This document shows, piece after piece, positions 1 through 64,000 of a stretch of DNA of 64,000 nt. The notes below the pieces were generated by a model. It did no database searches. It was not told the origin of the DNA and saw only the letters and a list, made by a program, of their open reading frames with translations. The position numbers were made by a program, and so were the translations under genes. Each line of letters begins with the position of its first letter. Position 1 is the stretch's first letter. This DNA is from Olsenella sp. An188 (lineage in GTDB: Bacteria; Actinomycetota; Coriobacteriia; Coriobacteriales; Atopobiaceae), in assembly GCF_002160255.1 (NCBI RefSeq), contig NZ_NFKF01000004.1, forward strand, positions 1 through 64,000. Direction: 5' to 3'.

Positions 1-306
1 GCCGCGGCCCCCGCGGCCGCCCCGGCCCCCGAGGCCGAGCCGGCCGGCGACGCGCCGCTCGACATGGCCCACACCACCGCCGTGCGCGCCCCGATGGTCG
101 GCGTCTTCTACGCCGCCCCCGCGCCCGGCGCCGAGCCCTTCGTGCACGTGGGGTCCAAGGTCAAGAAGGGCGAGACCCTCTGCGTCATCGAGGCGATGAA
201 GGTCATGAACGAGGTCACCGCCGAGGCCGACGGCGAGATCGTCGACATCTGCGTGAAGGACGGCGACCTCGTCGAGTACGGCTGCTGCCTCATGAAGATC
301 TACTAG
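1..306 (+). CDS. accB: Biotin carboxyl carrier protein of acetyl-CoA carboxylase (5'-truncated by window edge)
   Basis: The frame is open from base 1, so the gene starts before the window. The visible part encodes an Ala/Pro-rich linker (bases 1-63) followed by a compact biotinyl domain. The biotinylation motif EAMKVMNE is present and its acceptor lysine is codon 199-201. The protein carries carboxybiotin between the biotin carboxylase and the carboxyltransferase in the first step of fatty-acid synthesis. fabZ, accC and accDA follow at very short spacing, so this is one operon. An ATG at 64 is in frame, but the in-frame Ala/Pro linker upstream of it makes that an unlikely true start. Confidence 0.95.
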   Translation, partial: AAAPAAAPAPEAEPAGDAPLDMAHTTAVRAPMVGVFYAAPAPGAEPFVHVGSKVKKGETLCVIEAMKVMNEVTAEADGEIVDICVKDGDLVEYGCCLMKIY

Positions 307-316
307 GGAGGCGCAC

Positions 317-745
317 GTGAACAAGGAAGAGCTCAAGGGACTGCTCCCGCACCGCGAGCCCATGCTGCTGCTCGACGAGGCCGAGGTCGTCGACGGCGAG
401 GCCCACGGCAAGATCACCATCACCGGCGACGAGTTCTTCGTCCAGGGCCACTTCCCGGGCAACCCCGTGGTGCCCGGCGTGATCCTGTGCGAGATGCTCG
501 CGCAGAACTGCTGCGTCCTTCTCGCCGACGACCTGGCCGCAAAGGGGGCCACGCCGTTCTACACGAGCCTCGACAAGGTCCGCTTCAAGCACCCCGTCCG
601 CCCCGGCGACACCGTGGAGCTCACCTGCCGCCTCACCAAGGCGCGCGGCCCCTTCCGCTTTGCCACGGGCGAGGCGCGCGTGGGCGACGACGTCTGCTGC
701 GTCGCGGAGATGTCCTTCGCCCTGATGCCGGGCGAGAAGAACTAG
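317..745 (+). CDS. fabZ: 3-hydroxyacyl-ACP dehydratase FabZ
   Basis: This 142-residue hotdog-fold protein is of normal FabZ length. The motif HFPGNPVVPG holds the catalytic histidine, and ILCEMLAQ holds the second catalytic acid (Glu). It dehydrates 3-hydroxyacyl-ACP to trans-2-enoyl-ACP in type II fatty-acid synthesis. The start is a GTG ten bases after the accB stop, with GGGAGG just upstream. The last codons contain one exact copy of the GGCGAGAAGAAC 12-mer (731-742) that recurs across this window. The position between accB and accC is typical of bacterial fab/acc operons. Confidence 0.95.
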   Translation: MNKEELKGLLPHREPMLLLDEAEVVDGEAHGKITITGDEFFVQGHFPGNPVVPGVILCEMLAQNCCVLLADDLAAKGATPFYTSLDKVRFKHPVRPGDTVELTCRLTKARGPFRFATGEARVGDDVCCVAEMSFALMPGEKN

Positions 746-804
746 GGGCCCGGACCCAAGGCAACCAGCGAGGGCGCCCCCGGGGCGCCGGGAGGGGCAC
801 TGCG

Positions 805-2134
<1,330 letters not shown>

Positions 2135-2142
<8 letters not shown>

Positions 2143-3856
2143 GCGGGAGAAGAGCGTCAACGCCCTCGAGGGGCCGGCGACCGAGGTCATGGCCGAGATG
2201 CCGGAGCGCCACATCCTCGTGAAGTGCCCGGGCTGCCGACGCGTGATCGACCAGTACAAGCTCGTGGCCAACCTCGAGGTGTGCCCGCGCTGCGGGCGCC
2301 ACCTGCGCGTCTCCGGGCGCAAGCGCATGCGCATCACGGTGGACGCCGGAAGCTTCGTCGAGTGGGACGCCGAGCTTGCCGCCACGGACTTCCTGGAGTT
2401 CCCCGGCTACGTGGAGAAGCTCGCCGCCGCGCGCGAGAAGACCCACGAGAAGGACGCCGTGGTCTGCGGCCGCGGGAGGATCGGCGGCCACGACTGCGCC
2501 CTGTTCTTCATGAACGCCGACTTCATGATGGGCTCGATGGGAACGGTCGTGGGCGAGAAGATCTGCCGGGTCTTCGAGCGCGCCCTGGAGGAGGGGCTGC
2601 CCGTGGTGGGCTTCACCGTCTCCGGCGGTGCCCGCATGCAGGAGGGCACGACCTCCCTCATGCAGATGGCCAAGGTCTCCGCGGCGGTGCGCCGCCACTC
2701 CGAGGCCGGGCTGCTCTACGTCACGGTCCTGACCGACCCCACCACCGGCGGCGTCACCGCGAGCTTTGCCATGGAGGGCGACGTCATCATCGCCGAGCCC
2801 GGCGCGCTCGTGGGCTTTGCCGGCCCGCGCGTGATCGAGCAGACCACGCACAAGCGCCTGCCCAACGGCTTCCAGCGCTCCGAGTTCCTCGTGGAGCACG
2901 GCTTCTGCGACCTCATCGTGGAGCGCAAGGACATGGTGGCCACCCTCGCCGAGCTTCTCGCCCTGCATGCGGGAGAGGCCCCGGCCGCGGGCGCCCCGCA
3001 CGCGCTTGCCCACGAGGAGCCCCGTCGCGGCCGCGGCGCGCGCCCCAAGCGCTCGCCGGAGCCCGAGAGCGCCTACGACATCGTCAAGCTCACGCGCTCC
3101 ACGGACCGCGCGACGGCCCTGGAGCTCATCGAGCGCGGGCTTGACGGCTTCGTGGAGCTCCACGGGGACCGCCTCTTCGCCGACGACGCGGCCGTGGTGG
3201 CCGGCATCGGCTGGAAGGGCGACCGCGTCCTCACCGTCATCGGCATCGAGCGCGGCAACTCCACCAAGGAGCGCGTCCGCCGCAACTTTGGCATGGCGCA
3301 CCCCGAGGGGTACCGCAAGGCCCTTCGCCTCATGCGCCAGGCCGAGAAGTTCGGCCGCTCGGTGGTGTGCCTCGTGGACACCTCGGGCGCCTACTGCGGC
3401 ATCGGCGCCGAGGAGCGCGGCCAGGGCGAGGCCATCGCCACCAACCTCGTGGAGATGAGCGGCCTGCGCGTGCCCATCGTGAGCGTCGTGGTGGGCGAGG
3501 GAGGCAGCGGCGGCGCGCTCGGCCTTGCCGTGGCCGACCGCGTGCTCATGCTCGGCAGCGCCGTCTACTCCGTGGTGAGCCCGGAGGGCTGCGCCTCCAT
3601 CCTCTGGAAGGACGCGAAGCGCGCCGACGAGGCCGCCGCGGCCCTGCACATCACCGGTCACGACCTGGCCGAGCTCGGCCTGGTCGACGGCGTGGTGTCC
3701 GACCTGGGCCTCACGCACGCAGAGATCGCCCACGACCTCATGCGAGAGATCGAGCTCTCCCTGGACGAGCTCGAGCAGCTTGACGCAGACGAGCTCGTGG
3801 CGCGCCGCTACGACAAGTTCCGCGCGATGGGAGGGAGCCGCATATGCTCGCTCTAG
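2135..3856 (+). CDS. accDA: Fused acetyl-CoA carboxylase carboxyltransferase, beta-alpha (AccD-AccA)
   Basis: One 573-residue polypeptide carries both carboxyltransferase halves. Residues 1 to about 270 are AccD-like, with the zinc ribbon C31-x2-C34 and C50-x2-C53 and a crotonase core. A charged Ala/Arg/Pro linker spans about 270-308. Residues about 309-573 are AccA-like, with the biotin-side motif GEGGSGGALG. The protein transfers carboxyl from carboxybiotin to acetyl-CoA. No stop or frameshift separates the halves, so the fusion is real. It overlaps accC by eight bases and the following degV by thirteen. In most bacteria accD and accA are separate genes. Confidence 0.93.
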
Positions 3857-4662
3857 TCACCGACTCGACCTGCGGGCTCACCCGCGAGGAGGCGTCCGAG
3901 CTCGGCGTCGACGTCGTCCCGATGGCCTACGTCGCCGACTTCGGCCGGCACAAGGAGGGCTTCGTCGGCGAGAACGGCGACTACGTGGGGCTCTTCTCGT
4001 CCAGCCGCCACGTCACGACCGAGGCCGTGCGCGCCTCCGCCTTCGAGCGCGTCTTCCGCAGCCACCTCGACGCCGGCGACGACGTGCTGTGCGTCACGAT
4101 CTCCTCGCGCCTCTCCGGAACCTTCCGCAGCGCGGAGGAGGCCGCCCAGGCCGTGGGCGGCGACCGCGTTGCCGTGGTCGACTCCTGGCTCACCGCCGGC
4201 GCGCTCGAGTTTCTCGTGCGCCGGGCGCGCGCCCTCGCCGACGCTGGCCGCAGCCTCGCCGAGGTGGCAGCCGAGCTCGTCGAGCAGCGCGGAGGAACGA
4301 GGATCGTCTTCTCGGTCCCGGACCTCTCGGCGCTCAGCCGCAGCGGCCGCCTCGGCGCGATCAGGCGCGCCGTCGCGACCAAGCTCAACCGCTACCCCGT
4401 GATGGCGCTCTCCGAGGGCGGCATCGTCAAGCTCACGGACGGCCGCGGCGCGCGCGGCATGGCCGCGGCGATGGTCGACAGCGTGCCCGAGGGGGCCAGC
4501 GACCTGCTGATCTCCCACTTCGGGCCGCGCGGCGTCGAGGCGCGCGAGGTGTTTCTCGCCGCGCGCTCGCGCTTCCCCGAGGCACGCCTGCGCGTGAAGG
4601 ACGGCGGCCCGGTCCTGGCCGAGCACCTGGGCCTCGGAGCCGTCGGGCTCTCCTGGATGTAG
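3844..4662 (+). CDS. DegV family fatty-acid-binding protein (FakB-like)
   Basis: The 272-residue product begins with the DegV signature TDSTCGLTREEASELGVDVV and contains TISSRLSGTFRSAEEAA, the second lipid-contact region. DegV/FakB proteins bind a fatty acid and present it to the kinase FakA for phosphorylation. No FakA gene is visible here. The ATG lies inside the accDA 3' end (13-base overlap), so the gene is co-translated with carboxylase subunits, which fits a role in fatty-acid handling. A hairpin 32 bases downstream probably ends the operon. The family is certain; the FakB role is inferred from family and context. Confidence 0.88.
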   Translation: MLALVTDSTCGLTREEASELGVDVVPMAYVADFGRHKEGFVGENGDYVGLFSSSRHVTTEAVRASAFERVFRSHLDAGDDVLCVTISSRLSGTFRSAEEAAQAVGGDRVAVVDSWLTAGALEFLVRRARALADAGRSLAEVAAELVEQRGGTRIVFSVPDLSALSRSGRLGAIRRAVATKLNRYPVMALSEGGIVKLTDGRGARGMAAAMVDSVPEGASDLLISHFGPRGVEAREVFLAARSRFPEARLRVKDGGPVLAEHLGLGAVGLSWM

Positions 4663-4693
4663 CCCTGGCGTACGCTCTCTTTGCACCGCACTC

Positions 4694-4722
4694 GATGCCC
4701 GCACCCCACAGGTGCGGGCATC
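4694..4722 (+). terminator. Hairpin terminator after the acc-fab-degV operon
   Basis: An 11-bp perfect stem (4695-4705 with 4711-4721, closed further by G4694-C4722) has the 5-base loop CCACA. It is followed by a modest T-rich stretch (TCTTCATACTC). It lies 32 bases after the degV stop. The stem is itself made of GTGCGG/CCGCAC words, the same unit as the repeats that fill the rest of this gap. Confidence 0.6.
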
Positions 4723-4812
4723 TTCATACTCTGGAGCGGGGGAGTGCGGGCCGCCTCTCGACGTCTGGCGAGAAGTGCGGGCTGAGGCCGCCGAGAAGCC
4801 CGCACCTGTGGG

Positions 4813-4883
4813 GTGCGGTCCACAAGTGCGGTCCCCGGTTTCGATCCCCGGGTGCGGTCCACAAGTGCGGTCCACAAGTGCGG
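4813..4883. repeat. 13-bp tandem repeat array, unit GTGCGGTCCACAA
   Basis: GTGCGG occurs at 4813, 4826, 4852, 4865 and 4878, always at multiples of 13 bases. The position expected at 4839 is a diverged unit. Several units read GTGCGGTCCACAA exactly. More GTGCGG/CCGCAC words in both orientations lie just upstream (4699, 4712, 4743, 4775, 4799). The gap 4663-5080 otherwise holds only the terminator at 4694 and the str promoter at 4963. A second 13-periodic array of related sequence lies upstream of truA. Confidence 0.85.
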
Positions 4884-4936
4884 TCACGGGCTCGCCCCGA
4901 CGTTCTTCTCGCCGATGCGTGAAGGAGCGGTGAAGG

Positions 4937-4950
4937 ATGGATACGCCCGG
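4937..4950 (+). promoter_or_regulatory. Shared 14-mer upstream of ribosomal operons (copy 1)
   Basis: The word ATGGATACGCCCGG lies 12 bases upstream of the rpsL -35 box. Near-identical words occur at 15994 (before rplC) and 17864 (before rplB). The site is unassigned; a regulator-binding role is an inference from position only. Confidence 0.4.
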
Positions 4951-4962
4951 ACCCGTGGCGTT

Positions 4963-4991
4963 TTGACAACAGCGCACAGGCAGCGTAATCT
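4963..4991 (+). promoter_or_regulatory. Promoter of the str operon (rpsL-rpsG-fusA-rpsJ)
   Basis: A consensus -35 TTGACA (4963-4968) and a -10 TAATCT (4986-4991) are separated by exactly 17 bases. Transcription would begin near 4998, giving a leader of about 80 bases before the rpsL TTG. Confidence 0.75.
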
Positions 4992-5080
4992 TCATCGTCG
5001 CGTCAATCCGGGGCAGAGGTGCTGCTCGGCCCTTGAATACGGGTTAACAGGCACAACGTTAGGTATAGAAGGAGAGAGCT

Positions 5081-5452
5081 TTGCCTACAATCAACCAGCT
5101 CGTTCGCAACGGGCGCGTGAGCGTCAAGTCGAAGTCCAAGAACGCAGCCCTGCAGCACAACCCCCAGAAGCGCGGCGTGTGCACCCGCGTCTTCACCACC
5201 ACCCCCAAGAAGCCGAACTCCGCCCTTCGTAAGGTCGCCCGTGTGCGCCTCGTGAACGGCATCGAGGTCACCGCCTACATCCCCGGCGAGGGCCACAACC
5301 TCCAGGAGCACTCCATCGTCCTGATCCGTGGCGGCCGCGTCCGCGACCTCCCCGGTGTCCGCTACAAGATCATCCGTGGCGCCTACGACTGCGCCGCCGT
5401 GCAGAACCGCCAGAAGGCGCGCTCCCGCTACGGCACCAAGCGCCCCAAGTAG
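5081..5452 (+). CDS. rpsL: 30S ribosomal protein S12
   Basis: The 123-residue product begins [12 protein letters not shown] and carries the decoding-centre loops [13 protein letters not shown] and [11 protein letters not shown] that define S12. The lysine mutated in streptomycin resistance (TPKKPNS loop) appears wild type. The start is TTG, supported by GGAGAGAG seven bases upstream and by the conserved N-terminus. It leads the str operon behind a strong promoter. Confidence 0.98.
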
Positions 5453-5493
5453 TAAGCAGCCACTAATCGTCACCAGCTCTAAGGAGATACAAC

Positions 5494-5964
5494 ATGCCGC
5501 GTCGTGCAGCAGCCGTGCGTCGTGAGATTCAGCCTGACGCCGTCTACAACAACCGTCTCGTGACCCAGCTCATCAACAAGGTCCTTCTCGATGGCAAGAA
5601 GGCCACCGCCGAGCGCATCGTCTACGGTGCCTTTGACATCGTTGCCGAGAAGTCCGGCGAGGACGCCCTCTCCGTCTTCAAGAAGGCCATGGACAACATC
5701 CGCCCGACCCTCGAGGTCAAGCCCAAGCGCGTCGGCGGCGCCACCTACCAGGTGCCGATGGAGGTCAACTCCCGCCGCGCCACGACCCTGGCCATCCGCT
5801 GGCTCGTGAACTTCTCGCGCGCCCGCAAGGAGAAGACCATGGCCGAGCGCCTTGCCAACGAGATCCTCGACGCCTCCAACGGCGTGGGCGCCTCCATCAA
5901 GCGCCGCGAGGACCTCTTCAAGATGGCCGAGGCCAACCGCGCCTTCTCTCACTACCGCTTCTAG
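5494..5964 (+). CDS. rpsG: 30S ribosomal protein S7
   Basis: The product is 156 residues, the normal S7 length, with the family signature around [21 protein letters not shown]7 nucleates assembly of the 30S head and binds the 3' major domain of 16S rRNA. An AAGGAG site precedes the ATG. It sits in the conserved order rpsL-rpsG-fusA. Confidence 0.98.
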
Positions 5965-5989
5965 TCGCTGACCCGAGGAGAGGTAACTC

Positions 5990-8086
5990 ATGGCAAAGGC
6001 CAAGTACAACCTTAAGGACATGCGCAACATCGGCATCATGGCCCACATCGATGCCGGCAAGACCACCACGACCGAGCGCATCCTCTACTACACGGGCAAG
6101 ACCCACAAGATCGGCGAGGTCCACGACGGCGCCGCCACCATGGACTGGATGGTGCAGGAGCAGGAGCGCGGCGTGACCATCACCTCCGCGGCCACCACGT
6201 GCTTCTGGAAGGACCACGTCATCCAGATTATCGACACCCCGGGTCACGTTGACTTCACCTCCGAGGTCGAGCGCTGCCTGCGCGTCCTCGACGGTGCGGT
6301 CGCGGTGTTTGACGCCGTCGCCGGCGTCCAGCCGCAGTCCGAGACCGTCTGGCGTCAGGCCACGACCTACGGCGTCCCCCGCATCGCGTTCATCAACAAG
6401 TACGACCGCGTCGGCGCCGACTTCTTCCACGCCATCGAGACCATGAAGGACCGCCTGCACGCCAACGCCGTGGCGGCCCAGATCCCGATGGGCTCCGAGT
6501 CCAACTTCTGGGGTCTCGTCGACCTGGTCACCATGACCGCGTGGGACTTCAAGGAGGACGCCAAGGGCATGATCTACCCCGAGCCCATGGACGCCATCCC
6601 CGACGAGTTCGCCGACCTCGCCGCCGAGAAGCGCGAGGAGCTTCTCGACGCCGCCTCCAACTTCTCCGACGAGATCATGGAGGCCGTGCTCGAGGAGGCC
6701 GAGATCCCCGTCGACGACCTCAAGGCGGCCCTGCGCAAGGGCGTCATCGCCGGCGAGCTCAACCTCGTCTTCGTGGGCTCTGCCTACAAGAACAAGGGCA
6801 TCCAGGAGCTTCTCGACGCCGTCGTCGACTACCTCCCGAGCCCGCTCGACGTTGCCGAGATCGACGGCACCAACCTCAAGGGCGAGGATGAGGTCCGTCA
6901 CGCCGACCCCAAGGAGCCGTTCTCCGCACTCGCCTTCAAGATCATGACCGACCCGTACGTGGGCAAGCTCACCTACATCCGCGTGTACTCCGGCTCTGCC
7001 GAGGCGGGCTCCTACGTCTACAACTCGGTCAAGGACTCCCGCGAGCGTCTCGGCCGCATCCTCGAGATGAACGCCAACGACCGCGTGGACCGCGACGGCT
7101 GCTCCGCCGGTGACATCGTCGCCTGCGTCGGCCTCAAGAACACCACCACGGGCGAGACCCTCTGCGACGAGAAGCACCCGATCATCCTCGAGTCCATCCA
7201 GTTCGCCAACCCGGTCATCGACGTTGCCGTCGAGCCCAAGACCAAGGCCGAGCAGGAGAAGATGAGCGTCGGCCTGGCCAAGCTCGCCGAGGAGGACCCG
7301 ACCTTCCAGGTCCACACCGACCACGAGACCGGCCAGACCATCATCGCCGGCATGGGCGAGCTGCACCTCGAGATCATCGTCGACCGTTTGCGCCGCGAGT
7401 TCAAGGTCGACTGCAACGTGGGCAAGCCGCAGGTCGCCTACCGTGAGACCGCCGGCAAGGCCGTCATGCACGCCGAGGGCAAGTTCGTCCGCCAGTCCGG
7501 TGGTCGCGGCCAGTACGGTCACGCCATCATCGACATGGAGCCCAACGAGGAGGGCAAGGGCTACGAGTTCGAGAACGCCATCGTCGGTGGCGTCATCCCG
7601 AAGGAGTACATCCCCTCCATCGACAAGGGCATCCAGGAGGCGCTCGAGAGCGGCGTCATCGCCGGCTACCCGGTCGTCGACATCAAGGTCAAGCTCGTCG
7701 ACGGCTCCTACCACGAGGTCGACTCCTCCGAGGCCGCCTTCAAGATCGCCGGCTCCATGGCCATCAAGGAGGCCCTGCGCAAGTCCGACCCGATCCTGCT
7801 CGAGCCTGTCGAGGAGGTCGAGGTCGAGACGCCCGAGCAGTACATGGGCGACGTCATGGGCAACCTCTCCGGCCGCCGCGGCAAGATCGAGGGCATGGAG
7901 GACCGTCGCGACACCAAGGTGATTCGCGCCAAGGTGCCGCTGGGCGAGATGTTCGGCTACGCCACCGACCTCCGCTCCCAGACCCAGGGCCGCGCGAGCT
8001 ACACCATGCAGTTCGACTCCTACGAGCCCGTCCCGAAGAACATTCGCGACGAGATCGTCGCCAAGAACGGCGGAAACGCTTCCTAA
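5990..8086 (+). CDS. fusA: Translation elongation factor G
   Basis: The 698-residue GTPase is of full EF-G length. G motifs are intact: [15 protein letters not shown] (G1), DTPGHVDF (G3) and FINKYDR (G4). Domains II to V follow; the C-terminal part includes the domain IV segment near [11 protein letters not shown]. It drives ribosomal translocation and recycling. An AGGAG site lies nine bases before the ATG. The classical next gene, tuf, is absent here and rpsJ follows directly. Confidence 0.98.
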
Positions 8087-8125
8087 GTCAACGATCACGA
8101 GCCCTAGCTCATTTGGAGGTACACA

Positions 8126-8434
8126 GTGTCAAGCCAGAAGATCAGGATTCGCCTCAAGGGCTACGACCACGAGGTCGTTGACCAGTCCGCGAAGCTCATC
8201 GTGGACACCGCTCAGAAGACCGGTGCCCGCGTGTCCGGCCCCATCCCCCTGCCCACCGAGCGCAACCTCTACACGGTCATCCGCTCGCCGCACAAGGACA
8301 AGGACTCCCGCGAGCAGTTCGAGATGCGCACCCACAAGCGTCTCATCGACATCCTCGACCCGTCCCCGTCCACGGTCGACTCGCTCATGCGTCTTGACCT
8401 CCCGGCCGGCGTTGACATCGAGATCAAGCTCTAG
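8126..8434 (+). CDS. rpsJ: 30S ribosomal protein S10
   Basis: The 102-residue product has the S10 signature [20 protein letters not shown]. The start is GTG with TTGGAGGT upstream. rpsJ normally opens the S10 operon immediately before rplC. Here it is the last gene of the str unit and is separated from rplC by 7.8 kb of unrelated genes. A long composite hairpin follows 23 bases after its stop. Confidence 0.97.
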
Positions 8435-8457
8435 GCCGTAGGCCATCTCGCATCTAG

Positions 8458-8525
8458 GGGAGCCCCCGACCTTCCTTCGAGAAGTGCGCGCTGCGAAACT
8501 TCTCTCCGGAAGGTCGGGGGCTCCC
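8458..8525 (+). other. Composite hairpin RNA element, copy 1 (downstream of rpsJ)
   Basis: An outer perfect stem of 18 bp pairs 8458-8475 with 8508-8525. A 3x3 internal loop (TTC/TCC) leads to an inner stem GAGAAGT/ACTTCTC (8479-8485 with 8498-8504), capped by CGC-NNN-GCG. A second copy at 21904-21967 has the same inner part but a different, still fully paired, outer stem. The element probably ends or processes the str transcript. It lacks a clear U-tract, so a simple terminator is not certain. Confidence 0.7.
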
Positions 8526-8565
8526 TGCGTTATGGACCACGAGGCCGCCGGGTTTGGGGTGGTGG

Positions 8566-8599
8566 GTCAATTGTTACGAATACCGTGCCAGATATGACA
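8566..8599 (+). promoter_or_regulatory. Candidate LytTR operator upstream of the regulator gene
   Basis: Two half-sites, GTCAATTGTTACG (8566) and GCCAGATATGACA (8587), start exactly 21 bases apart. This matches the two sites upstream of the surface-protein genes, consensus GYCAANTNTKACR. The rest of 8526-8727 holds one 12-mer copy (8605-8616) and a -10-like TAAAAT (8684-8689) with no convincing -35. Autoregulation is an inference. Confidence 0.45.
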
Positions 8600-8727
8600 A
8601 ACCTGGCGAGAAGAACGTGGGCTGAGCTGCGCCTTTGCGCGGCGTACGACGGCACGGGACGGCCAAACATGCCGGGGGGACGGTAAAATGGCTGCGTGAT
8701 ATGCAAGTTCGCTGGGGGGAGGTATCC

Positions 8728-9435
8728 ATGAGCGTTGTCATCGCAGTCGTTGACGACGTTGCCAGCGAGGCTCGCCAGCTTGCGGACATGGTGCGCCGCT
8801 CGCCTAGCGTCGAGTCCCCCGATGTCGTCGAGCTCCTCTCCTCCGAGCAGCTGTACGACTACGCCGCCACCGAGCGCCCGCTCGACGTGCTCTTCGTCGA
8901 CGTGTGCCTCGGACAGGACAGCGGCATCGAGCTCGTGGGCCGCCTCCAGGCGCGGGGGCGCGTCGCCCAGGTTGTCTACGTGAGCGGATTCGACGAGGCA
9001 CACACCCGCGTCTACCAGACTCCTCACGCGAGCTTCGTACGAAAGCCGCTTCGCCAGGAGGACGTCGACCTGGCTCTCGAGCAGGCTCTCGCGCGACGCG
9101 AGGCCGCTTCGGCCGCCCCGCTCATGCTGCGGCACGACCACGTCGTCGACGTCGTGCGGCCCCAGGACGTCCTCTACGTGGAGAGCGACCGCCGCCACGT
9201 CATCATCCACACGCGAACGGAGACGCATCGGGTCTACGGCAAGCTCTCCGAGCTTCTCGCCAGCCTTCCGGCCAGCTTCGTGCGCTGCCACCAGAGCTAC
9301 GCCATCAACCTGGACTTCGTTGACCGGTTGAGCGTCGAGTTTGTCACCCTCACGTCGGGGGAGTGCATCCCGGTGAGCCGCCGCTGGCGCGCCTCCGTCC
9401 GAGAGGCGCTCTTCGCGCGAGTTCGGGAGGGGTAG
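8728..9435 (+). CDS. LytTR-family response regulator (AgrA/ComE type)
   Basis: This 235-residue protein has an N-terminal receiver domain (about 1-120) with the acidic pair in IAVVDDVASEA and the phospho-acceptor Asp58 in LFVDVCLG. A LytTR DNA-binding domain fills residues about 135-235, with the typical ending SFVRCHQSYAINLDFV. LytTR domains bind pairs of short direct repeats two helical turns apart. Such pairs occur before this gene and before both surface-protein genes. The chosen ATG has GGGGGGAGG five bases upstream; the frame extends further 5' but with no better start. The stop nearly abuts the kinase-like gene. Confidence 0.92.
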   Translation: MSVVIAVVDDVASEARQLADMVRRSPSVESPDVVELLSSEQLYDYAATERPLDVLFVDVCLGQDSGIELVGRLQARGRVAQVVYVSGFDEAHTRVYQTPHASFVRKPLRQEDVDLALEQALARREAASAAPLMLRHDHVVDVVRPQDVLYVESDRRHVIIHTRTETHRVYGKLSELLASLPASFVRCHQSYAINLDFVDRLSVEFVTLTSGECIPVSRRWRASVREALFARVREG

Positions 9436-9437
9436 CC

Positions 9438-10355
9438 GTGCCCGCCCTGACGGCCTTTGCGCAGGTGTACGCCGCGTTTCTGCCCCAGCTGCTCATCGCC
9501 TACGCCTTTCTTGACCGGGCCCTGACGCCCCGTTGGGGCGCTGCGCTGCGCGTGACGCAGGTGGTGGTGGCCGCGCTGCTGGTGCTGCCGGTCGGCGACA
9601 CCAGCACGGTGGGGACGGTGCTCTTCGTTGGAGTGGCGATGCCGCTCGTGTTCTACAAGGACGACGTACGCTTTCGGCTGCTGGTGGCCGCGCTGCTCAC
9701 GGTGGTGACGAGCGTGTCGGAGTTTTCGGGCATCGCCGTCTGGATGGTCGCCACGGGGTGGGCGGAGTCCAACTCAGTCGTGGAGTCGCTGGCGCACTAC
9801 CCCGCGCACGTGGCGTCGTCGCTTTTCTGCGCCGCCGTCAGCGCGCTCACGCTGTGGGTGTTTCTCAGGCAGCTTGCCGTGGTGCGGGCCCGCCTCCACG
9901 GCCGCGAGCTCACCCTCGTGGGGTTTCTCGTCTTGCAGGCCGCCTCGATCAACCTCTTTGGGAAGGCGATCATGCTGGGCTCGCCTGACGACGCCCCCAT
10001 CTTCTGGGGAGCCGCCGTCCTCGGGCTGCTCTGCCTTGCGGCGGACGTCGAGGTGCTCCGTGCGGTTGGGCGCCTGCGCCTGAGGGAGCTCGAGGCCCGT
10101 CGCGTCGCTCGGATGTCTTGGGCCGTGGAGGAGCTCTCCGCCGGCGCCAGGCGCGAGATGGGCGCGCTCGAGGAGGTCGCCATGCTGCGTCACGACGCGC
10201 GCAACCACCTCCAGGTCCTGACGTCGCTCATCGAGCGCGGTCAGCGCGGAGAGGCCGCGTCCTATGCCCGCGCCCTCTCCGCCACCCTGTCATCTCGCGG
10301 CGAGAAGAACGCGGCCTCCGGCGGCGCGCCTGGCGACGTGGGGAGCGAGCCATGA
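9438..10355 (+). CDS. Membrane sensor with phospho-acceptor H-box but no ATPase domain (split histidine kinase, part 1)
   Basis: The 305-residue product has about six N-terminal membrane segments (to about residue 210) and then a cytoplasmic helix. That helix carries MLRHDARNHLQVLTSLIERG, the H-box of the AgrC/ComD kinase group, with His252. The protein ends about 50 residues later, before any HATPase N, G or F box. The GTG start follows the regulator by two bases. The stop overlaps the next start as ATGA, so both are translated together. The missing catalytic domain is present in the next gene, whose own H-box lacks the histidine. A two-subunit kinase acting in trans is inferred. Confidence 0.85.
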   Translation: MPALTAFAQVYAAFLPQLLIAYAFLDRALTPRWGAALRVTQVVVAALLVLPVGDTSTVGTVLFVGVAMPLVFYKDDVRFRLLVAALLTVVTSVSEFSGIAVWMVATGWAESNSVVESLAHYPAHVASSLFCAAVSALTLWVFLRQLAVVRARLHGRELTLVGFLVLQAASINLFGKAIMLGSPDDAPIFWGAAVLGLLCLAADVEVLRAVGRLRLRELEARRVARMSWAVEELSAGARREMGALEEVAMLRHDARNHLQVLTSLIERGQRGEAASYARALSATLSSRGEKNAASGGAPGDVGSEP

Positions 10356-11299
10356 CGCGGATACTTGCCGTCTGGGTCACGGGGCTCGCCGCGGGCGCCC
10401 TCGTGCTGATTACGCTGGCGCTGCTGCGGACGCTGGCCCCGGTCTCGGGGCGCAGGCGCGCGGCGTGCCTGCTGTGCCCCACAAGCCAGATTCTCGTGAC
10501 GTGGTTCGTGCACGTGGCTGTCTACGAGGGTCGCATCGACGAACTGGCCTCGCTCGCCGTCGCCGCCTGCACGGCTGGGTGCACCGTGCTGTGCGCCGCG
10601 CTGCTGCGGGCCCTCGTGGCGGCGGAGGGTGCCGAGGCGGTGGCCGAGGAGGCGCACGTCATGGAGGACGTCCTGGCGGCCCAGCGTGACCAGGCGCGCT
10701 CGCTGGCGCGGGCGCGCGACTCTGCCTCCGCGCTCCGCGAGCGCGCGGTTCGGACGCTGGACGGGGTGGCCGAGGCGCTCGAAGGCGGGAGTGACGAGCG
10801 GGCGCTCGAACTGCTGGGCGTAGGCGAGCGCTCCCTGCGCGCCCCGGAGCGCACCGCGTGCGCGCAGCCCGCGGTGGCAGCGCTGCTGGCCGCAAAGGCG
10901 GAGCGTTGCGCGGAGCTGGGGATGCGCTGGGACTGTCGCGTCAACCTTCCGGCGCGCCCGGACGTCTCGAGCGTGGCGCTCTGCATGGTCTTCTCTAACC
11001 TGCTGGACAACGCGGTGGCGGGCGCGCAGGCGTCTGGCGTGCCCGAGCCCTTCGTCCGCGTTCGAGCCCACGTGGCCCACGGGCTTCTCGCCGTGCGGGT
11101 CGAGAACCCCTGCGCGCCGGGATCGACGTCCGCGGCGCCGCGCCCGGGCGCGGGCAGTCTTCCCGAGCACGGCTGGGGCCAGCGCATCGTGGCCTCCGTC
11201 GCGGCGTCTCACGACGGAGACTTCCGCTTTGGCGAGAAGGACGGCGTCTGGCGCGCCGACGCGATCCTGCAGCTGGGAGAGGGGCAAGACGAGGCGTGA
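10352..11299 (+). CDS. Membrane GHKL ATPase protein without acceptor histidine (split histidine kinase, part 2)
   Basis: The 315-residue protein begins with about three hydrophobic segments (to about residue 95). A coiled DHp-like helix follows that aligns with AgrC-type kinases but has no RHDxxNH motif. The C-terminus is a GHKL ATPase with an N-box (VFSNLLDNAVAGA, about 213-225) and a glycine motif (HGWGQRIVASVAA). It should bind ATP and could phosphorylate His252 of its upstream partner, which lacks an ATPase. The ATG overlaps the partner stop by four bases. The two LytTR-target surface genes lie downstream. Confidence 0.85.
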   Translation: MTRILAVWVTGLAAGALVLITLALLRTLAPVSGRRRAACLLCPTSQILVTWFVHVAVYEGRIDELASLAVAACTAGCTVLCAALLRALVAAEGAEAVAEEAHVMEDVLAAQRDQARSLARARDSASALRERAVRTLDGVAEALEGGSDERALELLGVGERSLRAPERTACAQPAVAALLAAKAERCAELGMRWDCRVNLPARPDVSSVALCMVFSNLLDNAVAGAQASGVPEPFVRVRAHVAHGLLAVRVENPCAPGSTSAAPRPGAGSLPEHGWGQRIVASVAASHDGDFRFGEKDGVWRADAILQLGEGQDEA

Positions 11300-11324
11300 G
11301 GCATCACGCTCGCCCGTCTCGCCC

Positions 11325-11358
11325 GTCAAGTTTGACATGTGAGCCGTCAAGTGTGACA
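11325..11358 (+). promoter_or_regulatory. LytTR-type operator of surface protein gene 1
   Basis: Direct repeats GTCAAGTTTGACA (11325-11337) and GTCAAGTGTGACA (11346-11358) start 21 bases apart, two helical turns. The second repeat starts 19 bases before a -35-like TTGAAC. The same geometry recurs before the second surface gene. Confidence 0.7.
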
Positions 11359-11364
11359 GCGCTC

Positions 11365-11392
11365 TTGAACCGGCATGCCCCGCGGGTCTAAA
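11365..11392 (+). promoter_or_regulatory. Promoter of surface protein gene 1
   Basis: TTGAAC (11365-11370) and TCTAAA (11387-11392) are separated by 16 bases. They sit directly downstream of the operator repeats. The weak, short-spaced promoter would suit an activator bound next to the -35. Confidence 0.5.
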
Positions 11393-11427
11393 AACAGCCT
11401 GTATGCTGCCTGAAAGAGGGGGTACCC

Positions 11428-13170
11428 ATGAAGCAACTGACGATGAGGAGGGCCCTTGCCGCACTGGCCCTCGTCGTTGCTGTGCTCGGCCTGGCAATCG
11501 TCCCGACCCTTGCTCGCGCCGAGGAGGGAGAGGCGGCTGCGACAGGTGATGTCGCGCTGGCCTCAGCGGAAGGGGCAGGTGACGATGCCCCGGACCTGAG
11601 CGGGACCTATCGCGTGACCTTTGACTACGGCGATGCGCGTATCGAGATCAATGATGGCCAGCAGACCTCGGGCTTCTGGTTTATATACACGGACGCGGAA
11701 GACCTGACATCAAAGGCCGACACGCTCAACGGCATCATTCAAGATAACGTTGCCGGGACGTTTTACGAAGGTTACACGGCACCCATGCTGTCTGGCGGAA
11801 CGGGGACCTTCTTGGGCTGGGCAACATCTCCGAACGTCTCGTTTGACAAGGTGCTGGAGCCGAGCGACTTTGCGTATCTCGAGTCCGAGGGCTACTACAA
11901 CCTGACGGTGACGGCGCGCTGGGGTGTTGAGTCGTCCGGCGGCGAGGAAACGCTGACGAGCTTCAAGATCGGGAACGGCGACATCTCTCTGGACGGGGTG
12001 GATGCATACCAGGTTCGCGTCCCCACGACGAGGCTGGTCTGGGAGGCGAATGCTGGGGCGGACTTCGAGGTTATCTCAGTTGCCGTTGCGGATTCCGAGG
12101 TTGCATCTGCGCAAAGCTATACGGATCAGATTACCGGGGAGACGGTGTGGAGCGTCGTTCCGGGCGTGGTCGGCGGGACGACGACGCTGACCGCAGTTGC
12201 TGTGGATGGGAGCAACCCCAACCTCAAGTTTGAGGACACAGTTACCGTCACCTGCACGCCCGGCGAGGGCTGGGTCCCCGCGCAGGACTTCACCATCGGG
12301 GAGGACGGCGTTCTCACGGTGCCGCTGTCCTGGGCGGACCTTGGCGGCTATAGCCTCTTTGACTGGGACTTCATGGAGGCGGTCCACTACGACCTGAGCG
12401 TCACCGTTGACGACCCAAGTGTCGCGCGAGTCGAGGGCTACGGGTACTCAATCACGCCCCTCAAGACTGGGACCACCACCATCACGGTGACGATTACCGA
12501 CAAGTTCTACGGCGGGACCAAGTCCGCAAAGGCGACGCTTGCCGTGACGGACGGCCCGGCGATGACTGTCATCTCCAACGAGCAGGGGGCGACGCTCTCG
12601 CACGAGGCGAAGCTGGTCGACGATGGCTTTGACGGAACCTACAACGATGACAGCACGTGGCGCGAGCTCGACCTCGTGACCGAGTGGCTGGGCGGCGAGG
12701 CTGCCTCGGCCGCGGGAGACGCCATCAACGCCGCGGTCTCCGGGGTCAGCTCAATGTACGTCTACGACATCCATCTCGAGGAGTATGGTCAGGTCTTCGA
12801 GATTCCCGAGGACGACTCGGTGACAGTGACGCTTCCGCTGCCTGAGGGCATGGAGCCCGACGGCGTGCGCGTCTTCCACGTGGCCGACGACGGCACGGTC
12901 ACGGACATGGGCGCCACGGTCGACGCCGAGGCCCGCACGGTGACGTTCACGACCACGCACTTCTCGACCTTCGTGATCGCGCGGGTCGGGACCGCGACCA
13001 CGACGCAGCCCGCGGGAGAGCAGACCAAGCCCTCCGAGGTTGAGAAGACCGACAAAGCCGAGGCCGTTCCGGCGACGGGCGACCCGGGCAGCGCGGCCGC
13101 CCTGCTCGCGGCAGGCTCCGGCGCGGCGGCGCTCCTCGGCTCCCGCGCGCTCCGCAGGCGTCGCGGCTAG
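11428..13170 (+). CDS. Sortase-anchored surface protein with Ig-like (Big2) and InlB-like modules (1)
   Basis: The 580-residue protein has a Sec signal peptide (about 1-34, ending near LARAEEG). It then has an InlB/flg-new-like stretch (FLGWATSP ... YNLTVTARW, about 90-170), bacterial Ig-like modules (about 175-370) and a C-terminal module ending THFSTFVIARVG. The cell-wall sorting signal is VPATGD, a hydrophobic Ala/Leu helix and RRRRG. Sortase would link it to peptidoglycan. Its last two segments are almost identical in DNA to the next gene. A LytTR-type operator lies upstream. The ligand is unknown; an adhesin role is only a family-level guess. Confidence 0.85.
   Translation: MKQLTMRRALAALALVVAVLGLAIVPTLARAEEGEAAATGDVALASAEGAGDDAPDLSGTYRVTFDYGDARIEINDGQQTSGFWFIYTDAEDLTSKADTLNGIIQDNVAGTFYEGYTAPMLSGGTGTFLGWATSPNVSFDKVLEPSDFAYLESEGYYNLTVTARWGVESSGGEETLTSFKIGNGDISLDGVDAYQVRVPTTRLVWEANAGADFEVISVAVADSEVASAQSYTDQITGETVWSVVPGVVGGTTTLTAVAVDGSNPNLKFEDTVTVTCTPGEGWVPAQDFTIGEDGVLTVPLSWADLGGYSLFDWDFMEAVHYDLSVTVDDPSVARVEGYGYSITPLKTGTTTITVTITDKFYGGTKSAKATLAVTDGPAMTVISNEQGATLSHEAKLVDDGFDGTYNDDSTWRELDLVTEWLGGEAASAAGDAINAAVSGVSSMYVYDIHLEEYGQVFEIPEDDSVTVTLPLPEGMEPDGVRVFHVADDGTVTDMGATVDAEARTVTFTTTHFSTFVIARVGTATTTQPAGEQTKPSEVEKTDKAEAVPATGDPGSAAALLAAGSGAAALLGSRALRRRRG
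12871..12975 (+). repeat. 105-bp near-identical segment shared with 14891-14995
   Basis: The DNA encoding the last ectodomain module is identical between the two surface genes except for one base (12892 versus 14912). Upstream coding regions are strongly diverged, so recent gene conversion or selection on this segment is likely. Confidence 0.85.
13087..13170 (+). repeat. 84-bp near-identical anchor segment shared with 15110-15193
   Basis: The coding sequence for the wall anchor and the stop codon is the same in both surface genes apart from one base. Confidence 0.85.
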
Positions 13171-13188
13171 CGACTACACGGCGTAATC

Positions 13189-13226
13189 GAGGCGCCCCGA
13201 GCCGCCAGGCCCGGGGCGCCTCTTCG
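13189..13226 (+). terminator. Terminator of surface protein gene 1
   Basis: A 10-bp GC-rich stem pairs 13189-13198 with 13213-13222 and is followed by TTCGT. It lies 18 bases after the stop codon. Confidence 0.6.
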
Positions 13227-13248
13227 TATGCGCTCGCCCTTCTCGCCC

Positions 13249-13282
13249 GCCAAGTTTTACAGGGGAGGGGCCAATATTGACG
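13249..13282 (+). promoter_or_regulatory. LytTR-type operator of surface protein gene 2
   Basis: Half-sites GCCAAGTTTTACA (13249-13261) and GCCAATATTGACG (13270-13282) start 21 bases apart. The second starts 19 bases before the -35-like TTGAGC, exactly as in front of surface gene 1. Confidence 0.65.
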
Positions 13283-13288
13283 TCCCCC

Positions 13289-13316
13289 TTGAGCGGGTGG
13301 TCGCCTACGGGATAAA
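13289..13316 (+). promoter_or_regulatory. Promoter of surface protein gene 2
   Basis: TTGAGC (13289-13294) and GATAAA (13311-13316) are separated by 16 bases, the same spacing as the promoter of surface gene 1. Both leaders also share CTGAAAGA followed by a G-run just before the start codon. Confidence 0.5.
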
Positions 13317-13354
13317 ACCATTCTGCACGCTATCTGAAAGATGGGGGTCATGTA

Positions 13355-15193
13355 ATGAGGTCGAAGACAGGAAGATGGGGGCTCCCCACGCTGCTCTGTG
13401 CGCTGCTGCTTGCCGTGTGCGTTGCGTGCGGCGTGGCCCCGGCTACCGCCCGCGCCGATGAGGCGAGCGGGTCGAATGGTCCGGACGTGACGCTCTACGT
13501 GGTGGAGAACTGCGCGGAATGCGGCGGCGCCCATGCGGGCGACTACCAGCTGCTGGGCGGTCGCGAGATCTGGAACAGCCGCATCGACTACGTCTCCGTT
13601 GACGAGGGCGCGGGCGTGGTCGCGGCGGAAAAGGTGCTTGAGGGGTACGACGAAGGGGGCGTCGCCTTCCATCGGGTCAAGGTCTCCTCCCTCAAGCCGG
13701 GAACGGCGACCGTCTCCGTGCACTACGTCGACCGCGAGGGAAACCCCAACTCCGACGTCAACTACATCACCGTTGAGGTCAAGTCCGTGAGCGACCCCGC
13801 CGATCTGCCGGAGACCTATTCCACGTCGAGCGTCAAGCGCTACGCGATCGACATGGCCGACCCCTTCGGCGGCCTCTCTGACGCCTGGATCACCTCGGAC
13901 AAGATCATGAGCCAGTCCGTTCTGGACACCATCGCCGAGAACCCTGAGCTTGACTACGAGCTTGGCGAGAGCGTCATGCTGGGCGACGGGCAGGACTACA
14001 CGTTCATGGGCTGGGCCCACGACGGCCACTCGATGGAACTGGGCTCTGTGCCTTCGGAAGACGCGTTCAGCAACGTCTCTGCGGCGTTCTCCGAGGGGGC
14101 GTTCACCCACTACTACGACTGCCCCATCAGGGCAACCTGGAACCCCAACCCGGAGACCGGCGTGTACGAGCCCTGGGCTCCCGGCTCGGGCAACGAGCTG
14201 CTGCCCTACGTCCGTACGGCGGACGACTCGATCCTCTCCTTCGTGGACATGCCCGAGCTCGGCGAGTGGTACCGACTCGATTTCAAGTGCTCTGACGGCG
14301 TTGCCTACAACGGCACGGTTGGCGGCGGCTCGAGCCGCACTATGACGATCGAGCGCACCTTCCTGGACGCCGACGACCCGCTCTTTGACGCGAACGCCTA
14401 CACGGAGGGCCCGGTCTGGGTCCGTGGGGACAACGGCGGCGACTGGACCTCCGTCATGTTCACCATCCCGGCCACCGGGGGCGTGAACTACCGCCTCGAG
14501 CCGGCGGACGCGGGTACCGTGGCCGTCAACAGCGTCGGCGACGGCATGCTTGGCCTGCGCGTGCAGCTCGACAAGCCCGCTACGCTCGTGGTTGAGCCGT
14601 CCGACACGGTGACCATCTCCAACGAGTCCGGTGCCACGCTCACCGTGCCGGCTACCTCGAGCGACCCCAACTTCTATCACTGGCTCACGCTCGAGACCGC
14701 CTGGCTTGATGGCGACGCCGCCCAGGAGCCGTTTGACGCGCTCGTCTCTGCGGTGGACGGCGTGACCAAGGCCTACGTGTATGACATCAGCCTGGTCGGG
14801 CCTGGCGGCGTGGCCGTCCAGCCGCTCGAGGGTGACGCGGTTGCCGTGACCCTGCCCATCCCTGAGGGCCTCTCCGCCGAGGGTCTCCACGTCTTCCACG
14901 TGGCCGACGACAGCACGGTCACGGACATGGGCGCCACGGTCGACGCCGAGGCCCGCACGGTGACGTTCACGACCACGCACTTCTCGACCTTCGTGCTCGC
15001 CAACGTGGGCGGCCAGCCCGACGGCGATGCTGTCCCCGAGACCAAGCCCGCGGGCGAGAAGAACGTGGCGGAGCCCTCCGACGAGGCGGTGCCTGCCACC
15101 GGTGACGCCGGCAGCGCGGCCGCCCTGCTCGCGGCAGGCTCCGGCGCGGCGGCACTCCTCGGCTCCCGCGCGCTCCGCAGGCGTCGCGGCTAG
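13355..15193 (+). CDS. Sortase-anchored surface protein with Ig-like and InlB-like modules (2)
   Basis: The 612-residue paralogue of the preceding gene has a Sec signal (about 1-37, ending near ATARADEA). An Ig-like region follows (about 45-145, VSSLKPGTATVSVHYVD), then an InlB-like module (YTFMGWAHDG ... RATWNP) and the shared C-terminal module. The wall anchor is VPATGD, a hydrophobic segment and RRRRG. The ATG at 13355 has a GGGGG ribosome site eight bases upstream. It ends at a strong terminator. Co-regulation with gene 1 by the upstream LytTR system is inferred from matching operator geometry. Confidence 0.85.
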   Translation: MRSKTGRWGLPTLLCALLLAVCVACGVAPATARADEASGSNGPDVTLYVVENCAECGGAHAGDYQLLGGREIWNSRIDYVSVDEGAGVVAAEKVLEGYDEGGVAFHRVKVSSLKPGTATVSVHYVDREGNPNSDVNYITVEVKSVSDPADLPETYSTSSVKRYAIDMADPFGGLSDAWITSDKIMSQSVLDTIAENPELDYELGESVMLGDGQDYTFMGWAHDGHSMELGSVPSEDAFSNVSAAFSEGAFTHYYDCPIRATWNPNPETGVYEPWAPGSGNELLPYVRTADDSILSFVDMPELGEWYRLDFKCSDGVAYNGTVGGGSSRTMTIERTFLDADDPLFDANAYTEGPVWVRGDNGGDWTSVMFTIPATGGVNYRLEPADAGTVAVNSVGDGMLGLRVQLDKPATLVVEPSDTVTISNESGATLTVPATSSDPNFYHWLTLETAWLDGDAAQEPFDALVSAVDGVTKAYVYDISLVGPGGVAVQPLEGDAVAVTLPIPEGLSAEGLHVFHVADDSTVTDMGATVDAEARTVTFTTTHFSTFVLANVGGQPDGDAVPETKPAGEKNVAEPSDEAVPATGDAGSAAALLAAGSGAAALLGSRALRRRRG

Positions 15194-15215
15194 CGCCCGC
15201 AACACCACCCCGAAC

Positions 15216-15257
15216 CGCGCCCCCGGAGACGTTGCGCTCCGGGGGCGCGTCTGTTTT
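15216..15257 (+). terminator. Terminator of surface protein gene 2
   Basis: A 13-bp perfect stem (15216-15228 with 15237-15249) and an 8-base loop are followed by TCTGTTTTC. It is a good intrinsic terminator 22 bases after the stop codon. Confidence 0.8.
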
Positions 15258-15278
15258 CAAGTGGAAACGTGGGCGCGC

Positions 15279-15284
15279 TATGAT
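15279..15284 (+). promoter_or_regulatory. -10 box of the thrH promoter
   Basis: TATGAT lies 37 bases before the thrH start. The -35 region overlaps the preceding terminator T-tract (TTTTCAA) and is weak. Confidence 0.45.
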
Positions 15285-15320
15285 GGGCGCGTCGTGCGGC
15301 GCCAACGAAAGGACGTCCCC

Positions 15321-15941
15321 ATGAACATCGTCTGCCTCGACCTCGAGGGCGTGCTCGTCCCGGAGATCTGGGTCGCGTTCTCCGAGGAGTCCGGCATTCC
15401 GGAGCTCGCGCGCACCACGCGCGACGAGCCCGACTACGACAGGCTCATGGAGTGGCGTCTCAAGATCCTGCGCGAGCACGGGCTCGGCCTGGCGCAGATC
15501 CAGGAGGTCATCGAGCGAATCGACCCGCTTCCGGGCGCGCGTGCGTTTCTCGACGCGCTGCGCGAGCGCACCCAGGTCGTGATCATCAGCGACACCTTCG
15601 AGGAGTTTGCCCGCCCGCTCATGGCAAAGCTCGGCTGGCCTGCGCTCATGTGCAACTCGCTCGAGGTGGCGCCGGACGGCACCATCGTCCGTCACCTCAT
15701 GCGCTGCGAGAGCTCCAAGCTCACCACCGTGCGCGCACTCCAGTCCTGCGGGATGGAGACCATTGCGGCCGGAGACTCCTTCAACGACCTGGCGATGATC
15801 CGTGCGAGCAAGGCGGGCTTCCTCTTCCGCAGCACGCCCGAGATCCGCGAGGCCAACCCCGACCTCCCGGCGTACGAGCGCTACGAGGACCTTCTCGCCG
15901 CGATACTCGACGCGCGGGGGAAGGGTGCCGTCACTGCTTAA
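15321..15941 (+). CDS. thrH: ThrH-like HAD phosphatase (phosphoserine phosphatase / homoserine phosphotransferase)
   Basis: The 206-residue HAD protein begins MNIVCLDLEGVLVPEIWVAF, where motif I is DLEGV, as in Pseudomonas ThrH. The HAD motifs IISDTF (II) and AAGDSFNDLAM (IV) are intact. ThrH dephosphorylates phosphoserine and can transfer the phosphate to homoserine. The gene stands alone behind its own -10 box and just before the S10-spc promoter, so it is not part of the ribosomal operon. The N-terminal and motif II similarity is strong; substrate choice cannot be read from sequence alone. Confidence 0.85.
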   Translation: MNIVCLDLEGVLVPEIWVAFSEESGIPELARTTRDEPDYDRLMEWRLKILREHGLGLAQIQEVIERIDPLPGARAFLDALRERTQVVIISDTFEEFARPLMAKLGWPALMCNSLEVAPDGTIVRHLMRCESSKLTTVRALQSCGMETIAAGDSFNDLAMIRASKAGFLFRSTPEIREANPDLPAYERYEDLLAAILDARGKGAVTA

Positions 15942-15993
15942 GAACCCGGGACAACCCCGCATTCCTAAGCGGCGCGGCGAAGTGCCCCGCCCC

Positions 15994-16007
15994 ATGGATA
16001 CGCCCGG
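15994..16007 (+). promoter_or_regulatory. Shared 14-mer upstream of ribosomal operons (copy 2)
   Basis: ATGGATACGCCCGG, identical to the copy before rpsL, lies 54 bases upstream of the rplC -35 box. Confidence 0.4.
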
Positions 16008-16060
16008 CGACGCGGAAAACGCAGCCGCAGCTCAGAGGCCACAAAAAAATTGCGAAGACA

Positions 16061-16089
16061 TTGTGAATTCGCACGTGCACGTGTAGACT
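16061..16089 (+). promoter_or_regulatory. Promoter of the rplC-led S10-spc operon
   Basis: TTGTGA (16061-16066) and TAGACT (16084-16089) are separated by 17 bases. The leader of about 125 bases contains a GGGGAC/GTCCCC hairpin (16107-16129). Autogenous control through this leader is possible but not shown. Confidence 0.6.
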
Positions 16090-16220
16090 AGACAGGCTGC
16101 GCTAATGGGGACACGTGTGTCGAGTCCCCGGAGGGGCAGCAGATACAGGACGTGGTCCGCTGGGGACGGGCGCATGGGGCGCCTGAAGAAGCCCATGACC
16201 ACCGGAGGTTAGGAAAGAGC

Positions 16221-16841
16221 ATGGTCAGCACGATCCTTGGCCGCAAGCTTGGGATGACGCAGATCTGGGACGAGAACGACAACGTCGTGCCCGTCACCGT
16301 CATCCAGGCTGGCCCCTGCACCGTCTCGCAGGTCAAGACGAAGGCGACCGACGGCTACGACGCCGTCCAGATCGGCTTCGGAGACATCTCCGCCAAGCAC
16401 GTCAACAAGCCCATGGCCGGCCACTTCAAGGCCGCCGGCGTCGAGCCGATGCGCTACCTGCGCGAGGTCCGCGTCGAGAACGGCGAGGAGCACAAGACCG
16501 GTGACGTGGTCACCGTCGCCGACTTCGCCGACGTCAAGGCCGTCGACGTCATCGGCACCTCCAAGGGCAAGGGCTTCCAGGGCACCGTCAAGCGCTGGAA
16601 CTTCTCCCGCGGCCCCATGACCCACGGCTCGCGCAACCAGCGCCGTCCGGGCTCCATCGGCCAGTGCGCCTACCCCGCGCGCGTCCGCAAGGGCCTGCAC
16701 ATGTACGGCCACATGGGCGACGAGCGCGTCACGGTCAAGAACCTCAAGCTCGTCCGCATTGATGCCGAGCAGAACCTCATGCTCGTCAAGGGCGCTGTCC
16801 CCGGCGGCAAGAACGCCCTCGTCCAGATCCGCATGGCCTAA
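16221..16841 (+). CDS. rplC: 50S ribosomal protein L3
   Basis: The 206-residue product begins MVSTILGRKLGMTQIW and has the glycine-rich L3 loop GTSKGKGFQGTVKRW. The ATG at 16221 is chosen over an in-frame upstream ATG because the L3 N-terminus begins there and GGAGG and AGGAAAG precede it. It now leads the operon because rpsJ has been moved to the str unit. Confidence 0.97.
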   Translation: MVSTILGRKLGMTQIWDENDNVVPVTVIQAGPCTVSQVKTKATDGYDAVQIGFGDISAKHVNKPMAGHFKAAGVEPMRYLREVRVENGEEHKTGDVVTVADFADVKAVDVIGTSKGKGFQGTVKRWNFSRGPMTHGSRNQRRPGSIGQCAYPARVRKGLHMYGHMGDERVTVKNLKLVRIDAEQNLMLVKGAVPGGKNALVQIRMA

Positions 16842-16878
16842 GTGCCAGGAAAACTCTTAGGCTAACAAGGAGGACAGA

Positions 16879-17505
16879 ATGTCCAAGTACGCTATCAAGA
16901 ACGTCGAGGGGGCTGAGGTCGGCCAGGCCGAGCTCTCCGCCGACGTCTTCGGCATCGAGCCGAACATCCCCGTCGTCCACCAGGTCGTGGTCTGCCAGGA
17001 CAGCTGCGCTCGTCAGGGCACCCACTCCGTGAAGAACCGTCACGACGTCTCCGGCGGCGGCGCCAAGCCGTACCGTCAGAAGGGCACCGGCCGTGCCCGC
17101 CAGGGCTCCACGCGCGCCGCGCAGTGGACCGGCGGCGGCGTCGTCTTCGGCCCCACCCCGCGCACGCACAACAAGCGCATCAACAACAAGATGGTCAAGC
17201 TGGCCATGCGCTCTGTGCTCTCCGGCAAGGTCGCTGACGAGGAGCTCGTGCTCGTCGACGCCCTCTCCTTCGAGAAGCCCTCGACCAAGCAGGCCGTGGC
17301 CCTTCTCGGCGCCCTCGGCATCGCCGAGAAGCGCGTGACCGTCGTGGTCCCCGACGACGACATCAACACCTACCTGTCGTTCCGCAACGTGCAGGGCGTC
17401 AACGTGATCGGCGTCTCCGAGGCCACCACGCGCACCCTGATCGACAACGGCGCCCTCGTCATGACCACCGACATCGCGAAGAAGCTCGAGGAGGTGCTCG
17501 CATAA
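16879..17505 (+). CDS. rplD: 50S ribosomal protein L4
   Basis: The 208-residue product has the extended tunnel loop with [20 protein letters not shown], the L4 hallmark. An AAGGAGGA site precedes the ATG. Its stop overlaps the rplW start (TAATG), giving coupled translation. Confidence 0.97.
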
Positions 17506-17807
17506 TGAACTCCGTCTACGACGTGATCATCCGCCCGATCGTCTCCGAGCGTTCCTTCGACCTCATGGAGCAGGGCAAGTACACCTTCGAGGTGGCCAAG
17601 ACCGCTCCCAAGGAGGAGATCGCCGCCGCCGTGGAGAAGCTCTTCGGCGTCCACGTGGTCAAGGTCAACACCATGAACGTCTCCGGCAAGAAGAAGCGCG
17701 TCCGCTACCAGACCCCTGGCACCACGCGCTCCTGGAAGAAGGCCGTCGTGACCCTCGCCGCTGGCGAGACGATCGAGATCTTCGGCAGCCAGCAGGCCGC
17801 CGAGTAG
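17505..17807 (+). CDS. rplW: 50S ribosomal protein L23
   Basis: The 100-residue product begins [17 protein letters not shown], the usual L23 start. L23 sits at the tunnel exit and docks trigger factor and SRP. The ATG overlaps the rplD stop. A GC-rich hairpin (17822-17847) follows before rplB. Confidence 0.96.
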   Translation: MNSVYDVIIRPIVSERSFDLMEQGKYTFEVAKTAPKEEIAAAVEKLFGVHVVKVNTMNVSGKKKRVRYQTPGTTRSWKKAVVTLAAGETIEIFGSQQAAE

Positions 17808-17821
17808 CTTCGGCACTCCGC

Positions 17822-17847
17822 CCGGGCCCCCGGAAGGGGGTTCGGGC
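17822..17847 (+). terminator. GC-rich hairpin between rplW and rplB
   Basis: CCCGGGCCCCC pairs imperfectly with GGGGGTTCGGG around the loop GGAA. It has no U-tract, so it is more likely an attenuator or processing site than a full stop. Confidence 0.4.
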
Positions 17848-17863
17848 TTGCATGCCGCGCACG

Positions 17864-17877
17864 ATGGATACGCGCGG
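17864..17877 (+). promoter_or_regulatory. Shared 14-mer upstream of ribosomal genes (copy 3)
   Basis: ATGGATACGCGCGG, one base different from the copies before rpsL and rplC, lies in the 141-base gap before rplB. It is followed by CCGTGG, which is also seen in copy 1. Confidence 0.4.
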
Positions 17878-17948
17878 TACCGTGGTAATCCGGTGTCACC
17901 CGCCACTCCCTGAGCGGGCTGGCCAACGGAAAAGAAGGGAAAGAGTCA

Positions 17949-18785
<837 letters not shown>

Positions 18786-18815
18786 CCGCAACACGAGTAG
18801 TAGGAGATAGAAAGC

Positions 18816-19076
18816 ATGAGCAGAAGTCTCAAGAAGGGCCCGTTCGTGGAGACTCGCCTCCTCGCGCGTGTCGCCGCTCAGAACGAGGCCGGCACCAAGG
18901 AGGTCATCAAGACCTGGTCGCGCTCCTCGACCATCTTCCCCGAGATGGTTGGTCACACGATCGCCGTCCACGACGGCCGCAAGCACGTGCCCGTGTACGT
19001 CACCGAGTCCATGGTCGGGCACAAGCTGGGCGAGTTCGCCCCGACCCGCACCTTCCGTGGTCACAAGGAAAAGTAG
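18816..19076 (+). CDS. rpsS: 30S ribosomal protein S19
   Basis: The 86-residue product begins [12 protein letters not shown] and ends [13 protein letters not shown], both typical of S19. The protein is slightly shorter than the usual 90-95 residues at its C-terminus. It forms the 30S head with S13 and contacts the A-site finger. Confidence 0.97.
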
Positions 19077-19090
19077 GGGAGTGTAAGTAG

Positions 19091-19453
19091 ATGCCTCAGA
19101 ACACCACCACCAACGAGGTCCGCGCGACCGCCAAGTACGTGCGCGTTGCTCCGCGCAAGGCTCGCGCCGTCGTCTCGCTGATCCGCAACCTCCCCGTTGC
19201 CAAGGCCCTCGAGGTCCTGCAGTTCTCGACCCGCGCCGCCTCCGTCGACGTGGCCAAGGTCCTGCGCTCCGCGATTGCCAACGCCGTGAACAACAACAAC
19301 CTGCGTGAGGACGACCTCTTCGTGAAGCTCGCCTACGTTGACGAGGGCCCCACGCTGAAGCGCATCCGTCCGCGCGCCAAGGGCTCCGCGTCGCGCATCA
19401 ACAAGCGCATGAGCCACATCACCGTCGTCGTCGCTCCCCGAAAGGAGGCGTAA
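19091..19453 (+). CDS. rplV: 50S ribosomal protein L22
   Basis: The 120-residue product carries the tunnel beta-hairpin and the ending IRPRAKGSASRINKRMSHI. It lines the exit tunnel, where macrolide-resistance changes arise. It lies 14 bases after rpsS and six before rpsC. Confidence 0.97.
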   Translation: MPQNTTTNEVRATAKYVRVAPRKARAVVSLIRNLPVAKALEVLQFSTRAASVDVAKVLRSAIANAVNNNNLREDDLFVKLAYVDEGPTLKRIRPRAKGSASRINKRMSHITVVVAPRKEA

Positions 19454-19459
19454 GCGAGC

Positions 19460-20170
19460 ATGGGTCACAAGGTTCAGCCGACCGGCTTCCGTCTCGGTAT
19501 CACCGAGGAGTGGCGTTCCCGCTGGTACGCCGATAAGAACTACGCCGAGACCCTCGGCAACGACCTCGCCATCCGCTCCTACCTCGAGAAGCGCCTCGCC
19601 AAGGCCGCCCTCTCCCGCGTGGACATCGAGCGCGCCGGCGACAAGGTCAAGGTCACCATCTACACCGCCCGCCCGGGCATCGTGATCGGCAAGAAGGGCG
19701 CCGACATCGACGTCCTGCGCTCCGACCTCGAGAAGGTCGCCAAGGTCGCCAAGGGCCAGGTCTCCGTCGACGTCGTCGAGATCAAGCGTCCCGAGCTCGA
19801 CGCCAACCTCGTCGCCCAGTCCGTGGCCGAGCAGCTCGAGCAGCGCGTCGCCTTCCGTCGTGCCGTCCGCAAGGCCGTCCAGTCCGCCCGCAAGGCCGGC
19901 GCCAAGGGCATCCGCATCCAGTGCTCCGGCCGCCTCAACGGCGCCGAGATGGGCCGTCGCGAGTGGTCCCGCGAGGGTCGCGTGCCTCTGCACACCCTGC
20001 GTGCCGTGATCGATTACGGCACCTCCACCGCTCGCACCACCATGGGTGCCTGCGGCGTCAAGGTTTGGATCTACCTCGGCGAGAAGCTGCCCGGCCAGGC
20101 CACCCCGCGCCCGGCTCTCGAGGGCTCCTCGCGTCCTCGCCGCGGTCGTAACGAGAGGAGGGGCCGCTAA
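19460..20170 (+). CDS. rpsC: 30S ribosomal protein S3
   Basis: The 236-residue product starts [14 protein letters not shown] and has the KH-domain motif [11 protein letters not shown] short basic Arg/Gly-rich tail ends the protein. S3 forms part of the mRNA entry helicase site. The stop overlaps the rplP start by one base. Confidence 0.97.
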
Positions 20171-20595
20171 TGCTCGCACCTAAGCGCGTTCTTCACCGCA
20201 AGGTTCAGCGCGGCTCGATGAAGGGTCACGCCAAGGGCAACACCGAGCTGCACTTCGGCTCCTACGGCATCCAGGCGCTTGAGGCCCACTGGATCACCAA
20301 CCGCCAGATCGAGGCCTGCCGTGTCGCCATGACCCGTTACATGAAGCGTGGCGGCAAGGTCTGGATCACCATCTTCCCGGACAAGCCGATCACGAAGAAG
20401 CCGGCCGAGACCCGCATGGGCTCCGGCAAGGGCAACCCCGAGGAGTGGGTGGCCGTCGTCAAGCCCGGCCGCATCATGTTCGAGATCGACGGCGTCGCCG
20501 ACGAGGTGGCTCGCGAGGCCCTGCGTCTTGCCCAGCACAAGCTGCCCATCAAGACCAAGATCGTCGCCCGCACCGACCAGGACGGGAAGGAATAG
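20170..20595 (+). CDS. rplP: 50S ribosomal protein L16
   Basis: The 141-residue product begins [15 protein letters not shown] and contains [20 protein letters not shown], the L16 signature. It contacts the A-site tRNA elbow. The ATG overlaps the rpsC stop (TAATG). Confidence 0.97.
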
Positions 20596-20601
20596 CCAAC
20601 A

Positions 20602-20817
20602 ATGAAGTACAAGGACATTCAGGCCATGAGCGACGAGGAGCTCGCCAAGAAGCTCGAGGAGGGCCGCGCCGAGCTCTTCAACCTCCGCTTCCAGATGGCC
20701 ACGAGCCAGCTTGACAACACGGCTCGCGTCAAGACCGTGAAGAAGGACATCGCGCGCGTCCTCACCGAGCAGCGCGCCCGTCAGATCGCCGCGGAGAAGT
20801 CCGCCGCCCAGAACTAG
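20602..20817 (+). CDS. rpmC: 50S ribosomal protein L29
   Basis: The 71-residue helical protein begins [18 protein letters not shown] and has [13 protein letters not shown], the L29 core. It lies at the tunnel exit beside L23. GGGAAGGA precedes the ATG. Confidence 0.95.
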
Positions 20818-20834
20818 ATCGCAGGAGAATGACT

Positions 20835-21101
20835 ATGGCTGAGACCGAGAAGAGGAACGCGCGCAAGGTCGTCACCGGGACGGTCGTCTCCATCTCTGGC
20901 GACAAGTCCATCACGGTGAAGATCGACTACCGCAAGCGTCACCCCAAGTACGGCAAGATGATGACCATCTCCAAGAAGCTTCACGCCCACGACGAGAAGA
21001 ACGAGTGCGGCATCGGCGACCTCGTTACCGTCATGGAGACCCGCCCGCTGTCCAAGACCAAGCGCTGGCGCCTGGTCGAGATCGTCGAGCGCGCCAAGTA
21101 A
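20835..21101 (+). CDS. rpsQ: 30S ribosomal protein S17
   Basis: The product is 88 residues from this ATG. An in-frame ATG six bases earlier (20829) is only one base from the GGAG site, too close to be used. The present start is seven bases away. The OB-fold core has the S17 motif [20 protein letters not shown]. It binds helices 7 and 11 of 16S rRNA. Confidence 0.93.
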
Positions 21102-21177
21102 GTATCAGTGACGAGCCATCCCACGTGTGCGGCGCGTCTGCGCACACCTCTGGGAGGGCAGGTTCGGAGGAACACCA

Positions 21178-21546
21178 ATGATTCAGATGGAGACCATGCT
21201 CAACGTCGCTGACAACAGCGGCGCCCGACGCGTGAAGTGCGTCAAGGTCCTCGGTGGCTCCAAGCGTCGCTACGCCGGCCTGGCCGACGTCATCATCGGC
21301 GCCGTGCAGGAGGCCACTCCCGGCGGCTCGGTGAAGAAGGGCGACATCGTTCGCTGCGTCATCGTGCGCACCACCAAGGAGACCCGTCGCAAGGACGGCA
21401 GCTACATCAAGTTCGACCAGAACGCCTGCGTCCTGGTCGACAAGGAGGGCGAGCCCAAGGGCACCCGTATCTTCGGGCCCGTCGCTCGCGAGCTCCGCGA
21501 CCACAAGTACATGAAGATCGTCTCGCTCGCGCCTGAGACGCTCTAG
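21178..21546 (+). CDS. rplN: 50S ribosomal protein L14
   Basis: The 122-residue product begins [19 protein letters not shown], the L14 signature. The frame extends upstream, but the ATG at 21178 has CGGAGGAA and fits the family start. L14 forms an intersubunit bridge. Confidence 0.97.
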
Positions 21547-21559
21547 GGAGTGAGGACGA

Positions 21560-21877
21560 ATGGCTAAGATGCACGTGAAGAAGGGCGACAAGGTCGTCGT
21601 CCTCTCCGGTAAGGACAAGGGCAAGGAGGGCACCGTCCTCGTCGCCAAGCCCTCTGAGGGCAAGGTCGTCGTCGAGGGCGTTGCCATCGTCAAGAAGGCC
21701 ACCCGCCCCAACGCCCAGAACCAGCAGGGCGGCATCGTGGAGAAGGAGGCCGCCATCGACGCCTCCAACGTCATGGTGGTCTGCCCCAAGTGCGGCAAGC
21801 CCTCTCGCATGGGCCACGCCGTGAACGCCGAGGGCAAGAAGGTCCGCGTCTGCAAGAAGTGCGGCGCCGAGTTCTAA
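21560..21877 (+). CDS. rplX: 50S ribosomal protein L24
   Basis: The 105-residue product begins [20 protein letters not shown] with the KOW motif. The C-terminal part keeps two CxxC pairs (CPKCGKPSR and CKKCGAEF), so it can bind zinc. A 376-base gap follows instead of the usual few bases before rplE. Confidence 0.96.
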
Positions 21878-21903
21878 GAGCTCGGCCCTAGAGACCTTTC
21901 GGG

Positions 21904-21967
21904 AACCTCCCGGATTTCCTACGAGAAGTGCGCTTCGCGAAACTTCTCTCCGGAAATCCGGGAGGTT
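21904..21967 (+). other. Composite hairpin RNA element, copy 2 (between rplX and rplE)
   Basis: The outer stem is 16 bp (21904-21919 with 21952-21967), the internal loop is TAC/TCC and the inner stem is GAGAAGT/ACTTCTC (21923-21929 with 21942-21948). A CGC-TTC-GCG cap completes it. The inner half matches copy 1 (8458-8525) almost base for base, while the outer stem differs yet stays fully paired. The rest of the 376-base gap (21968-22253) contains no gene I can support and no clear promoter. Confidence 0.7.
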
Positions 21968-22253
21968 TCTTGCGTGTTGCTCGGCCGAGCCCTCTTGTCG
22001 CCGCACTGGTCTGTGCTCAGGGGGTCTGGGCAGAGCGTGCGGAATGTGGACATCCCGCGATGTGAGAAATCAACTGGAATTTCTGTGGACGAAGGCATAA
22101 CATGTTTCCTTGCGTCTGTGGATAGGGAGAGTTCTGTCTCGACGGAACGGTCCTTCTCGCCGGCGCGCCAGACAGGCTCCCGGCCCCGCCAAGGTCGGGA
22201 GGCACGAGGTTGGAAACCCCGTGCTGAGAACCCCATGAGTTGAAGGAGTGAAC

Positions 22254-22814
22254 ATGGCAGACGAGAAGTACGTCCCCCGTCTCAAGGAGCAGTATTTCGC
22301 CACCGTGCGTGACGAGCTCCAGAAGCAGTTTGGCTACAAGAACGTCAACCAGATCCCGAAGATCGAGAAGATCGTCGTGAACATGGGCGTTGGCGAGGCC
22401 GCCACTGACGCCAAGGCCATCGACGGTGCCGTCGCCGACCTGCGCGCCATCACCGGCCAGCAGCCGCTCGTGACCCACGCCCGCAAGTCCATCGCCACCT
22501 TCCACCTGCGTGCCGGCATGCCCATCGGCGCCAAGGTGACCCTGCGCGGCGACCGCATGTGGGAGTTCCTCGATCGCCTCATCTCCATCGCCATCCCGCG
22601 CATCCGCGACTTCCGCGGCATCTCCCCGAAGAGCTTCGACGGCCGTGGCAACTTCTCCATGGGCGTGACCGAGCAGCTCATCTTCGCCGAGATCGACTTC
22701 GACAAGATCGACCACACCCGCGGCATGGACATCACCATCGTGACCACCGCTCAGACCGACGAGGAGGGCAAGGCGCTGCTCAAGGCCTTCCACTTCCCGT
22801 TCAAGGCTGAGTAG
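22254..22814 (+). CDS. rplE: 50S ribosomal protein L5
   Basis: The 186-residue product begins [14 protein letters not shown] and has [14 protein letters not shown] and [13 protein letters not shown], both L5 hallmarks. AAGGAG ends five bases before this ATG. An in-frame GTG six bases earlier overlaps that site and is rejected. L5 binds 5S rRNA. Confidence 0.97.
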
Positions 22815-22879
22815 GTCAGATAAGCGAGCAACGGTGACCCGGCGCCGCCGGGCACCAGGAGCACTCTGAAGGAGGATTT

Positions 22880-23065
22880 GTGGCTAAGACTTCGATGATC
22901 GTCAAGGCTCAGCGCGAGCCGAAGTTCTCGACGCGCAAGCAGAACCGCTGCCAGCGTTGTGGGCGTCCCCACTCCGTCTATCGCAAGTTCGGGCTGTGCC
23001 GCGTCTGCTTCCGCGAGCTTGCGAGCAAGGGCGAGCTTCCGGGCGTCCGCAAGGCCAGCTGGTAG
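22880..23065 (+). CDS. rpsZ: 30S ribosomal protein S14, zinc-binding type Z
   Basis: This is a 61-residue protein with [20 protein letters not shown], the Cys4 site of the zinc form (C+) of S14. Its length is typical for type Z. The start is GTG with GAAGGAGGA upstream. No C-minus paralogue is in this window. Confidence 0.96.
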
Positions 23066-23155
23066 GACGCAGGGGCTCTCGCGTCCAGGCGCTCGCGCTA
23101 CGGGTGCGGGCGAACCGGACACGCAGGTTCATCATTACCGAAGGAGAAGGATCCA

Positions 23156-23554
23156 ATGAAGATTACTGATCCCATTTCTGACATGCTGACGCGCATCCGC
23201 AACGCGAACGCAGCCAACAAGGCCGAGGTGTCCATGCCCTCGACCAAGGTGCTCGTCGAGGTTGCCCGCGTCATCTGCGAGGAGGGCTACATCGCCGGCT
23301 ACGAGGTCGAGGACACGACCCCGCAGAAGACCCTCCACATCACCCTCAAGTACGGCGCCCGCCACGCCAAGGTCATCCGTGGCATTCGCCGCATCTCCAA
23401 GCCGGGTCTGCGCATCTACTCCACCGCCGACAAGCTCCCGCGCGTCCTCGGCGGCCTCGGCACCGCCGTCATCTCCACCTCCAAGGGCATGATGTGCGAC
23501 CGCGACGCCCGCAAGATGGGCATCGGCGGCGAGGTCATCGCCTACGTCTGGTAA
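23156..23554 (+). CDS. rpsH: 30S ribosomal protein S8
   Basis: The 132-residue product begins MKITDPISDMLTRIRNA and ends GGEVIAYVW, both standard for S8. S8 binds the 16S central domain and in many bacteria also represses its own operon. The gene order rplE-rpsN-rpsH is conserved. Confidence 0.97.
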   Translation: MKITDPISDMLTRIRNANAANKAEVSMPSTKVLVEVARVICEEGYIAGYEVEDTTPQKTLHITLKYGARHAKVIRGIRRISKPGLRIYSTADKLPRVLGGLGTAVISTSKGMMCDRDARKMGIGGEVIAYVW

Positions 23555-23582
23555 CTCTCGGCAGGAATGAAAGGAGACTGAC

Positions 23583-24119
23583 GTGTCTCGAATTGGTAAG
23601 CAGCCTGTCCAGGTTCCGGCCGGAGTCACTGTGACAGTCGATGGCAGCACCGTTACCGTCAAGGGCGGCAAGGGCGAGCTCACCCGCACCTTCTCCGATC
23701 TGGTCAAGATCGAGCAGGAGGGCGAGGAGCTCCACGTGGTCCGCGTTGACGAGACCACCGAGTCCAACGCCCAGCAGGGCCTCACCCGCACCCTTCTTCA
23801 CAACATGGTCGTGGGCGTGTCCGAGGGCTTCGAGAAGAAGCTCGAGCTCACCGGCGTCGGCTACCGTGCCACGCTCAAGGGCAGGGACCTCGACCTCTCC
23901 CTGGGCTACTCCCACCCCGTGATCTACGCGGCTCCCGACAACATCACCTTCGAGGTGCCCGACAACACCCACATCACGGTCAAGGGCATCTCCAAGGAGC
24001 AGGTCGGCCAGGTTGCCGCCGAGATCCGCATGAAGCGCCCGCCCGAGCCGTACAAGGGCAAGGGCATCCACTACGAGGGCGAGCACATCCGCAGGAAGCT
24101 CGGCAAGGCTGCCAAGTAG
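23583..24119 (+). CDS. rplF: 50S ribosomal protein L6
   Basis: The 178-residue product starts from GTG with AAAGGAGA upstream. The N-terminus SRIGKQPVQVPAGV and the C-terminal KRPPEPYKGKGI are L6 hallmarks. It sits near the GTPase-associated region. Confidence 0.97.
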   Translation: MSRIGKQPVQVPAGVTVTVDGSTVTVKGGKGELTRTFSDLVKIEQEGEELHVVRVDETTESNAQQGLTRTLLHNMVVGVSEGFEKKLELTGVGYRATLKGRDLDLSLGYSHPVIYAAPDNITFEVPDNTHITVKGISKEQVGQVAAEIRMKRPPEPYKGKGIHYEGEHIRRKLGKAAK

Positions 24120-24138
24120 CCCTAAGGCCAGCAAAAGA

Positions 24139-24160
24139 CCATCACCCCGTCAGGTGATGG
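24139..24160 (+). terminator. Hairpin between rplF and rplR
   Basis: CCATCACC pairs with GGTGATGG around a six-base loop. There is no U-tract. It is a likely attenuator or mRNA-processing site in the 59-base gap. Confidence 0.4.
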
Positions 24161-24178
24161 CACGTCTAAGGAGAAGGA

Positions 24179-24547
24179 ATGAACAAGCAGCAGGCGAAGA
24201 AGGCCGGTCTCAAGCGCCGCGAGCGCCGCGTCCGCGCCAAGATCTTCGGCACCGCTGAGCGTCCGCGCCTCAGCGTGCACCGCACCAACGCCAACATCTA
24301 CGCCCAGGTCATCGACGATGCCGACGGCAAGACCATCTGCTCCGCCTCGACCCTCGACCCCGAGTTCCGCGCCACGGGCAAGCTCGGCTCCAACAAGGAC
24401 GCCGCGACCTTCGTGGGCGAGCTCGTCGGGAAGCGCGCCGTGGAGAAGGGCGTCTCCGAGGTCACCTTCGACCGCGGTGGTCGCATCTATCACGGCCGTG
24501 TCAAGGCTCTGGCAGACGGTGCCCGCAGCGCGGGCCTGAAGTTCTAG
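24179..24547 (+). CDS. rplR: 50S ribosomal protein L18
   Basis: The 122-residue product contains [19 protein letters not shown] and ends [20 protein letters not shown], the L18 signature. It binds 5S rRNA with L5. AAGGAGAAGG precedes the ATG. Confidence 0.97.
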
Positions 24548-24556
24548 GAGGATTCA

Positions 24557-25078
24557 ATGGCACGTGATCGCAAGCGCCAGCAGGACACGGACCTTCAGGA
24601 GCGCGTCGTCTTCATCCACCGTGTTTCCAAGACCGTCAAGGGTGGCCGTCGCATGTCCCTCGTGGCCCTCGTCGCTGTCGGCGACGGCAAGGGCAACGTC
24701 GGCCTCGGCATGGGCAAGTCCGCCGAGGTGCCCCTGGCCATCCAGAAGGGCGTCGAGGACGCCAAGAAGAACATGTTCAAGGTTCCCGTGACCGAGCACG
24801 GCACCATTCCGCACGCCGTCGAGGGCCACTACGGCGCCGGCCACGTTCTGATCAAGCCGGCCATCGAGGGTACCGGCGTCATCGCCGGCGGCCCCGTCCG
24901 TCCGCTCTTCGAGCTCGCCGGCATCACCAACGTGCTCTCCAAGTCTCTCGGCACCAGCAACGCGATGAACATCATCAAGGCCGCCGCCGAGGGCCTGAAG
25001 GAGCTCTCCAGCCCCGCCGAGACCGCCGAGCGTCGCGGCCTCACGGTCGGCGAGATGTTCGTCGGGAAGGAGAACTAA
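24557..25078 (+). CDS. rpsE: 30S ribosomal protein S5
   Basis: The 173-residue product has the S5 double-stranded RNA-binding motif [20 protein letters not shown] and the region [20 protein letters not shown]. It takes part in decoding fidelity. It lies nine bases after rplR and two before rpmD. Confidence 0.97.
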
Positions 25079-25080
25079 CC

Positions 25081-25266
25081 ATGGCTCAGTCCCTCAAGAT
25101 CAAGCTCGTGCGCAGCGCCGTGGCCTCCGTCAAGAAGGACCAGACGGCCACCTGCCGCGCCCTCGGCCTCCGCAAGATCGGCGACGTCGTCGAGCAGCCG
25201 GACAACCCGAGCATCCGTGGAATGATCTTCAAGGTCAAGCACCTTGTTGTCGTGGAAGAGAACTAG
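25081..25266 (+). CDS. rpmD: 50S ribosomal protein L30
   Basis: The 61-residue product begins [16 protein letters not shown] and has [20 protein letters not shown], typical of L30. The ATG lies two bases after the rpsE stop. Confidence 0.96.
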
Positions 25267-25275
25267 GAGTCACTC

Positions 25276-25725
25276 ATGCAGCTCAACGATCTGCGTCCCG
25301 CTGAGGGCTCGCGCAAGAACCGCAAGCGCATCGGCCGCGGCAACTCGTCTGGTCACGGCACGACCGCCGGCCGCGGCACCAAGGGCCAGCTTTCCCGCTC
25401 CGGTGGCGGCAAGGGCAAGGGCTTCGAGGGCGGCCAGCAGCCGCTCGCCATGCGCCTGCCCAAGCTCCCCGGCTTCACCAACCACAACCGCGTCGAGTAC
25501 GCCCCGGTGAACGTCGCCCGTCTCGAGGTGCTGTTCGCCGACGGCGAGACCGTCGACGCCGATAGCCTGGTTGCCAAGGGCGTCATCAAGCACAACTATA
25601 TTCCCGTCAAGGTCCTCGGCGACGGCGAGATCACCAAGAAGCTCACCGTCAAGGTGGACAAGGTCTCCGCCTCTGCCAAGGCCAAGATCGAGGCGGCCGG
25701 AGGAAAGGTCGAGCAGGCGTGCTAA
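25276..25725 (+). CDS. rplO: 50S ribosomal protein L15
   Basis: The 149-residue product has the Gly/Arg-rich N-terminal extension ([20 protein letters not shown]) and ends [20 protein letters not shown], both typical of L15. Its stop overlaps the secY start by seven bases. Confidence 0.97.
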
Positions 25726-26996
25726 AGGGAATCGCCAACGCGTTTCGCGTTCCGGAGCTCAGGCAGAAGCTTCTTCTGACGGCAGCCATCCTGCTGCTGT
25801 ACCGTTTCGGTGCGTATCTGCCCGTTCCGGGCGCGCCGTTCCAGGACATGCTCGGCACCTACCAGGCCGGCTTCTCCTCGAGCGGAGCGATGGCCGTGCT
25901 CAACCTGTTCTCAGGTGGCGCGCTTTCCCGCATGTCTGTGTTCAGCCTCGGAATCATGCCCTACATCACGGCTCAGATCATCCTGCAGCTGCTCCAGGCC
26001 GTGATTCCGTCGCTCGGCGAGCTTGCCAAGGAGGGCGAGGCCGGTCAGCGCAAGATCACCCAGTACACGCGCTACCTCACGATCGGCCTCGCTCTGCTCA
26101 ACGCCATCGGCTATCTGTTCCTCTTCAGGACCTATGGCGTGAGCTTCGAGGGCATCGGCGTCCCCGAGCTCCTCATGGACGTCATCGTGGTGTTCACCAT
26201 GCTGGTCGGAGCCATCGTCATCATGTGGCTCGGCGAGATCATCACCCAGAACGGCGTCGGCAACGGCATGTCGCTCATCATCTTCGCGAACATCATGTCC
26301 GGCCTGCCCGCCTCGCTCGTCTCCTCCATCACGGGAACGGGCAACGTCGTCCTGACGGTGGTCACCCTCGTCATCATCGTGGCGATCGTCCCGATCATCG
26401 TCTTCGTGGAGCGCGGCCAGCGCCGCATCCCGATTCAGTACGCCAAGCGCGTCGTGGGCCGTCGCATGATGGGTGGCCAGTCCACCTACCTGCCGATCAA
26501 GGTCAACACGGCGGGCGTGGTGCCGATCATCTTCGCCTCGGCGATCCTCTACCTGCCCGCGCAGCTCGCCGTCTTCTTCCCGACGGTCGGCTGGGTCCAG
26601 GCCTTCGCCAACGCGCTCTCCGCCGGTTGGATCAACTGGGTCCTCTCGGTGGTGCTCATCGTCGCCTTCGCGTACTTCTACTCCTCGATGGTGTTCAACC
26701 CCACCGAGACGGCCGACCAGCTTCGCAAGCAGGGTGGCTTCATCCCCGGCGTGCGCCCCGGCGCCGCCACCGCCGCCTACATCAAGAGCGCCATCAGCCA
26801 CGTCACGCTGCCCGGCGCCCTGTTCATGGCCGTCCTCGCCGTCGTCCCGACGATCATCTTCTCGTTCACGGGTAACTCTCTCATCCAGGCCTTCGGCGGT
26901 ACCTCGGTGCTGATCATGGTCGGGGTTGCCATGGACACGCTCTCTTCCATCGAGAGCCAGCTCAAGATGCACAATTACGACGGGTTCTTCAAGTAG
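25719..26996 (+). CDS. secY: Preprotein translocase subunit SecY
   Basis: The 425-residue protein has ten hydrophobic segments and the SecY motifs [20 protein letters not shown] and [11 protein letters not shown]. It forms the central channel of the SecYEG translocon in the membrane. The start is a GTG inside the rplO 3' end. It follows rplO as in almost all bacteria and would export the surface proteins seen in this window. Confidence 0.97.
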
Positions 26997-27045
26997 GGGT
27001 CTGTCGCGCAGGGTTGGCAAGCGTTAAGGAAAGGCGGTCGGAGTC

Positions 27046-27672
27046 ATGAACATCGTTCTTCTCGGCGCCCCGGGTGCTGGCAAGGGGACCCAGGCACAGA
27101 AGCTTGTCGCGGAGTATGGGTTTGCCCACATCTCTACCGGAGACCTGCTTCGTGCCGCCATCAAGGAGGGCTCCAAGCTCGGCAAGAAGGCCAAGGGGTA
27201 CATGGACGAGGGCAAGCTCGTTCCCGACGACCTGGTCGTCGACCTGGTCAAGGAGCGTCTTGCTGCCGATGACGCCCAGAAGGGCTTCATCCTTGACGGC
27301 TTCCCCCGCAACACCGCGCAGGCGGTCGTCCTCGACTCCGAGCTCGCCGCCATGGGCCGCAACCTCGACGCCGCCCTTCTCGTCTCCGTGGAGCCGGGCG
27401 TGATCGTCGAGCGCCTGAGCTCGCGGCGCACCTGCCGCTCCTGCGGCTACACCGCGCCCGCCGGCGTTGACGTCTGCCCGCGCTGCGGAGGCGAGATGTA
27501 CCAGCGTGACGACGACAAGCCCGAGACGATCCAGCACCGCCTTGACGTCTACGAGACTCAGACGGCCCCGCTGGTCGAGTACTACAAGGGTCATTCGATT
27601 CTCAGGGAGGTAGACGGAGACCGTCCCGTCGACGAGGTCTATGCCGACGTGAAGGCTCTTCTCGACCTATGA
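27046..27672 (+). CDS. adk: Adenylate kinase with zinc-type LID
   Basis: The 208-residue product has the P-loop GAPGAGKGTQ and the NMP-binding segment DGFPRNTAQA. The LID carries four cysteines (CRSCGYTAPAGVDVCPRCGG), so it is the zinc-containing long form. It interconverts ATP, ADP and AMP. The stop overlaps the map start (ATGA). The secY-adk-map order is common in Gram-positive bacteria. Confidence 0.97.
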   Translation: MNIVLLGAPGAGKGTQAQKLVAEYGFAHISTGDLLRAAIKEGSKLGKKAKGYMDEGKLVPDDLVVDLVKERLAADDAQKGFILDGFPRNTAQAVVLDSELAAMGRNLDAALLVSVEPGVIVERLSSRRTCRSCGYTAPAGVDVCPRCGGEMYQRDDDKPETIQHRLDVYETQTAPLVEYYKGHSILREVDGDRPVDEVYADVKALLDL

Positions 27673-28460
27673 TCAACATCAAGACTCCAGTAGAGATCGA
27701 GCAGATGAAGGCCGCCGGGGCGCTGTCCAAGGCGGCCCTTCGTCGTGCTGGCGCCCTGGTCAGGCCGGGCGTGTCCACAAAGGAGATCGACCAGGTCGTG
27801 GAGGGCTTCATCCGCCTCCACGGCGCGGTCCCCACCTTCAAGGGCTACGGCGGCTTCCCGGGAAGCATCTGCTCCTCCGTGAACGAGCAGGTCGTCCACG
27901 GGATCCCCTCTCCCTCGGTGCTGCTGCAGGAGGGAGACATCGTCTCCATCGACACGGGCGCGACCTACCAGGGCTGGGTCGGCGACAACGCGTGGACCTT
28001 CTACGTGGGCGAGCCGTCCGAGGCCTGGAAGGCGCTGTGTGAGTGCACGCGCGACTGCCTGAAGGCCGCCATCGAGCAGGCCGTCCCGGGCAACCACCTC
28101 GGTGACATCGGCGCCGCCGTGCAGGAGCTTGCCGAGTCCAACGGCTACGGGGTGGTCCGCGACTACGTTGGCCACGGCGTCGGCCGCGTGATGCACGAGG
28201 ATCCTGAGGTCAGGAACTACGGCAAGCGCGGCCGCGGCGTTCGCCTCCAGGCGGGCATGGTCATCGCCATCGAGCCGATGATCACCCTTGGCACCTACGC
28301 GTGCCGGACGCTCGCCAACGGCTGGACGGTCGTGACCGAGGACGGCCTGCCCGCGGCCCACTACGAGAACACCGTCGCCATCACCGAGGACGGTCCCGTC
28401 ATCCTCACTCAGGACGACAAGGGCCCCTGGTGCCCGATGCAGGGCGGCGTCGAGGAGTAG
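27669..28460 (+). CDS. map: Type I methionine aminopeptidase
   Basis: The 263-residue product has the pita-bread metalloprotease motifs: DTGATYQGWVGDNAW with metal-binding Asp, GHGVGRVMHEDP with catalytic His, and IEPMITLG and TVVTEDG with Glu ligands. It removes the initiator methionine from nascent proteins. It ends the secY-adk-map segment; infA has its own promoter. Confidence 0.96.
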   Translation: MINIKTPVEIEQMKAAGALSKAALRRAGALVRPGVSTKEIDQVVEGFIRLHGAVPTFKGYGGFPGSICSSVNEQVVHGIPSPSVLLQEGDIVSIDTGATYQGWVGDNAWTFYVGEPSEAWKALCECTRDCLKAAIEQAVPGNHLGDIGAAVQELAESNGYGVVRDYVGHGVGRVMHEDPEVRNYGKRGRGVRLQAGMVIAIEPMITLGTYACRTLANGWTVVTEDGLPAAHYENTVAITEDGPVILTQDDKGPWCPMQGGVEE

Positions 28461-28523
28461 CCTCCGGCGTGAGCCCCGAACAAGACGGTTCTTCTCGCCA
28501 TGTTGTGTTGGTCTGATGCAGCA

Positions 28524-28552
28524 TGGACTCAATTCTGTAAATTCGGTATGAT
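28524..28552 (+). promoter_or_regulatory. Promoter of infA-rpmJ-rpsM-rpsK-rpsD-rpoA-rplQ
   Basis: TGGACT (28524-28529) and TATGAT (28547-28552) have a 17-base spacer. The upstream part of this gap also carries a 12-mer copy (28488-28499). Confidence 0.65.
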
Positions 28553-28588
28553 ATTTGGTCGCTGTCAGCGTGTGGAGAGGGAAGTAAC

Positions 28589-28807
28589 TTGAGCAAGCAG
28601 GATGCCATCGAGCTTGAGGGCAAGGTCATCGAGCCGCTGCCCAACGCAATGTTCAACGTCGAGCTCGAGAACGGTAAGACCATCCTCTGCACCATATCCG
28701 GCAAGATCAGGATGAACTACATCCGCATCCTGCCGGGCGACAAGGTCGTCGTGGAGATCTCCCCGTACGACCTGACCAGGGGGCGCATCACCTACCGTTA
28801 CAAGTAG
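28589..28807 (+). CDS. infA: Translation initiation factor IF-1
   Basis: The 72-residue OB-fold protein is of exact IF-1 length, ending [14 protein letters not shown]. The start is TTG with GGAGAGGGAAG upstream. It occupies the 30S A site during initiation. Confidence 0.96.
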
Positions 28808-28893
28808 GCGCGCCTCCAATCAGCCTGGGATATTCACGCCAGCGGCTGGGCGAGTAGATAGGTACGTGTTAGAGCTACCGGAAGGAAAGTCTC

Positions 28894-29007
28894 ATGAAGG
28901 TACGTCCTTCGGTCAAGAAGATGTGCGACAAGTGCAAGATCATCCGTCGCCATGGCAAGGTTTACGTCATTTGCGAGAACCCGCGCCACAAGCAGCGTCA
29001 GGGCTAA
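28894..29007 (+). CDS. rpmJ: 50S ribosomal protein L36
   Basis: This 37-residue protein reads [20 protein letters not shown] at its start, then [17 protein letters not shown]. The Cys-x2-Cys ... Cys-x4-His zinc site of the L36 C+ form is complete. GGAAGGAAAG precedes the ATG. It lies in its usual place between infA and rpsM. Confidence 0.97.
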
Positions 29008-29022
29008 GGAAGGAGCTCCAAG

Positions 29023-29394
29023 TTGGCCCGTATCAACGGCGTCGATCTGCCGCGCGAGAAGCGCGTCGAGATCGGACTCACCTACATCTACGGCATCGGT
29101 CAGACCCGCGCCACCAAGATCTGCGCGGAGACCGGTGTTAACCCGGACACCCGCGTCAAGGATCTGACCGAGGACGAGGTCACCAAGATCCGTGACTACA
29201 TCGATGCCAACTACACCACCGAGGGCGACCTTCGCCGCGAGGTGCGTCAGAACACCGCCCGCCTCATGGAGATCGGCTGCTACCGCGGCCTGCGTCACCG
29301 CAAGGGGCTTCCTGTCCACGGCCAGCGCACCCACACCAACGCTCGCACCCGCAAGGGCAAGAAGCGTCAGATCGGTGCCAAGAAGAGGGGCTAG
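29023..29394 (+). CDS. rpsM: 30S ribosomal protein S13
   Basis: The 123-residue product begins [19 protein letters not shown] and ends with the basic tail [20 protein letters not shown] that touches the P-site tRNA. The start is a TTG supported by AAGGAGC. S13 forms bridges to the 50S. Confidence 0.97.
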
Positions 29395-29404
29395 GGAGTA
29401 GACA

Positions 29405-29806
29405 ATGCCGCAGAAGAAGAACGCTCGCACCACGCGCGTCCGCCGCTCCGAGCGCAAGAACATCGCCGTGGGCCAGGCCCACATCAAGAGCACGTTCAAC
29501 AACACGATCGTCTCGATCACCGACCCCCAGGGCAACGTGATCTCCTGGCAGTCCGGCGGCACCGTCGGCTTCAAGGGCTCCCGCAAGTCCACGCCGTTCG
29601 CCGCCCAGCTCGCCGCGGAGGCTGCCGCCAAGGCGGCCATGGAGCACGGCCTGCACAAGGTTGCCGTCTTCGTGAAGGGTCCCGGCTCCGGCCGCGAGAC
29701 CGCCATCCGCTCCCTCCAGGCCGCTGGCCTCGAGGTTTCGGGCATCCAGGACAAGACCCCCATCGCGCACAACGGTTGCCGTCTGAGCAAGCGTCGCCGC
29801 GTGTAG
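29405..29806 (+). CDS. rpsK: 30S ribosomal protein S11
   Basis: The 133-residue product has [20 protein letters not shown] and the C-terminal [16 protein letters not shown], the S11 signature. It lines the platform near the E site. Confidence 0.97.
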
Positions 29807-29821
29807 CTAGGAGGAATATCA

Positions 29822-30415
29822 ATGGCTATCGATAGGACCCCGGTCCTCAAGAGGTGCCGTCAGCTCGGCATCGACCCCGTCGTGATGGGCATCAACAAGA
29901 CTTCCAACCGCGAGCCCAAGCGTCGTCGTCGCCAGGAGAGCGAGTACGGCATCCAGCTTCGCGAGAAGCAGAAGGCCAAGTTCATCTACGGCGTTCTCGA
30001 GAAGCAGTTCCGTCACTACTACGTCCTCGCCATGAAGCGCGAGGGCATCACCGGCGACAACCTGATGAGCCTCCTCGAGTGCCGTCTCGACAACGTCGTC
30101 TTCCGCCTCGGCTTTGCCCGCACCCGCAAGGAGGCCCGTCAGACCGTCCGTCACGGCCACATCACCGTGAACGGCAAGCGCGTCGACATCCCCTCCTACC
30201 AGGTGAAGTCCGGCGACGTCGTGGCCGTGGCCGACAAGGCCAAGGACCTTCTCCCCATCAAGGAGGCCCTCATCTCCTCCGAGCACATGGCCGTGCCGGC
30301 CTGGCTCGAGGTTGACATCGAGAAGCTCAAGGGCACCGTCCTCCAGCTCCCCACGCGCGATCAGATCGATCTCGACATCGACGCGCAGCTGATCGTCGAG
30401 CTCTACTCCAAGTAA
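29822..30415 (+). CDS. rpsD: 30S ribosomal protein S4
   Basis: The 197-residue product has the S4 RNA-binding domain LECRLDNVVFRLGFARTRKE. The N-terminus lacks the zinc cysteines, so it is the C-minus form. It sits in the canonical rpsK-rpsD-rpoA order. An AGGAGG site precedes the ATG. Confidence 0.96.
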   Translation: MAIDRTPVLKRCRQLGIDPVVMGINKTSNREPKRRRRQESEYGIQLREKQKAKFIYGVLEKQFRHYYVLAMKREGITGDNLMSLLECRLDNVVFRLGFARTRKEARQTVRHGHITVNGKRVDIPSYQVKSGDVVAVADKAKDLLPIKEALISSEHMAVPAWLEVDIEKLKGTVLQLPTRDQIDLDIDAQLIVELYSK

Positions 30416-30439
30416 GCCCGACCACGTTTGGAGGTAGCA

Positions 30440-31381
30440 ATGTCCGAATTCATCCGACCCCAGGTGTCGGTCGAGGAGATCAGCGACAACCTCGCGCGCG
30501 TGAGCGCCGAGCCGCTCGAGCGCGGCTACGGCGACACGCTGGGCAACTCCCTGCGTCGCGTGCTGCTCTCGTCCCTCTCGGGCGCTGCCGTCGAGGCCAT
30601 CCAGATCGACGGGGTCCAGCACGAGTTCACGACGGTCGAGGGCGTCTACGAGGACGTCACCGACATCGTCCTCAACGTGAAGGGCCTGGTCTTCCGCTCC
30701 ATGGGCACCGGTGACGAGGCGGAGGCCTCCATCTCCGTTGACGGCCCGACCACGGTCACCGGCGGCGACTTCGACATTCCGGCGGAGTTCGAGCTCGTGA
30801 ACCCCGACCACGTCATCTGCACGCTTGGCGCCGGCTCCCACCTCACCATGAGGATGCGCATCGGCGTGGGCCGCGGCTACGTCTCCGGTGAGGACAACGA
30901 GCGCGAGAACGACCCGATCGGGATCATTCACGTCGACTCGCTCTACTCGCCCGTGCGCCGCTGCGCGAAGGCCGTCGAGGCCTGCCGCGTTGGTCGTCAC
31001 ACCGACTACGACCGTCTCGTGCTCGAGATCGAGACCAACGGCTCGATCACCCCGCGCGACGCCATCGTCGAGGCTGCCAACATCATCAACCAGCACATGA
31101 CGGCGTTCATGAGCCTGACCGACGAGGACGAGCCCGTCGAGGACGCCTCGATCTTCGCCGCCGGCACCGTCGAGGACAACGTCGAGCTTGACAAGCAGAT
31201 CGAGGACCTGGACCTCTCCGTCCGCTCCTACAACTGCCTCAAGCGCGCGGGCATCCACTCGGTGCGTCAGCTCGTGGAGTTCTCCGAGAACGACCTTCTC
31301 AACATCAGAAACTTTGGCGTCAAGTCCATCGAGGAAGTCAAGGACAAGCTCGAGACCATGGGACTGTCCCTCAAGGCCTAG
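30440..31381 (+). CDS. rpoA: DNA-directed RNA polymerase subunit alpha
   Basis: The 313-residue product has the dimerising N-terminal domain (GYGDTLGNSLRRVLLSSLSG) and the C-terminal helix-hairpin-helix domain (YNCLKRAGIHSVRQLVEFSE, ending IEEVKDKLETMGLSLKA). The C-terminal domain is where many activators, including LytTR regulators, touch polymerase. The ATG at 30440 has GGAGG five bases upstream. Confidence 0.97.
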   Translation: MSEFIRPQVSVEEISDNLARVSAEPLERGYGDTLGNSLRRVLLSSLSGAAVEAIQIDGVQHEFTTVEGVYEDVTDIVLNVKGLVFRSMGTGDEAEASISVDGPTTVTGGDFDIPAEFELVNPDHVICTLGAGSHLTMRMRIGVGRGYVSGEDNERENDPIGIIHVDSLYSPVRRCAKAVEACRVGRHTDYDRLVLEIETNGSITPRDAIVEAANIINQHMTAFMSLTDEDEPVEDASIFAAGTVEDNVELDKQIEDLDLSVRSYNCLKRAGIHSVRQLVEFSENDLLNIRNFGVKSIEEVKDKLETMGLSLKA

Positions 31382-31408
31382 GCGCGCCGGATTTAGGAGA
31401 AGCAAGAA

Positions 31409-31906
31409 ATGCGACACAACAAGAAGAAGGGCATGAAGCTCGGCACCGACGCCAGCCACACCAAGGCCATGAAGAAGAGCCTCATCCGTGCCCTGTTTGA
31501 GAACGACCGCATCAAGACCCTCGACGCGCGCGCCAAGGCCATCCGCGGCGACGTGGACAAGGTCATCACCTGGGCCAAGAAGGGCGACATCGCCAGCCGT
31601 CGTCTCGCCATCGCCAAGGTCGGCGACAAGGACCTCGTCCGCGAGGTCTTCGAGAAGGCCTCCCAGGGCATGTGGGCCGACCGCAACGGCGGCTACACGC
31701 GCATCATGAAGCTCGGCCCCCGCAAGGGCGACGCCGCCGAGGTCGTCATCATGGAGCTCGTGACCGAGCCGGTTCAGCCGAAGGTCAAGGCCGCTCCCAA
31801 GGCCACGGTCACCAAGGTCGAGGAGGCCCCCGTCGAGGAGCCTAAGGCCGAGGAGGCCGCCGAGGAGGCTCCCGTCGAGGAGACCACCGAGGAGAGCGCC
31901 GAGTAA
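31409..31906 (+). CDS. rplQ: 50S ribosomal protein L17 with acidic C-terminal extension
   Basis: The first 118 or so residues are standard L17 (TDASHTKAMKKSLIRALFEN and GDAAEVVIMELV). About 47 extra residues follow, rich in Ala, Glu, Pro and Val, giving 165 in total against about 120 in most bacteria. Some actinobacteria carry similar tails. The tail is low-complexity and has no recognisable domain. An intrinsic terminator closes the operon just downstream. Confidence 0.95.
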   Translation: MRHNKKKGMKLGTDASHTKAMKKSLIRALFENDRIKTLDARAKAIRGDVDKVITWAKKGDIASRRLAIAKVGDKDLVREVFEKASQGMWADRNGGYTRIMKLGPRKGDAAEVVIMELVTEPVQPKVKAAPKATVTKVEEAPVEEPKAEEAAEEAPVEETTEESAE

Positions 31907-31931
31907 CACGCGCTCACAGAGGCGATTGACT

Positions 31932-31962
31932 GGGCCCCGGCTGTGCCGGGGCCCGTTTCTTT
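31932..31962 (+). terminator. Intrinsic terminator of the spc-alpha operon
   Basis: A perfect 10-bp stem (31932-31941 with 31945-31954) has a 3-base loop and is followed by GTTTCTTTG. Confidence 0.85.
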
Positions 31963-31981
31963 GAGGGGGAGGGCGAGACGC

Positions 31982-34384
31982 ATGATAGAGGTCGACGACG
32001 CGAGCTTCTGCTACGGCGGGCGCACGGCGCTCTCGGGCGTCTCGCTGCGGCTCGCCCCCGGTACGCGCGTGGTCCTTCTCGGCCGCAACGGATCGGGAAA
32101 GTCCACGCTCGGACGCCTTCTGAACGGAGCGCTCGTGCCGAGCGCCGGCCGCGTGAGCGTGGACGGCCTCGTCGTCGGCGAGGCCGCGCCCCACGACCTG
32201 GCGCGGCTCGTCGGCTACGTGCGGCAGGACCCGCGCAACCAGATCGTCAGCGCGCTCGTGGAGGACGAGGTGGCCTTCGGCCCGAGAAACCTCGGCCTCG
32301 AGCGCTCGGACGTCGACGAGAGGGTCTCCGAGGCGCTCTCCGCGTGCGGGATCGAGTCCCTGCGCGGACGTATGACGACCGAGCTCTCGGGGGGGCAGCA
32401 GCAGCTCCTCGCGCTTGCCGGCGTGCTCGCCATGCGGCCGCGCTACCTCGTCCTCGACGAGGCGGGCTCACAGCTCGACGAGAGCTCGCGCAGGCTGCTC
32501 ACGGGCGTCGTCGACGCTCTCGTGGCGAGCGGTGTCGGCGTCCTTGAGATAGCGCACGCCCCCGAGTCGCTCTTCGGGGCCGACCGCGTCGTCGTGCTCG
32601 ACAGCGGCGAGGTCGCCTGGGAGGGAAGTGCGACGGGATTTCTCTCGGACGAGGGGGCCCTCGCGCGCTCCGGGCTGGACGCAGACCCCCTCGCGCGCGT
32701 CCTATCGCGCGCGGCCGGGCGCGGCTACGCGCTCGGCGCCTCCCTCGACGTCGCCGAGCTTCTCGCCTTCGTCGGGCCCTCGGAGATCGGCCTGCCGTCG
32801 GGGGCCGGCGAGCGAACCCGCTCCCACGCGCTGGAGGCAAGCGGTCTGTGCGTCTCGTACCAGGGCGTCGAGGCCCTTTCGGAGGCCGACGTGTCGGCGG
32901 CCGGCCTGACGCTCGTCCTGGGGCGGTCGGGCTCGGGCAAGACGACGCTCGCCCGCGCGCTTGCGGGGGTTCTCGAGCCGGACGCCGGCCTCGTCGCGCT
33001 CGACGGCGAGCCGGTTCGGGCGGGTCGCGTGGGCCTCTCGTTCCAGCGCGCCGAGGACCAGGTCTTCTGCGAGACGGTGCTGGAGGACATCGCCTACGGC
33101 CCCTGTGCGCGCGGCCTCGGCGAGACGGCGGCGCATGACGCCGCGCGTCTCGCAGCGTCCCGGACGGGGGTGGGGGAGGAGCTGCTCGAGCGGTCCCCCT
33201 TCGAGCTCTCCGGTGGTCAGATGCGTCGCGTGGCGCTTGCCGGCGTGCTTGCGGGGCGGCCGGACGCCTACGTCCTCGACGAGCCCACGGCAGGTCTCGA
33301 CGCCCCCGCGCGACGCGAGCTCAGGGCCGTCGTGCGCGGCCTCGTCGACGAAGGGTTCCCGGTCGTCGTGGTCACGCACGACGCGGGCGAGTGGCTCGAC
33401 GAGGCAGACGACGTCGTTTTCCTGGGCGACGGGCGCGTGAGGGCCCACGTGTCCGCCTCCGAGGCCGCGACGGACGTCTCGCCCTACGAGGCCGCGGGCC
33501 TTGAGCCCCCGACCCTCGTGCGCCTGCGCGCCGCACTCGGCCAGCCGCGTGCCCCGCGGCGTGGCGAGGCCCGCTCGGATCCGCGCGCCCGTCGGGAGGC
33601 GTCGGCGCCCCGCCCCTCCCGCCGCCGTCACGCCCGCGCCCTCGGCTCCTTCGTCCCCGGGTCCACGCCTGCGCACCGGGCCGACTCCCGCGTAAAGCTC
33701 GTCCTTCTCGTCATGGCCTCGATCGCCTCCTTCGCCGCGCCCGCCCCTCGTGGGCTTGCCGTGGCGGCCCTCGGCCTCGTGCTCGCGCTCCTGGCGAGCA
33801 GAACCTCCCCTCGACAGGTGCTCAGGGCCCTGCGGCCCGCGGCCCTCGTCCTGCTCTTCGCCCTCGTCGCCAACGCCGTGGTGCTCGTGGGGCAGCCGGG
33901 CCTCTCGTCCGCGGGGCTCGCGCGCGGCGCGACCGCGGTGGCTCGAATCGCGCTGGTGGTGGGGTTTGCGCTCGTCTTCTCCTCAACCACCGTGCCGCCT
34001 GCCATCTCGGACGCCATCGCGTGGCTGATGTCTCCGCTCCGAGCCCTGGGCGTGCCGGTGGGCGGCGTCTCGACGGCGGCCTCCGTCGCGCTGCGCTTCA
34101 TCCCCATCACGGCCGAGGAGGTCGAGCGCATCAGATGCGCCCAGCGCGCACGCGGTGCCGACCTCGACGGGGGCGGGGTGAGGTCGCGACTGCGCGGCTG
34201 GGCGCAGGTGCTCGTGCCTCTTGTGGTGGGGCTCTTCCGTCGTGCCGACGAGCTCGCGGGAGCAATGGCGGACCGCTGCTACACCGGCGAGCAGACCTCG
34301 CTCGCAAGGCCGCTGCGGGCGCGCGACGTGGCACTTCTCGCCTGCGGCCTCGCGTGGGCGGTCACGGCGGCGTTGCTGGCGTAG
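31982..34384 (+). CDS. Single-chain ECF transporter module: EcfA-EcfA'-EcfT fusion
   Basis: One 800-residue protein contains three ECF components. Residues about 1-270 are the first ABC ATPase, with Walker A GRNGSGKST (about 34-42) and signature LSGGQQQ (about 136). Residues about 280-510 are the second ATPase, with Walker A GRSGSGKTT (about 314) and signature LSGGQ (about 409). A basic Arg/Ala/Pro linker (about 510-558) leads to the EcfT membrane protein (about 559-800), with coupling motifs AQRARGAD and AMADRCYTG. It would energise vitamin-specific EcfS subunits, none of which is in the window. Firmicutes keep ecfA1-ecfA2-ecfT as three genes at this same place between rplQ and truA. No frameshift is seen. 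Confidence 0.9.
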   Translation: MIEVDDASFCYGGRTALSGVSLRLAPGTRVVLLGRNGSGKSTLGRLLNGALVPSAGRVSVDGLVVGEAAPHDLARLVGYVRQDPRNQIVSALVEDEVAFGPRNLGLERSDVDERVSEALSACGIESLRGRMTTELSGGQQQLLALAGVLAMRPRYLVLDEAGSQLDESSRRLLTGVVDALVASGVGVLEIAHAPESLFGADRVVVLDSGEVAWEGSATGFLSDEGALARSGLDADPLARVLSRAAGRGYALGASLDVAELLAFVGPSEIGLPSGAGERTRSHALEASGLCVSYQGVEALSEADVSAAGLTLVLGRSGSGKTTLARALAGVLEPDAGLVALDGEPVRAGRVGLSFQRAEDQVFCETVLEDIAYGPCARGLGETAAHDAARLAASRTGVGEELLERSPFELSGGQMRRVALAGVLAGRPDAYVLDEPTAGLDAPARRELRAVVRGLVDEGFPVVVVTHDAGEWLDEADDVVFLGDGRVRAHVSASEAATDVSPYEAAGLEPPTLVRLRAALGQPRAPRRGEARSDPRARREASAPRPSRRRHARALGSFVPGSTPAHRADSRVKLVLLVMASIASFAAPAPRGLAVAALGLVLALLASRTSPRQVLRALRPAALVLLFALVANAVVLVGQPGLSSAGLARGATAVARIALVVGFALVFSSTTVPPAISDAIAWLMSPLRALGVPVGGVSTAASVALRFIPITAEEVERIRCAQRARGADLDGGGVRSRLRGWAQVLVPLVVGLFRRADELAGAMADRCYTGEQTSLARPLRARDVALLACGLAWAVTAALLA

Positions 34385-34419
34385 CGCAGCGCGGCGAGAA
34401 GAACGCGGGCACTTCGCGA

Positions 34420-34690
34420 CCGCACCTGCCGCCCGTATCCGGTGTCTGCGCTTTCCGCCCGCACCTGCCGCCCGCACCTGCCGCCCGCACTTCTCAAGTG
34501 CGGCCCTCAGGGCGGTTGCGGCCCGCACTTGTCGCCATGCGTCGAGTGGCCCACCGCACTCGATGGCGCGAGCGGCTGAAAACGCCCGCACTTCTTGGGT
34601 GAGGGCTCTGAGTGCGGGCGACAAGTGCGGACGACAAGTGCGGGCGGCGGGTGCGGGCGGCGGCTGCGGACGGCAAGTGCGCTTCGCGGG
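34420..34690. repeat. Two 13-bp tandem arrays in inverted orientation
   Basis: CCGCAC words occur at 34420, 34459, 34472 and 34485, all spaced by multiples of 13. On the other orientation GTGCGG-type words start at 34612, 34625, 34638, 34651, 34664 (CTGCGG) and 34677, exactly 13 apart. Typical units are CCGCACCTGCCGC and GTGCGGGCGACAA. This fills most of the gap between the ECF gene and truA (34385-34758). The remainder holds a 12-mer copy (34393-34404) and a -10-like TATCAT (34720-34725). Confidence 0.85.
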
Positions 34691-34758
34691 CGCCTGGGGA
34701 CGCCCGCGCCGGCATCGCGTATCATCGTCGGGGAAACGAAAGCGGGGAGGGAGCACCC

Positions 34759-35553
34759 ATGGCAGAAGCCACGCTCGTCATCAGGCTCGGATACCGCGGG
34801 GCGGGCTTCGCCGGGTTTGCGGAGCAGCCGGGAGGGGTGCGCACCGTGGCCGGCGAGCTGCGCGCCGCGTTGGAGACCGCGCTGCGCCGGCCCGTGGAGC
34901 TCACCTGCGCCGGCCGCACGGACGCCGGGGTTCACGCCATCGCCCAGTACGTGAGCCTCCCGGTGTTTGACGACGAGCTCGACCTGCCCGCGTACCGGCT
35001 CATGCGCAGCCTCGTGGCACTCACCCCCGACGACCTCTCCGTGGGCGGCCTCATGCGCGCCCCCGCGGGCTTCTCGGCGCGCTTCGACGCAATCAGCCGC
35101 AGCTACCGCTACCGGATCGCGGCCTCCGACGCGCGCCCCGTGCTCTCGTGGGACCATGCCTGGTGGTATCGCGGCGCGCTCGACGCCGACGCCATGGCCG
35201 CGGCGGCAGCGCACCTCGTGGGCGAGCACGACTTCAAGAGCTTCTGCAAGGCGACCTCTGCCGTCGACAAGCCCACCTGCCGGTTCGTGGAGACGCTCTC
35301 GGTGACGCGCGTGGAGGAGGCGGGCGAGAAGCTCGTGGCGCTGGACGTCACCGGCAACGCGTTTCTCCACAACATGGTCCGCACCATCGCGGGGACGCTC
35401 GTCGAGGTGGGCCGCGGGCATCGTGACCCCTCCTGGGTGGCCGACGTGCTCGCGGCGCGGGACAGGACGGCGGCCGGACCCTGCGCCCCCGCGAAAGGCC
35501 TGACCTTCGTAGGGGTAAAATACCCTGAGCTAACTTTGACCCCCTGGGAGTGA
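34759..35553 (+). CDS. truA: tRNA pseudouridine(38-40) synthase TruA
   Basis: The 264-residue product has the catalytic motif CAGRTDAGVHA with the active-site Asp and a second family region DFKSFCKATS. It makes pseudouridine at positions 38-40 in the tRNA anticodon arm. The chosen ATG has GGGGAGGGAG upstream; the upstream open frame only runs into the repeat array. The gene order ecf-truA is conserved in Gram-positive bacteria. Confidence 0.96.
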   Translation: MAEATLVIRLGYRGAGFAGFAEQPGGVRTVAGELRAALETALRRPVELTCAGRTDAGVHAIAQYVSLPVFDDELDLPAYRLMRSLVALTPDDLSVGGLMRAPAGFSARFDAISRSYRYRIAASDARPVLSWDHAWWYRGALDADAMAAAAAHLVGEHDFKSFCKATSAVDKPTCRFVETLSVTRVEEAGEKLVALDVTGNAFLHNMVRTIAGTLVEVGRGHRDPSWVADVLAARDRTAAGPCAPAKGLTFVGVKYPELTLTPWE

Positions 35554-35581
35554 CCTCCCGGGGACCTCGGGAGGAAATGAC

Positions 35582-36502
35582 TTGGAGCTTCTTCTTCACG
35601 TCCTGGAGCACAGCTTCTGGGACACGCTCAGGCTCGTTCCGTTTCTGCTCGTCACCTACCTCGCCATGGAGGCGCTCGAGCACTCCGCCGCCGACCGGGT
35701 CCAGGCCGTCGTCGAGCGCTCGGGCAAGGCCGGACCGGTCGTGGGGGCGCTTCTGGGCGCCCTGCCCCAGTGCGGGTTCTCGGCCATGGCGGCGACGCTC
35801 TACGCCGGCCGCGTGGTCACGGTGGGCACGCTCGTCGCCGTGATCCTCTCGACCTCGGACGAGATGGTGCCGGTGTTCCTGGCGCACCAGGAGCCTGCGG
35901 GCCGGATGTTCGCCATCATGGCGGTCAAGGTCGTGGTGGGCGTCGTGGCGGGGTTTGCCGTGGACGCCTTCCTGCGCGCCTCGCGGCGCTCCGGGGACGG
36001 GCACGCGCACATCCACGAGCTCTGCGAGCGCGCCCACTGCCACTGCGACGACGGGGACGCCCACGAGGACGGCCGCGGGGGCGGTCACGCCCACGGCCAC
36101 GGCCGCTGGGCCATCGTGCGCTCCGCCGCCGTGCACACCGCACAGGTGAGCGCCTGGATCCTCGTCATCACCTTCGTCTTCGGGCTCGTCATCGAGCTGG
36201 TGGGGACCGAGGCGCTCGCCGCGCTTCTCGCCAACCACCCCGTGCGCGCCACCTTCGTCGCCGCGCTCGTGGGGCTGATCCCCAACTGCGGCGCGAGCGT
36301 GGCGATCACCGAGCTGTACCTCGAGGGTGTCCTCACCACGGCCCCCATGCTCGCGGGCCTGCTCGCCTCGGGCGGCGTGGGCCTGCTCGTGCTGTGGCGC
36401 ACGAACGCGGGCGCGCGGCTGAACGCTACCATCACCGTCTTTATCTATGCGGTCGCCGTGGCGGTGGGGCTTCTCGCCGGCGCCTTGGGTATTCTTTTCT
36501 AG
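35582..36502 (+). CDS. Putative metal (manganese-type) exporter of the PF11449/ArsP_2-like family
   Basis: The 306-residue membrane protein has about eight to ten hydrophobic segments in two similar halves. Each half carries a P-[QN]-C-G motif (ALPQCGFSAMAATLYAG and LIPNCGASVAITELYLEG). A central cytoplasmic loop is rich in His, Cys and Asp (HAHIHELCERAHCHCDD, then HAHGHG), fit for binding transition metals. The family is annotated as putative 10-TM heavy-metal exporters. The start is TTG, eight bases after GGAGG. No metal riboswitch is seen in the 28-base gap after truA. Substrate is uncertain. Confidence 0.8.
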   Translation: MELLLHVLEHSFWDTLRLVPFLLVTYLAMEALEHSAADRVQAVVERSGKAGPVVGALLGALPQCGFSAMAATLYAGRVVTVGTLVAVILSTSDEMVPVFLAHQEPAGRMFAIMAVKVVVGVVAGFAVDAFLRASRRSGDGHAHIHELCERAHCHCDDGDAHEDGRGGGHAHGHGRWAIVRSAAVHTAQVSAWILVITFVFGLVIELVGTEALAALLANHPVRATFVAALVGLIPNCGASVAITELYLEGVLTTAPMLAGLLASGGVGLLVLWRTNAGARLNATITVFIYAVAVAVGLLAGALGILF

Positions 36503-36541
36503 GGCGTGCCGAGAAGGGCGCGCGGGCGAGAAGGGACTCTC

Positions 36542-37324
36542 ATGGCAAGGAAGCGCGAGCGCTTCGAGCGCATCGACGTGCCCCGCGGGGGCCCGCACAG
36601 AAACCTCATCGGCGCGGTGGTGTGCGTCGCGGTCTTTGCCGTGGCGGCCCTGGTGGTGTACCTGGTGTGGAACCGCGTGCGGCTCGAGAGCCGCCTCGGC
36701 GACGCCAACCTCGACGACGCCCTCGCCGCCCAGGACGCGGAGGTGGTGCCGGACGGCGGCTACGTCGCGTCCACGGACGAGTTCGAGTGCGTGCTGCTCC
36801 TGACGGCAGACGGCCTGGAGGACGGGGCCACGCTCAGCGCCGCGCAGATCCTGAGCGTCAACAGGACCCAGGGCACTGCGGTGCTCGCCAACGTCCCCGT
36901 GGAGGCAAAGGTCACGGTGGACGAGGAGCCCACGACGCTCGCGGAGCTCTTCTCGTCGAGCGGGTACGCCGCGTGCGTGGCGCCGCTCTCGTCCGCCGCG
37001 AACGTCTCCTTCGACCACGTCATCGTCGCCACCGGCGACGTCATAGAGGAGGCCGCCGGCCTGGCCGGGCTGAGTCCGAGCGAGCTCATCAGGAGCGCGT
37101 CGGGCCTGCTCTCCAAGCTGAGGACCGACCTCGACGCGCAGGGGCTGCTCTCCCTTGCCGAGACGCTCTCCGACATCGGGGTCGCCAACCTCGCGACCGC
37201 CGAGGCGACGCTCGTCGCCGAGACGACGACCGACGAGGCGGGCAACGCGACCGAGACGGGCTACCAGGTCATCGACCGGGCGCAGCTCGGCGTGGCGCTG
37301 GGGCTGCTCGTCCCGGCGGCCTAG
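36542..37324 (+). CDS. Membrane-anchored protein with a degenerate LytR-CpsA-Psr-like domain
   Basis: The 260-residue protein has a basic cytoplasmic start, one membrane helix (about 21-42) and an extracellular domain. That domain follows the order of LCP phosphotransferases: a LLLTADG strand, QILSVNRTQGTAVLANVP, then SFDHVIVAT. The residues LCP enzymes need are replaced: the R-S-D segment reads SAAQ and the PRDT segment reads PVEA. If the homology is right, it is a non-catalytic LCP relative. The neighbours are glycosyltransferases, which fits a wall-polymer setting. The fold assignment is by eye and tentative. Confidence 0.5.
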   Translation: MARKRERFERIDVPRGGPHRNLIGAVVCVAVFAVAALVVYLVWNRVRLESRLGDANLDDALAAQDAEVVPDGGYVASTDEFECVLLLTADGLEDGATLSAAQILSVNRTQGTAVLANVPVEAKVTVDEEPTTLAELFSSSGYAACVAPLSSAANVSFDHVIVATGDVIEEAAGLAGLSPSELIRSASGLLSKLRTDLDAQGLLSLAETLSDIGVANLATAEATLVAETTTDEAGNATETGYQVIDRAQLGVALGLLVPAA

Positions 37325-37469
37325 CCCCGCGGCGGGCGCGCGCCCTTCTCGGCCTGCCCACTGTGCGCATTTTGCCAAGGGGGTTCAGTGAGCCGCCAGG
37401 CGGCCCGACACGCTGATACCCTTGAGGGAACGCTCTGACGCGCGGCTCTCGAGACGGGAGGGATCGGGG

Positions 37470-38528
37470 ATGCCGCACTACACGCCCACATCGCCTGTGG
37501 TCTCGGTGCTCATGGTCGTCATGGGCGCCGAGCGCTCGGTGAGGCGTGCGGTCGAGAGCGTGCAGAACCAGACGCTCTCGAACATCCAGCTCGTCGTGGT
37601 GGACGCCGTCGGCTCGGGCCAGGTGACGCGCCAGCTCGAGTCGATCGCCGAGCGCGACCTGCGCGTCGAGCTCGTCAGCGCGGGAGGGTGCGCGCGCCAG
37701 GAGGCCCTCGACCTCGCGCTCGAGCGCTCCAGCGGCACGTACGTGGCGGTGGTCGACGCCGACGGCTGGGCCGCGCCGAAGATGCTCGAGGAGCTCGTCG
37801 ACCTCGCGGACGACCGCGCGCTCGAGCTCGTCGTGGGCGGCTTCACCCTCGCCCTGGAGACGGCGGGCGGGCGCACGGCCGAGCTCGACGTGGCCTCGGA
37901 GGACGAGGTGTTCCTGACGCAGCACGAGTTCAGGGCTGCCGCGTGGCGCATGTTCGCGACGGGGCAGCTGCTCCCGGCGAGCGCCAAGCTCTTCCGGCGG
38001 GACCGCGCCGAGGAGTGGGGCGCGCGCTTCTCGGCGGAGCGCGAGAGCGACCACGGCTTCGTCATCTCCTACCTGCGCGACGTGGAGCGCGTGGGCGTCT
38101 CCTCGAAGGCTCTCTACCACGTGAGCCGCTCCGTCGCGGGCCGCCCCGAGGGAGGGTACCGCCACCTGGAGGAGGAGCACGAGGCCCTGCTGGGGCTCTA
38201 CCGCCACTGGGGGCTCGAGGGGGACGCCGCGAGCATGGAGACCCTGCAGAACCGCTACATCGAGCAGCTCGTCGACTGCGTCGAGGACATCTGCCGCGTG
38301 GGCAGCCCGGTGAGCTCGGGCGAGCAGCGCCGCCAGGTCGAGCGCATGCTCGGCACCGAGCACGCGCGCTTCGCCGCGAGCGTGGCCCGCCCGCGCAGCA
38401 GCCAGGCCCGCTCGATGATCGCCCCCATCCGCGCCGGCAACGTCACCCTGGTCTGCGTCCAGGCGCGCCTGCTCTCGCTGCTGCGCGGAGCCCGCTCGCT
38501 CGACGTGGCGCCGGACGCCTTCGTCTAG
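37470..38528 (+). CDS. Family 2 glycosyltransferase
   Basis: The 352-residue product has the GT-A start VVSVLMVVMGAERSVRRAVE and the DxD-like VVDADGWAAP. The C-terminal half is helical and without recognised motifs. It is likely to add sugars to a cell-surface polymer. An in-frame upstream start exists, but the ATG at 37470 has GGGAGGGAT upstream. It converges on another glycosyltransferase gene. No membrane segment is evident. Donor and acceptor cannot be read from sequence. Confidence 0.8.
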   Translation: MPHYTPTSPVVSVLMVVMGAERSVRRAVESVQNQTLSNIQLVVVDAVGSGQVTRQLESIAERDLRVELVSAGGCARQEALDLALERSSGTYVAVVDADGWAAPKMLEELVDLADDRALELVVGGFTLALETAGGRTAELDVASEDEVFLTQHEFRAAAWRMFATGQLLPASAKLFRRDRAEEWGARFSAERESDHGFVISYLRDVERVGVSSKALYHVSRSVAGRPEGGYRHLEEEHEALLGLYRHWGLEGDAASMETLQNRYIEQLVDCVEDICRVGSPVSSGEQRRQVERMLGTEHARFAASVARPRSSQARSMIAPIRAGNVTLVCVQARLLSLLRGARSLDVAPDAFV

Positions 38529-38572
38529 GGCGGGGCCCCGGACCCCGGTCGTCGGCGTCCCCGCCGCGGCCG

Positions 38573-39697
38573 CTAGACGCGGCTCCCGCGGCGGCTGCGC
38601 GCCGTCCTGAGGGCAAACCCCAGGCCGTTCTCGCGGATGCGGTAGAGCGCCTCCCGCACGAGGTGCGCGAGGTGGCGCCAGTCGCGCCCCCTCGGGGCGG
38701 GAAGCCCCACGACCTCGCAGTACAGGCGCTTGCCCCGCGGGCTTATCGCCCCGCTCGAGAGCACCACGGCTGGGTCGAGCCGCTCCATCGAGTCTTTTAC
38801 GAGCCCGCGCACGGCCTCGTCTCCCAGGCCCGCCCCCTCGGCGGTGATGAGGGCGTAGTTGACGCCGCGCACCGCGAGGGCCTCGAGCACCCGCGGGTCC
38901 TTCTCGCCCGCGCGCTCCGCCGCGTCCATCATGTCGTTCCAGCGCTCGAGCGGGGTGAGGGGGGAGCGGCCCGCGAAGGACTCGGCCTCCATGAGGTCGC
39001 GCTCCCGGTAGTCGTAGACGCACTCGTCGGTGTAGGCGATGCGCTCCGTGCGGCAGAGCGTCTCCACGAGGAAGGGGTTGTCCGCCCAGCCCGCCCCGGG
39101 CACCTCCACAAAGCGGATGCCCTGCTCCTCGAGGTAGGCGCGCCGGTAGAGGGCCGACCAGATCGCGGGGTGGTGCAGCAGCAGCTCAACGCCGTCGCCC
39201 ACGGCAAACGGTTGGCGGCGCGGGCGGACGCGCCCGCGGTACGGGCAGCTCACGCGGACGGGCCCCGAGCCCGCGGACGCGCCGGGGAAGACGCGCCAGT
39301 AGGCCCCCTTCGCCACGTCCACGCCCCGCTCCCCGCCACAGCGCTGCGCACAGGCGAGAAGCGCCTCGATGCCGTCTGGCTCGAGCGTGTCGTCCGGCTC
39401 GACGATGGCGACCCAGGTGCCGCGCGCCACGTCCAGGCCTCGGTTGCAGGACGCCCCGTAGCCCTCGTTGGGCTTGTCCACGATGACGTAGCGCGAGTCG
39501 GCGGCGGCGTGGGCGCGCATGACCTCGGCCGAGCCGTCGGTCGACCCGTCGTTGACGCACACGATCTCGAGCTCCCGGTGGGTCTGCGCCTCGATGCTCA
39601 CGAGGCACTCGTCGAGCGTGGCCTGCGCGTTGTAGATGGGTATGATGACTGACACGAGGCTCGTGACGGGGCTCTCGCTCGCGCCTGTGGTGCTCAT
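38573..39697 (-). CDS. Family 2 glycosyltransferase (WcaA/EpsJ-like)
   Basis: The 374-residue product starts SVIIPIYNAQATLDECLVSI and has VNDGSTDGSAEVM and the metal-binding EPDDTLEPDG, a complete GT-A core in residues about 14-130. The region WADNPFLVETLCRTERIAY is typical of EpsJ/WcaA-type enzymes. It reads leftward, convergent with the gene at 37470 and divergent from the gene at 39787. It probably acts in exopolysaccharide or wall-glycan synthesis. Confidence 0.88.
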   Translation of the reverse strand: MSTTGASESPVTSLVSVIIPIYNAQATLDECLVSIEAQTHRELEIVCVNDGSTDGSAEVMRAHAAADSRYVIVDKPNEGYGASCNRGLDVARGTWVAIVEPDDTLEPDGIEALLACAQRCGGERGVDVAKGAYWRVFPGASAGSGPVRVSCPYRGRVRPRRQPFAVGDGVELLLHHPAIWSALYRRAYLEEQGIRFVEVPGAGWADNPFLVETLCRTERIAYTDECVYDYRERDLMEAESFAGRSPLTPLERWNDMMDAAERAGEKDPRVLEALAVRGVNYALITAEGAGLGDEAVRGLVKDSMERLDPAVVLSSGAISPRGKRLYCEVVGLPAPRGRDWRHLAHLVREALYRIRENGLGFALRTARSRRGSRV

Positions 39698-39746
39698 GTG
39701 GCCTCCCTGGTGACGGACGCGTGGGGCGCACGCTACGGGCGTACCC

Positions 39747-39752
39747 TATAAT
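39747..39752 (+). promoter_or_regulatory. -10 box of the galactofuranosyltransferase-like gene
   Basis: A perfect TATAAT lies 35 bases before the start codon of the + strand gene. No convincing -35 is visible at 16-18 bases. Confidence 0.5.
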
Positions 39753-39786
39753 AGGTCAGTCCCGGACGGCACGCGAAAGGGGAGGA

Positions 39787-40779
39787 ATGCGGCGGCCCGC
39801 CATCGTCATCGTGACCTTCATGCGCCAGCAGCTGCTGGAGGGTCTTCTCGACTCGATCCTCACCCTGACGGTGGCACCGTGGCGCGTGGTGGTGGTCGAC
39901 AACGAGAACTCCCCCGAGACCGCCCGGATCGTCGCCGAGTTCGGCGCGCGGGCGGACGCGCAGTGGGGCCCCACGACCGGGGACGAGGACTCCGAGGGCG
40001 GCGCGTCGCGCGCCGTGTACGACCCGATGCCCGAGAACACCGGCGGGTCGGGCGGGTTCTCCGAGGGCGTGAGGCGTGCCTACGAGCTGGGCGCGGAGTG
40101 GTTCTGGGTCATGGACGACGACGTCAGCGTCCTCCCGGGCGCGCTGGAGACCCTCGGGCGCTGGAGCGAGGAGACCGACGCCGTCATGGGCCAGCGACGC
40201 GACTTCGACGACGGCCACTTCTACTGGCAGCACCGCTTCTGCACCGCGCTGGGAATCTACAACCCCTTCTCGCGCGACGGCTGGCGGCCCGGGGAGCGCT
40301 TCAAGCTCTGCAACGTGCTGTGCTTCGAGGGCAGCTTCTTCTCGCGCCGCGTGGTGGCGAGGATCGGCCTGCCCGACGCGCGCTTCTTCATCTACCTCGA
40401 CGACGCGCTCTACGGCTACCTGGCGAGCAAGGTCACCGACGTCTACTACGTCCCCGACTACGTCCTGAGCCGCCGCCGCGAGGTCCCCAACCAGGGGATC
40501 GGGACGGTCCGCCAGCTCAACTCGACCTCGGACATGACGCGCTTCTACATCACGCGCAACCGGGGCTACCTGGCCCGCTACTTCCAGCTCTACGGGGACT
40601 ACCACGCGCTCGGGTTTGCCGTGGGGACGGCCCTGACCTTCGCCAAGGAGCTCGCGAGGATCGTGCTGGTCGACCGAGGCAGCCTCGTCTCGGGGACGCG
40701 GCGGCTTCTGGCCGGCTGGCGCGAGCAGCGCCGGATCCAGCACGACCCCGCGTGGGAGCCGATGCCCCCGCTGGAGTAG
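39787..40779 (+). CDS. GlfT-like family 2 glycosyltransferase (galactofuranosyl type)
   Basis: The 330-residue product has IVIVTFMRQQLLEGLLDSIL, ENTGGSGGFSEGVRRAYELG and the metal-binding WVMDDDVSVLPGA. This set (NTGGSGGF followed by W-x-MDDD) marks the GlfT/rhamnosyl-galactofuranosyl group. Such enzymes add galactofuranose to wall polymers. The ATG has AAAGGGGAGGA upstream. It is divergent from the previous GT gene. A repeat-bounded cassette starts 25 bases after its stop. Confidence 0.82.
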   Translation: MRRPAIVIVTFMRQQLLEGLLDSILTLTVAPWRVVVVDNENSPETARIVAEFGARADAQWGPTTGDEDSEGGASRAVYDPMPENTGGSGGFSEGVRRAYELGAEWFWVMDDDVSVLPGALETLGRWSEETDAVMGQRRDFDDGHFYWQHRFCTALGIYNPFSRDGWRPGERFKLCNVLCFEGSFFSRRVVARIGLPDARFFIYLDDALYGYLASKVTDVYYVPDYVLSRRREVPNQGIGTVRQLNSTSDMTRFYITRNRGYLARYFQLYGDYHALGFAVGTALTFAKELARIVLVDRGSLVSGTRRLLAGWREQRRIQHDPAWEPMPPLE

Positions 40780-40803
40780 GGGCTGCGGCGGGAGCCACGG
40801 CGG

Positions 40804-40828
40804 GAGGTTCTTCTCGCCGGGCGGTGGG
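40804..40828 (+). repeat. Left 25-bp direct repeat
   Basis: Identical to 42216-42240. It starts 25 bases after the stop of the glycosyltransferase gene and includes GTTCTTCTCGCC followed by GGGCGGTGGG. Confidence 0.8.
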
Positions 40829-41030
40829 GCAGGGCCGCGGTTTGCCACGCAGTCGGTTGGCTAATAAACACTTGAATGGCGAGAAAAGCCCTGTTGGCGC
40901 GAGGCCCCCGTGCGGTCCGCGCCGATTTCATACGCAGTCGAATGGCCACTGTGTGTAGATAGCTACCCCGGGGTAGGAATGTGGTAGGCTATAGACAAAC
41001 GCGACCCCCATGACGGCGAAGGGGGCTCGC

Positions 41031-42056
41031 ATGGCCATCCTGGTCTCCCACAACACAGCTCTTGAGATGCTCCGCTCCGTTCCGCCCCAGCTGGGGGCGC
41101 TGCCGCGGGTTGACCATCCCGTCGCCCTCGAGGGGGTCAGGGCGCGGGCCCGCGACGTGCACGCCGCCAACCTGCGCGAGCTTGGGGTCAGGAGGTCTCC
41201 CACGCACGTGCTCCTGCCCGCGGACGAGCGGGAGATCCGCTCCGCGGACGTGCGGTCCCACCGGACGAGGCTCGACGTGGTTCCCGAGGGGCTCCTTCTG
41301 AGGGCGGCTCCGGGGGTGTACGTCGCGGGGCCCGAGCTCTGCTTCATCCAGATGGCGGGCGTGACCTCGCGCGTGGGGGCGGTCGTGCTTGGCTACGAGC
41401 TGTGCGGCGAGTACGCGCACTTCTCGGAGCTGGTCTCCGGCTACTACGAGCGCGAGCCGCTCACGTCGGTGGCGCGGATCTCCGCGGCGATCGACGCCCT
41501 GGAGGGGCGGGGTGGCCTTCGCGGCGCGGGCGTGGCGCGCGCGGCGCTCGAGTGGGTGTGCGACGGGGCCCGCTCGCCCATGGAGACCGTGGTCTCGGCC
41601 GAGATGTACCTGCCCCGCGAGCTGCAGGGCCTCGGATTCGTGCGCCCGGAGCTCAACTTTGACGTGGCGCTTGACGAGGTTGCGGCGGCGATAACGGGCA
41701 CGAGGCGCTGCTCGGTCGACGTCGCGTGGCCGGCGCGCAGGCGCGGGCTCGAGTACGACAGCCGGGAGTTTCACCTGGACCCCGCTCGTGACCTGCGACG
41801 CAGGGAGGCGCTGGAGCACATGGGCTGGACCATCAACGTGATCGACCTCGACCAGATGGCAGATCACCGCGAGCTCATGAAGACGGTGGCCCTCTTCGAG
41901 GGCGACGTGGAGCGGCAGCCGGGCGGGTCGGCCCCGCCCGAGGAGGTGGCCCAACTTCACGCGAGGCTCCTGCGGGCCACGCGCTGCGGGCTCGGACTCG
42001 AACGGGCGCTCTTCGGCGTCCCCGTCTGCCGGGGCAGCGTGCGGCTGCATTTGTGA
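41031..42056 (+). CDS. AbiEi-like N-terminal region plus DUF559/Vsr-like nuclease-fold protein
   Basis: The 341-residue product has an N-terminal half resembling AbiEi-type regulators (LLLRAAPGVYVAGPELCFIQ, about 80-105). The C-terminal half has DUF559-like order: SPMET with Glu185, then SVDVAWP with Asp230, then GLEYDSREFH with Glu241/Asp243 and a following basic stretch. That spacing fits the restriction-endonuclease-like fold seen in Vsr and DUF559 proteins. No partner toxin gene is adjacent. The ATG at 41031 follows AAGGGGG; an upstream ATG at 41010 has no ribosome site. A -10-like TATAGA lies at 40990. Direct repeats and palindromes flank it. Whether it cuts DNA is unknown. Confidence 0.6.
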   Translation: MAILVSHNTALEMLRSVPPQLGALPRVDHPVALEGVRARARDVHAANLRELGVRRSPTHVLLPADEREIRSADVRSHRTRLDVVPEGLLLRAAPGVYVAGPELCFIQMAGVTSRVGAVVLGYELCGEYAHFSELVSGYYEREPLTSVARISAAIDALEGRGGLRGAGVARAALEWVCDGARSPMETVVSAEMYLPRELQGLGFVRPELNFDVALDEVAAAITGTRRCSVDVAWPARRRGLEYDSREFHLDPARDLRRREALEHMGWTINVIDLDQMADHRELMKTVALFEGDVERQPGGSAPPEEVAQLHARLLRATRCGLGLERALFGVPVCRGSVRLHL

Positions 42057-42061
42057 GGCGT

Positions 42062-42095
42062 GGGTTTGATACGCACTGGAATGCGTATCAAACCC
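42062..42095. repeat. Perfect 14-bp palindrome arm pair, ATACGCA family
   Basis: 42062-42075 pairs with 42082-42095 around the six-base loop CTGGAA. The core is GATACGCA/TGCGTATC. It begins six bases after the stop of the AbiEi/DUF559-like gene and may also end its transcript. Confidence 0.8.
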
Positions 42096-42163
42096 CGGAC
42101 GCTGCGGAGGCCAGCAACAAATTCCCAGCTCAAGGACTTGGCGAGAAGAACCTCGAAAAAACG

Positions 42164-42183
42164 ATACGCATTGAAGTGCGTAT
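42164..42183. repeat. Second ATACGCA palindrome
   Basis: ATACGCA (42164-42170) pairs with TGCGTAT (42177-42183) around TTGAAG. It shares core and loop length with the copy at 42062. Confidence 0.7.
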
Positions 42184-42215
42184 GAAACCGTACGGCGGGG
42201 AGCGGCCGGGGATCC

Positions 42216-42240
42216 GAGGTTCTTCTCGCCGGGCGGTGGG
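42216..42240 (+). repeat. Right 25-bp direct repeat
   Basis: Identical to 40804-40828. It lies 58 bases before the start of the ferredoxin-like gene. Confidence 0.8.
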
Positions 42241-42298
42241 ACGGGCGTAAGGCGTACAATGAAGCGTTGTCCGCACGTTACGAGAGGATGGGCAACCC

Positions 42299-43615
42299 GT
42301 GGCCGAGAAGCGCGACTTTCTCGATGAACTCATCGACCTTCAGAGCGACTGGCGCTCGCTCAAGGAGCTCCCCAACTCGATGGTGGGCTCGCTCGTGGGC
42401 GAGGACGGCGAGCGCAAGGTCTTCAACCCGGCCGACTACAAGGAGAAACCCTTTGCCAACTCCAACCGGTGCCTGCGTGTGGGCTCCGGTCACGACGGGG
42501 TCTGCTCCCGCTGCATCGAGGTCTGCCCGACCCACGCGATCACGATCCACAAGCAGTCGGTGAACATCAGCGAGGACTGCCGCAAGTGCGGGCTGTGCGC
42601 CGCGGTCTGCCCCACGGAGACCTTCTCCACGCGCCGCCACACGCCGCGCCAGGTCTACGACCAGATCGCGCGCGCGGCCTCGTCCTACGAGCAGTGCTAC
42701 GTGACCTGCACCCGCGCGCTCAAGCGGATTCCCCAGGGCAACGAGGTGGTCCTCGCGTGCGTGGGAGCCATCTCGCGCGAGATGTGGTTCTCGCTGCTGG
42801 CCGACTACGACAACATCAGCGTCTACCTGCCCGTGGGCATCTGCGACCGCTGTCGTACCACCACCGGGGAGGCCGTCTACACCGACGCCATCTCCGACGC
42901 CGAGCAGTGGGCGGACGCGGCGCTCGGGCTCGAGGTCGAGCGCTCCGCGATGACCCACGAGCTCACGCGCGCCTACAAGCGCAGCCAGTTCGTGAGCGGG
43001 GCGATCCACTCCGCCGAGCGCCTCGTCTCGCGCAGCACGCCCGCGCTGGCGGGGGCCAAGGCGGTCGCCAAGAAGCTCTCCGACCACACGCAGCGCCTCA
43101 ACCGCCTCCAGAAGGAGCTCGAGAGCGCGGTGGGGGCCAAGACCTCCAACAGCCGGATGCGCACCCTCACGCAGAGCCGCAAGCTCATGATGGGCGCGCT
43201 GCAGCACAACGAGGACCTCGCCGAGCGCGTGCGCCTCGAGGTCCCGGTGTGCGACTCGTCTCTGTGCACGATGTGCGGGGACTGCGCCAAGGCGTGCACG
43301 ACCCACGCGCTCGACGTTGACCGCTCGGGACGCGTGACGGTCCAGAGCGCCTACTGCGTGAGCTGCGGTGCGTGCGCGCTCGTGTGCGAGGAGGGGGCGC
43401 TCACCATGGAGCCCATGGACGTGAGCGAGCTCGTGATCCCGGACAAGGTGGCCGAGGAGGTCGCGCGCAGGAAGGCCGAGGCCAAGGAGCGCGCGGGCAA
43501 GTACATCGAGCAGGGCAAGAGGCAGCTGGAGCGCGCCGCCGACGCCCTGGAGAAGCTCGACGACGGCTCGGAGGGCGCACGCGCCGCGGACGCCGCCTCC
43601 GGCCAGAAGGACTAA
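42299..43615 (+). CDS. Tandem 4Fe-4S ferredoxin-domain protein of unknown role
   Basis: The 438-residue protein has two bacterial-ferredoxin modules. The N-terminal one (about 60-105) contains CSRCIEVCP and CRKCGLCAAVCP. The C-terminal one (about 320-365) contains CTMCGDCAKAC and CVSCGACALVCE. The middle (about 110-315) is mixed and has two more cysteine pairs (CYVTC, CDRCR). An alanine/glutamate-rich helix ends the protein. It may pass electrons in an anaerobic redox complex, but no partner enzyme is next to it. The start is GTG after GAGAGG, with a -10-like TACAAT at 42255. The function is not known to me. Confidence 0.8.
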   Translation: MAEKRDFLDELIDLQSDWRSLKELPNSMVGSLVGEDGERKVFNPADYKEKPFANSNRCLRVGSGHDGVCSRCIEVCPTHAITIHKQSVNISEDCRKCGLCAAVCPTETFSTRRHTPRQVYDQIARAASSYEQCYVTCTRALKRIPQGNEVVLACVGAISREMWFSLLADYDNISVYLPVGICDRCRTTTGEAVYTDAISDAEQWADAALGLEVERSAMTHELTRAYKRSQFVSGAIHSAERLVSRSTPALAGAKAVAKKLSDHTQRLNRLQKELESAVGAKTSNSRMRTLTQSRKLMMGALQHNEDLAERVRLEVPVCDSSLCTMCGDCAKACTTHALDVDRSGRVTVQSAYCVSCGACALVCEEGALTMEPMDVSELVIPDKVAEEVARRKAEAKERAGKYIEQGKRQLERAADALEKLDDGSEGARAADAASGQKD

Positions 43616-43633
43616 GGACGTAAGGAGAAGGAC

Positions 43634-44710
43634 GTGTCCCTTTCGATCGGCATCGTGGGCCTGCCCAACGTGGGCAAGTCGACCCTGTTCACCGCCCTCA
43701 CCAAGAAGGGTGGCCTGGCCGCCAACTACCCGTTCGCCACGATCGACCCCAACGTGGGCATCGTGGACGTGCCGGACGAGCGCCTGGGCAAGCTCGCCGA
43801 GATCGTGCACCCCGGGCGGATCGTGCCGGCCACGGTGGAGTTCGTCGACATCGCGGGCCTGGTCAAGGGCGCCAACGAGGGCGAGGGACTCGGCAACCAG
43901 TTCCTGGCCAACATCCGCGAGACCGACGCCATCTGCGAGGTCGTGCGCTACTTCAAGGACCCCAACGTCATGCGCGAGGTCGGGCGCGTCGGCGAGTTCG
44001 TCGACCCCGCGGCCGACGCGGACACGATCATGACCGAGCTCGTCCTGGCCGACATCCAGACGCTCGAGAAGCAGCTCCCCAAGCTGGAGAAGGAGGCCAA
44101 GCGCGAGAAGGACCTCGCGCTCAAGGCCGACGTGGCGAAAAGGCTGCTCGCGTGGCTCAACGACGGGCGTCGCGCGGCCACGATGGAGATGACCGACGAC
44201 GAGCGCGCCGCCGCCAAGGGGCTCTTCCTCCTCACGATGAAGCCGATCCTCTACGTGGCCAACGTCGACGAGGACATGCTGGGGCAGGAGCTTGCGCCCA
44301 TCGACGGCGTGACGCCGATTCCCATCTGCGCCAAGGTGGAGGCCGAGCTCTCCGAGCTCGAGCCCGACGAGGCGGCCGAGTACCTCGCGGACCTGGGCCT
44401 CGAGAAGAGCGGCCTGGAGACGCTCGCGCAGGCGGCCTACCGGCTGCTTGGCCTGCAGAGCTACTTCACCGCCGGCGAGATGGAGGTCAAGGCCTGGACG
44501 GTGCGCATCGGCGCCAAGGCGCCCGAGGCCGCCGGCGTGATCCACTCGGACTTTGAGCGCGGCTTCATCAAGGCCGAGGTGGCCAGCTACGAGGACTACG
44601 TGGCGCTCGGCGGTGAGGCCGGCTGCAAGAACGCCGGCAAGCTCCGCATCGAGGGCAAGGACTACGTGGTTCAGGACGGCGACGTCATGCACTTCCGCTT
44701 CAACGTGTAG
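43634..44710 (+). CDS. ychF: Redox-regulated ATPase YchF (Obg-like)
   Basis: The 358-residue product begins [20 protein letters not shown] and has the switch region [20 protein letters not shown], then the C-terminal TGS domain ending [14 protein letters not shown]. YchF/OLA1 proteins bind ribosomes and prefer ATP. The start is GTG after AAGGAGAAGG, 18 bases from the preceding gene, so the two are probably cotranscribed. It converges on the TIR operon. Confidence 0.96.
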
Positions 44711-44727
44711 GGCGCCCGTCGCGGGCG

Positions 44728-46968
44728 CTAGGGGTTTGCCTCGGAGACGGTGGCGGCCTCGTTGTGGTAGAGCCCCAGCTCGATTCCCTGCCGCACGCGC
44801 TCCTCAAGCCGGTCACGAAGCGCCTGTTGGTCGTTTGAGCTGCGGTCTACGGCAATGCGGACTATGCGCCCGTCATCGGTGGCGCCGATGACGAGGTCGC
44901 CCTTGGGGGAGACGGCGAGCCCGCGGAGCTCGCTTCCCAGCTCGTGGCGGGCGCTCGTTCCGTAGTTCTCCTCGGCGAAGAATGTGACGAGCGTCCCGTC
45001 CGCCATCCCGCAGGCAAAGAGCGTCCCGTCCGGAGAGGCCGCGATGGTCCGCGAGCGGGCCGAGGCCGAGGAGGTCATGCTTTCGGTGATGCCCTCCCGC
45101 TCGACCCATCTGCCCCACTCCTGGACAAGGGTGCGGGAGCCGTCTTCGCGCACGGTGCCGTTGCCCACGGCCACGACCCTGTCTGCGCCCGCGGCGATCG
45201 CGAGGGGCGTGGTCCCGCCCCGCGTGACGGCGGACTCCGGGTAAGAGACCTCGGCGGCACCGGGCTCCAGCACGGCGAGGTTTCCGTCACGGGTCCCAAC
45301 GAACACGTGCCCCTCGGCGTCCAGGGCGGTGGCCTCCACCGCAAGGCCGTCGACCCTGCTCAGCACCCCTCCTGAGGAATCGAGCACGAGCAACGCTCCC
45401 TCGCACCCCACGGCAAGGGAGCCCCCGCCCTCCACGGCCGAGACGCACGTGGGAGCAAGTCCGTCGGGAAGGGGCAGCTCCGTGACGTTTCTCGTGGCGC
45501 AGTCCACGTGAAGGAGGCGCGGCGTCTGCGGGTCGCTGGGGCGGCGGGCCACCACGAAGAAGTCCTTCTCGCCCGACCCTGGGGCCAGGCTGAGGGCCTC
45601 CGTGGCATCGAGCGTCTCGTCAGCGCCCTCGATGGTTCCCGAGCTCGCGTCAACAAAGGTGATCGAACCGTCCCGGGCAAGAAACGCGGCCCGCTCGCCC
45701 GCCCCCAGGCTCACCCCGTCGACAAAGGACCGGTCGGTTGTGGCGAGAATCGTCGTGTCCCGCCGGACCTGCCACAGGAACACCTCGTCGGAGGGCGTGC
45801 GCACCGCCACGCTGGCGCTGTCCGGCCCCCACGCCAGCGTGCTGCCCTCCGGGTTTCGGGTGCCGTTGAGAAAGAGCAGCTGGGAGCCACGAGCGCCGTC
45901 CAGGATGACGATTCCTCCCTCGCCGAGGACCGCCAGATAGCTTCCGTCGGGCGAGAAGGACATGTCGAAGCTCGGTATCTCAAGGCGCGTGGTTGCCAGG
46001 CGCCTGCCGTCTGTCCCCGAGAGGGTCACGAGCGCTCCGTTTGCGCCCAGCTCTGCGGTGAGCCCAGAGGCCTCGGAGACGGCCTCTGCTCGCGCGACCT
46101 CTGGGAAGGAGAACCCGCGGGAGGCTGCCTCGTCCCTGCTCAGGAGCTCGGTGGGTGTGATGGCGTCAAGTGCTGACCTCATCATCAGCTGCGTCGAGTA
46201 ACCGTCGTTGAGAGCTGCGTCTCGCGCGTACCCCTCGTCATCGAGCACCCGCAAGGTCCCGTCCGCGACGAGGTAGGGGTTGACCCGGTTGCCCACCTCG
46301 CTGGAGTGGACCAGCAGAGAGTTGGCGTAGCTGCGGCTTCCCACGAGCGACGACTCCCGGCTCACGGACCGGACCTGGTGATACGCGGAAAAGGCCCACA
46401 GGATGACGAGAGCTGAGAGGATGGTGAGGACGCGGGCGCCCCTTGCACGGGCTCTCGAGGCGCGCACGTACCTCTCGGCGTTCTCCGTTATGACCCCTAC
46501 GCTCCCGGTGCCTCTGAGCGCGCGGGTGACCTCGCGAAGGCTTCGTCCCCGGAGTAGGTCCCGCCGCTTGCGCCCGTCCCTCAGCCAGCCTTCCGCGCGC
46601 GTCTCCACCGTGGCGGTGAGGTCGGAGAGCGGCGAGACGCGCCGATACTCCGCGGCTATGGAGCTGGCCGTCTCCGTGAGGTCCTTCTCGCCCTGATCCG
46701 CAGAGACCTCGAGGATGGGGCGCCTGTAGTAGCGTGCCTGACCCACCTCGTTCTGGCAGGGCGTCGAGTCGTACCACTCGCGCGAGACAACGAGCACCAC
46801 GAGGCTTGCCCCGCGGATCGCATCGCTCACGCGCGCGTCCCAGATCTCTCCGGACCTCAGCTGCTCCGTGTCCTGCCACACGGGGATACCCCGGGCTTCC
46901 AGCTGCCGCACGAGCCCGTCCACGGAGGCTTTGCGGACGCGTGCGTAGGAGACAAAGACGTAGGGCAT
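44728..46968 (-). CDS. TIR-domain membrane protein with beta-propeller ectodomain or sensor
   Basis: The 746-residue protein starts with a TIR domain (about 1-95): YVFVSYARVRKASVD, then REWYDSTPCQNEVG, where Cys71 and Glu74 match the WCxxE catalytic site of NAD-cleaving TIRs. A basic linker and one membrane helix (about 182-200, VLTILSALVILWAFSAY) follow. The rest (about 270-720) has repeated strands such as SFSPDGSYLAVLGEGGIVIL and AASPDGTLFACGMADGTLV, typical of WD40-like propellers. It resembles a sensor joined to an NADase effector. It is last in a leftward operon with an interrupted paralogue. The ribosome site TAGGAGG overlaps the upstream stop. Confidence 0.82.
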   Translation of the reverse strand: MPYVFVSYARVRKASVDGLVRQLEARGIPVWQDTEQLRSGEIWDARVSDAIRGASLVVLVVSREWYDSTPCQNEVGQARYYRRPILEVSADQGEKDLTETASSIAAEYRRVSPLSDLTATVETRAEGWLRDGRKRRDLLRGRSLREVTRALRGTGSVGVITENAERYVRASRARARGARVLTILSALVILWAFSAYHQVRSVSRESSLVGSRSYANSLLVHSSEVGNRVNPYLVADGTLRVLDDEGYARDAALNDGYSTQLMMRSALDAITPTELLSRDEAASRGFSFPEVARAEAVSEASGLTAELGANGALVTLSGTDGRRLATTRLEIPSFDMSFSPDGSYLAVLGEGGIVILDGARGSQLLFLNGTRNPEGSTLAWGPDSASVAVRTPSDEVFLWQVRRDTTILATTDRSFVDGVSLGAGERAAFLARDGSITFVDASSGTIEGADETLDATEALSLAPGSGEKDFFVVARRPSDPQTPRLLHVDCATRNVTELPLPDGLAPTCVSAVEGGGSLAVGCEGALLVLDSSGGVLSRVDGLAVEATALDAEGHVFVGTRDGNLAVLEPGAAEVSYPESAVTRGGTTPLAIAAGADRVVAVGNGTVREDGSRTLVQEWGRWVEREGITESMTSSASARSRTIAASPDGTLFACGMADGTLVTFFAEENYGTSARHELGSELRGLAVSPKGDLVIGATDDGRIVRIAVDRSSNDQQALRDRLEERVRQGIELGLYHNEAATVSEANP

Positions 46969-46977
46969 GGCTTCCTC

Positions 46978-49206
46978 CTAGCGCGGCGTGGGCAGTGGGG
47001 TCGCGGCGCGCATCCCCATGCCCTCGACGAAGTCCTCCGGGAAAGACTCGAGCTCCGCCGGTGACCAGGCTGCGGGCGAGCGTGCCGCCACCGCCTCGGC
47101 AATGCCCTGCACCCCAACGGCTTCCGAGTTGGCGTAGGGGGTCCACCAGCGGTCTCCCGCCCTCACGGCGAGGCGCTCACCGTCCTCGGTCCACCCCACG
47201 GCCTCGACGGGGGAGCCGTCCGGCGTGTCCCACTCGCGCGTGGGGACCATGGTGATGCCACTCCCCCCGTCGATCATCGTGTAGGCCGTGACGCCCCCCG
47301 ACCTCGTCCCTATGACAAAGCGCGCCGGCTGGTACGCGGCGGCAACAGCCGTGATGTCGTCGGGCTCCCCGTGCGTCCCCTGGAAGGTGTAGCTGTGGTC
47401 CTCGTTGCCGTAGGTCAGGACAAACTCCTCCGCCCCGTCCGAGCGGATGGCAAAGGTGCCGTCTGGCGTGGCGCTCTTCAGCGACTCGCTCACCACCGCT
47501 CCGCTTGGCATCTCCCGCGCGGGCGCTATGCCCTCGAGGGAGTAGATGCTCGTCGTCACGCCGTTTCCGCAGCTCACAAACCCCTCGGCCGTTGCGTCCA
47601 CCTGAGCGACGCCCGCCATGTGCGCGCCAAGGGTGCCCAGGGTCGCTCCCGTGGGCACGTCGATGACCTGCGCCCCTGCCTCGGCCGTGACCACGACGGC
47701 GCTCTCGCCCGAGACCGCCAGGTCCAGGGGCGCGCTCGTGGCTGAAAAGCCGATGGGGGAGAGCTCCGTGCCGCCCGGGGCGAGAAGCTCGAGTCGCCCG
47801 TCAAGTCAGATCACGGCGCCGATCTCCCCAAGGGCGCCGACGCACTCCGACCCCTCGGGCGCCGTGGCCCGCCCGAGCGGTTCCAGGGTCTCCCCGTCAA
47901 CGAGAAGCACCTCGGAGCCAGTGCGCACGAGGGCTCTCAGGCCGTTGCGCGTCCGCTCGACCGAGAGCACGTCATCCGCTTCAAGCCGCGACTCCAAGGT
48001 CCCATCCCCTAGATTGACGAGCGCGAGGACGCCCTCGGCGGCGCCGAGTGCCCGGCTTCCGTCAGCTGAGACCGTAACGTCCCCGAGGGTCGCGCCATCA
48101 TAGCCCGAATCGACCGCCTCCCATGAGCGCGTGTCAAAGCACCTGATGCCGTCCCCGTCGGCAACGACCAGGCACGATCCGTCCGGCGTGACGTCAAAGG
48201 CAGGGTGCCCCTCGTCGGAGACGCGGCGGTTGTCCGTGGCCTCGGCGGTTCTTGTCAGCCAGGTCTGGATGGTTCCCTCAGCCCCGGCAACGAAGGCACG
48301 CTCCCCGTCATCGGTGAGGGCGGCCCTTCCCTGGCGTCCCGTCCCCGCCGCCTCCTCCACAAGGCCGAGCTCGGAGACCTTCCAGACGGACGAGAGGGCG
48401 TCGATGGTCTGGAGGTAGCTGGTGTCCGAGTTGATGTTCTCGTTCGCGCCAATCTGGAGCAGCCTAAAGGCGGCGTACTCTGGGTTGTGGGCGGTGTCGA
48501 GGCCGTCCATGGCCTCCTGCAGCAGTTGGGCGTGGAAGCGGTAGTGCTGCAGGACCAGGTTGGCGGCGAGAAGGGCAAAGACGATGAAAAGCGCCGCACA
48601 CGCCGTCCGTACCCTGCGGCTGACGAGTCGCTTCCGCTCCTTGTTGGCGTGCCGTTCCGATGCGGTCACATAGTCCCTCATGGTCGCGGTGGGGCGCTGA
48701 TAGGGGTCGCTCGCAAGGGCGGCGAGCACGTCTCGGGCCCGGGATGCAGCCCGGACGTCCTGCAGAAGGTAGCTCGCGTCATGGTCGCACAGCTCCCAGC
48801 GCCTGGCCCGCTCGTCGAGGTCGTAGAACGAGTCGTAGAGGCTGACGTTGGAGCGCATGAGGAGCCTCCACGGATCGCTGTTCCTGCCCGCGCCCTGGGA
48901 GAAGTCCGCCCAGTTGCGCTCCCGCAGGGGAGAGCCGGGCTTGCCGGCCTGCTCCGGGCGCACCTCGTCAAGGCGCACGGGGATGGTGACGGCGGCGCGC
49001 GCCGCCTCGGCGCCTGCGGCAGGAAGAAACCTGGGGTCCTGGACCGCGGCGCGGGACATCAGGACGATGCAGATGTCGGCGGGCGCATCCGGGGAGCCAG
49101 GCTCGACTACGCTGTACTTCTCGGCACGCGCCACGCTTTTGGCGACAAGGGCGACGTCCTCGTCTGCCGCGCAGGCAAGGACGCAGATGCGCCGCCTCTG
49201 GTCCAT
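46978..49206 (-). pseudogene. TIR-like/beta-propeller membrane protein interrupted by in-frame UGA
   Basis: Read from the ATG at 49206, the frame encodes 466 residues to a TGA at 47806-47808. It then continues in the same frame for 275 more residues to 46978. The join reads GALGEIGAVI-stop-LDGRLELLAPGG, which looks like one propeller strand. Full length (742 codons) matches the 746-residue paralogue downstream. The N-terminus (about 1-85) is a diverged TIR-like fold without the catalytic CxxE. A membrane helix lies at about 205-225 and propeller repeats follow. UGA is a normal stop elsewhere here (adk and others), so this is a nonsense mutation, a read-through site or an error. The base after the stop is C, a leaky context in some bacteria. 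Confidence 0.75.
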
Positions 49207-49224
49207 GTAGCCCCCTCCCGATGC

Positions 49225-49584
49225 CTAGAGATTGCCTATCGAGACGCCCGTGCCGCTGCGGACGAGCTCCACGAGGTGCTGCGGCGTGTCCCCGAGGGAG
49301 TCTGCGCCCTCGAACATCGCTCCCATGCGGATCTTGCCCGCGCGCTCCGGGTTGACCCCCGGCATCCTGAGCGCCGCGAGTGACGAGCAGTTTCGGAACA
49401 GGCCGGAGAGGTGCTCGGCGTGCGAGGTGTCAAGCAGCTCGAGTCCGCGCACCTCCCGCAGGCGGGAGCACTCAGCAAACCAGTTGACGAGCGTCTGGGG
49501 CACGATGGGAGAGGCCACATCCGCCCAGCTGGGCTCCTCGTCTGCGGGGACCCTGACGGTTCCCCTCCTGAAGCTGCAGGTCAT
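49225..49584 (-). CDS. Small protein with BspA/DUF285-like leucine-rich repeat
   Basis: The 119-residue product contains LDTSHAEHLSGLFRNCSSLA followed by a second unit with GAMFEGADSL. These match the LDTS-x-MSGMF-x-CSSL pattern of DUF285/BspA repeats, here about two units. There is no signal peptide. The ATG at 49584 has ACGGAGG six bases upstream. It is the first gene of the leftward TIR operon, 18 bases before the interrupted gene. A GTTGCGCAAC palindrome lies 50 bases upstream. It may be a scaffold or target for the TIR proteins; this is a guess. Confidence 0.6.
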   Translation of the reverse strand: MTCSFRRGTVRVPADEEPSWADVASPIVPQTLVNWFAECSRLREVRGLELLDTSHAEHLSGLFRNCSSLAALRMPGVNPERAGKIRMGAMFEGADSLGDTPQHLVELVRSGTGVSIGNL

Positions 49585-49634
49585 GCGGACCTCCGTCCCC
49601 TTGGTTGGCGCCATTCTACGCCGCTGTGCCGCCG

Positions 49635-49646
49635 CGTTGCGCAACG
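49635..49646. promoter_or_regulatory. CGTTGCGCAACG palindrome (site 1)
   Basis: A 12-bp perfect palindrome lies between the divergent genes 49584(-) and 49720(+). Related palindromes sit at 57068-57077 and 59188-59219, both upstream of island genes. An operator for a shared regulator is inferred. Confidence 0.5.
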
Positions 49647-49719
49647 GGGCGGGCGGGCGTGGGACACGGTAGTCCCAGCGGCCGCGGAAGGCCGAGAAAC
49701 CCATCGAAAGGGGAGCATC

Positions 49720-49845
49720 ATGAGGATCAAGAGGCTCGTTCAGGCATGGCGGCGGCGCGACATCCGCGTCTGCCCGCACTGCGGGTACCGCGGTAGCGAT
49801 TGGCCGGACAGCGGCGAGTGTCCGAGCTGCGGCGAGATTAGCTAG
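49720..49845 (+). CDS. 41-residue zinc-ribbon microprotein
   Basis: The product has a basic N-terminus (MRIKRLVQAWRRRDIRV) and a rubredoxin-like zinc ribbon with CPHCG (from residue 18) and CPSCG near the end. AAAGGGGAGC precedes the ATG and an intrinsic terminator follows, so it is a real transcription unit. Function is unknown. It shares its upstream palindrome with the divergent TIR operon. Confidence 0.7.
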   Translation: MRIKRLVQAWRRRDIRVCPHCGYRGSDWPDSGECPSCGEIS

Positions 49846-49862
49846 CCGCGCCCCCCCGCGGA

Positions 49863-49893
49863 GAAAGGGGCGCCCAAGGGGTGCCCCTTTCTT
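49863..49893 (+). terminator. Terminator of the zinc-ribbon microprotein gene
   Basis: A 13-bp stem (49863-49875 with 49879-49891, one G-T pair) has a 3-base loop and is followed by TT. It lies 17 bases after the stop. Confidence 0.8.
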
Positions 49894-49991
49894 GCGGCGC
49901 GCGCGTCCGCCGATTCGTCCGCGGGCATTCCCAACCGTGGCTCGAATGTGTGAGATAACAGAAAGGCAACGCCGCGAAGGAAGTGGGAGTG

Positions 49992-52193
49992 ATGCGGATG
50001 GACTCGCGCCGGGACATAAAGGTGTTTGTGTCTTCGACCTCGGTTGACCTTCAGGAGCAGCGGGAGGCGACGTTTAGGGCCATCCAGCGCCTCGAGCTCA
50101 TTCCCGTGGTGATGGAGAGCTTTGGGGCCCACTCGCGCTCGCCGATCGAGGTGTGTCGCGAGAAGGTGGGCGGGTGCAAGTACTTCGTCCTTATCGTCGG
50201 CTTCATGTACGGCTCGGCCTACGAGGACGGCAAGTCGTTCACCGAGCACGAGTACGAGTGCGCGCTGGAGTCCGGCGCCAAGATCAAGGTCTTCATGCTG
50301 TCCGACAACGCCGAGGTAAAGGGCGCCTTCATTGAGAAGGGCGCGGGTGCCGTGAAGCTCGAGGCGTTCAAGGAGCGCCTGAGGAAGCGCCACACCGTCC
50401 AGTTCTTCGAGACCGCCGAGCAGCTGGGCGGCCTCGTCAAGGACGCCCTCACGGAGGAGCTCATCAAGAAGAAGGAGCCTCCCGTCCCCGTGCCCGTTCC
50501 GGCCACGTCCCTGGGCGAGGCCATCGAGCGGGCACTCACTGCGGCGGGGGCCAAGCCGGGCGAGGAGCTCGCGACGGCATGGGTCGGCAAGGTCCTGAGG
50601 GACGCGGGGATCCTCTGGAGCAGTCACGGCTACTCCAGGCTCAAGGCAATGCTCCTGGACTTCTCGGTGGAGAAGGGCGGCTTCCTGAGCTTCAGGGACG
50701 TCGTCCAGAACGGCGGCCCGCAGACGTTGGTCATCTACGTGCCCAAGTCCGGCCGGGCGGCCAAGAAGCAGGTGAGGGTGGACTGGGACAGCCCGCTCGC
50801 CAAGGCCGCGCTTGCCGCCTGCGACCTCGCGCTCGCCCGGGGCGGCCAGCCCGGGAAGAGCGAGAGCCTGACGGATGCCCCCGAGTCCGTGTCCCTCTCC
50901 GTCAACGTTCCCCAGAGCATGCGGGTCCGTCTCGCCTCCCTCCTCAAGGGTCTGGGCGAGAAGGACGTGCCCCAGCTCCTCGAGGTGGCCTGGGCCGCGG
51001 CACGCAGGAAGGGCGCGGTGCGTCGTGACGACGAGAGGGGCGAGAGGCTGATCTTCCCCGTCCCCCTCTCGGCGGACGCGCGGAGCGCCGGCTACGTCGA
51101 GGTCACGGTGATGCCCTCGGTCAAGAACGGACAGGAGGACAAGCCCTGGTACAAACCATGGTTTGTCTGCTTCGTCTCGATGAGCGTCCTCGGCGCCCCC
51201 GTGTTCGCACGCTTCCGCCCCATTGACGCGCTCGAGCGATTCTGCGGCCTCTCGCGCCTGCCCGAGGCCGTCCTCGGGCAGCTCGCGGAGCTTGCCCTTG
51301 ACGAGCGCTGGTCATGGCTTCCCGCGAAGGAGGGGAGGCGCAACACCATCCTCGAGAACTATCTCCGGGCGACGTTTGCCCGCCTCGCCTGGCAGGACGG
51401 CCTCGTCGTCTGGAGGCGCGAGGAGGGCGGTCCCGGGAGACCGGCGCTGGCCGAGGACTTCTCCGGGGCCAGTCACATCTGCATCTCGGAGGACGGGACG
51501 TTTGCCGCCTTCAACACCGGGCTCATCTCGAGCTCGCTTAGTGACATCTACGCCTGCCTCAGGCGTGACGGGGGAGCGAAGGAGTTCTCCTGGGCGGGCT
51601 TTTGTACCGTGGGGAGAAGCGACCTGAGCCGTGAGCTCATCAGAAAGATCTCGCACCTGCCTCTTCGCGCGAGGTACTTCTCCAAGATCGGCGAGCTTCT
51701 CTACGATCCCGAGAGGACTCTCGTTCCCAACGTCGAGCACATCCTCGTGGGCAACCTCGAGAGGCTGCCCCTGGCGTTCCTTCGCCGCGAGCTCGGCGGG
51801 CTGCCCGGCCTGGCGGAGCTCTTTGACCAGGCGGAGCGGGACGAGGCCCAGCGCCCGGCACTTCTCGCCAGACTTAGAGGGACCCTCACCAACGACCGAC
51901 TTGCCCTCGAGTCCCTGGAAAACGGCTTCAGGACCGCAGTCGAGCGCGCAAAGAAGCTGGTGGAGTGGGACTACAAGTTTGCGGTGCCCTCGTACTACCC
52001 GGCGAGGGACCGGATGAACTTCCTGCTGCCGCTTTGCTTCACGGACCCCCTCGTGGCCGACGCTGCGCTCGTCGTGGAGCTGCTCGAGTCCGGAAACTAC
52101 GAGGGCCAGACCGTGCTCACGCTCCCCCAGGCTTTCGTCGACGCGCGCTGCATCGCGCGCCCGGCCAGCGAGTGGCTCCGTCCGCCAAGCTAG
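49992..52193 (+). CDS. DUF4062 / OST-HTH-like / DUF3825 multidomain protein
   Basis: The 733-residue protein has three parts. Residues about 5-110 are DUF4062 (KVFVSSTSVDLQEQREATFR ... SFTEHEYECAL), a TIR-like fold. About 165-255 resembles an OST-HTH/LOTUS RNA-binding domain (WVGKVLRDAGILWSSHGYSR). About 400-600 is DUF3825 (LDERWSWLPAKEGRRNTILE and TFAAFNTGLISSSLSDIYAC). DUF4062 heads are common in predicted anti-phage and conflict proteins. Two in-frame ATGs (49992, 49998) are both plausible. The downstream gene has a related head domain, so a pair is likely. No catalytic residue is proposed. Confidence 0.75.
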   Translation: MRMDSRRDIKVFVSSTSVDLQEQREATFRAIQRLELIPVVMESFGAHSRSPIEVCREKVGGCKYFVLIVGFMYGSAYEDGKSFTEHEYECALESGAKIKVFMLSDNAEVKGAFIEKGAGAVKLEAFKERLRKRHTVQFFETAEQLGGLVKDALTEELIKKKEPPVPVPVPATSLGEAIERALTAAGAKPGEELATAWVGKVLRDAGILWSSHGYSRLKAMLLDFSVEKGGFLSFRDVVQNGGPQTLVIYVPKSGRAAKKQVRVDWDSPLAKAALAACDLALARGGQPGKSESLTDAPESVSLSVNVPQSMRVRLASLLKGLGEKDVPQLLEVAWAAARRKGAVRRDDERGERLIFPVPLSADARSAGYVEVTVMPSVKNGQEDKPWYKPWFVCFVSMSVLGAPVFARFRPIDALERFCGLSRLPEAVLGQLAELALDERWSWLPAKEGRRNTILENYLRATFARLAWQDGLVVWRREEGGPGRPALAEDFSGASHICISEDGTFAAFNTGLISSSLSDIYACLRRDGGAKEFSWAGFCTVGRSDLSRELIRKISHLPLRARYFSKIGELLYDPERTLVPNVEHILVGNLERLPLAFLRRELGGLPGLAELFDQAERDEAQRPALLARLRGTLTNDRLALESLENGFRTAVERAKKLVEWDYKFAVPSYYPARDRMNFLLPLCFTDPLVADAALVVELLESGNYEGQTVLTLPQAFVDARCIARPASEWLRPPS

Positions 52194-52241
52194 GGCTTCC
52201 GTCCCCGTGTCGCTGCCACCATAGACCGTCAAGGGGGTGCC

Positions 52242-55238
52242 ATGGCGCAGGAGCAGACGATAGTCACCGTGTTTCTGGGCACGTCGGCCGAGCTCGAGGA
52301 CGACCGGGTCCTCATGGGCGACTTCTTCGGCGAGCTCAACCAGCTCACGGCCGACCGCGGCGCGTACTTCCGCCTCGTGAGGTGGCGCTGGGACGGCCGC
52401 AACGACCCCCTGCGCGACTACGACGCCCTCGTGCGCGAAAGCGCCCTGTGCGTGTTCCTCTTCTTCACGACCGGCGGGCCCGAGATGGAGCGCCGCTTTG
52501 GCATGGCGCTCGAGGCGTTTCGCTCGCACGGCGCGCCGCAGATCGTCACGTGGTTCAGGAGCCTGCCGGACGGGCGCGCCCTCACCGCCGAGCTCGAGGC
52601 GTTCCGGACCCGCCTCGACCAGCAGCTGCACCACTTCTACAACACCTACGAGACGATCGACTCCGTGAAGCTCGGCCTCCTGCTGCAGGTTGCCCGCAGC
52701 ATGGACCTGCGCTCGGGCTGGCAGGGCGAGAAGGACCACGGCCAGGCCCCCTCCTGGTCCCTCGGGACGATGCTGCCCGGGATGCCCGCGGCGGGCGGCC
52801 TTCCCCTCGGCGCCGCGACGTCGCAGCCCGCGGGCTCCGACGTCATGGGCCTTCAGATCAAGGGCGACGAGGTCTGCCTCTGGGGGACGCCCGTCATGAG
52901 CCTCTCCTCCGTCCCCGCCTACGCGGGCTGGCAGCGTCTCCACGCTGAGCGCGCCGAGCTCGACGCGCTCGAGCCCACCTACCAGAGGCTGCGGGCGCGC
53001 ACCCTCGAGGACCCGGGTGACCAGGCTGCGCGCGACGCCCTTCTCGGCATCTCCCTGCGCCGCGAGGAGCTGGGAAAGTCCATCGACCTCGCACAGCGTC
53101 GCTTCCTCGAGTTCATGGCCGACATGTCGAGAAGAACCGTCCAGGGGGCCGGCGAGCTTACCGAGCGCCAGCGCCAGGCCTACCGCCTCGTGAACCGCGG
53201 CATGGTGGAGGAGGCCATCGCGATCCTTGACGCGGAGGAGATCCGCCGCGACCGCGACCGCGCCGAGCGCGACCTGATGGCGCTCGAGGCGAGCCGCGAG
53301 GCAGCCCTCGCGCGCCTGCGCTCCCACGTCTCCGAGCAGGTGCAGCTTGCCGAGCTGCTCGAGTCACGGCCGGGCGAGAAGAACGCCGAGCGCGCGGAGG
53401 CGCTCCTGCGCGACGCTGCGGACTGCGAGCGCGCGCACGCCCTGGGGTATCGCGCGCAGATGCGCCTCGCCGGCCTGCTCGTCGACGAGATGCGCCTCAC
53501 CGAGGCGCGCACCTGCCTGCTGGGCGCCCTCTCCCAGATAGAGCCGATGACCCACGGGTGCTCGGACGAGGTCGCCTCCGACTTTGGGTCGATCGTCGGC
53601 CAGCTTCTGGAGGTGTGCCTCTCGCTGGGTGACGCGGAGACCGCCCGTCGTGCGGGCGAGAGCAGGGTCTCGTTCCTTCGCGAGGAGCGGCCGGACTGGG
53701 ACCTCGCGCTCGCGGCCGCCCTTCGCGGCCTCGGCCGCGCGCTGACGCGCCTGGGGGAGTACGCCCCGGCACGCCGCTCCCTCACCGAGGCCCTCGAGAT
53801 CCTGCCGGAGAAGACGAGCACCTATCACACCTCGGTCCTCAGGGAGAAGGCCACCGCGCTCGAGTCCCTGGCAGAGCTCCTCGTGCGCGAGGGCAGCTTC
53901 GAGGGTGCCGAGCACGCCCAGGTAAACGCGCTCAGCCTTCGCCTGGCCGCCGCCCGTCGCAAGGACGCGGATGACGAGGACCAGGTCAGGCTCGCGTGGT
54001 CGATGACGGCCTACGGTACCGTTCTCTTCCTCGCGGACGGGGGCAGCCCCCGGCGGGCGCTCAAGGCCTACGAGGCAAACGTGGGCAGGTGTCGCGCGCT
54101 CGCCAAGGGCCGCGACCCCGACCGCCTCTCGCTGCTCGCGTACACGCTGCTCCAGATGAGCCAGGCCAGGGTCACCGCCGACCTCGCGGACTCCGCCCTC
54201 GAGGCGGCCAACGAGAGCCTTAACATCTACCAGGGGCTCTACGGGCTCGAGCCTCGGGCGTTCGTGGGCAACTACGTCAACGCCATCTGCGTCGTTTCGG
54301 CGACGCTTGCCATGGGCGACCGCTTCGACGAGGCGGAGTCCCTGCTGCAGGAGGGATCTGGCCTGGTGGCGCCGTTCGCAGAGGAGAGGCCCGAGACGTA
54401 CGGCCTGTTCCGGCTCCTGTGTGACTACGCGCTCCTGGAGGTCCGCAGCATCCGGGGGGACGAGGGCCTGCTGGAGGCCGCCCGCGCCGCTGCCGGGGAG
54501 GCCGAGCGGCTCATGGGCTACCTCCCGACCGCCGTCGAGTACCTCTACGTGTCCCTGCTGACCGAATTGGCGGACGCCGAGGATTGCCCCGAGCAGGAGG
54601 CGGTCGACGCTCTCGCCCGCGCGGAGCGGGTCGCCCGCGGGGCGGTCCAGGCGGGCAGGGACACGCTTCGAGGCCCCCTTGCCGAGGCCCTCTGTGAGTT
54701 GGGGCGCGCTCATGCCGAGGGAGACCCCCGCCAAGCGGCCTCCGAGTTCGCCGAGGCGCGCGACCTCCTCGAGGGGCTCGCCGCGGACTCCCCCGACCTC
54801 TACATGGGGATCCTGGCCTCCTGTGTCGACGGCCTCGTCCGTCTTGCCAAGAACGAGGGCGCGTGGGACGAAGTCCTGCGCGTCCGCACGGAGGAGCTCA
54901 GGCTCTTCGAGCGCGTGGGGTTAGGCTTTGAGGCGTGGTGGGTGACGGAGGCCCTCTGGGACGTGGGGGAGGCGCAGATGGAGCTCGACAGGCTCGCCGA
55001 GGCCACGGCCACCTTCATCGACCTCGAGGAGCGGTGCCGTGAGGAGGGGGACGGGGAGGTTCTTCTCGCGTGCTGGGAGAACCTCGGGCTCCTCTGCGGG
55101 CTGCAGGGCCTCTGGAGGGAGGCCGCCACCGCCTACGAGGTGGCCCTCGACGTCGCGGCCGACGTCGGGGCCGACGACGGGACGACCGACGAGCTGCGCG
55201 CCGAGCTCGCACGCGCCCGCGCCTCTGCGGAGGGCTGA
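52242..55238 (+). CDS. DUF4062-like head plus TPR-repeat protein
   Basis: The 998-residue protein starts with a DUF4062/TIR-like head (about 8-125: TVFLGTSAELEDDRVLMGDF ... QIVTWFR). A linker and coiled-coil region (about 245-390) follow, then about 600 residues of helical TPR-type repeats (for example ALAAALRGLGRALTRLGEYA and AATAYEVALDVA). No NTPase motif is visible, so it is not a STAND protein. The head is closely similar to the stand-alone protein encoded three bases downstream. The TPR part could sense a partner and activate the head. Confidence 0.75.
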   Translation: MAQEQTIVTVFLGTSAELEDDRVLMGDFFGELNQLTADRGAYFRLVRWRWDGRNDPLRDYDALVRESALCVFLFFTTGGPEMERRFGMALEAFRSHGAPQIVTWFRSLPDGRALTAELEAFRTRLDQQLHHFYNTYETIDSVKLGLLLQVARSMDLRSGWQGEKDHGQAPSWSLGTMLPGMPAAGGLPLGAATSQPAGSDVMGLQIKGDEVCLWGTPVMSLSSVPAYAGWQRLHAERAELDALEPTYQRLRARTLEDPGDQAARDALLGISLRREELGKSIDLAQRRFLEFMADMSRRTVQGAGELTERQRQAYRLVNRGMVEEAIAILDAEEIRRDRDRAERDLMALEASREAALARLRSHVSEQVQLAELLESRPGEKNAERAEALLRDAADCERAHALGYRAQMRLAGLLVDEMRLTEARTCLLGALSQIEPMTHGCSDEVASDFGSIVGQLLEVCLSLGDAETARRAGESRVSFLREERPDWDLALAAALRGLGRALTRLGEYAPARRSLTEALEILPEKTSTYHTSVLREKATALESLAELLVREGSFEGAEHAQVNALSLRLAAARRKDADDEDQVRLAWSMTAYGTVLFLADGGSPRRALKAYEANVGRCRALAKGRDPDRLSLLAYTLLQMSQARVTADLADSALEAANESLNIYQGLYGLEPRAFVGNYVNAICVVSATLAMGDRFDEAESLLQEGSGLVAPFAEERPETYGLFRLLCDYALLEVRSIRGDEGLLEAARAAAGEAERLMGYLPTAVEYLYVSLLTELADAEDCPEQEAVDALARAERVARGAVQAGRDTLRGPLAEALCELGRAHAEGDPRQAASEFAEARDLLEGLAADSPDLYMGILASCVDGLVRLAKNEGAWDEVLRVRTEELRLFERVGLGFEAWWVTEALWDVGEAQMELDRLAEATATFIDLEERCREEGDGEVLLACWENLGLLCGLQGLWREAATAYEVALDVAADVGADDGTTDELRAELARARASAEG

Positions 55239-55241
55239 GAC

Positions 55242-55790
55242 GTGCCCCACGTGACCAGCATCTTCCTGGGGTCGAGCGAGGAGCTTGCGGCCGATCGCCG
55301 CGCGCTCGGTGACTTCATGGGCGGAGTGAACGACGCCTACGCGCCCCGCGGCCGACGCTTCAGCCTCGTGGAGTGGGAACGCGAGAGCATCGCGGTGGCG
55401 CGCCAGGAGGGTGGCAAGCAGGCGGAGTACAACGAGCTCGTGCGCGCCTGCGACCTCTGCCTCTTCCTCTTTCGCACCCGCTGCGGCGAATACACCATGC
55501 AGGAGGTCGAGGCGGCCCTCGCCGAGCGCGCCCGCACGGGGGCGCGCCCGGAGGTCGTCACGTGGATGAGGCGACCCCGCCCCGGCGAGAAGATCTCGCC
55601 CGAGCTGCGCGACCTGCGCGCACGCATCGACGCCGGCGAGCTCGACCTACCCTACCGCACCTACGACGACCTGCGCGTGGTTGAGCTCGACCTTCTCGCC
55701 CGGCTGCGCCCGTACGGGGCCGACCTGGAGCCTCGCCGGGTGGGGGACTTCGTCTACCTGGGCGACGAGCCCGTCATCGACCTGGGGTAG
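55242..55790 (+). CDS. Stand-alone DUF4062-like head domain protein
   Basis: The 182-residue product aligns along the head of the preceding protein: SIFLGSSEELAADRRALGDF, EYNELVRACDLCLFLFRT and EVVTWMRRPRPGE. It starts at GTG three bases after the previous stop, so the two are coupled. It has no TPR region. It may be a free effector or a regulator of the larger protein. It overlaps the convergent SEDS-like gene by 17 bases. Confidence 0.7.
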   Translation: MPHVTSIFLGSSEELAADRRALGDFMGGVNDAYAPRGRRFSLVEWERESIAVARQEGGKQAEYNELVRACDLCLFLFRTRCGEYTMQEVEAALAERARTGARPEVVTWMRRPRPGEKISPELRDLRARIDAGELDLPYRTYDDLRVVELDLLARLRPYGADLEPRRVGDFVYLGDEPVIDLG

Positions 55791-57015
55791 GGCCGCCCAG
55801 GGCGGCATTGCGCAGGGCCGCCCGGCATATCGCGGAGCCCACGACCCGAGAGAGCTCCACGCCCGCGAGCGCGAAGGAGAGCGTGGTGGGCGCGCTCGAG
55901 GAGAGCAGCGGGAAGGGGATGGCGGGAATCGGCACCAGGTGAAAGACGTAGAGGACGTTTCCCGCGGCCGAGGCCACAAAGACGGCGAGAAGCGCCAGCA
56001 CGAGGTTCTTCTCGGCCGCGCTGAGCGAGGGCAGCGCGCGCAGGGACGCGACGGCGACGCTTGCCACGGCAAGGGCCGGCAGGGCGAGTCCCGCCCACCC
56101 AAACGCGGTGGCGGCCTGGCCGAGCGTGTAGAGGACGGAGGAGTCCGAGGTGATCAGCGTCGCACCGTCGGGAGCGCCGGAGCCCAGCGGGCGCGCGGCG
56201 CGGAGGGCCTCGCCAAAGAGGTTGAGGTCAAAGCCCGCGCCGTAGACGTCCTCCGGCGCGGAGAGCCATCCCATGAGGCGCTCGGGGAACAGGGCAAGGA
56301 CGAGGGCGACAAGTACGGCTGCCGCCTCGGCGACGCCGAGCACGGCGCGGGACCGCCGCGGCGCGTTGAACACGTGGAGGGCCGCGACCACGAGCAGCAG
56401 CAGGAGAAGCTCGGCGAGCGAGCCCGAGACCGCGAGGAGCGCCGCCGCCACGGCGAGCGCCGCCGTGATGTCGCGCCGCTCGCCGCCCCGTGACGAGAAG
56501 GCCCCCGCGACGCCCGCGGCGAGCGCCGGGAGCGCGAGCGCCGCGGCATCGAAGTTCCACTGCCAGAAGCGGATGTGTCCGGTCCCCGCGGCGAGCCCGA
56601 GCGCGAGCAGGCCGAGCCCGAGGGCGGTGGCGCCGAGCTGGGCGTCGTCCGGCTCGCGGTCGGTGAGGCGAAGGGCGGCCAGGGCCGCCGCCGCAAGGAG
56701 GAGCAGCTCGCCGGTGCTGCCGAGCGTCGATGCGCCACGCAGGTAGAGGCCCATGGCGGCGAGGGTGGCGAGCGGCCCGAGGGGCGCCGCGTCAAGCCAG
56801 GGGCCGGCCGCGACGGCGGTGATGGGCGCGGACAGAAAGACGGCGTAGCAGGCGATCATTCCGACGGTGTTGTTGGTCATGAACGCGAGCGCGGCGAGGC
56901 ATGCCGCGGAGAGGCCCGCGGCAAGCAGCGACGCCCGCCCCCTCCGGACGGCGGCGAGCACGCATGATGCGAGCCCAAGTAAAACGAACAGGCAGACGAT
57001 GGCTTGGCAAGGCAT
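55774..57015 (-). CDS. Divergent FtsW/RodA (SEDS)-like membrane protein
   Basis: The 413-residue protein has about ten to twelve hydrophobic segments. Its C-terminal part has PIPAIPFPLLSSSAPTTLSF, where FtsW/RodA have a GIPLPFVSYGGSS-like motif. An upstream stretch, GATLITSDSSVLYTLGQA, sits where SEDS proteins have the HTDF region. Such proteins polymerise glycan strands, usually with a class B PBP. No PBP is present. The gene reads leftward and shares its upstream palindrome region with the vWA gene. The assignment is by motif order only and is moderate. Confidence 0.5.
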   Translation of the reverse strand: MPCQAIVCLFVLLGLASCVLAAVRRGRASLLAAGLSAACLAALAFMTNNTVGMIACYAVFLSAPITAVAAGPWLDAAPLGPLATLAAMGLYLRGASTLGSTGELLLLAAAALAALRLTDREPDDAQLGATALGLGLLALGLAAGTGHIRFWQWNFDAAALALPALAAGVAGAFSSRGGERRDITAALAVAAALLAVSGSLAELLLLLLVVAALHVFNAPRRSRAVLGVAEAAAVLVALVLALFPERLMGWLSAPEDVYGAGFDLNLFGEALRAARPLGSGAPDGATLITSDSSVLYTLGQAATAFGWAGLALPALAVASVAVASLRALPSLSAAEKNLVLALLAVFVASAAGNVLYVFHLVPIPAIPFPLLSSSAPTTLSFALAGVELSRVVGSAICRAALRNAALGGPTPGR

Positions 57016-57067
57016 GGTTACCCCCTTCTCGTGACTGAGAAAAGCGTGTTGGCGGGAACGCGACCAT

Positions 57068-57077
57068 GTTGCGCAAC
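57068..57077. promoter_or_regulatory. GTTGCGCAAC palindrome (site 2)
   Basis: A perfect 10-bp palindrome lies in the divergent gap between the SEDS-like gene (-) and the vWA gene (+). It matches the core of site 1 (49635) and site 3 (59188). Confidence 0.5.
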
Positions 57078-57162
57078 GGAGCTCTTGGAGCGTGGGGCAG
57101 CGTGCTTGGTGTCATGAGGCGGGGCACACGGTCCCGCCCGACGCCAAGAGAGAGGACCTGCC

Positions 57163-57891
57163 ATGTTCACCGAGACCCCGCGCTTCGCCAGCCAGCCGCC
57201 CGCCGCCATCGACAAGGACCACATGTCCGTGCTCATCGCGGTGGACACCTCCTCATCCGTCTCCGGTGCGGCCCTGCGCAACATCAACGCCAACCTCAAC
57301 AACTTCAAGAGGATCGTCTGCGAGGACCCCGTCGCCGCCAAGTGCGTGGACGTCTGCGTCATCTCCTTCGACGACGAGGTCCGCGTGATCCAGGACTGGT
57401 GCCCCATCAAGGACATGCAGAGCTTCGAGCTCACGTGCGGCGGCTGCACCGACCTCAACGGCGCCGTCCTCACGGGCATCCAGAAGATCCGCGAGCGCAG
57501 CGCCGAGTACGTGGCGCAGGGCATCGTGGAGCGCAAGCCCTACCTCATCGTCATGACCGACGGCTTCGACACCGTGACCGGCAACGTGGACGCGGCGGCC
57601 GACCTCGTCTACCAGCGCGTCACCGGCAACAAGATGAAGCTCTGGTTCCTGGGCTACGGCGAGTACGACAAGGCCACCGCCTCCAAGCTCTGCCGCGCGC
57701 ACGGCGACTGGTGCTTCGAGGTCAAGAACGGCGACTTCAACTTCAACGACTTCTTCGACTTCGCCGCCAACAGCGTCAAGGCCGTGAGCGTCTCCGCGCC
57801 CGGCGAGAAGGTCAAGGTGGACACCACCGTCGGCACCGACCAGAGCAACGTGGGCATGGTGCCCCTCCGCGACGCCTGGCTGAACGGCTAG
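57163..57891 (+). CDS. TerY-like von Willebrand A domain protein
   Basis: The 242-residue vWA protein has a complete MIDAS metal site: DTSSS (DxSxS) near residue 28, GGCTDLNGA with the Thr, and VMTDG with the Asp. There is no signal peptide, so it is cytoplasmic. It is followed by a PP2C phosphatase and a Ser/Thr kinase, the gene trio described as a TerY-P triad in Ter-type stress systems. It likely serves as an adaptor for the kinase-phosphatase pair. AGAGAGGAC precedes the ATG. Confidence 0.82.
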   Translation: MFTETPRFASQPPAAIDKDHMSVLIAVDTSSSVSGAALRNINANLNNFKRIVCEDPVAAKCVDVCVISFDDEVRVIQDWCPIKDMQSFELTCGGCTDLNGAVLTGIQKIRERSAEYVAQGIVERKPYLIVMTDGFDTVTGNVDAAADLVYQRVTGNKMKLWFLGYGEYDKATASKLCRAHGDWCFEVKNGDFNFNDFFDFAANSVKAVSVSAPGEKVKVDTTVGTDQSNVGMVPLRDAWLNG

Positions 57892-57918
57892 CACCCTACA
57901 GGCCAACGCCCCCCCTGC

Positions 57919-57947
57919 GCCGGCGCCCCGCCTTCGGGGGCGCCGGC
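57919..57947 (+). terminator. Strong GC hairpin between vWA and PP2C genes
   Basis: An 11-bp perfect stem (57919-57929 with 57937-57947) has a 7-base loop and no U-tract. It is probably an attenuator or stabilising structure inside the operon. Confidence 0.45.
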
Positions 57948-57972
57948 CCAACGAGAGAAAGGACTGGTTCAC

Positions 57973-59172
57973 ATGCTGCACACCTATGGTGCGAGCGTCG
58001 TCGGCCCGTGGCACGCCGAGGCCGGCGTTCCCTGTCAGGACTCCAACGCGTCCTGGGTCTCCGAGGACGGCACGCTCGCCGCGGCCGCGGTGAGCGACGG
58101 GCTGGGAAGCGAGCTCCACTCCGACGTGGGGAGCGAGGTCGCCTCGAGGGTTGCCGTCGACTACTGCGCCGAGCACGCGCGCCCCGGCGCAGACGCCCAG
58201 GAGACCATCGAGGTGCTCCGCGCCGCCTACCGGGCCGCCTACCTCGCGGTCCTTGACTGCGCCGCGGAGATGGGGGAGCCCGCCGGCGAGTTTGACGCCA
58301 CGCTCAGCCTGGTTCTTCTCGACGGCGACCGCCTCTTCTGGGGGCAGTCGGGCGACTCCGGGATCGTGGCGGGCATGACCGACGGGACCTACGTCCTCGT
58401 CACGGACAAGCAGCGCGACGGCGAGGGCCGCGTGTACCCGCTCTGCTTTGACACCTGCTGGGACTTTGGCGTGCTCGAGGGCGCGGCGACCGCGCTGCTG
58501 TGCACCGACGGCGTGCTCGAGGGCATGATCGCCCCGCCGATCCTGGCCGCCAACTCGGACTGCCCGCTCGACCGCTCCAAGGCCCGCATGTTCCTGCACC
58601 CGCTCGCCGACGACGCGAAGCACCTCGACGAGGTGCAGCGCCAGGTTGCCGCCTACCTCGAGTCCTACCCGCGCGACCTCATCGACGACGACAAGACCGT
58701 CGTGGTGGTGTTTGACGACGAGCGCTTTCCCGAGAGCCAGCCGGAGGACTACTACGCCGAGCCCGACTACGAGGCCATCCTCGAGCGGGCGTACCAGAAC
58801 CTCTACCGCGGCGACCGGCAGAAGTCCTCCGGGGCGGCGAGGGGGGATGGCGCGGCCGAGCCCGCGTCTTTGGAAGGGGGCGCGCCCGTTGCCCCCGAGG
58901 GTGCGGGAACCCCCGACCCCCGCGCCGACCCGGACGAGGGCGCTCCCGGCGAGTCGCCCGCGGTGCGAACGATCTGCCGCATGGGCGGGACCGTGGCCAA
59001 GTCCCTGAGGGACTCCACGCCCGCGCTCAAGCGAGCCGCCGGGGCCGCTCTCGAGGCGGGGGCGGTGATCGGGCGCGGCTGCATCAGGGCGATCGACGAG
59101 GCCCTTGACGCCGTCGAGGGCACGGCGCCCCCTCCGCCCGAGGACGCGGGTTCTTCTCGCCCGCGCGCGTGA
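57973..59172 (+). CDS. PP2C-family protein phosphatase
   Basis: The 399-residue protein has a PP2C catalytic domain (about 1-255): VSDGLGSELHSDVGSEVASR, WGQSGDSGIV, LLCTDGVLEG and DDDKTVVVVFDD, matching the metal-binding Asp motifs. The C-terminal 140 residues are low-complexity Ala/Pro/Glu with an amphipathic helix. It would reverse phosphorylation by the adjacent kinase. The ATG has GAGAGAAAGGA upstream. The 3' end carries a 12-mer copy (59150-59161). Confidence 0.85.
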   Translation: MLHTYGASVVGPWHAEAGVPCQDSNASWVSEDGTLAAAAVSDGLGSELHSDVGSEVASRVAVDYCAEHARPGADAQETIEVLRAAYRAAYLAVLDCAAEMGEPAGEFDATLSLVLLDGDRLFWGQSGDSGIVAGMTDGTYVLVTDKQRDGEGRVYPLCFDTCWDFGVLEGAATALLCTDGVLEGMIAPPILAANSDCPLDRSKARMFLHPLADDAKHLDEVQRQVAAYLESYPRDLIDDDKTVVVVFDDERFPESQPEDYYAEPDYEAILERAYQNLYRGDRQKSSGAARGDGAAEPASLEGGAPVAPEGAGTPDPRADPDEGAPGESPAVRTICRMGGTVAKSLRDSTPALKRAAGAALEAGAVIGRGCIRAIDEALDAVEGTAPPPPEDAGSSRPRA

Positions 59173-59187
59173 CGCAAGTGCACGGTT

Positions 59188-59219
59188 GCCGCCCCCTCGT
59201 TGCGCAACGAGGGGGCGGC
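59188..59219. promoter_or_regulatory. 32-bp perfect palindrome with GTTGCGCAAC core (site 3)
   Basis: 59188-59203 is the exact inverse of 59204-59219. The centre CGTTGCGCAACG equals site 1. As RNA it could fold into a 14-bp hairpin with a GCGC loop, so it may act as operator, terminator of the phosphatase gene, or both. Confidence 0.6.
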
Positions 59220-59271
59220 GACGGCGCACACGATCGAGTTGTCGGTTCCGGATGAGGAAAGGGGAACGCAC

Positions 59272-60780
59272 ATGATCGTCTACGACCAGGACGGAACCAG
59301 GATCGAGCTCAAGGACAAGCTCGGCGGCGGCGGCGAGGGGAGCGTCTACTCCATAGCCGGCCACCCGCACTTCGTTGCCAAGATCTACACCTCCGACGCC
59401 GACGCGCACCGCGAGAAGATCGAGGCGATGGTCTCCATCGCGGGCGGGCCCGACAGCGCGCGCATCCCCAAGGCCGTTGCGTGGCCGATGGCGGCCCTCT
59501 ACTCGGACGCCGCGCGCCGCACCTTCGTGGGGTTTGGCATGCGCCTCGTCAAGAGCGCGCACCGCCTCGAGGCGCTCCACGAGTACCCCGCTCCCGCGGG
59601 GATGCGCGTCACGATGCGCGAGAAGGTCGACTTCCTCGCGGAACTCTGCGACATCCTGGCGGCGCTGCATCAGCTGGGGCAGGTCGTGGGGGACTTCAAC
59701 GGCGAGAACGTCATCATGGAGAAGGGCGGCCACCCCGCGCTCGTGGACGCGGACTCGTTCTGCGTGCGCGCGGGGCGTCGGACCTTCCGCTGCGAGGTCT
59801 TCAACGACGACATCGTGGCCCCCGAGATCGTTCGCGCGGCTCGCGCCTCCGGCGGCGGCTACGCGAGCTGTCCCGACGACGTTTTCACGACCCACGCGGA
59901 CGACTACGCCCTCGCGGTCCACGTCTTCAGGATGCTCATGAACGGCGTCCACCCGTTCAGGTGCACGCCGGTGCCCCTCTCGAACGGCTCCGTCCCGGCT
60001 CCGGTGAAGACGCTCGTGCGCGTGGAGCGCGGCGAGACGCCGTTTTTCAGGAAGGTGCGCGGCGTCAAGGTGAGCCCGGTGGCCCCCGAGCTCAAGGAGT
60101 TCCCTCCCTATCTGGTGGAGCTCTTCCGCCGCGCCTTCGTGGACGGCCACGCCAAGCCCGCCTCCCGCCCCACCGCGCAGGAGTGGGGCGCCGCCCTCAG
60201 GCGCTACCGCGGCGAGCTCGTCTCCTGCGGCCACGGGCACTGGCACTGGAAGGGCGCCTCTGCCTGCCCGTACTGCGCCGCGGACGCCAGGTACGCGGGC
60301 GTTGCGAGCAAGCCCGTGCGGGCGGGCGGCGCACCCCATGTGACGACCCCGCCCTTCGGGGGCGCGAACCCCGCCTCGCGCGCCGCCAACGGCGTGGCCG
60401 CCGCCGTGCAGGCGCCCTCGCCCGCCCGCGCGGCGGGGCTGGGCGTGCCGTACTGGGTCGCCTCGCTGCTCATCGGCCTGGCCGTGTTCGCCCTCCTCGG
60501 CGCCGCCCTGCCCGTCTGCGAGCTGGCCGGCATCTCCCTGGGGATCGGCTACCCCGACTGGCTGCAGGTGGCCTTCCTCGTCTCGGCGCTCGCGGGCGTG
60601 GTCGCCTACAACCTGCTCTTCGTCACGCGCGTCGAGGGCAAGAGCTACCTCTTCGCCGGGGCGTCGGCGGTCGGGGGCATGGCCGCGCTCGTCCTGCTGT
60701 GCTTCGTCGTGGCCATCGTGCTCGGCATCCTGCTCGTGATCTTCCTCTTTGGCGTCGCCGTCGCCATCTTCTCCGACTAG
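59272..60780 (+). CDS. Membrane Ser/Thr protein kinase with zinc ribbon (TerY-P triad kinase)
   Basis: The 502-residue protein has a kinase domain (about 1-300). The Gly-rich loop is LGGGGEGSVYSI, the ATP lysine lies in HFVAKIY, the catalytic loop is GDFNGENVIM and the DFG position reads DAD. A zinc ribbon follows (about 318-340, CGHGHWHWKGASACPYC). Three hydrophobic segments fill about 390-500. The HRD motif is altered (VVGDF), as in the YegI-like group. It is in tandem with PP2C and vWA genes. The ATG is chosen for GAGGAAAGGGG upstream. Confidence 0.82.
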   Translation: MIVYDQDGTRIELKDKLGGGGEGSVYSIAGHPHFVAKIYTSDADAHREKIEAMVSIAGGPDSARIPKAVAWPMAALYSDAARRTFVGFGMRLVKSAHRLEALHEYPAPAGMRVTMREKVDFLAELCDILAALHQLGQVVGDFNGENVIMEKGGHPALVDADSFCVRAGRRTFRCEVFNDDIVAPEIVRAARASGGGYASCPDDVFTTHADDYALAVHVFRMLMNGVHPFRCTPVPLSNGSVPAPVKTLVRVERGETPFFRKVRGVKVSPVAPELKEFPPYLVELFRRAFVDGHAKPASRPTAQEWGAALRRYRGELVSCGHGHWHWKGASACPYCAADARYAGVASKPVRAGGAPHVTTPPFGGANPASRAANGVAAAVQAPSPARAAGLGVPYWVASLLIGLAVFALLGAALPVCELAGISLGIGYPDWLQVAFLVSALAGVVAYNLLFVTRVEGKSYLFAGASAVGGMAALVLLCFVVAIVLGILLVIFLFGVAVAIFSD

Positions 60781-60862
60781 CCGCGGCATGGCCGGGTCCC
60801 GCGCGCCGGGGCCCGGCCCCGCCGCCGTACCCGCCCGACCACCATCAAGAGAAGGGAATCCC

Positions 60863-61171
60863 ATGAACAACGCGACCGACGAGCTCCTCATCGAGCGGAT
60901 CCTCCGCGAGGAGTGCGGCTACTCCCAGCGCGCCGCCGAGGTGACGGCGCACGACCTCACGCACTTCGTGGCGGCAGACCACGACGACCTCGACGACGCC
61001 GTGGCGCGCTGGGTCCGCGACCGAGCGGACCAGGCCGACGTTGCCGTCGGGGGGCGCAGCGTGCGGGACCTCGTGGGGCTGGGCCTCGCCTACCCGGCCG
61101 CCCTCGTGTTCGCGGACTGGTACCGCTGTGACCCCGTGACGGCCTCGCGCGCGCTCGCCGAGCGGATGTGA
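60863..61171 (+). CDS. Conserved-looking small protein of unknown function
   Basis: The 102-residue acidic protein is predicted helical, with the segment CGYSQRAAEVTAHDLTHFVA. I do not recognise a family. AGAAGGGAA precedes the ATG. Its stop overlaps the next start by four bases (GTGA), so it is co-translated with the putative metalloprotease. A substrate, chaperone or immunity role would fit, but this is only position-based. Confidence 0.6.
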   Translation: MNNATDELLIERILREECGYSQRAAEVTAHDLTHFVAADHDDLDDAVARWVRDRADQADVAVGGRSVRDLVGLGLAYPAALVFADWYRCDPVTASRALAERM

Positions 61172-61935
61172 GCGCGATGACCTACGAGGACGCGCTCAGG
61201 ATGACGGACCGGGAAACCTGGTCCAAGCTCTCCGAGGAGGGCAAGGTCGAGGTGCTCCAGGCCGTGGAGGACCACATGGCCGCGGAGTGCGGCCGAGAGG
61301 CCCGCACCGTGGAGGGCAAGTGGCTCTACACGGGCGACGACGGCATCGAGCTCGGGCGCTACCAGACCGGGAACCAGACCATCTACGTGAACGCCTCCCA
61401 GCTGGGGGAGGGCTCGCTCTACGGCGACAACCCCGACAAGATGGTCGAGGCAGTCCTCCACGAGGGGCGGCACGCCTTCCAGCACGACGTGGCGGAGGGT
61501 CGCGTCCCCTACGAGGACGCCGAGACCGCCCAGGCCTGGGCCAAAAACCTTGAGCCGGGCGGCTACGTCCGGTTTGACGAGAACCCCCGCGCCTACTGGG
61601 ACCAGCCCGTCGAGGCGGACGCCCGGCGCTTTGCGAGCGACAGGCTCTCCCAGCTGCGCTCGGAGAGAACCGCGATCGCGGAGCGCGACGCCGCGAGGGA
61701 GGCGGCGCGGGAGGCCTCGGGCGAGGCCCCGACGCAGGGCCAGGGTGCCGCGCCCTCCGGCGCCCCGGGGGAGGGCCCCTCCCACGCCGGGAGCGGGCAG
61801 GGCCTCTCCGGGGGAGGAGAGTCCGCGGGGGACGGTCACGACGACGCCCGCGGCGCGTTTGACTCCGCGGGGGACGCCCCGGGGGAGCAGAGCGTGGTTG
61901 TGCAACGGCACGGCCGCGGCCTGCGCATGATGTAG
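61168..61935 (+). CDS. Putative HExxH zinc metalloprotease
   Basis: The 255-residue protein has VLHEGRHAFQHD at about 99-110, an HExxH-type zinc site, with a downstream QPVEADARRFA whose Glu could be the third ligand. That layout fits gluzincin-like peptidases. Residues about 180-255 are Gly/Ala/Pro-rich and disordered. The start is GTG overlapping the previous stop; an ATG nine bases later is an alternative. No signal peptide is seen. It may process an island protein or act as a toxin. Confidence 0.6.
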   Translation: MSAMTYEDALRMTDRETWSKLSEEGKVEVLQAVEDHMAAECGREARTVEGKWLYTGDDGIELGRYQTGNQTIYVNASQLGEGSLYGDNPDKMVEAVLHEGRHAFQHDVAEGRVPYEDAETAQAWAKNLEPGGYVRFDENPRAYWDQPVEADARRFASDRLSQLRSERTAIAERDAAREAAREASGEAPTQGQGAAPSGAPGEGPSHAGSGQGLSGGGESAGDGHDDARGAFDSAGDAPGEQSVVVQRHGRGLRMM

Positions 61936-61959
61936 GCGTCCCGGGGAAGGAGAGATCGG

Positions 61960-63243
61960 ATGGTCGCGAGAGACAGGGTTCTGAGCGGGTACGACTGGAG
62001 GGCGGAGGCCCCCGCCCCTACGCCTGACGCCGTCGTGCGGCTGGCGGGCACGGTCGGCGGCGCGCCGGCGACGCTCGCCCTCTCGGAGGGTGACCTCGCC
62101 ACCCACGTGCTGTTCCTCGGGCCCTCGGGCACGGGGAAGACCAACGCCCTGCGCGAGCTCCTTCGCCAGGCCAAGGCCTCGATGCGCTCCGGAGACACGA
62201 TGTGCGTCTTCGATCCTAAGGGGGACTTCCTCCCGCTGCTCGACCCCTTCCTCGACCTTGCCGTCCCTGGCGGGGCGGACGCGTGGAACGTCTGCGGCGA
62301 CGTGGTCGCGGACGGCTGGGACGAGGAGAGCGTGGCGGCCAACGCGCGCGAGGTGGCGCAGACGGTCTTCGCCGACGCGATCGAGTGCTCGTCGAACCCG
62401 TTCTTTCCCAAGGCGGCCCGCGACCTCTTCGCCGACGTGCTCGGCGCGCTGTGCGTCTGCTCCGAGAAGGACCTCGACTTCCGGCGCAGGAACCTCAACA
62501 ACCGCGCGCTGCGCGACTACCTCCTCGGGGCGACCGCCTCCGGGCTCCGCGAGTTCCTCGGGTGCGAGAAGCGCTTCTCGGGCTCGCTCAAGTACCTCGG
62601 CGACGGCTCGTCCGAGCAGGCGCTCGGCGTGCTCGCGGAGCTCCAGGAGGCCACGTCGGCGCTCTTCTCGGGCGCCTTTGGCGGGAGCGGGTCCTTCTCT
62701 TCGAGGCAGTTCCACCGCGCCGGGGTGGGGACGGTCTTCGTGGAGTACGACGTCACGCGCATGTCCACGCCCGCCTACCAGGTGATCATCGACTCGTTCA
62801 TCAAGGAGGCCCTTGCGGGGAGGAGGGCGGGGTCGAGCACCTACGTGGTCATCGACGAGCTGCCCATGCTCCCGCACCTGCTCTTCCTGGAGAACGCCCT
62901 CTCCTTTGGCCGGAGCCAGGGCGTGAAGGTGATAGCGGCCGCCCAGAGCGTCGAGCAGCTCTACGACGCCTACGGGAGGGACGCGGGCGCCGCCCTCGTG
63001 TCGGCCTTCCAGACGCTCGTGTGCTTCCGCCCGAGCGACGAGGCGACGCGCGCCTGCGCGCGCGAGCGGTGCGGCGGCTGCCTGAGGGAGCTCTCCTACC
63101 TCTCCGGTGAGGGGCGGGCGAGCTTCGAGCTGCGCGATGCCCACGTGGTCGAGGACTGGGACCTCGCCTCCCTCGGGCGGGGAGAGGCGTTTCTCTTCCG
63201 CCCGTTCGCGGGCCCGCTGCGGTTTCAGTTTGGGAGGTACTAG
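61960..63243 (+). CDS. VirD4/TraG-like or HerA-like P-loop ATPase
   Basis: The 427-residue ATPase has Walker A LGPSGTGKTNAL (about 48-57), FDPKGDFLPLL, Walker B TYVVIDELPML (about 295) and a Q-rich sensor AAAQSVEQLYDA. This is the TraG/TrwB/VirD4 coupling-ATPase core, which pumps DNA or protein. No N-terminal membrane helices and no relaxase are present, so it is unlikely to be a plain conjugation gene. It lies 24 bases after the protease gene. A DNA-processing role in the island is inferred. Confidence 0.75.
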   Translation: MVARDRVLSGYDWRAEAPAPTPDAVVRLAGTVGGAPATLALSEGDLATHVLFLGPSGTGKTNALRELLRQAKASMRSGDTMCVFDPKGDFLPLLDPFLDLAVPGGADAWNVCGDVVADGWDEESVAANAREVAQTVFADAIECSSNPFFPKAARDLFADVLGALCVCSEKDLDFRRRNLNNRALRDYLLGATASGLREFLGCEKRFSGSLKYLGDGSSEQALGVLAELQEATSALFSGAFGGSGSFSSRQFHRAGVGTVFVEYDVTRMSTPAYQVIIDSFIKEALAGRRAGSSTYVVIDELPMLPHLLFLENALSFGRSQGVKVIAAAQSVEQLYDAYGRDAGAALVSAFQTLVCFRPSDEATRACARERCGGCLRELSYLSGEGRASFELRDAHVVEDWDLASLGRGEAFLFRPFAGPLRFQFGRY

Positions 63244-63245
63244 GC

Positions 63246-64000
63246 ATGGCAAGTATCCTGGGCGTGGGGACGGGGCTGACCGTCTGGGCGCGCGACCTCG
63301 TGGCGCGGGGAAGCGCCCTGCGCAAGGCGCGTCGGCAAAACGACGCGGCGCGCGGCATCGTGGGCTACGGGGAGGTCCCGTCGGAGAGCCTGCTCGTTGG
63401 GTCGTCCCGCTCGATCGTGCTGGGAGCCCCCGACGAGACCCGCGCGCTGGCGCTTTCCGGCCTCGCCCGGGAGTCCGCGGCGAGCGGCGCCTCCACGGTC
63501 GTCATCGCCGAGGGCGCGCGCGTGCTCGCGGGCGACCTCGCGTCCGCCGGGTGCCCGGGCGTGAGGCTCTTGGACTCCTCCCGGCCCCTCTACGAGCCGC
63601 TCGCGCGGCGCTCGGCGGACGGCGTGGCCGAGCTCTTGGACGAGACCTTCAAGCTCGTCCCGGGGGCGCCCCAGGAGGCCGGCGCCTACGTGGGGGCGCT
63701 CGTCCGCGTCCTCGGCCACAGGGGGCTCCCCGCGTCCGTTCGCCTGCTCGCGGAGTGCCCCCACAACCGCATGCACGAGGTGATCGCGCGGCTCGAGCTC
63801 TCGGGTGCCGTCGACGCCACCGAGGCGGCCGACCTCAGGGCGTGCCTCGACGTCCCGGCCGCGTGCCGCTCGTTCGTGGAGGGGTTCTTCCGCGAGGCGG
63901 TCGCCGAGGGGGCGCTTCTCGCCGACCCGCTCTCAATGTCCGTGCCGTCCATGGTCTGCGTGAGTGACGCGGCCCTCTCGAGCGTGCCGGAAACCCTCGT
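63246..64000 (+). CDS. Unknown protein, 3'-truncated by window edge
   Basis: The frame is open from ATG 63246, two bases after the ATPase stop, to the window end (251 codons). It begins MASILGVGTGLTVWARDLVA. The visible part has alternating strands and helices (STVVIAEGARVLAGDLA, LLDSSRPLYEPLARR) but no motif I recognise. The coupled position suggests that it works with the ATPase. Confidence 0.7.
   Translation, partial: MASILGVGTGLTVWARDLVARGSALRKARRQNDAARGIVGYGEVPSESLLVGSSRSIVLGAPDETRALALSGLARESAASGASTVVIAEGARVLAGDLASAGCPGVRLLDSSRPLYEPLARRSADGVAELLDETFKLVPGAPQEAGAYVGALVRVLGHRGLPASVRLLAECPHNRMHEVIARLELSGAVDATEAADLRACLDVPAACRSFVEGFFREAVAEGALLADPLSMSVPSMVCVSDAALSSVPETL

Follow-up and report, generated by a model that had tools for sequence, protein, structure and literature searches.

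How does a membrane receptor signal when its phosphoacceptor histidine and its ATPase are encoded by two neighboring genes? The question is raised by a locus of Olsenella sp. An188 (assembly GCF_002160255.1), contained in a window that comprises positions 1 to 64,000 of contig NZ_NFKF01000004.1 and is the whole stretch of DNA analyzed here. The usual picture of a histidine kinase is a homodimer in which each chain bears both acceptor and ATPase; domain counts would class protein A of this locus as an incomplete kinase and protein B as an orphan ATPase, while the two may be halves of one enzyme. The reading that we favor, with a probability of roughly 0.8, is that A and B are the two parts of a single membrane sensor histidine kinase, with B phosphorylating A in trans and the output passing through a LytTR regulator.

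The genes in question lie on the forward strand. The regulator gene (8728–9435), directly before A, encodes a receiver and a LytTR domain (Pfam Response_reg, 35.6 bits against a cut-off of 30.2; LytTR, 66.4 bits against 22.6), i.e., a two-component response regulator beside the kinase genes, and weakly matches AgrA. The A gene runs from a GTG at 9438 to a TGA at 10355 (305 residues), the B gene from an ATG at 10352 to a TGA at 11299 (315 residues), and their junction is an ATGA overlap. This layout, a pair overlapping by ATGA behind a LytTR regulator, had been proposed in a first-pass annotation of the sequence, the coordinates of which are correct.

Protein A (9438–10355, forward strand) is a membrane domain followed by a phosphoacceptor (DHp) hairpin without an ATPase, as judged from Pfam, AlphaFold and the 58 loci that have both genes. 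Its sole Pfam match up to E 1 is a sub-threshold SPOB_a hit (E 0.0032) over residues 248–276, around His252; no ATPase domain is found up to the same limit. The AlphaFold model (mean pLDDT 90.2) consists of membrane helices, a helix of residues 186–266 that carries His252 and a helix of residues 270–294, after which the chain ends. Foldseek returned no PDB match for this model at E ≤ 0.001, which does not demonstrate a new fold. The predicted acceptor His252 (codon 10191–10193, forward strand) belongs to an RHDxRNH box, is present in 77/77 aligned A proteins and, together with R251, D253, R255, N256 and H257, is invariant in nine aligned A-B pairs, drawn from eight genomes, one of which has two pairs. 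When 27 aligned A proteins, window A included, were searched with Pfam at E ≤ 0.01, SPOB_a was found in 18 and an ATPase family in none. One A protein, at locus L173, keeps the histidine within an altered box, LHHVLANK, and is counted against the A-B kinase reading; the L173 pair (5191–6923), with its changed H-box and weak ATPase score, is possibly decaying.

Protein B (10352–11299, forward strand) joins a membrane part of three helices to a pseudo-DHp hairpin and a GHKL ATPase, an assignment drawn from Pfam, AlphaFold and structure matches. HATPase_c_5 is recognized above the Pfam cut-off (E 2.5e-7), no acceptor domain is found up to E 1, and HATPase_c_5 is present in 21/21 aligned B proteins, including that of the window, with SPOB_a absent from their family matches (E ≤ 0.01). 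In the AlphaFold model (mean pLDDT 86.5), helices span residues 2–27, 33–58, 64–144 and 148–162, and the ATPase domain (residues 173–307; 10868–11272, forward strand) follows. The best solved-structure matches are to AgrC: 6e52 aligns over 220 residues (Z 15.9, rmsd 9.8), and the ATPase domain by itself aligns with AgrC 4bxi over 133 residues (Z 15.8, rmsd 2.2); a sequence-based search with B likewise ranks AgrC 6e52 first (E 4e-5). B therefore has an ATPase of the AgrC fold. The N-box (N216–A221; 10997–11014, forward strand) and the G-box (H273–G276, HGWG; 11168–11179, forward strand) are well kept: N216, D219, N220, A221 and the HGWG box are invariant in 9/9 aligned pairs, and among 63 B proteins N216 and N220 are each found in 62, D219 in 60, G274 in 60 (three gaps) and G276 in 61 (two gaps). 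The replacement of D219 by Asn in three of the 63 is counted against the A-B kinase reading. Because B has only three membrane helices, any role for it in signal sensing is tentative.

The acceptor histidine of A is replaced in nearly all B proteins. In a profile-to-profile alignment (probability 98, E 1.7e-13, 129 columns), the last membrane part, the coil and the hairpin of A align with the membrane part, the coil and the hairpin of B, with Glu130 of B (codon 10739–10741, forward strand) falling under His252 of A. An invariant alanine occupies the equivalent place in the second helix of both sets of nine, as A273 in A and A151 in B. Counted from aligned columns, not with a motif expression, and with those B starts that had long open frames trimmed to the overlap before alignment, the acceptor histidine is found in 77/77 A proteins versus 3/63 B proteins. 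At this site B has Glu in 14 proteins, Ala in 11, Arg in 11, Asp in six, Thr in five, Gln in four, His and Leu in three each, Ser and Met in two each, and Gly and Val in one each; none of the B proteins in the nine aligned pairs has His there. The three histidine-bearing B proteins are counted against the A-B kinase reading; in two of them the motif is otherwise missing (RHRVAE, RHVYAD), and the third is that of L172. The simplest reading of these alignments is that one receptor kinase was duplicated and that the two copies then lost opposite halves.

For the window, the first-pass annotation had claimed that A retains the H-box His252 and ends before any ATPase, and that B has a GHKL ATPase and no acceptor histidine. 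Both statements hold up, A showing just the weak SPOB_a hit and a model that terminates in the hairpin, and B a HATPase_c_5 domain above the cut-off with Glu130 at the aligned site. The HMM check that it had proposed gave a SPOB_a-type match on A and HATPase_c_5 on B, with no crossover; a search for a hidden ATPase in A, a hidden H-box in B or a frameshift between the genes found none; and the pair does co-occur in other genomes, as separate same-strand genes at 58/69 loci.

Acceptor and ATPase are inherited together. Single-sequence searches found A in eight of 60 relatives (own genome included), with a B match adjoining in 8/8. A scan with the A alignment gave 22 loci; a B-only scan of genome contigs confirmed no relative among 592 pattern matches. 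Profile searches across the class, with up to five candidates scored per genome, found A in 80/396 genomes (E ≤ 1e-5) and B in 137/396 (E ≤ 1e-20), complete kinases being among the matches of both. In a scan of the phylum, an A match at E ≤ 1e-8 turned up in 13/396 genomes, of which two (G438 and G532) lie outside the class; the G438 hit (L153) proved to be a 452-residue complete kinase. Seventy stretches around the stronger hits were then taken; two of these hold complete kinases, and the other 68 plus the window make up 69 loci, so that the locus counts describe the stronger hits and are not rates. At 58 of the 69 (48 genomes) A and B are separate genes, always on the same strand; at six (six genomes) they are fused; at five one of them stands alone, and four of these five are cut by a contig end (one A, three B). 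Both halves are therefore present at 64/65 uncut loci (58 separate, six fused). The exception, L169 (5140–6210), has a B without a neighboring A and with unrelated genes upstream, and is counted against the A-B kinase reading; the N-box of this B-type protein reads NLVNNA. The order is regulator-A-B at 31 loci, regulator-B-A at seven and A-B-regulator at two, with other arrays at the remainder, and a script found a regulator within the stretch at 52/58 split loci (53 with L125). Split pairs recur in related gut bacteria, in records named Olsenella, Thermophilibacter, Collinsella, Slackia, Enterorhabdus and Rubneribacter; by look-up, Olsenella belongs to the Atopobiaceae, Slackia to the Eggerthellaceae and Collinsella to the Coriobacteriaceae. 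Two of the named hits, L074 and L075, the latter from an Oscillospiraceae record, are complete kinases.

These data bear on the most mundane explanation, that the split is a frameshift, an assembly error or a pseudogene of an ordinary kinase. A change of frame between two overlapping genes can give just this appearance, yet B has its own start, its own membrane part and a second hairpin, the split form recurs in 48 genomes, and 45/47 adjoining pairs are in different frames, while in the other two a stop plus a short gap lies between the genes. The closest aligned pair is 63% identical to the window in A and 63% in B; substitution ratios against it (NG86) are about 0.25 for A (dN 0.279, dS 1.111) and about 0.30 for B (dN 0.261, dS 0.879), which indicates that both genes are under purifying selection. 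An artifact is thus scarcely credible.

A less trivial alternative is that some other cellular kinase phosphorylates A and that B is a mere scaffold or inhibitor. The genome has six HATPase_c_5 matches, and the five besides B are complete kinases of 432–448 residues, each chain of which, on inspection by eye, carries an H-D-x-K/R box together with an N-box, so candidates are at hand; moreover, there is precedent for pseudokinases acting on a partner kinase (PMC9491836). A pure scaffold would have no need of the ATPase motifs that B conserves, and A and B are co-located at 64/65 uncut loci; we consider this alternative very improbable.

In the A-B kinase that we favor, A would be the receptor and phosphoacceptor, its membrane domain leading through a long helix into the DHp hairpin with His252, and B the ATPase subunit, with its three membrane helices, pseudo-DHp hairpin and GHKL domain. 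Coil and hairpins of the two would join in a mixed bundle of four helices; the ATPase of B would phosphorylate His252 of A, in trans only, because B lacks the histidine and A lacks the ATPase, AgrC dimers offering a parallel; and the phosphate would pass from A to the LytTR regulator.

Natural A-B fusions of 532–680 residues, found at six loci, place an A half before a B half: a membrane part and the RHD hairpin, then a linker, and after it a second membrane part, a hairpin without the His and the ATPase. In L137 the open frame examined does not include the first A helices. The six stem from two families. A tree that includes contig-cut B rows implies four changes of the split/fused label, and one without them implies three, two of which are forced by well-supported branches. 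At least three independent fusion origins had been considered on this basis and were withdrawn: the AU test does not reject a tree that keeps the six as one group (p 0.41), and for that reason the fusions may count as one event. Divergence is correlated as well. At 40 loci, those where A, B and regulator each occur exactly once (29 of the 69 fall outside this set), pairwise distances correlate at 0.913 for A and B, 0.819 for A and regulator, and 0.840 for B and regulator, and for each of the three 0/2000 permutations reach as high a value; all three are raised because the genes share an operon history. By virtue of complementary loss, co-presence at 64/65 loci, natural fusions and correlated divergence, the comparative evidence supports a heteromer in which B would phosphorylate A, the interpretation that the first-pass annotation had put forward.

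The main rival to a heterodimer accepts the phosphotransfer and disputes the bundle: A and B would form separate homodimers, A acting as a membrane-bound phosphotransfer protein that B meets transiently, with no mixed DHp bundle. Split kinases of the CheA3/CheA4 type do work through a complex of separate proteins (PMC3591291), and in the model B has a helical hairpin of its own that could self-dimerize. The matching membrane-adjacent coil and hairpin on A and B, and the presence of one A and one B in every fusion chain, speak for joint assembly; both are compatible with the transient encounter too, which we regard as unlikely, though distinctly less so than either of the alternatives discussed above.

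The number of A genes is not fixed. More than one is present at 15/58 split loci, one of which (L111) also has two B: at 6593–14448 a single regulator gene is accompanied by four A genes and two B genes. Locus L156 (4305–7848) has three A and one B. Over 21 pairs of same-locus A paralogues, with H-box columns excluded, the sensor part is 19–42% identical and the hairpin 41–89%. Compared with other-locus pairs matched for sensor identity, hairpin identity is above the median in 18/19 same-locus pairs (two of the 21 were dropped), with a mean excess of 0.24. Pairs inside one array are not independent; counted by locus, 13/13 are above the median, from 13 of the 15 multi-A loci, L125 (few shared sensor columns) and L113 (few matched controls) having been set aside. 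Relatedness explains part of this excess, because control pairs that join different loci within a genome exceed the median too (19/22, mean excess 0.075). Within single genomes, hairpin identity is 77–89% within a locus versus 29–52% between loci in G356, 44–50% versus 32–38% in G336, and 68–89% versus 32–34% in G210, where sensor identity is also higher within loci.

Such matched hairpins would fit several receptors held to a common partner, either the regulator or B, though the same picture would result from gene conversion or from domain swapping. We tentatively propose, at somewhat less than even odds, a modular kinase present in three families of Coriobacteriia, in which one ATPase subunit, B, drives a set of swappable receptor-acceptors, A. 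If this is true, A genes duplicate and their sensors diverge fast while coil and hairpin are kept matched to the common B and regulator, and one operon hears several signals and feeds one regulator, its output being set by the balance of A to B.

As for the output, the operators of LytTR systems are paired direct repeats spaced by roughly two turns of the helix, and the window has three candidate sites that look like them, each a direct repeat with a period of 21 on the forward strand. One with two half-sites lies before the regulator gene (8567–8599), with similar sites in G021, G003 and G007; the other two, of like layout, lie before two genes for secreted surface proteins downstream of B (11326–11358 and 13250–13282). 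With up to one mismatch allowed, a pattern built from these sites matches the 2,136,169-base genome three times, all exact, at 8567, 11326 and 13250; since the window sites helped to build the pattern, the informative part is its absence elsewhere in the genome. A reversed-pattern control gives no match in the same genome. Across 31 genomes of the genus there are five exact matches, all at split-kinase loci (the three of the window, and G021 and G003); of the matches with one mismatch, one is at the G007 locus and six more are scattered. Three other carriers (G014, G013 and G028) have no match at their own locus, which is counted against the A-B kinase reading.

The surface proteins are encoded at 11428–13170 and 13355–15193 (forward strand). 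Both have a signal-like start and a VPATGD-hydrophobic-RRRR end, which we take to be the layout of a sortase signal; they are paralogues, with 53–59% identity over the C-terminal 220–250 residues, and neither has a Pfam or NCBIfam match above cut-off. At six of the 68 other loci, homologues directly follow the kinase genes. These two genes are the likeliest targets of the system: the regulator would bind the period-21 repeats and control its own operon and the two genes downstream. The surface proteins could also take part in sensing.

One of the closest known systems is Agr, with the quorum-sensing receptor kinase AgrC. In B, hairpin and ATPase have their best counterparts in the kinase module of AgrC (6e52) and its ATPase domain (4bxi), and the window regulator, like AgrA, is of the LytTR type. 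AgrC has its H-box and ATPase on one chain; in A/B, according to Pfam and the AlphaFold models, they are on different chains. An AgrB/AgrD-type signal was considered: AgrB (PF04647), the peptide-processing partner, was found in none of eight genomes with an A-B pair, the family being found in just 1/14 of a control set.

Split kinases as such are already known; the membrane-receptor variant is apparently new within the open-access literature, where no description was found of a membrane-receptor split pair, or of any split pair in Coriobacteriia (subscription journals lie mostly outside that search). The available portions of five papers contain no membrane receptor pair of this kind (PMC9491836, PMC5956149, PMC3841183, PMC4053972, PMC5992135). 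A/B would be a conserved, naturally divided, membrane-embedded form of kinase in which one acceptor hairpin is active and the other decayed, and thereby a natural system for the study of trans-only phosphorylation, of the pairing code of DHp bundles and of the sharing of an ATPase by several receptors.

Among the known cases, the pseudokinase ChrS of Corynebacterium glutamicum resembles A in that its ATPase is destroyed and it still signals with another kinase; unlike A, it arose by laboratory evolution, can dispense with its own acceptor histidine and has a complete kinase as partner, and no heterodimer was observed for its truncated form (PMC9491836). Hik36 and Hik43 of Synechocystis, termed a split kinase, interact in a two-hybrid assay and, divided over two proteins as A and B are, have an HPt part on one and the ATPase part on the other; unlike A and B, they are CheA-like and encoded far apart, and Hik43 also has CheW-like and receiver domains (PMC7656254). 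Neither an HPt (P1) nor a CheW-like (P5) domain is matched in A or B by Pfam up to E 1. A further study (PMC3591291) counts 1556 of 42417 HisKA proteins in SMART without HATPase, records that EnvZ can be split in vitro, and reports models that predict switch-like responses of split bifunctional kinases, a prediction that the A/B family could test outside chemotaxis. For CheA3 and CheA4, the split chemotaxis kinase of Rhodobacter sphaeroides, it reports label only when both proteins are mixed; like A and B, they have the phosphorylatable histidine on one protein and the ATPase on another (PMC3591291). They differ from A/B in having CheA domains and a chemotaxis cluster; the A/B pair, for its part, sits in the membrane, combines an AgrC-type ATPase with one true and one decayed DHp hairpin, and is accompanied by a LytTR regulator.
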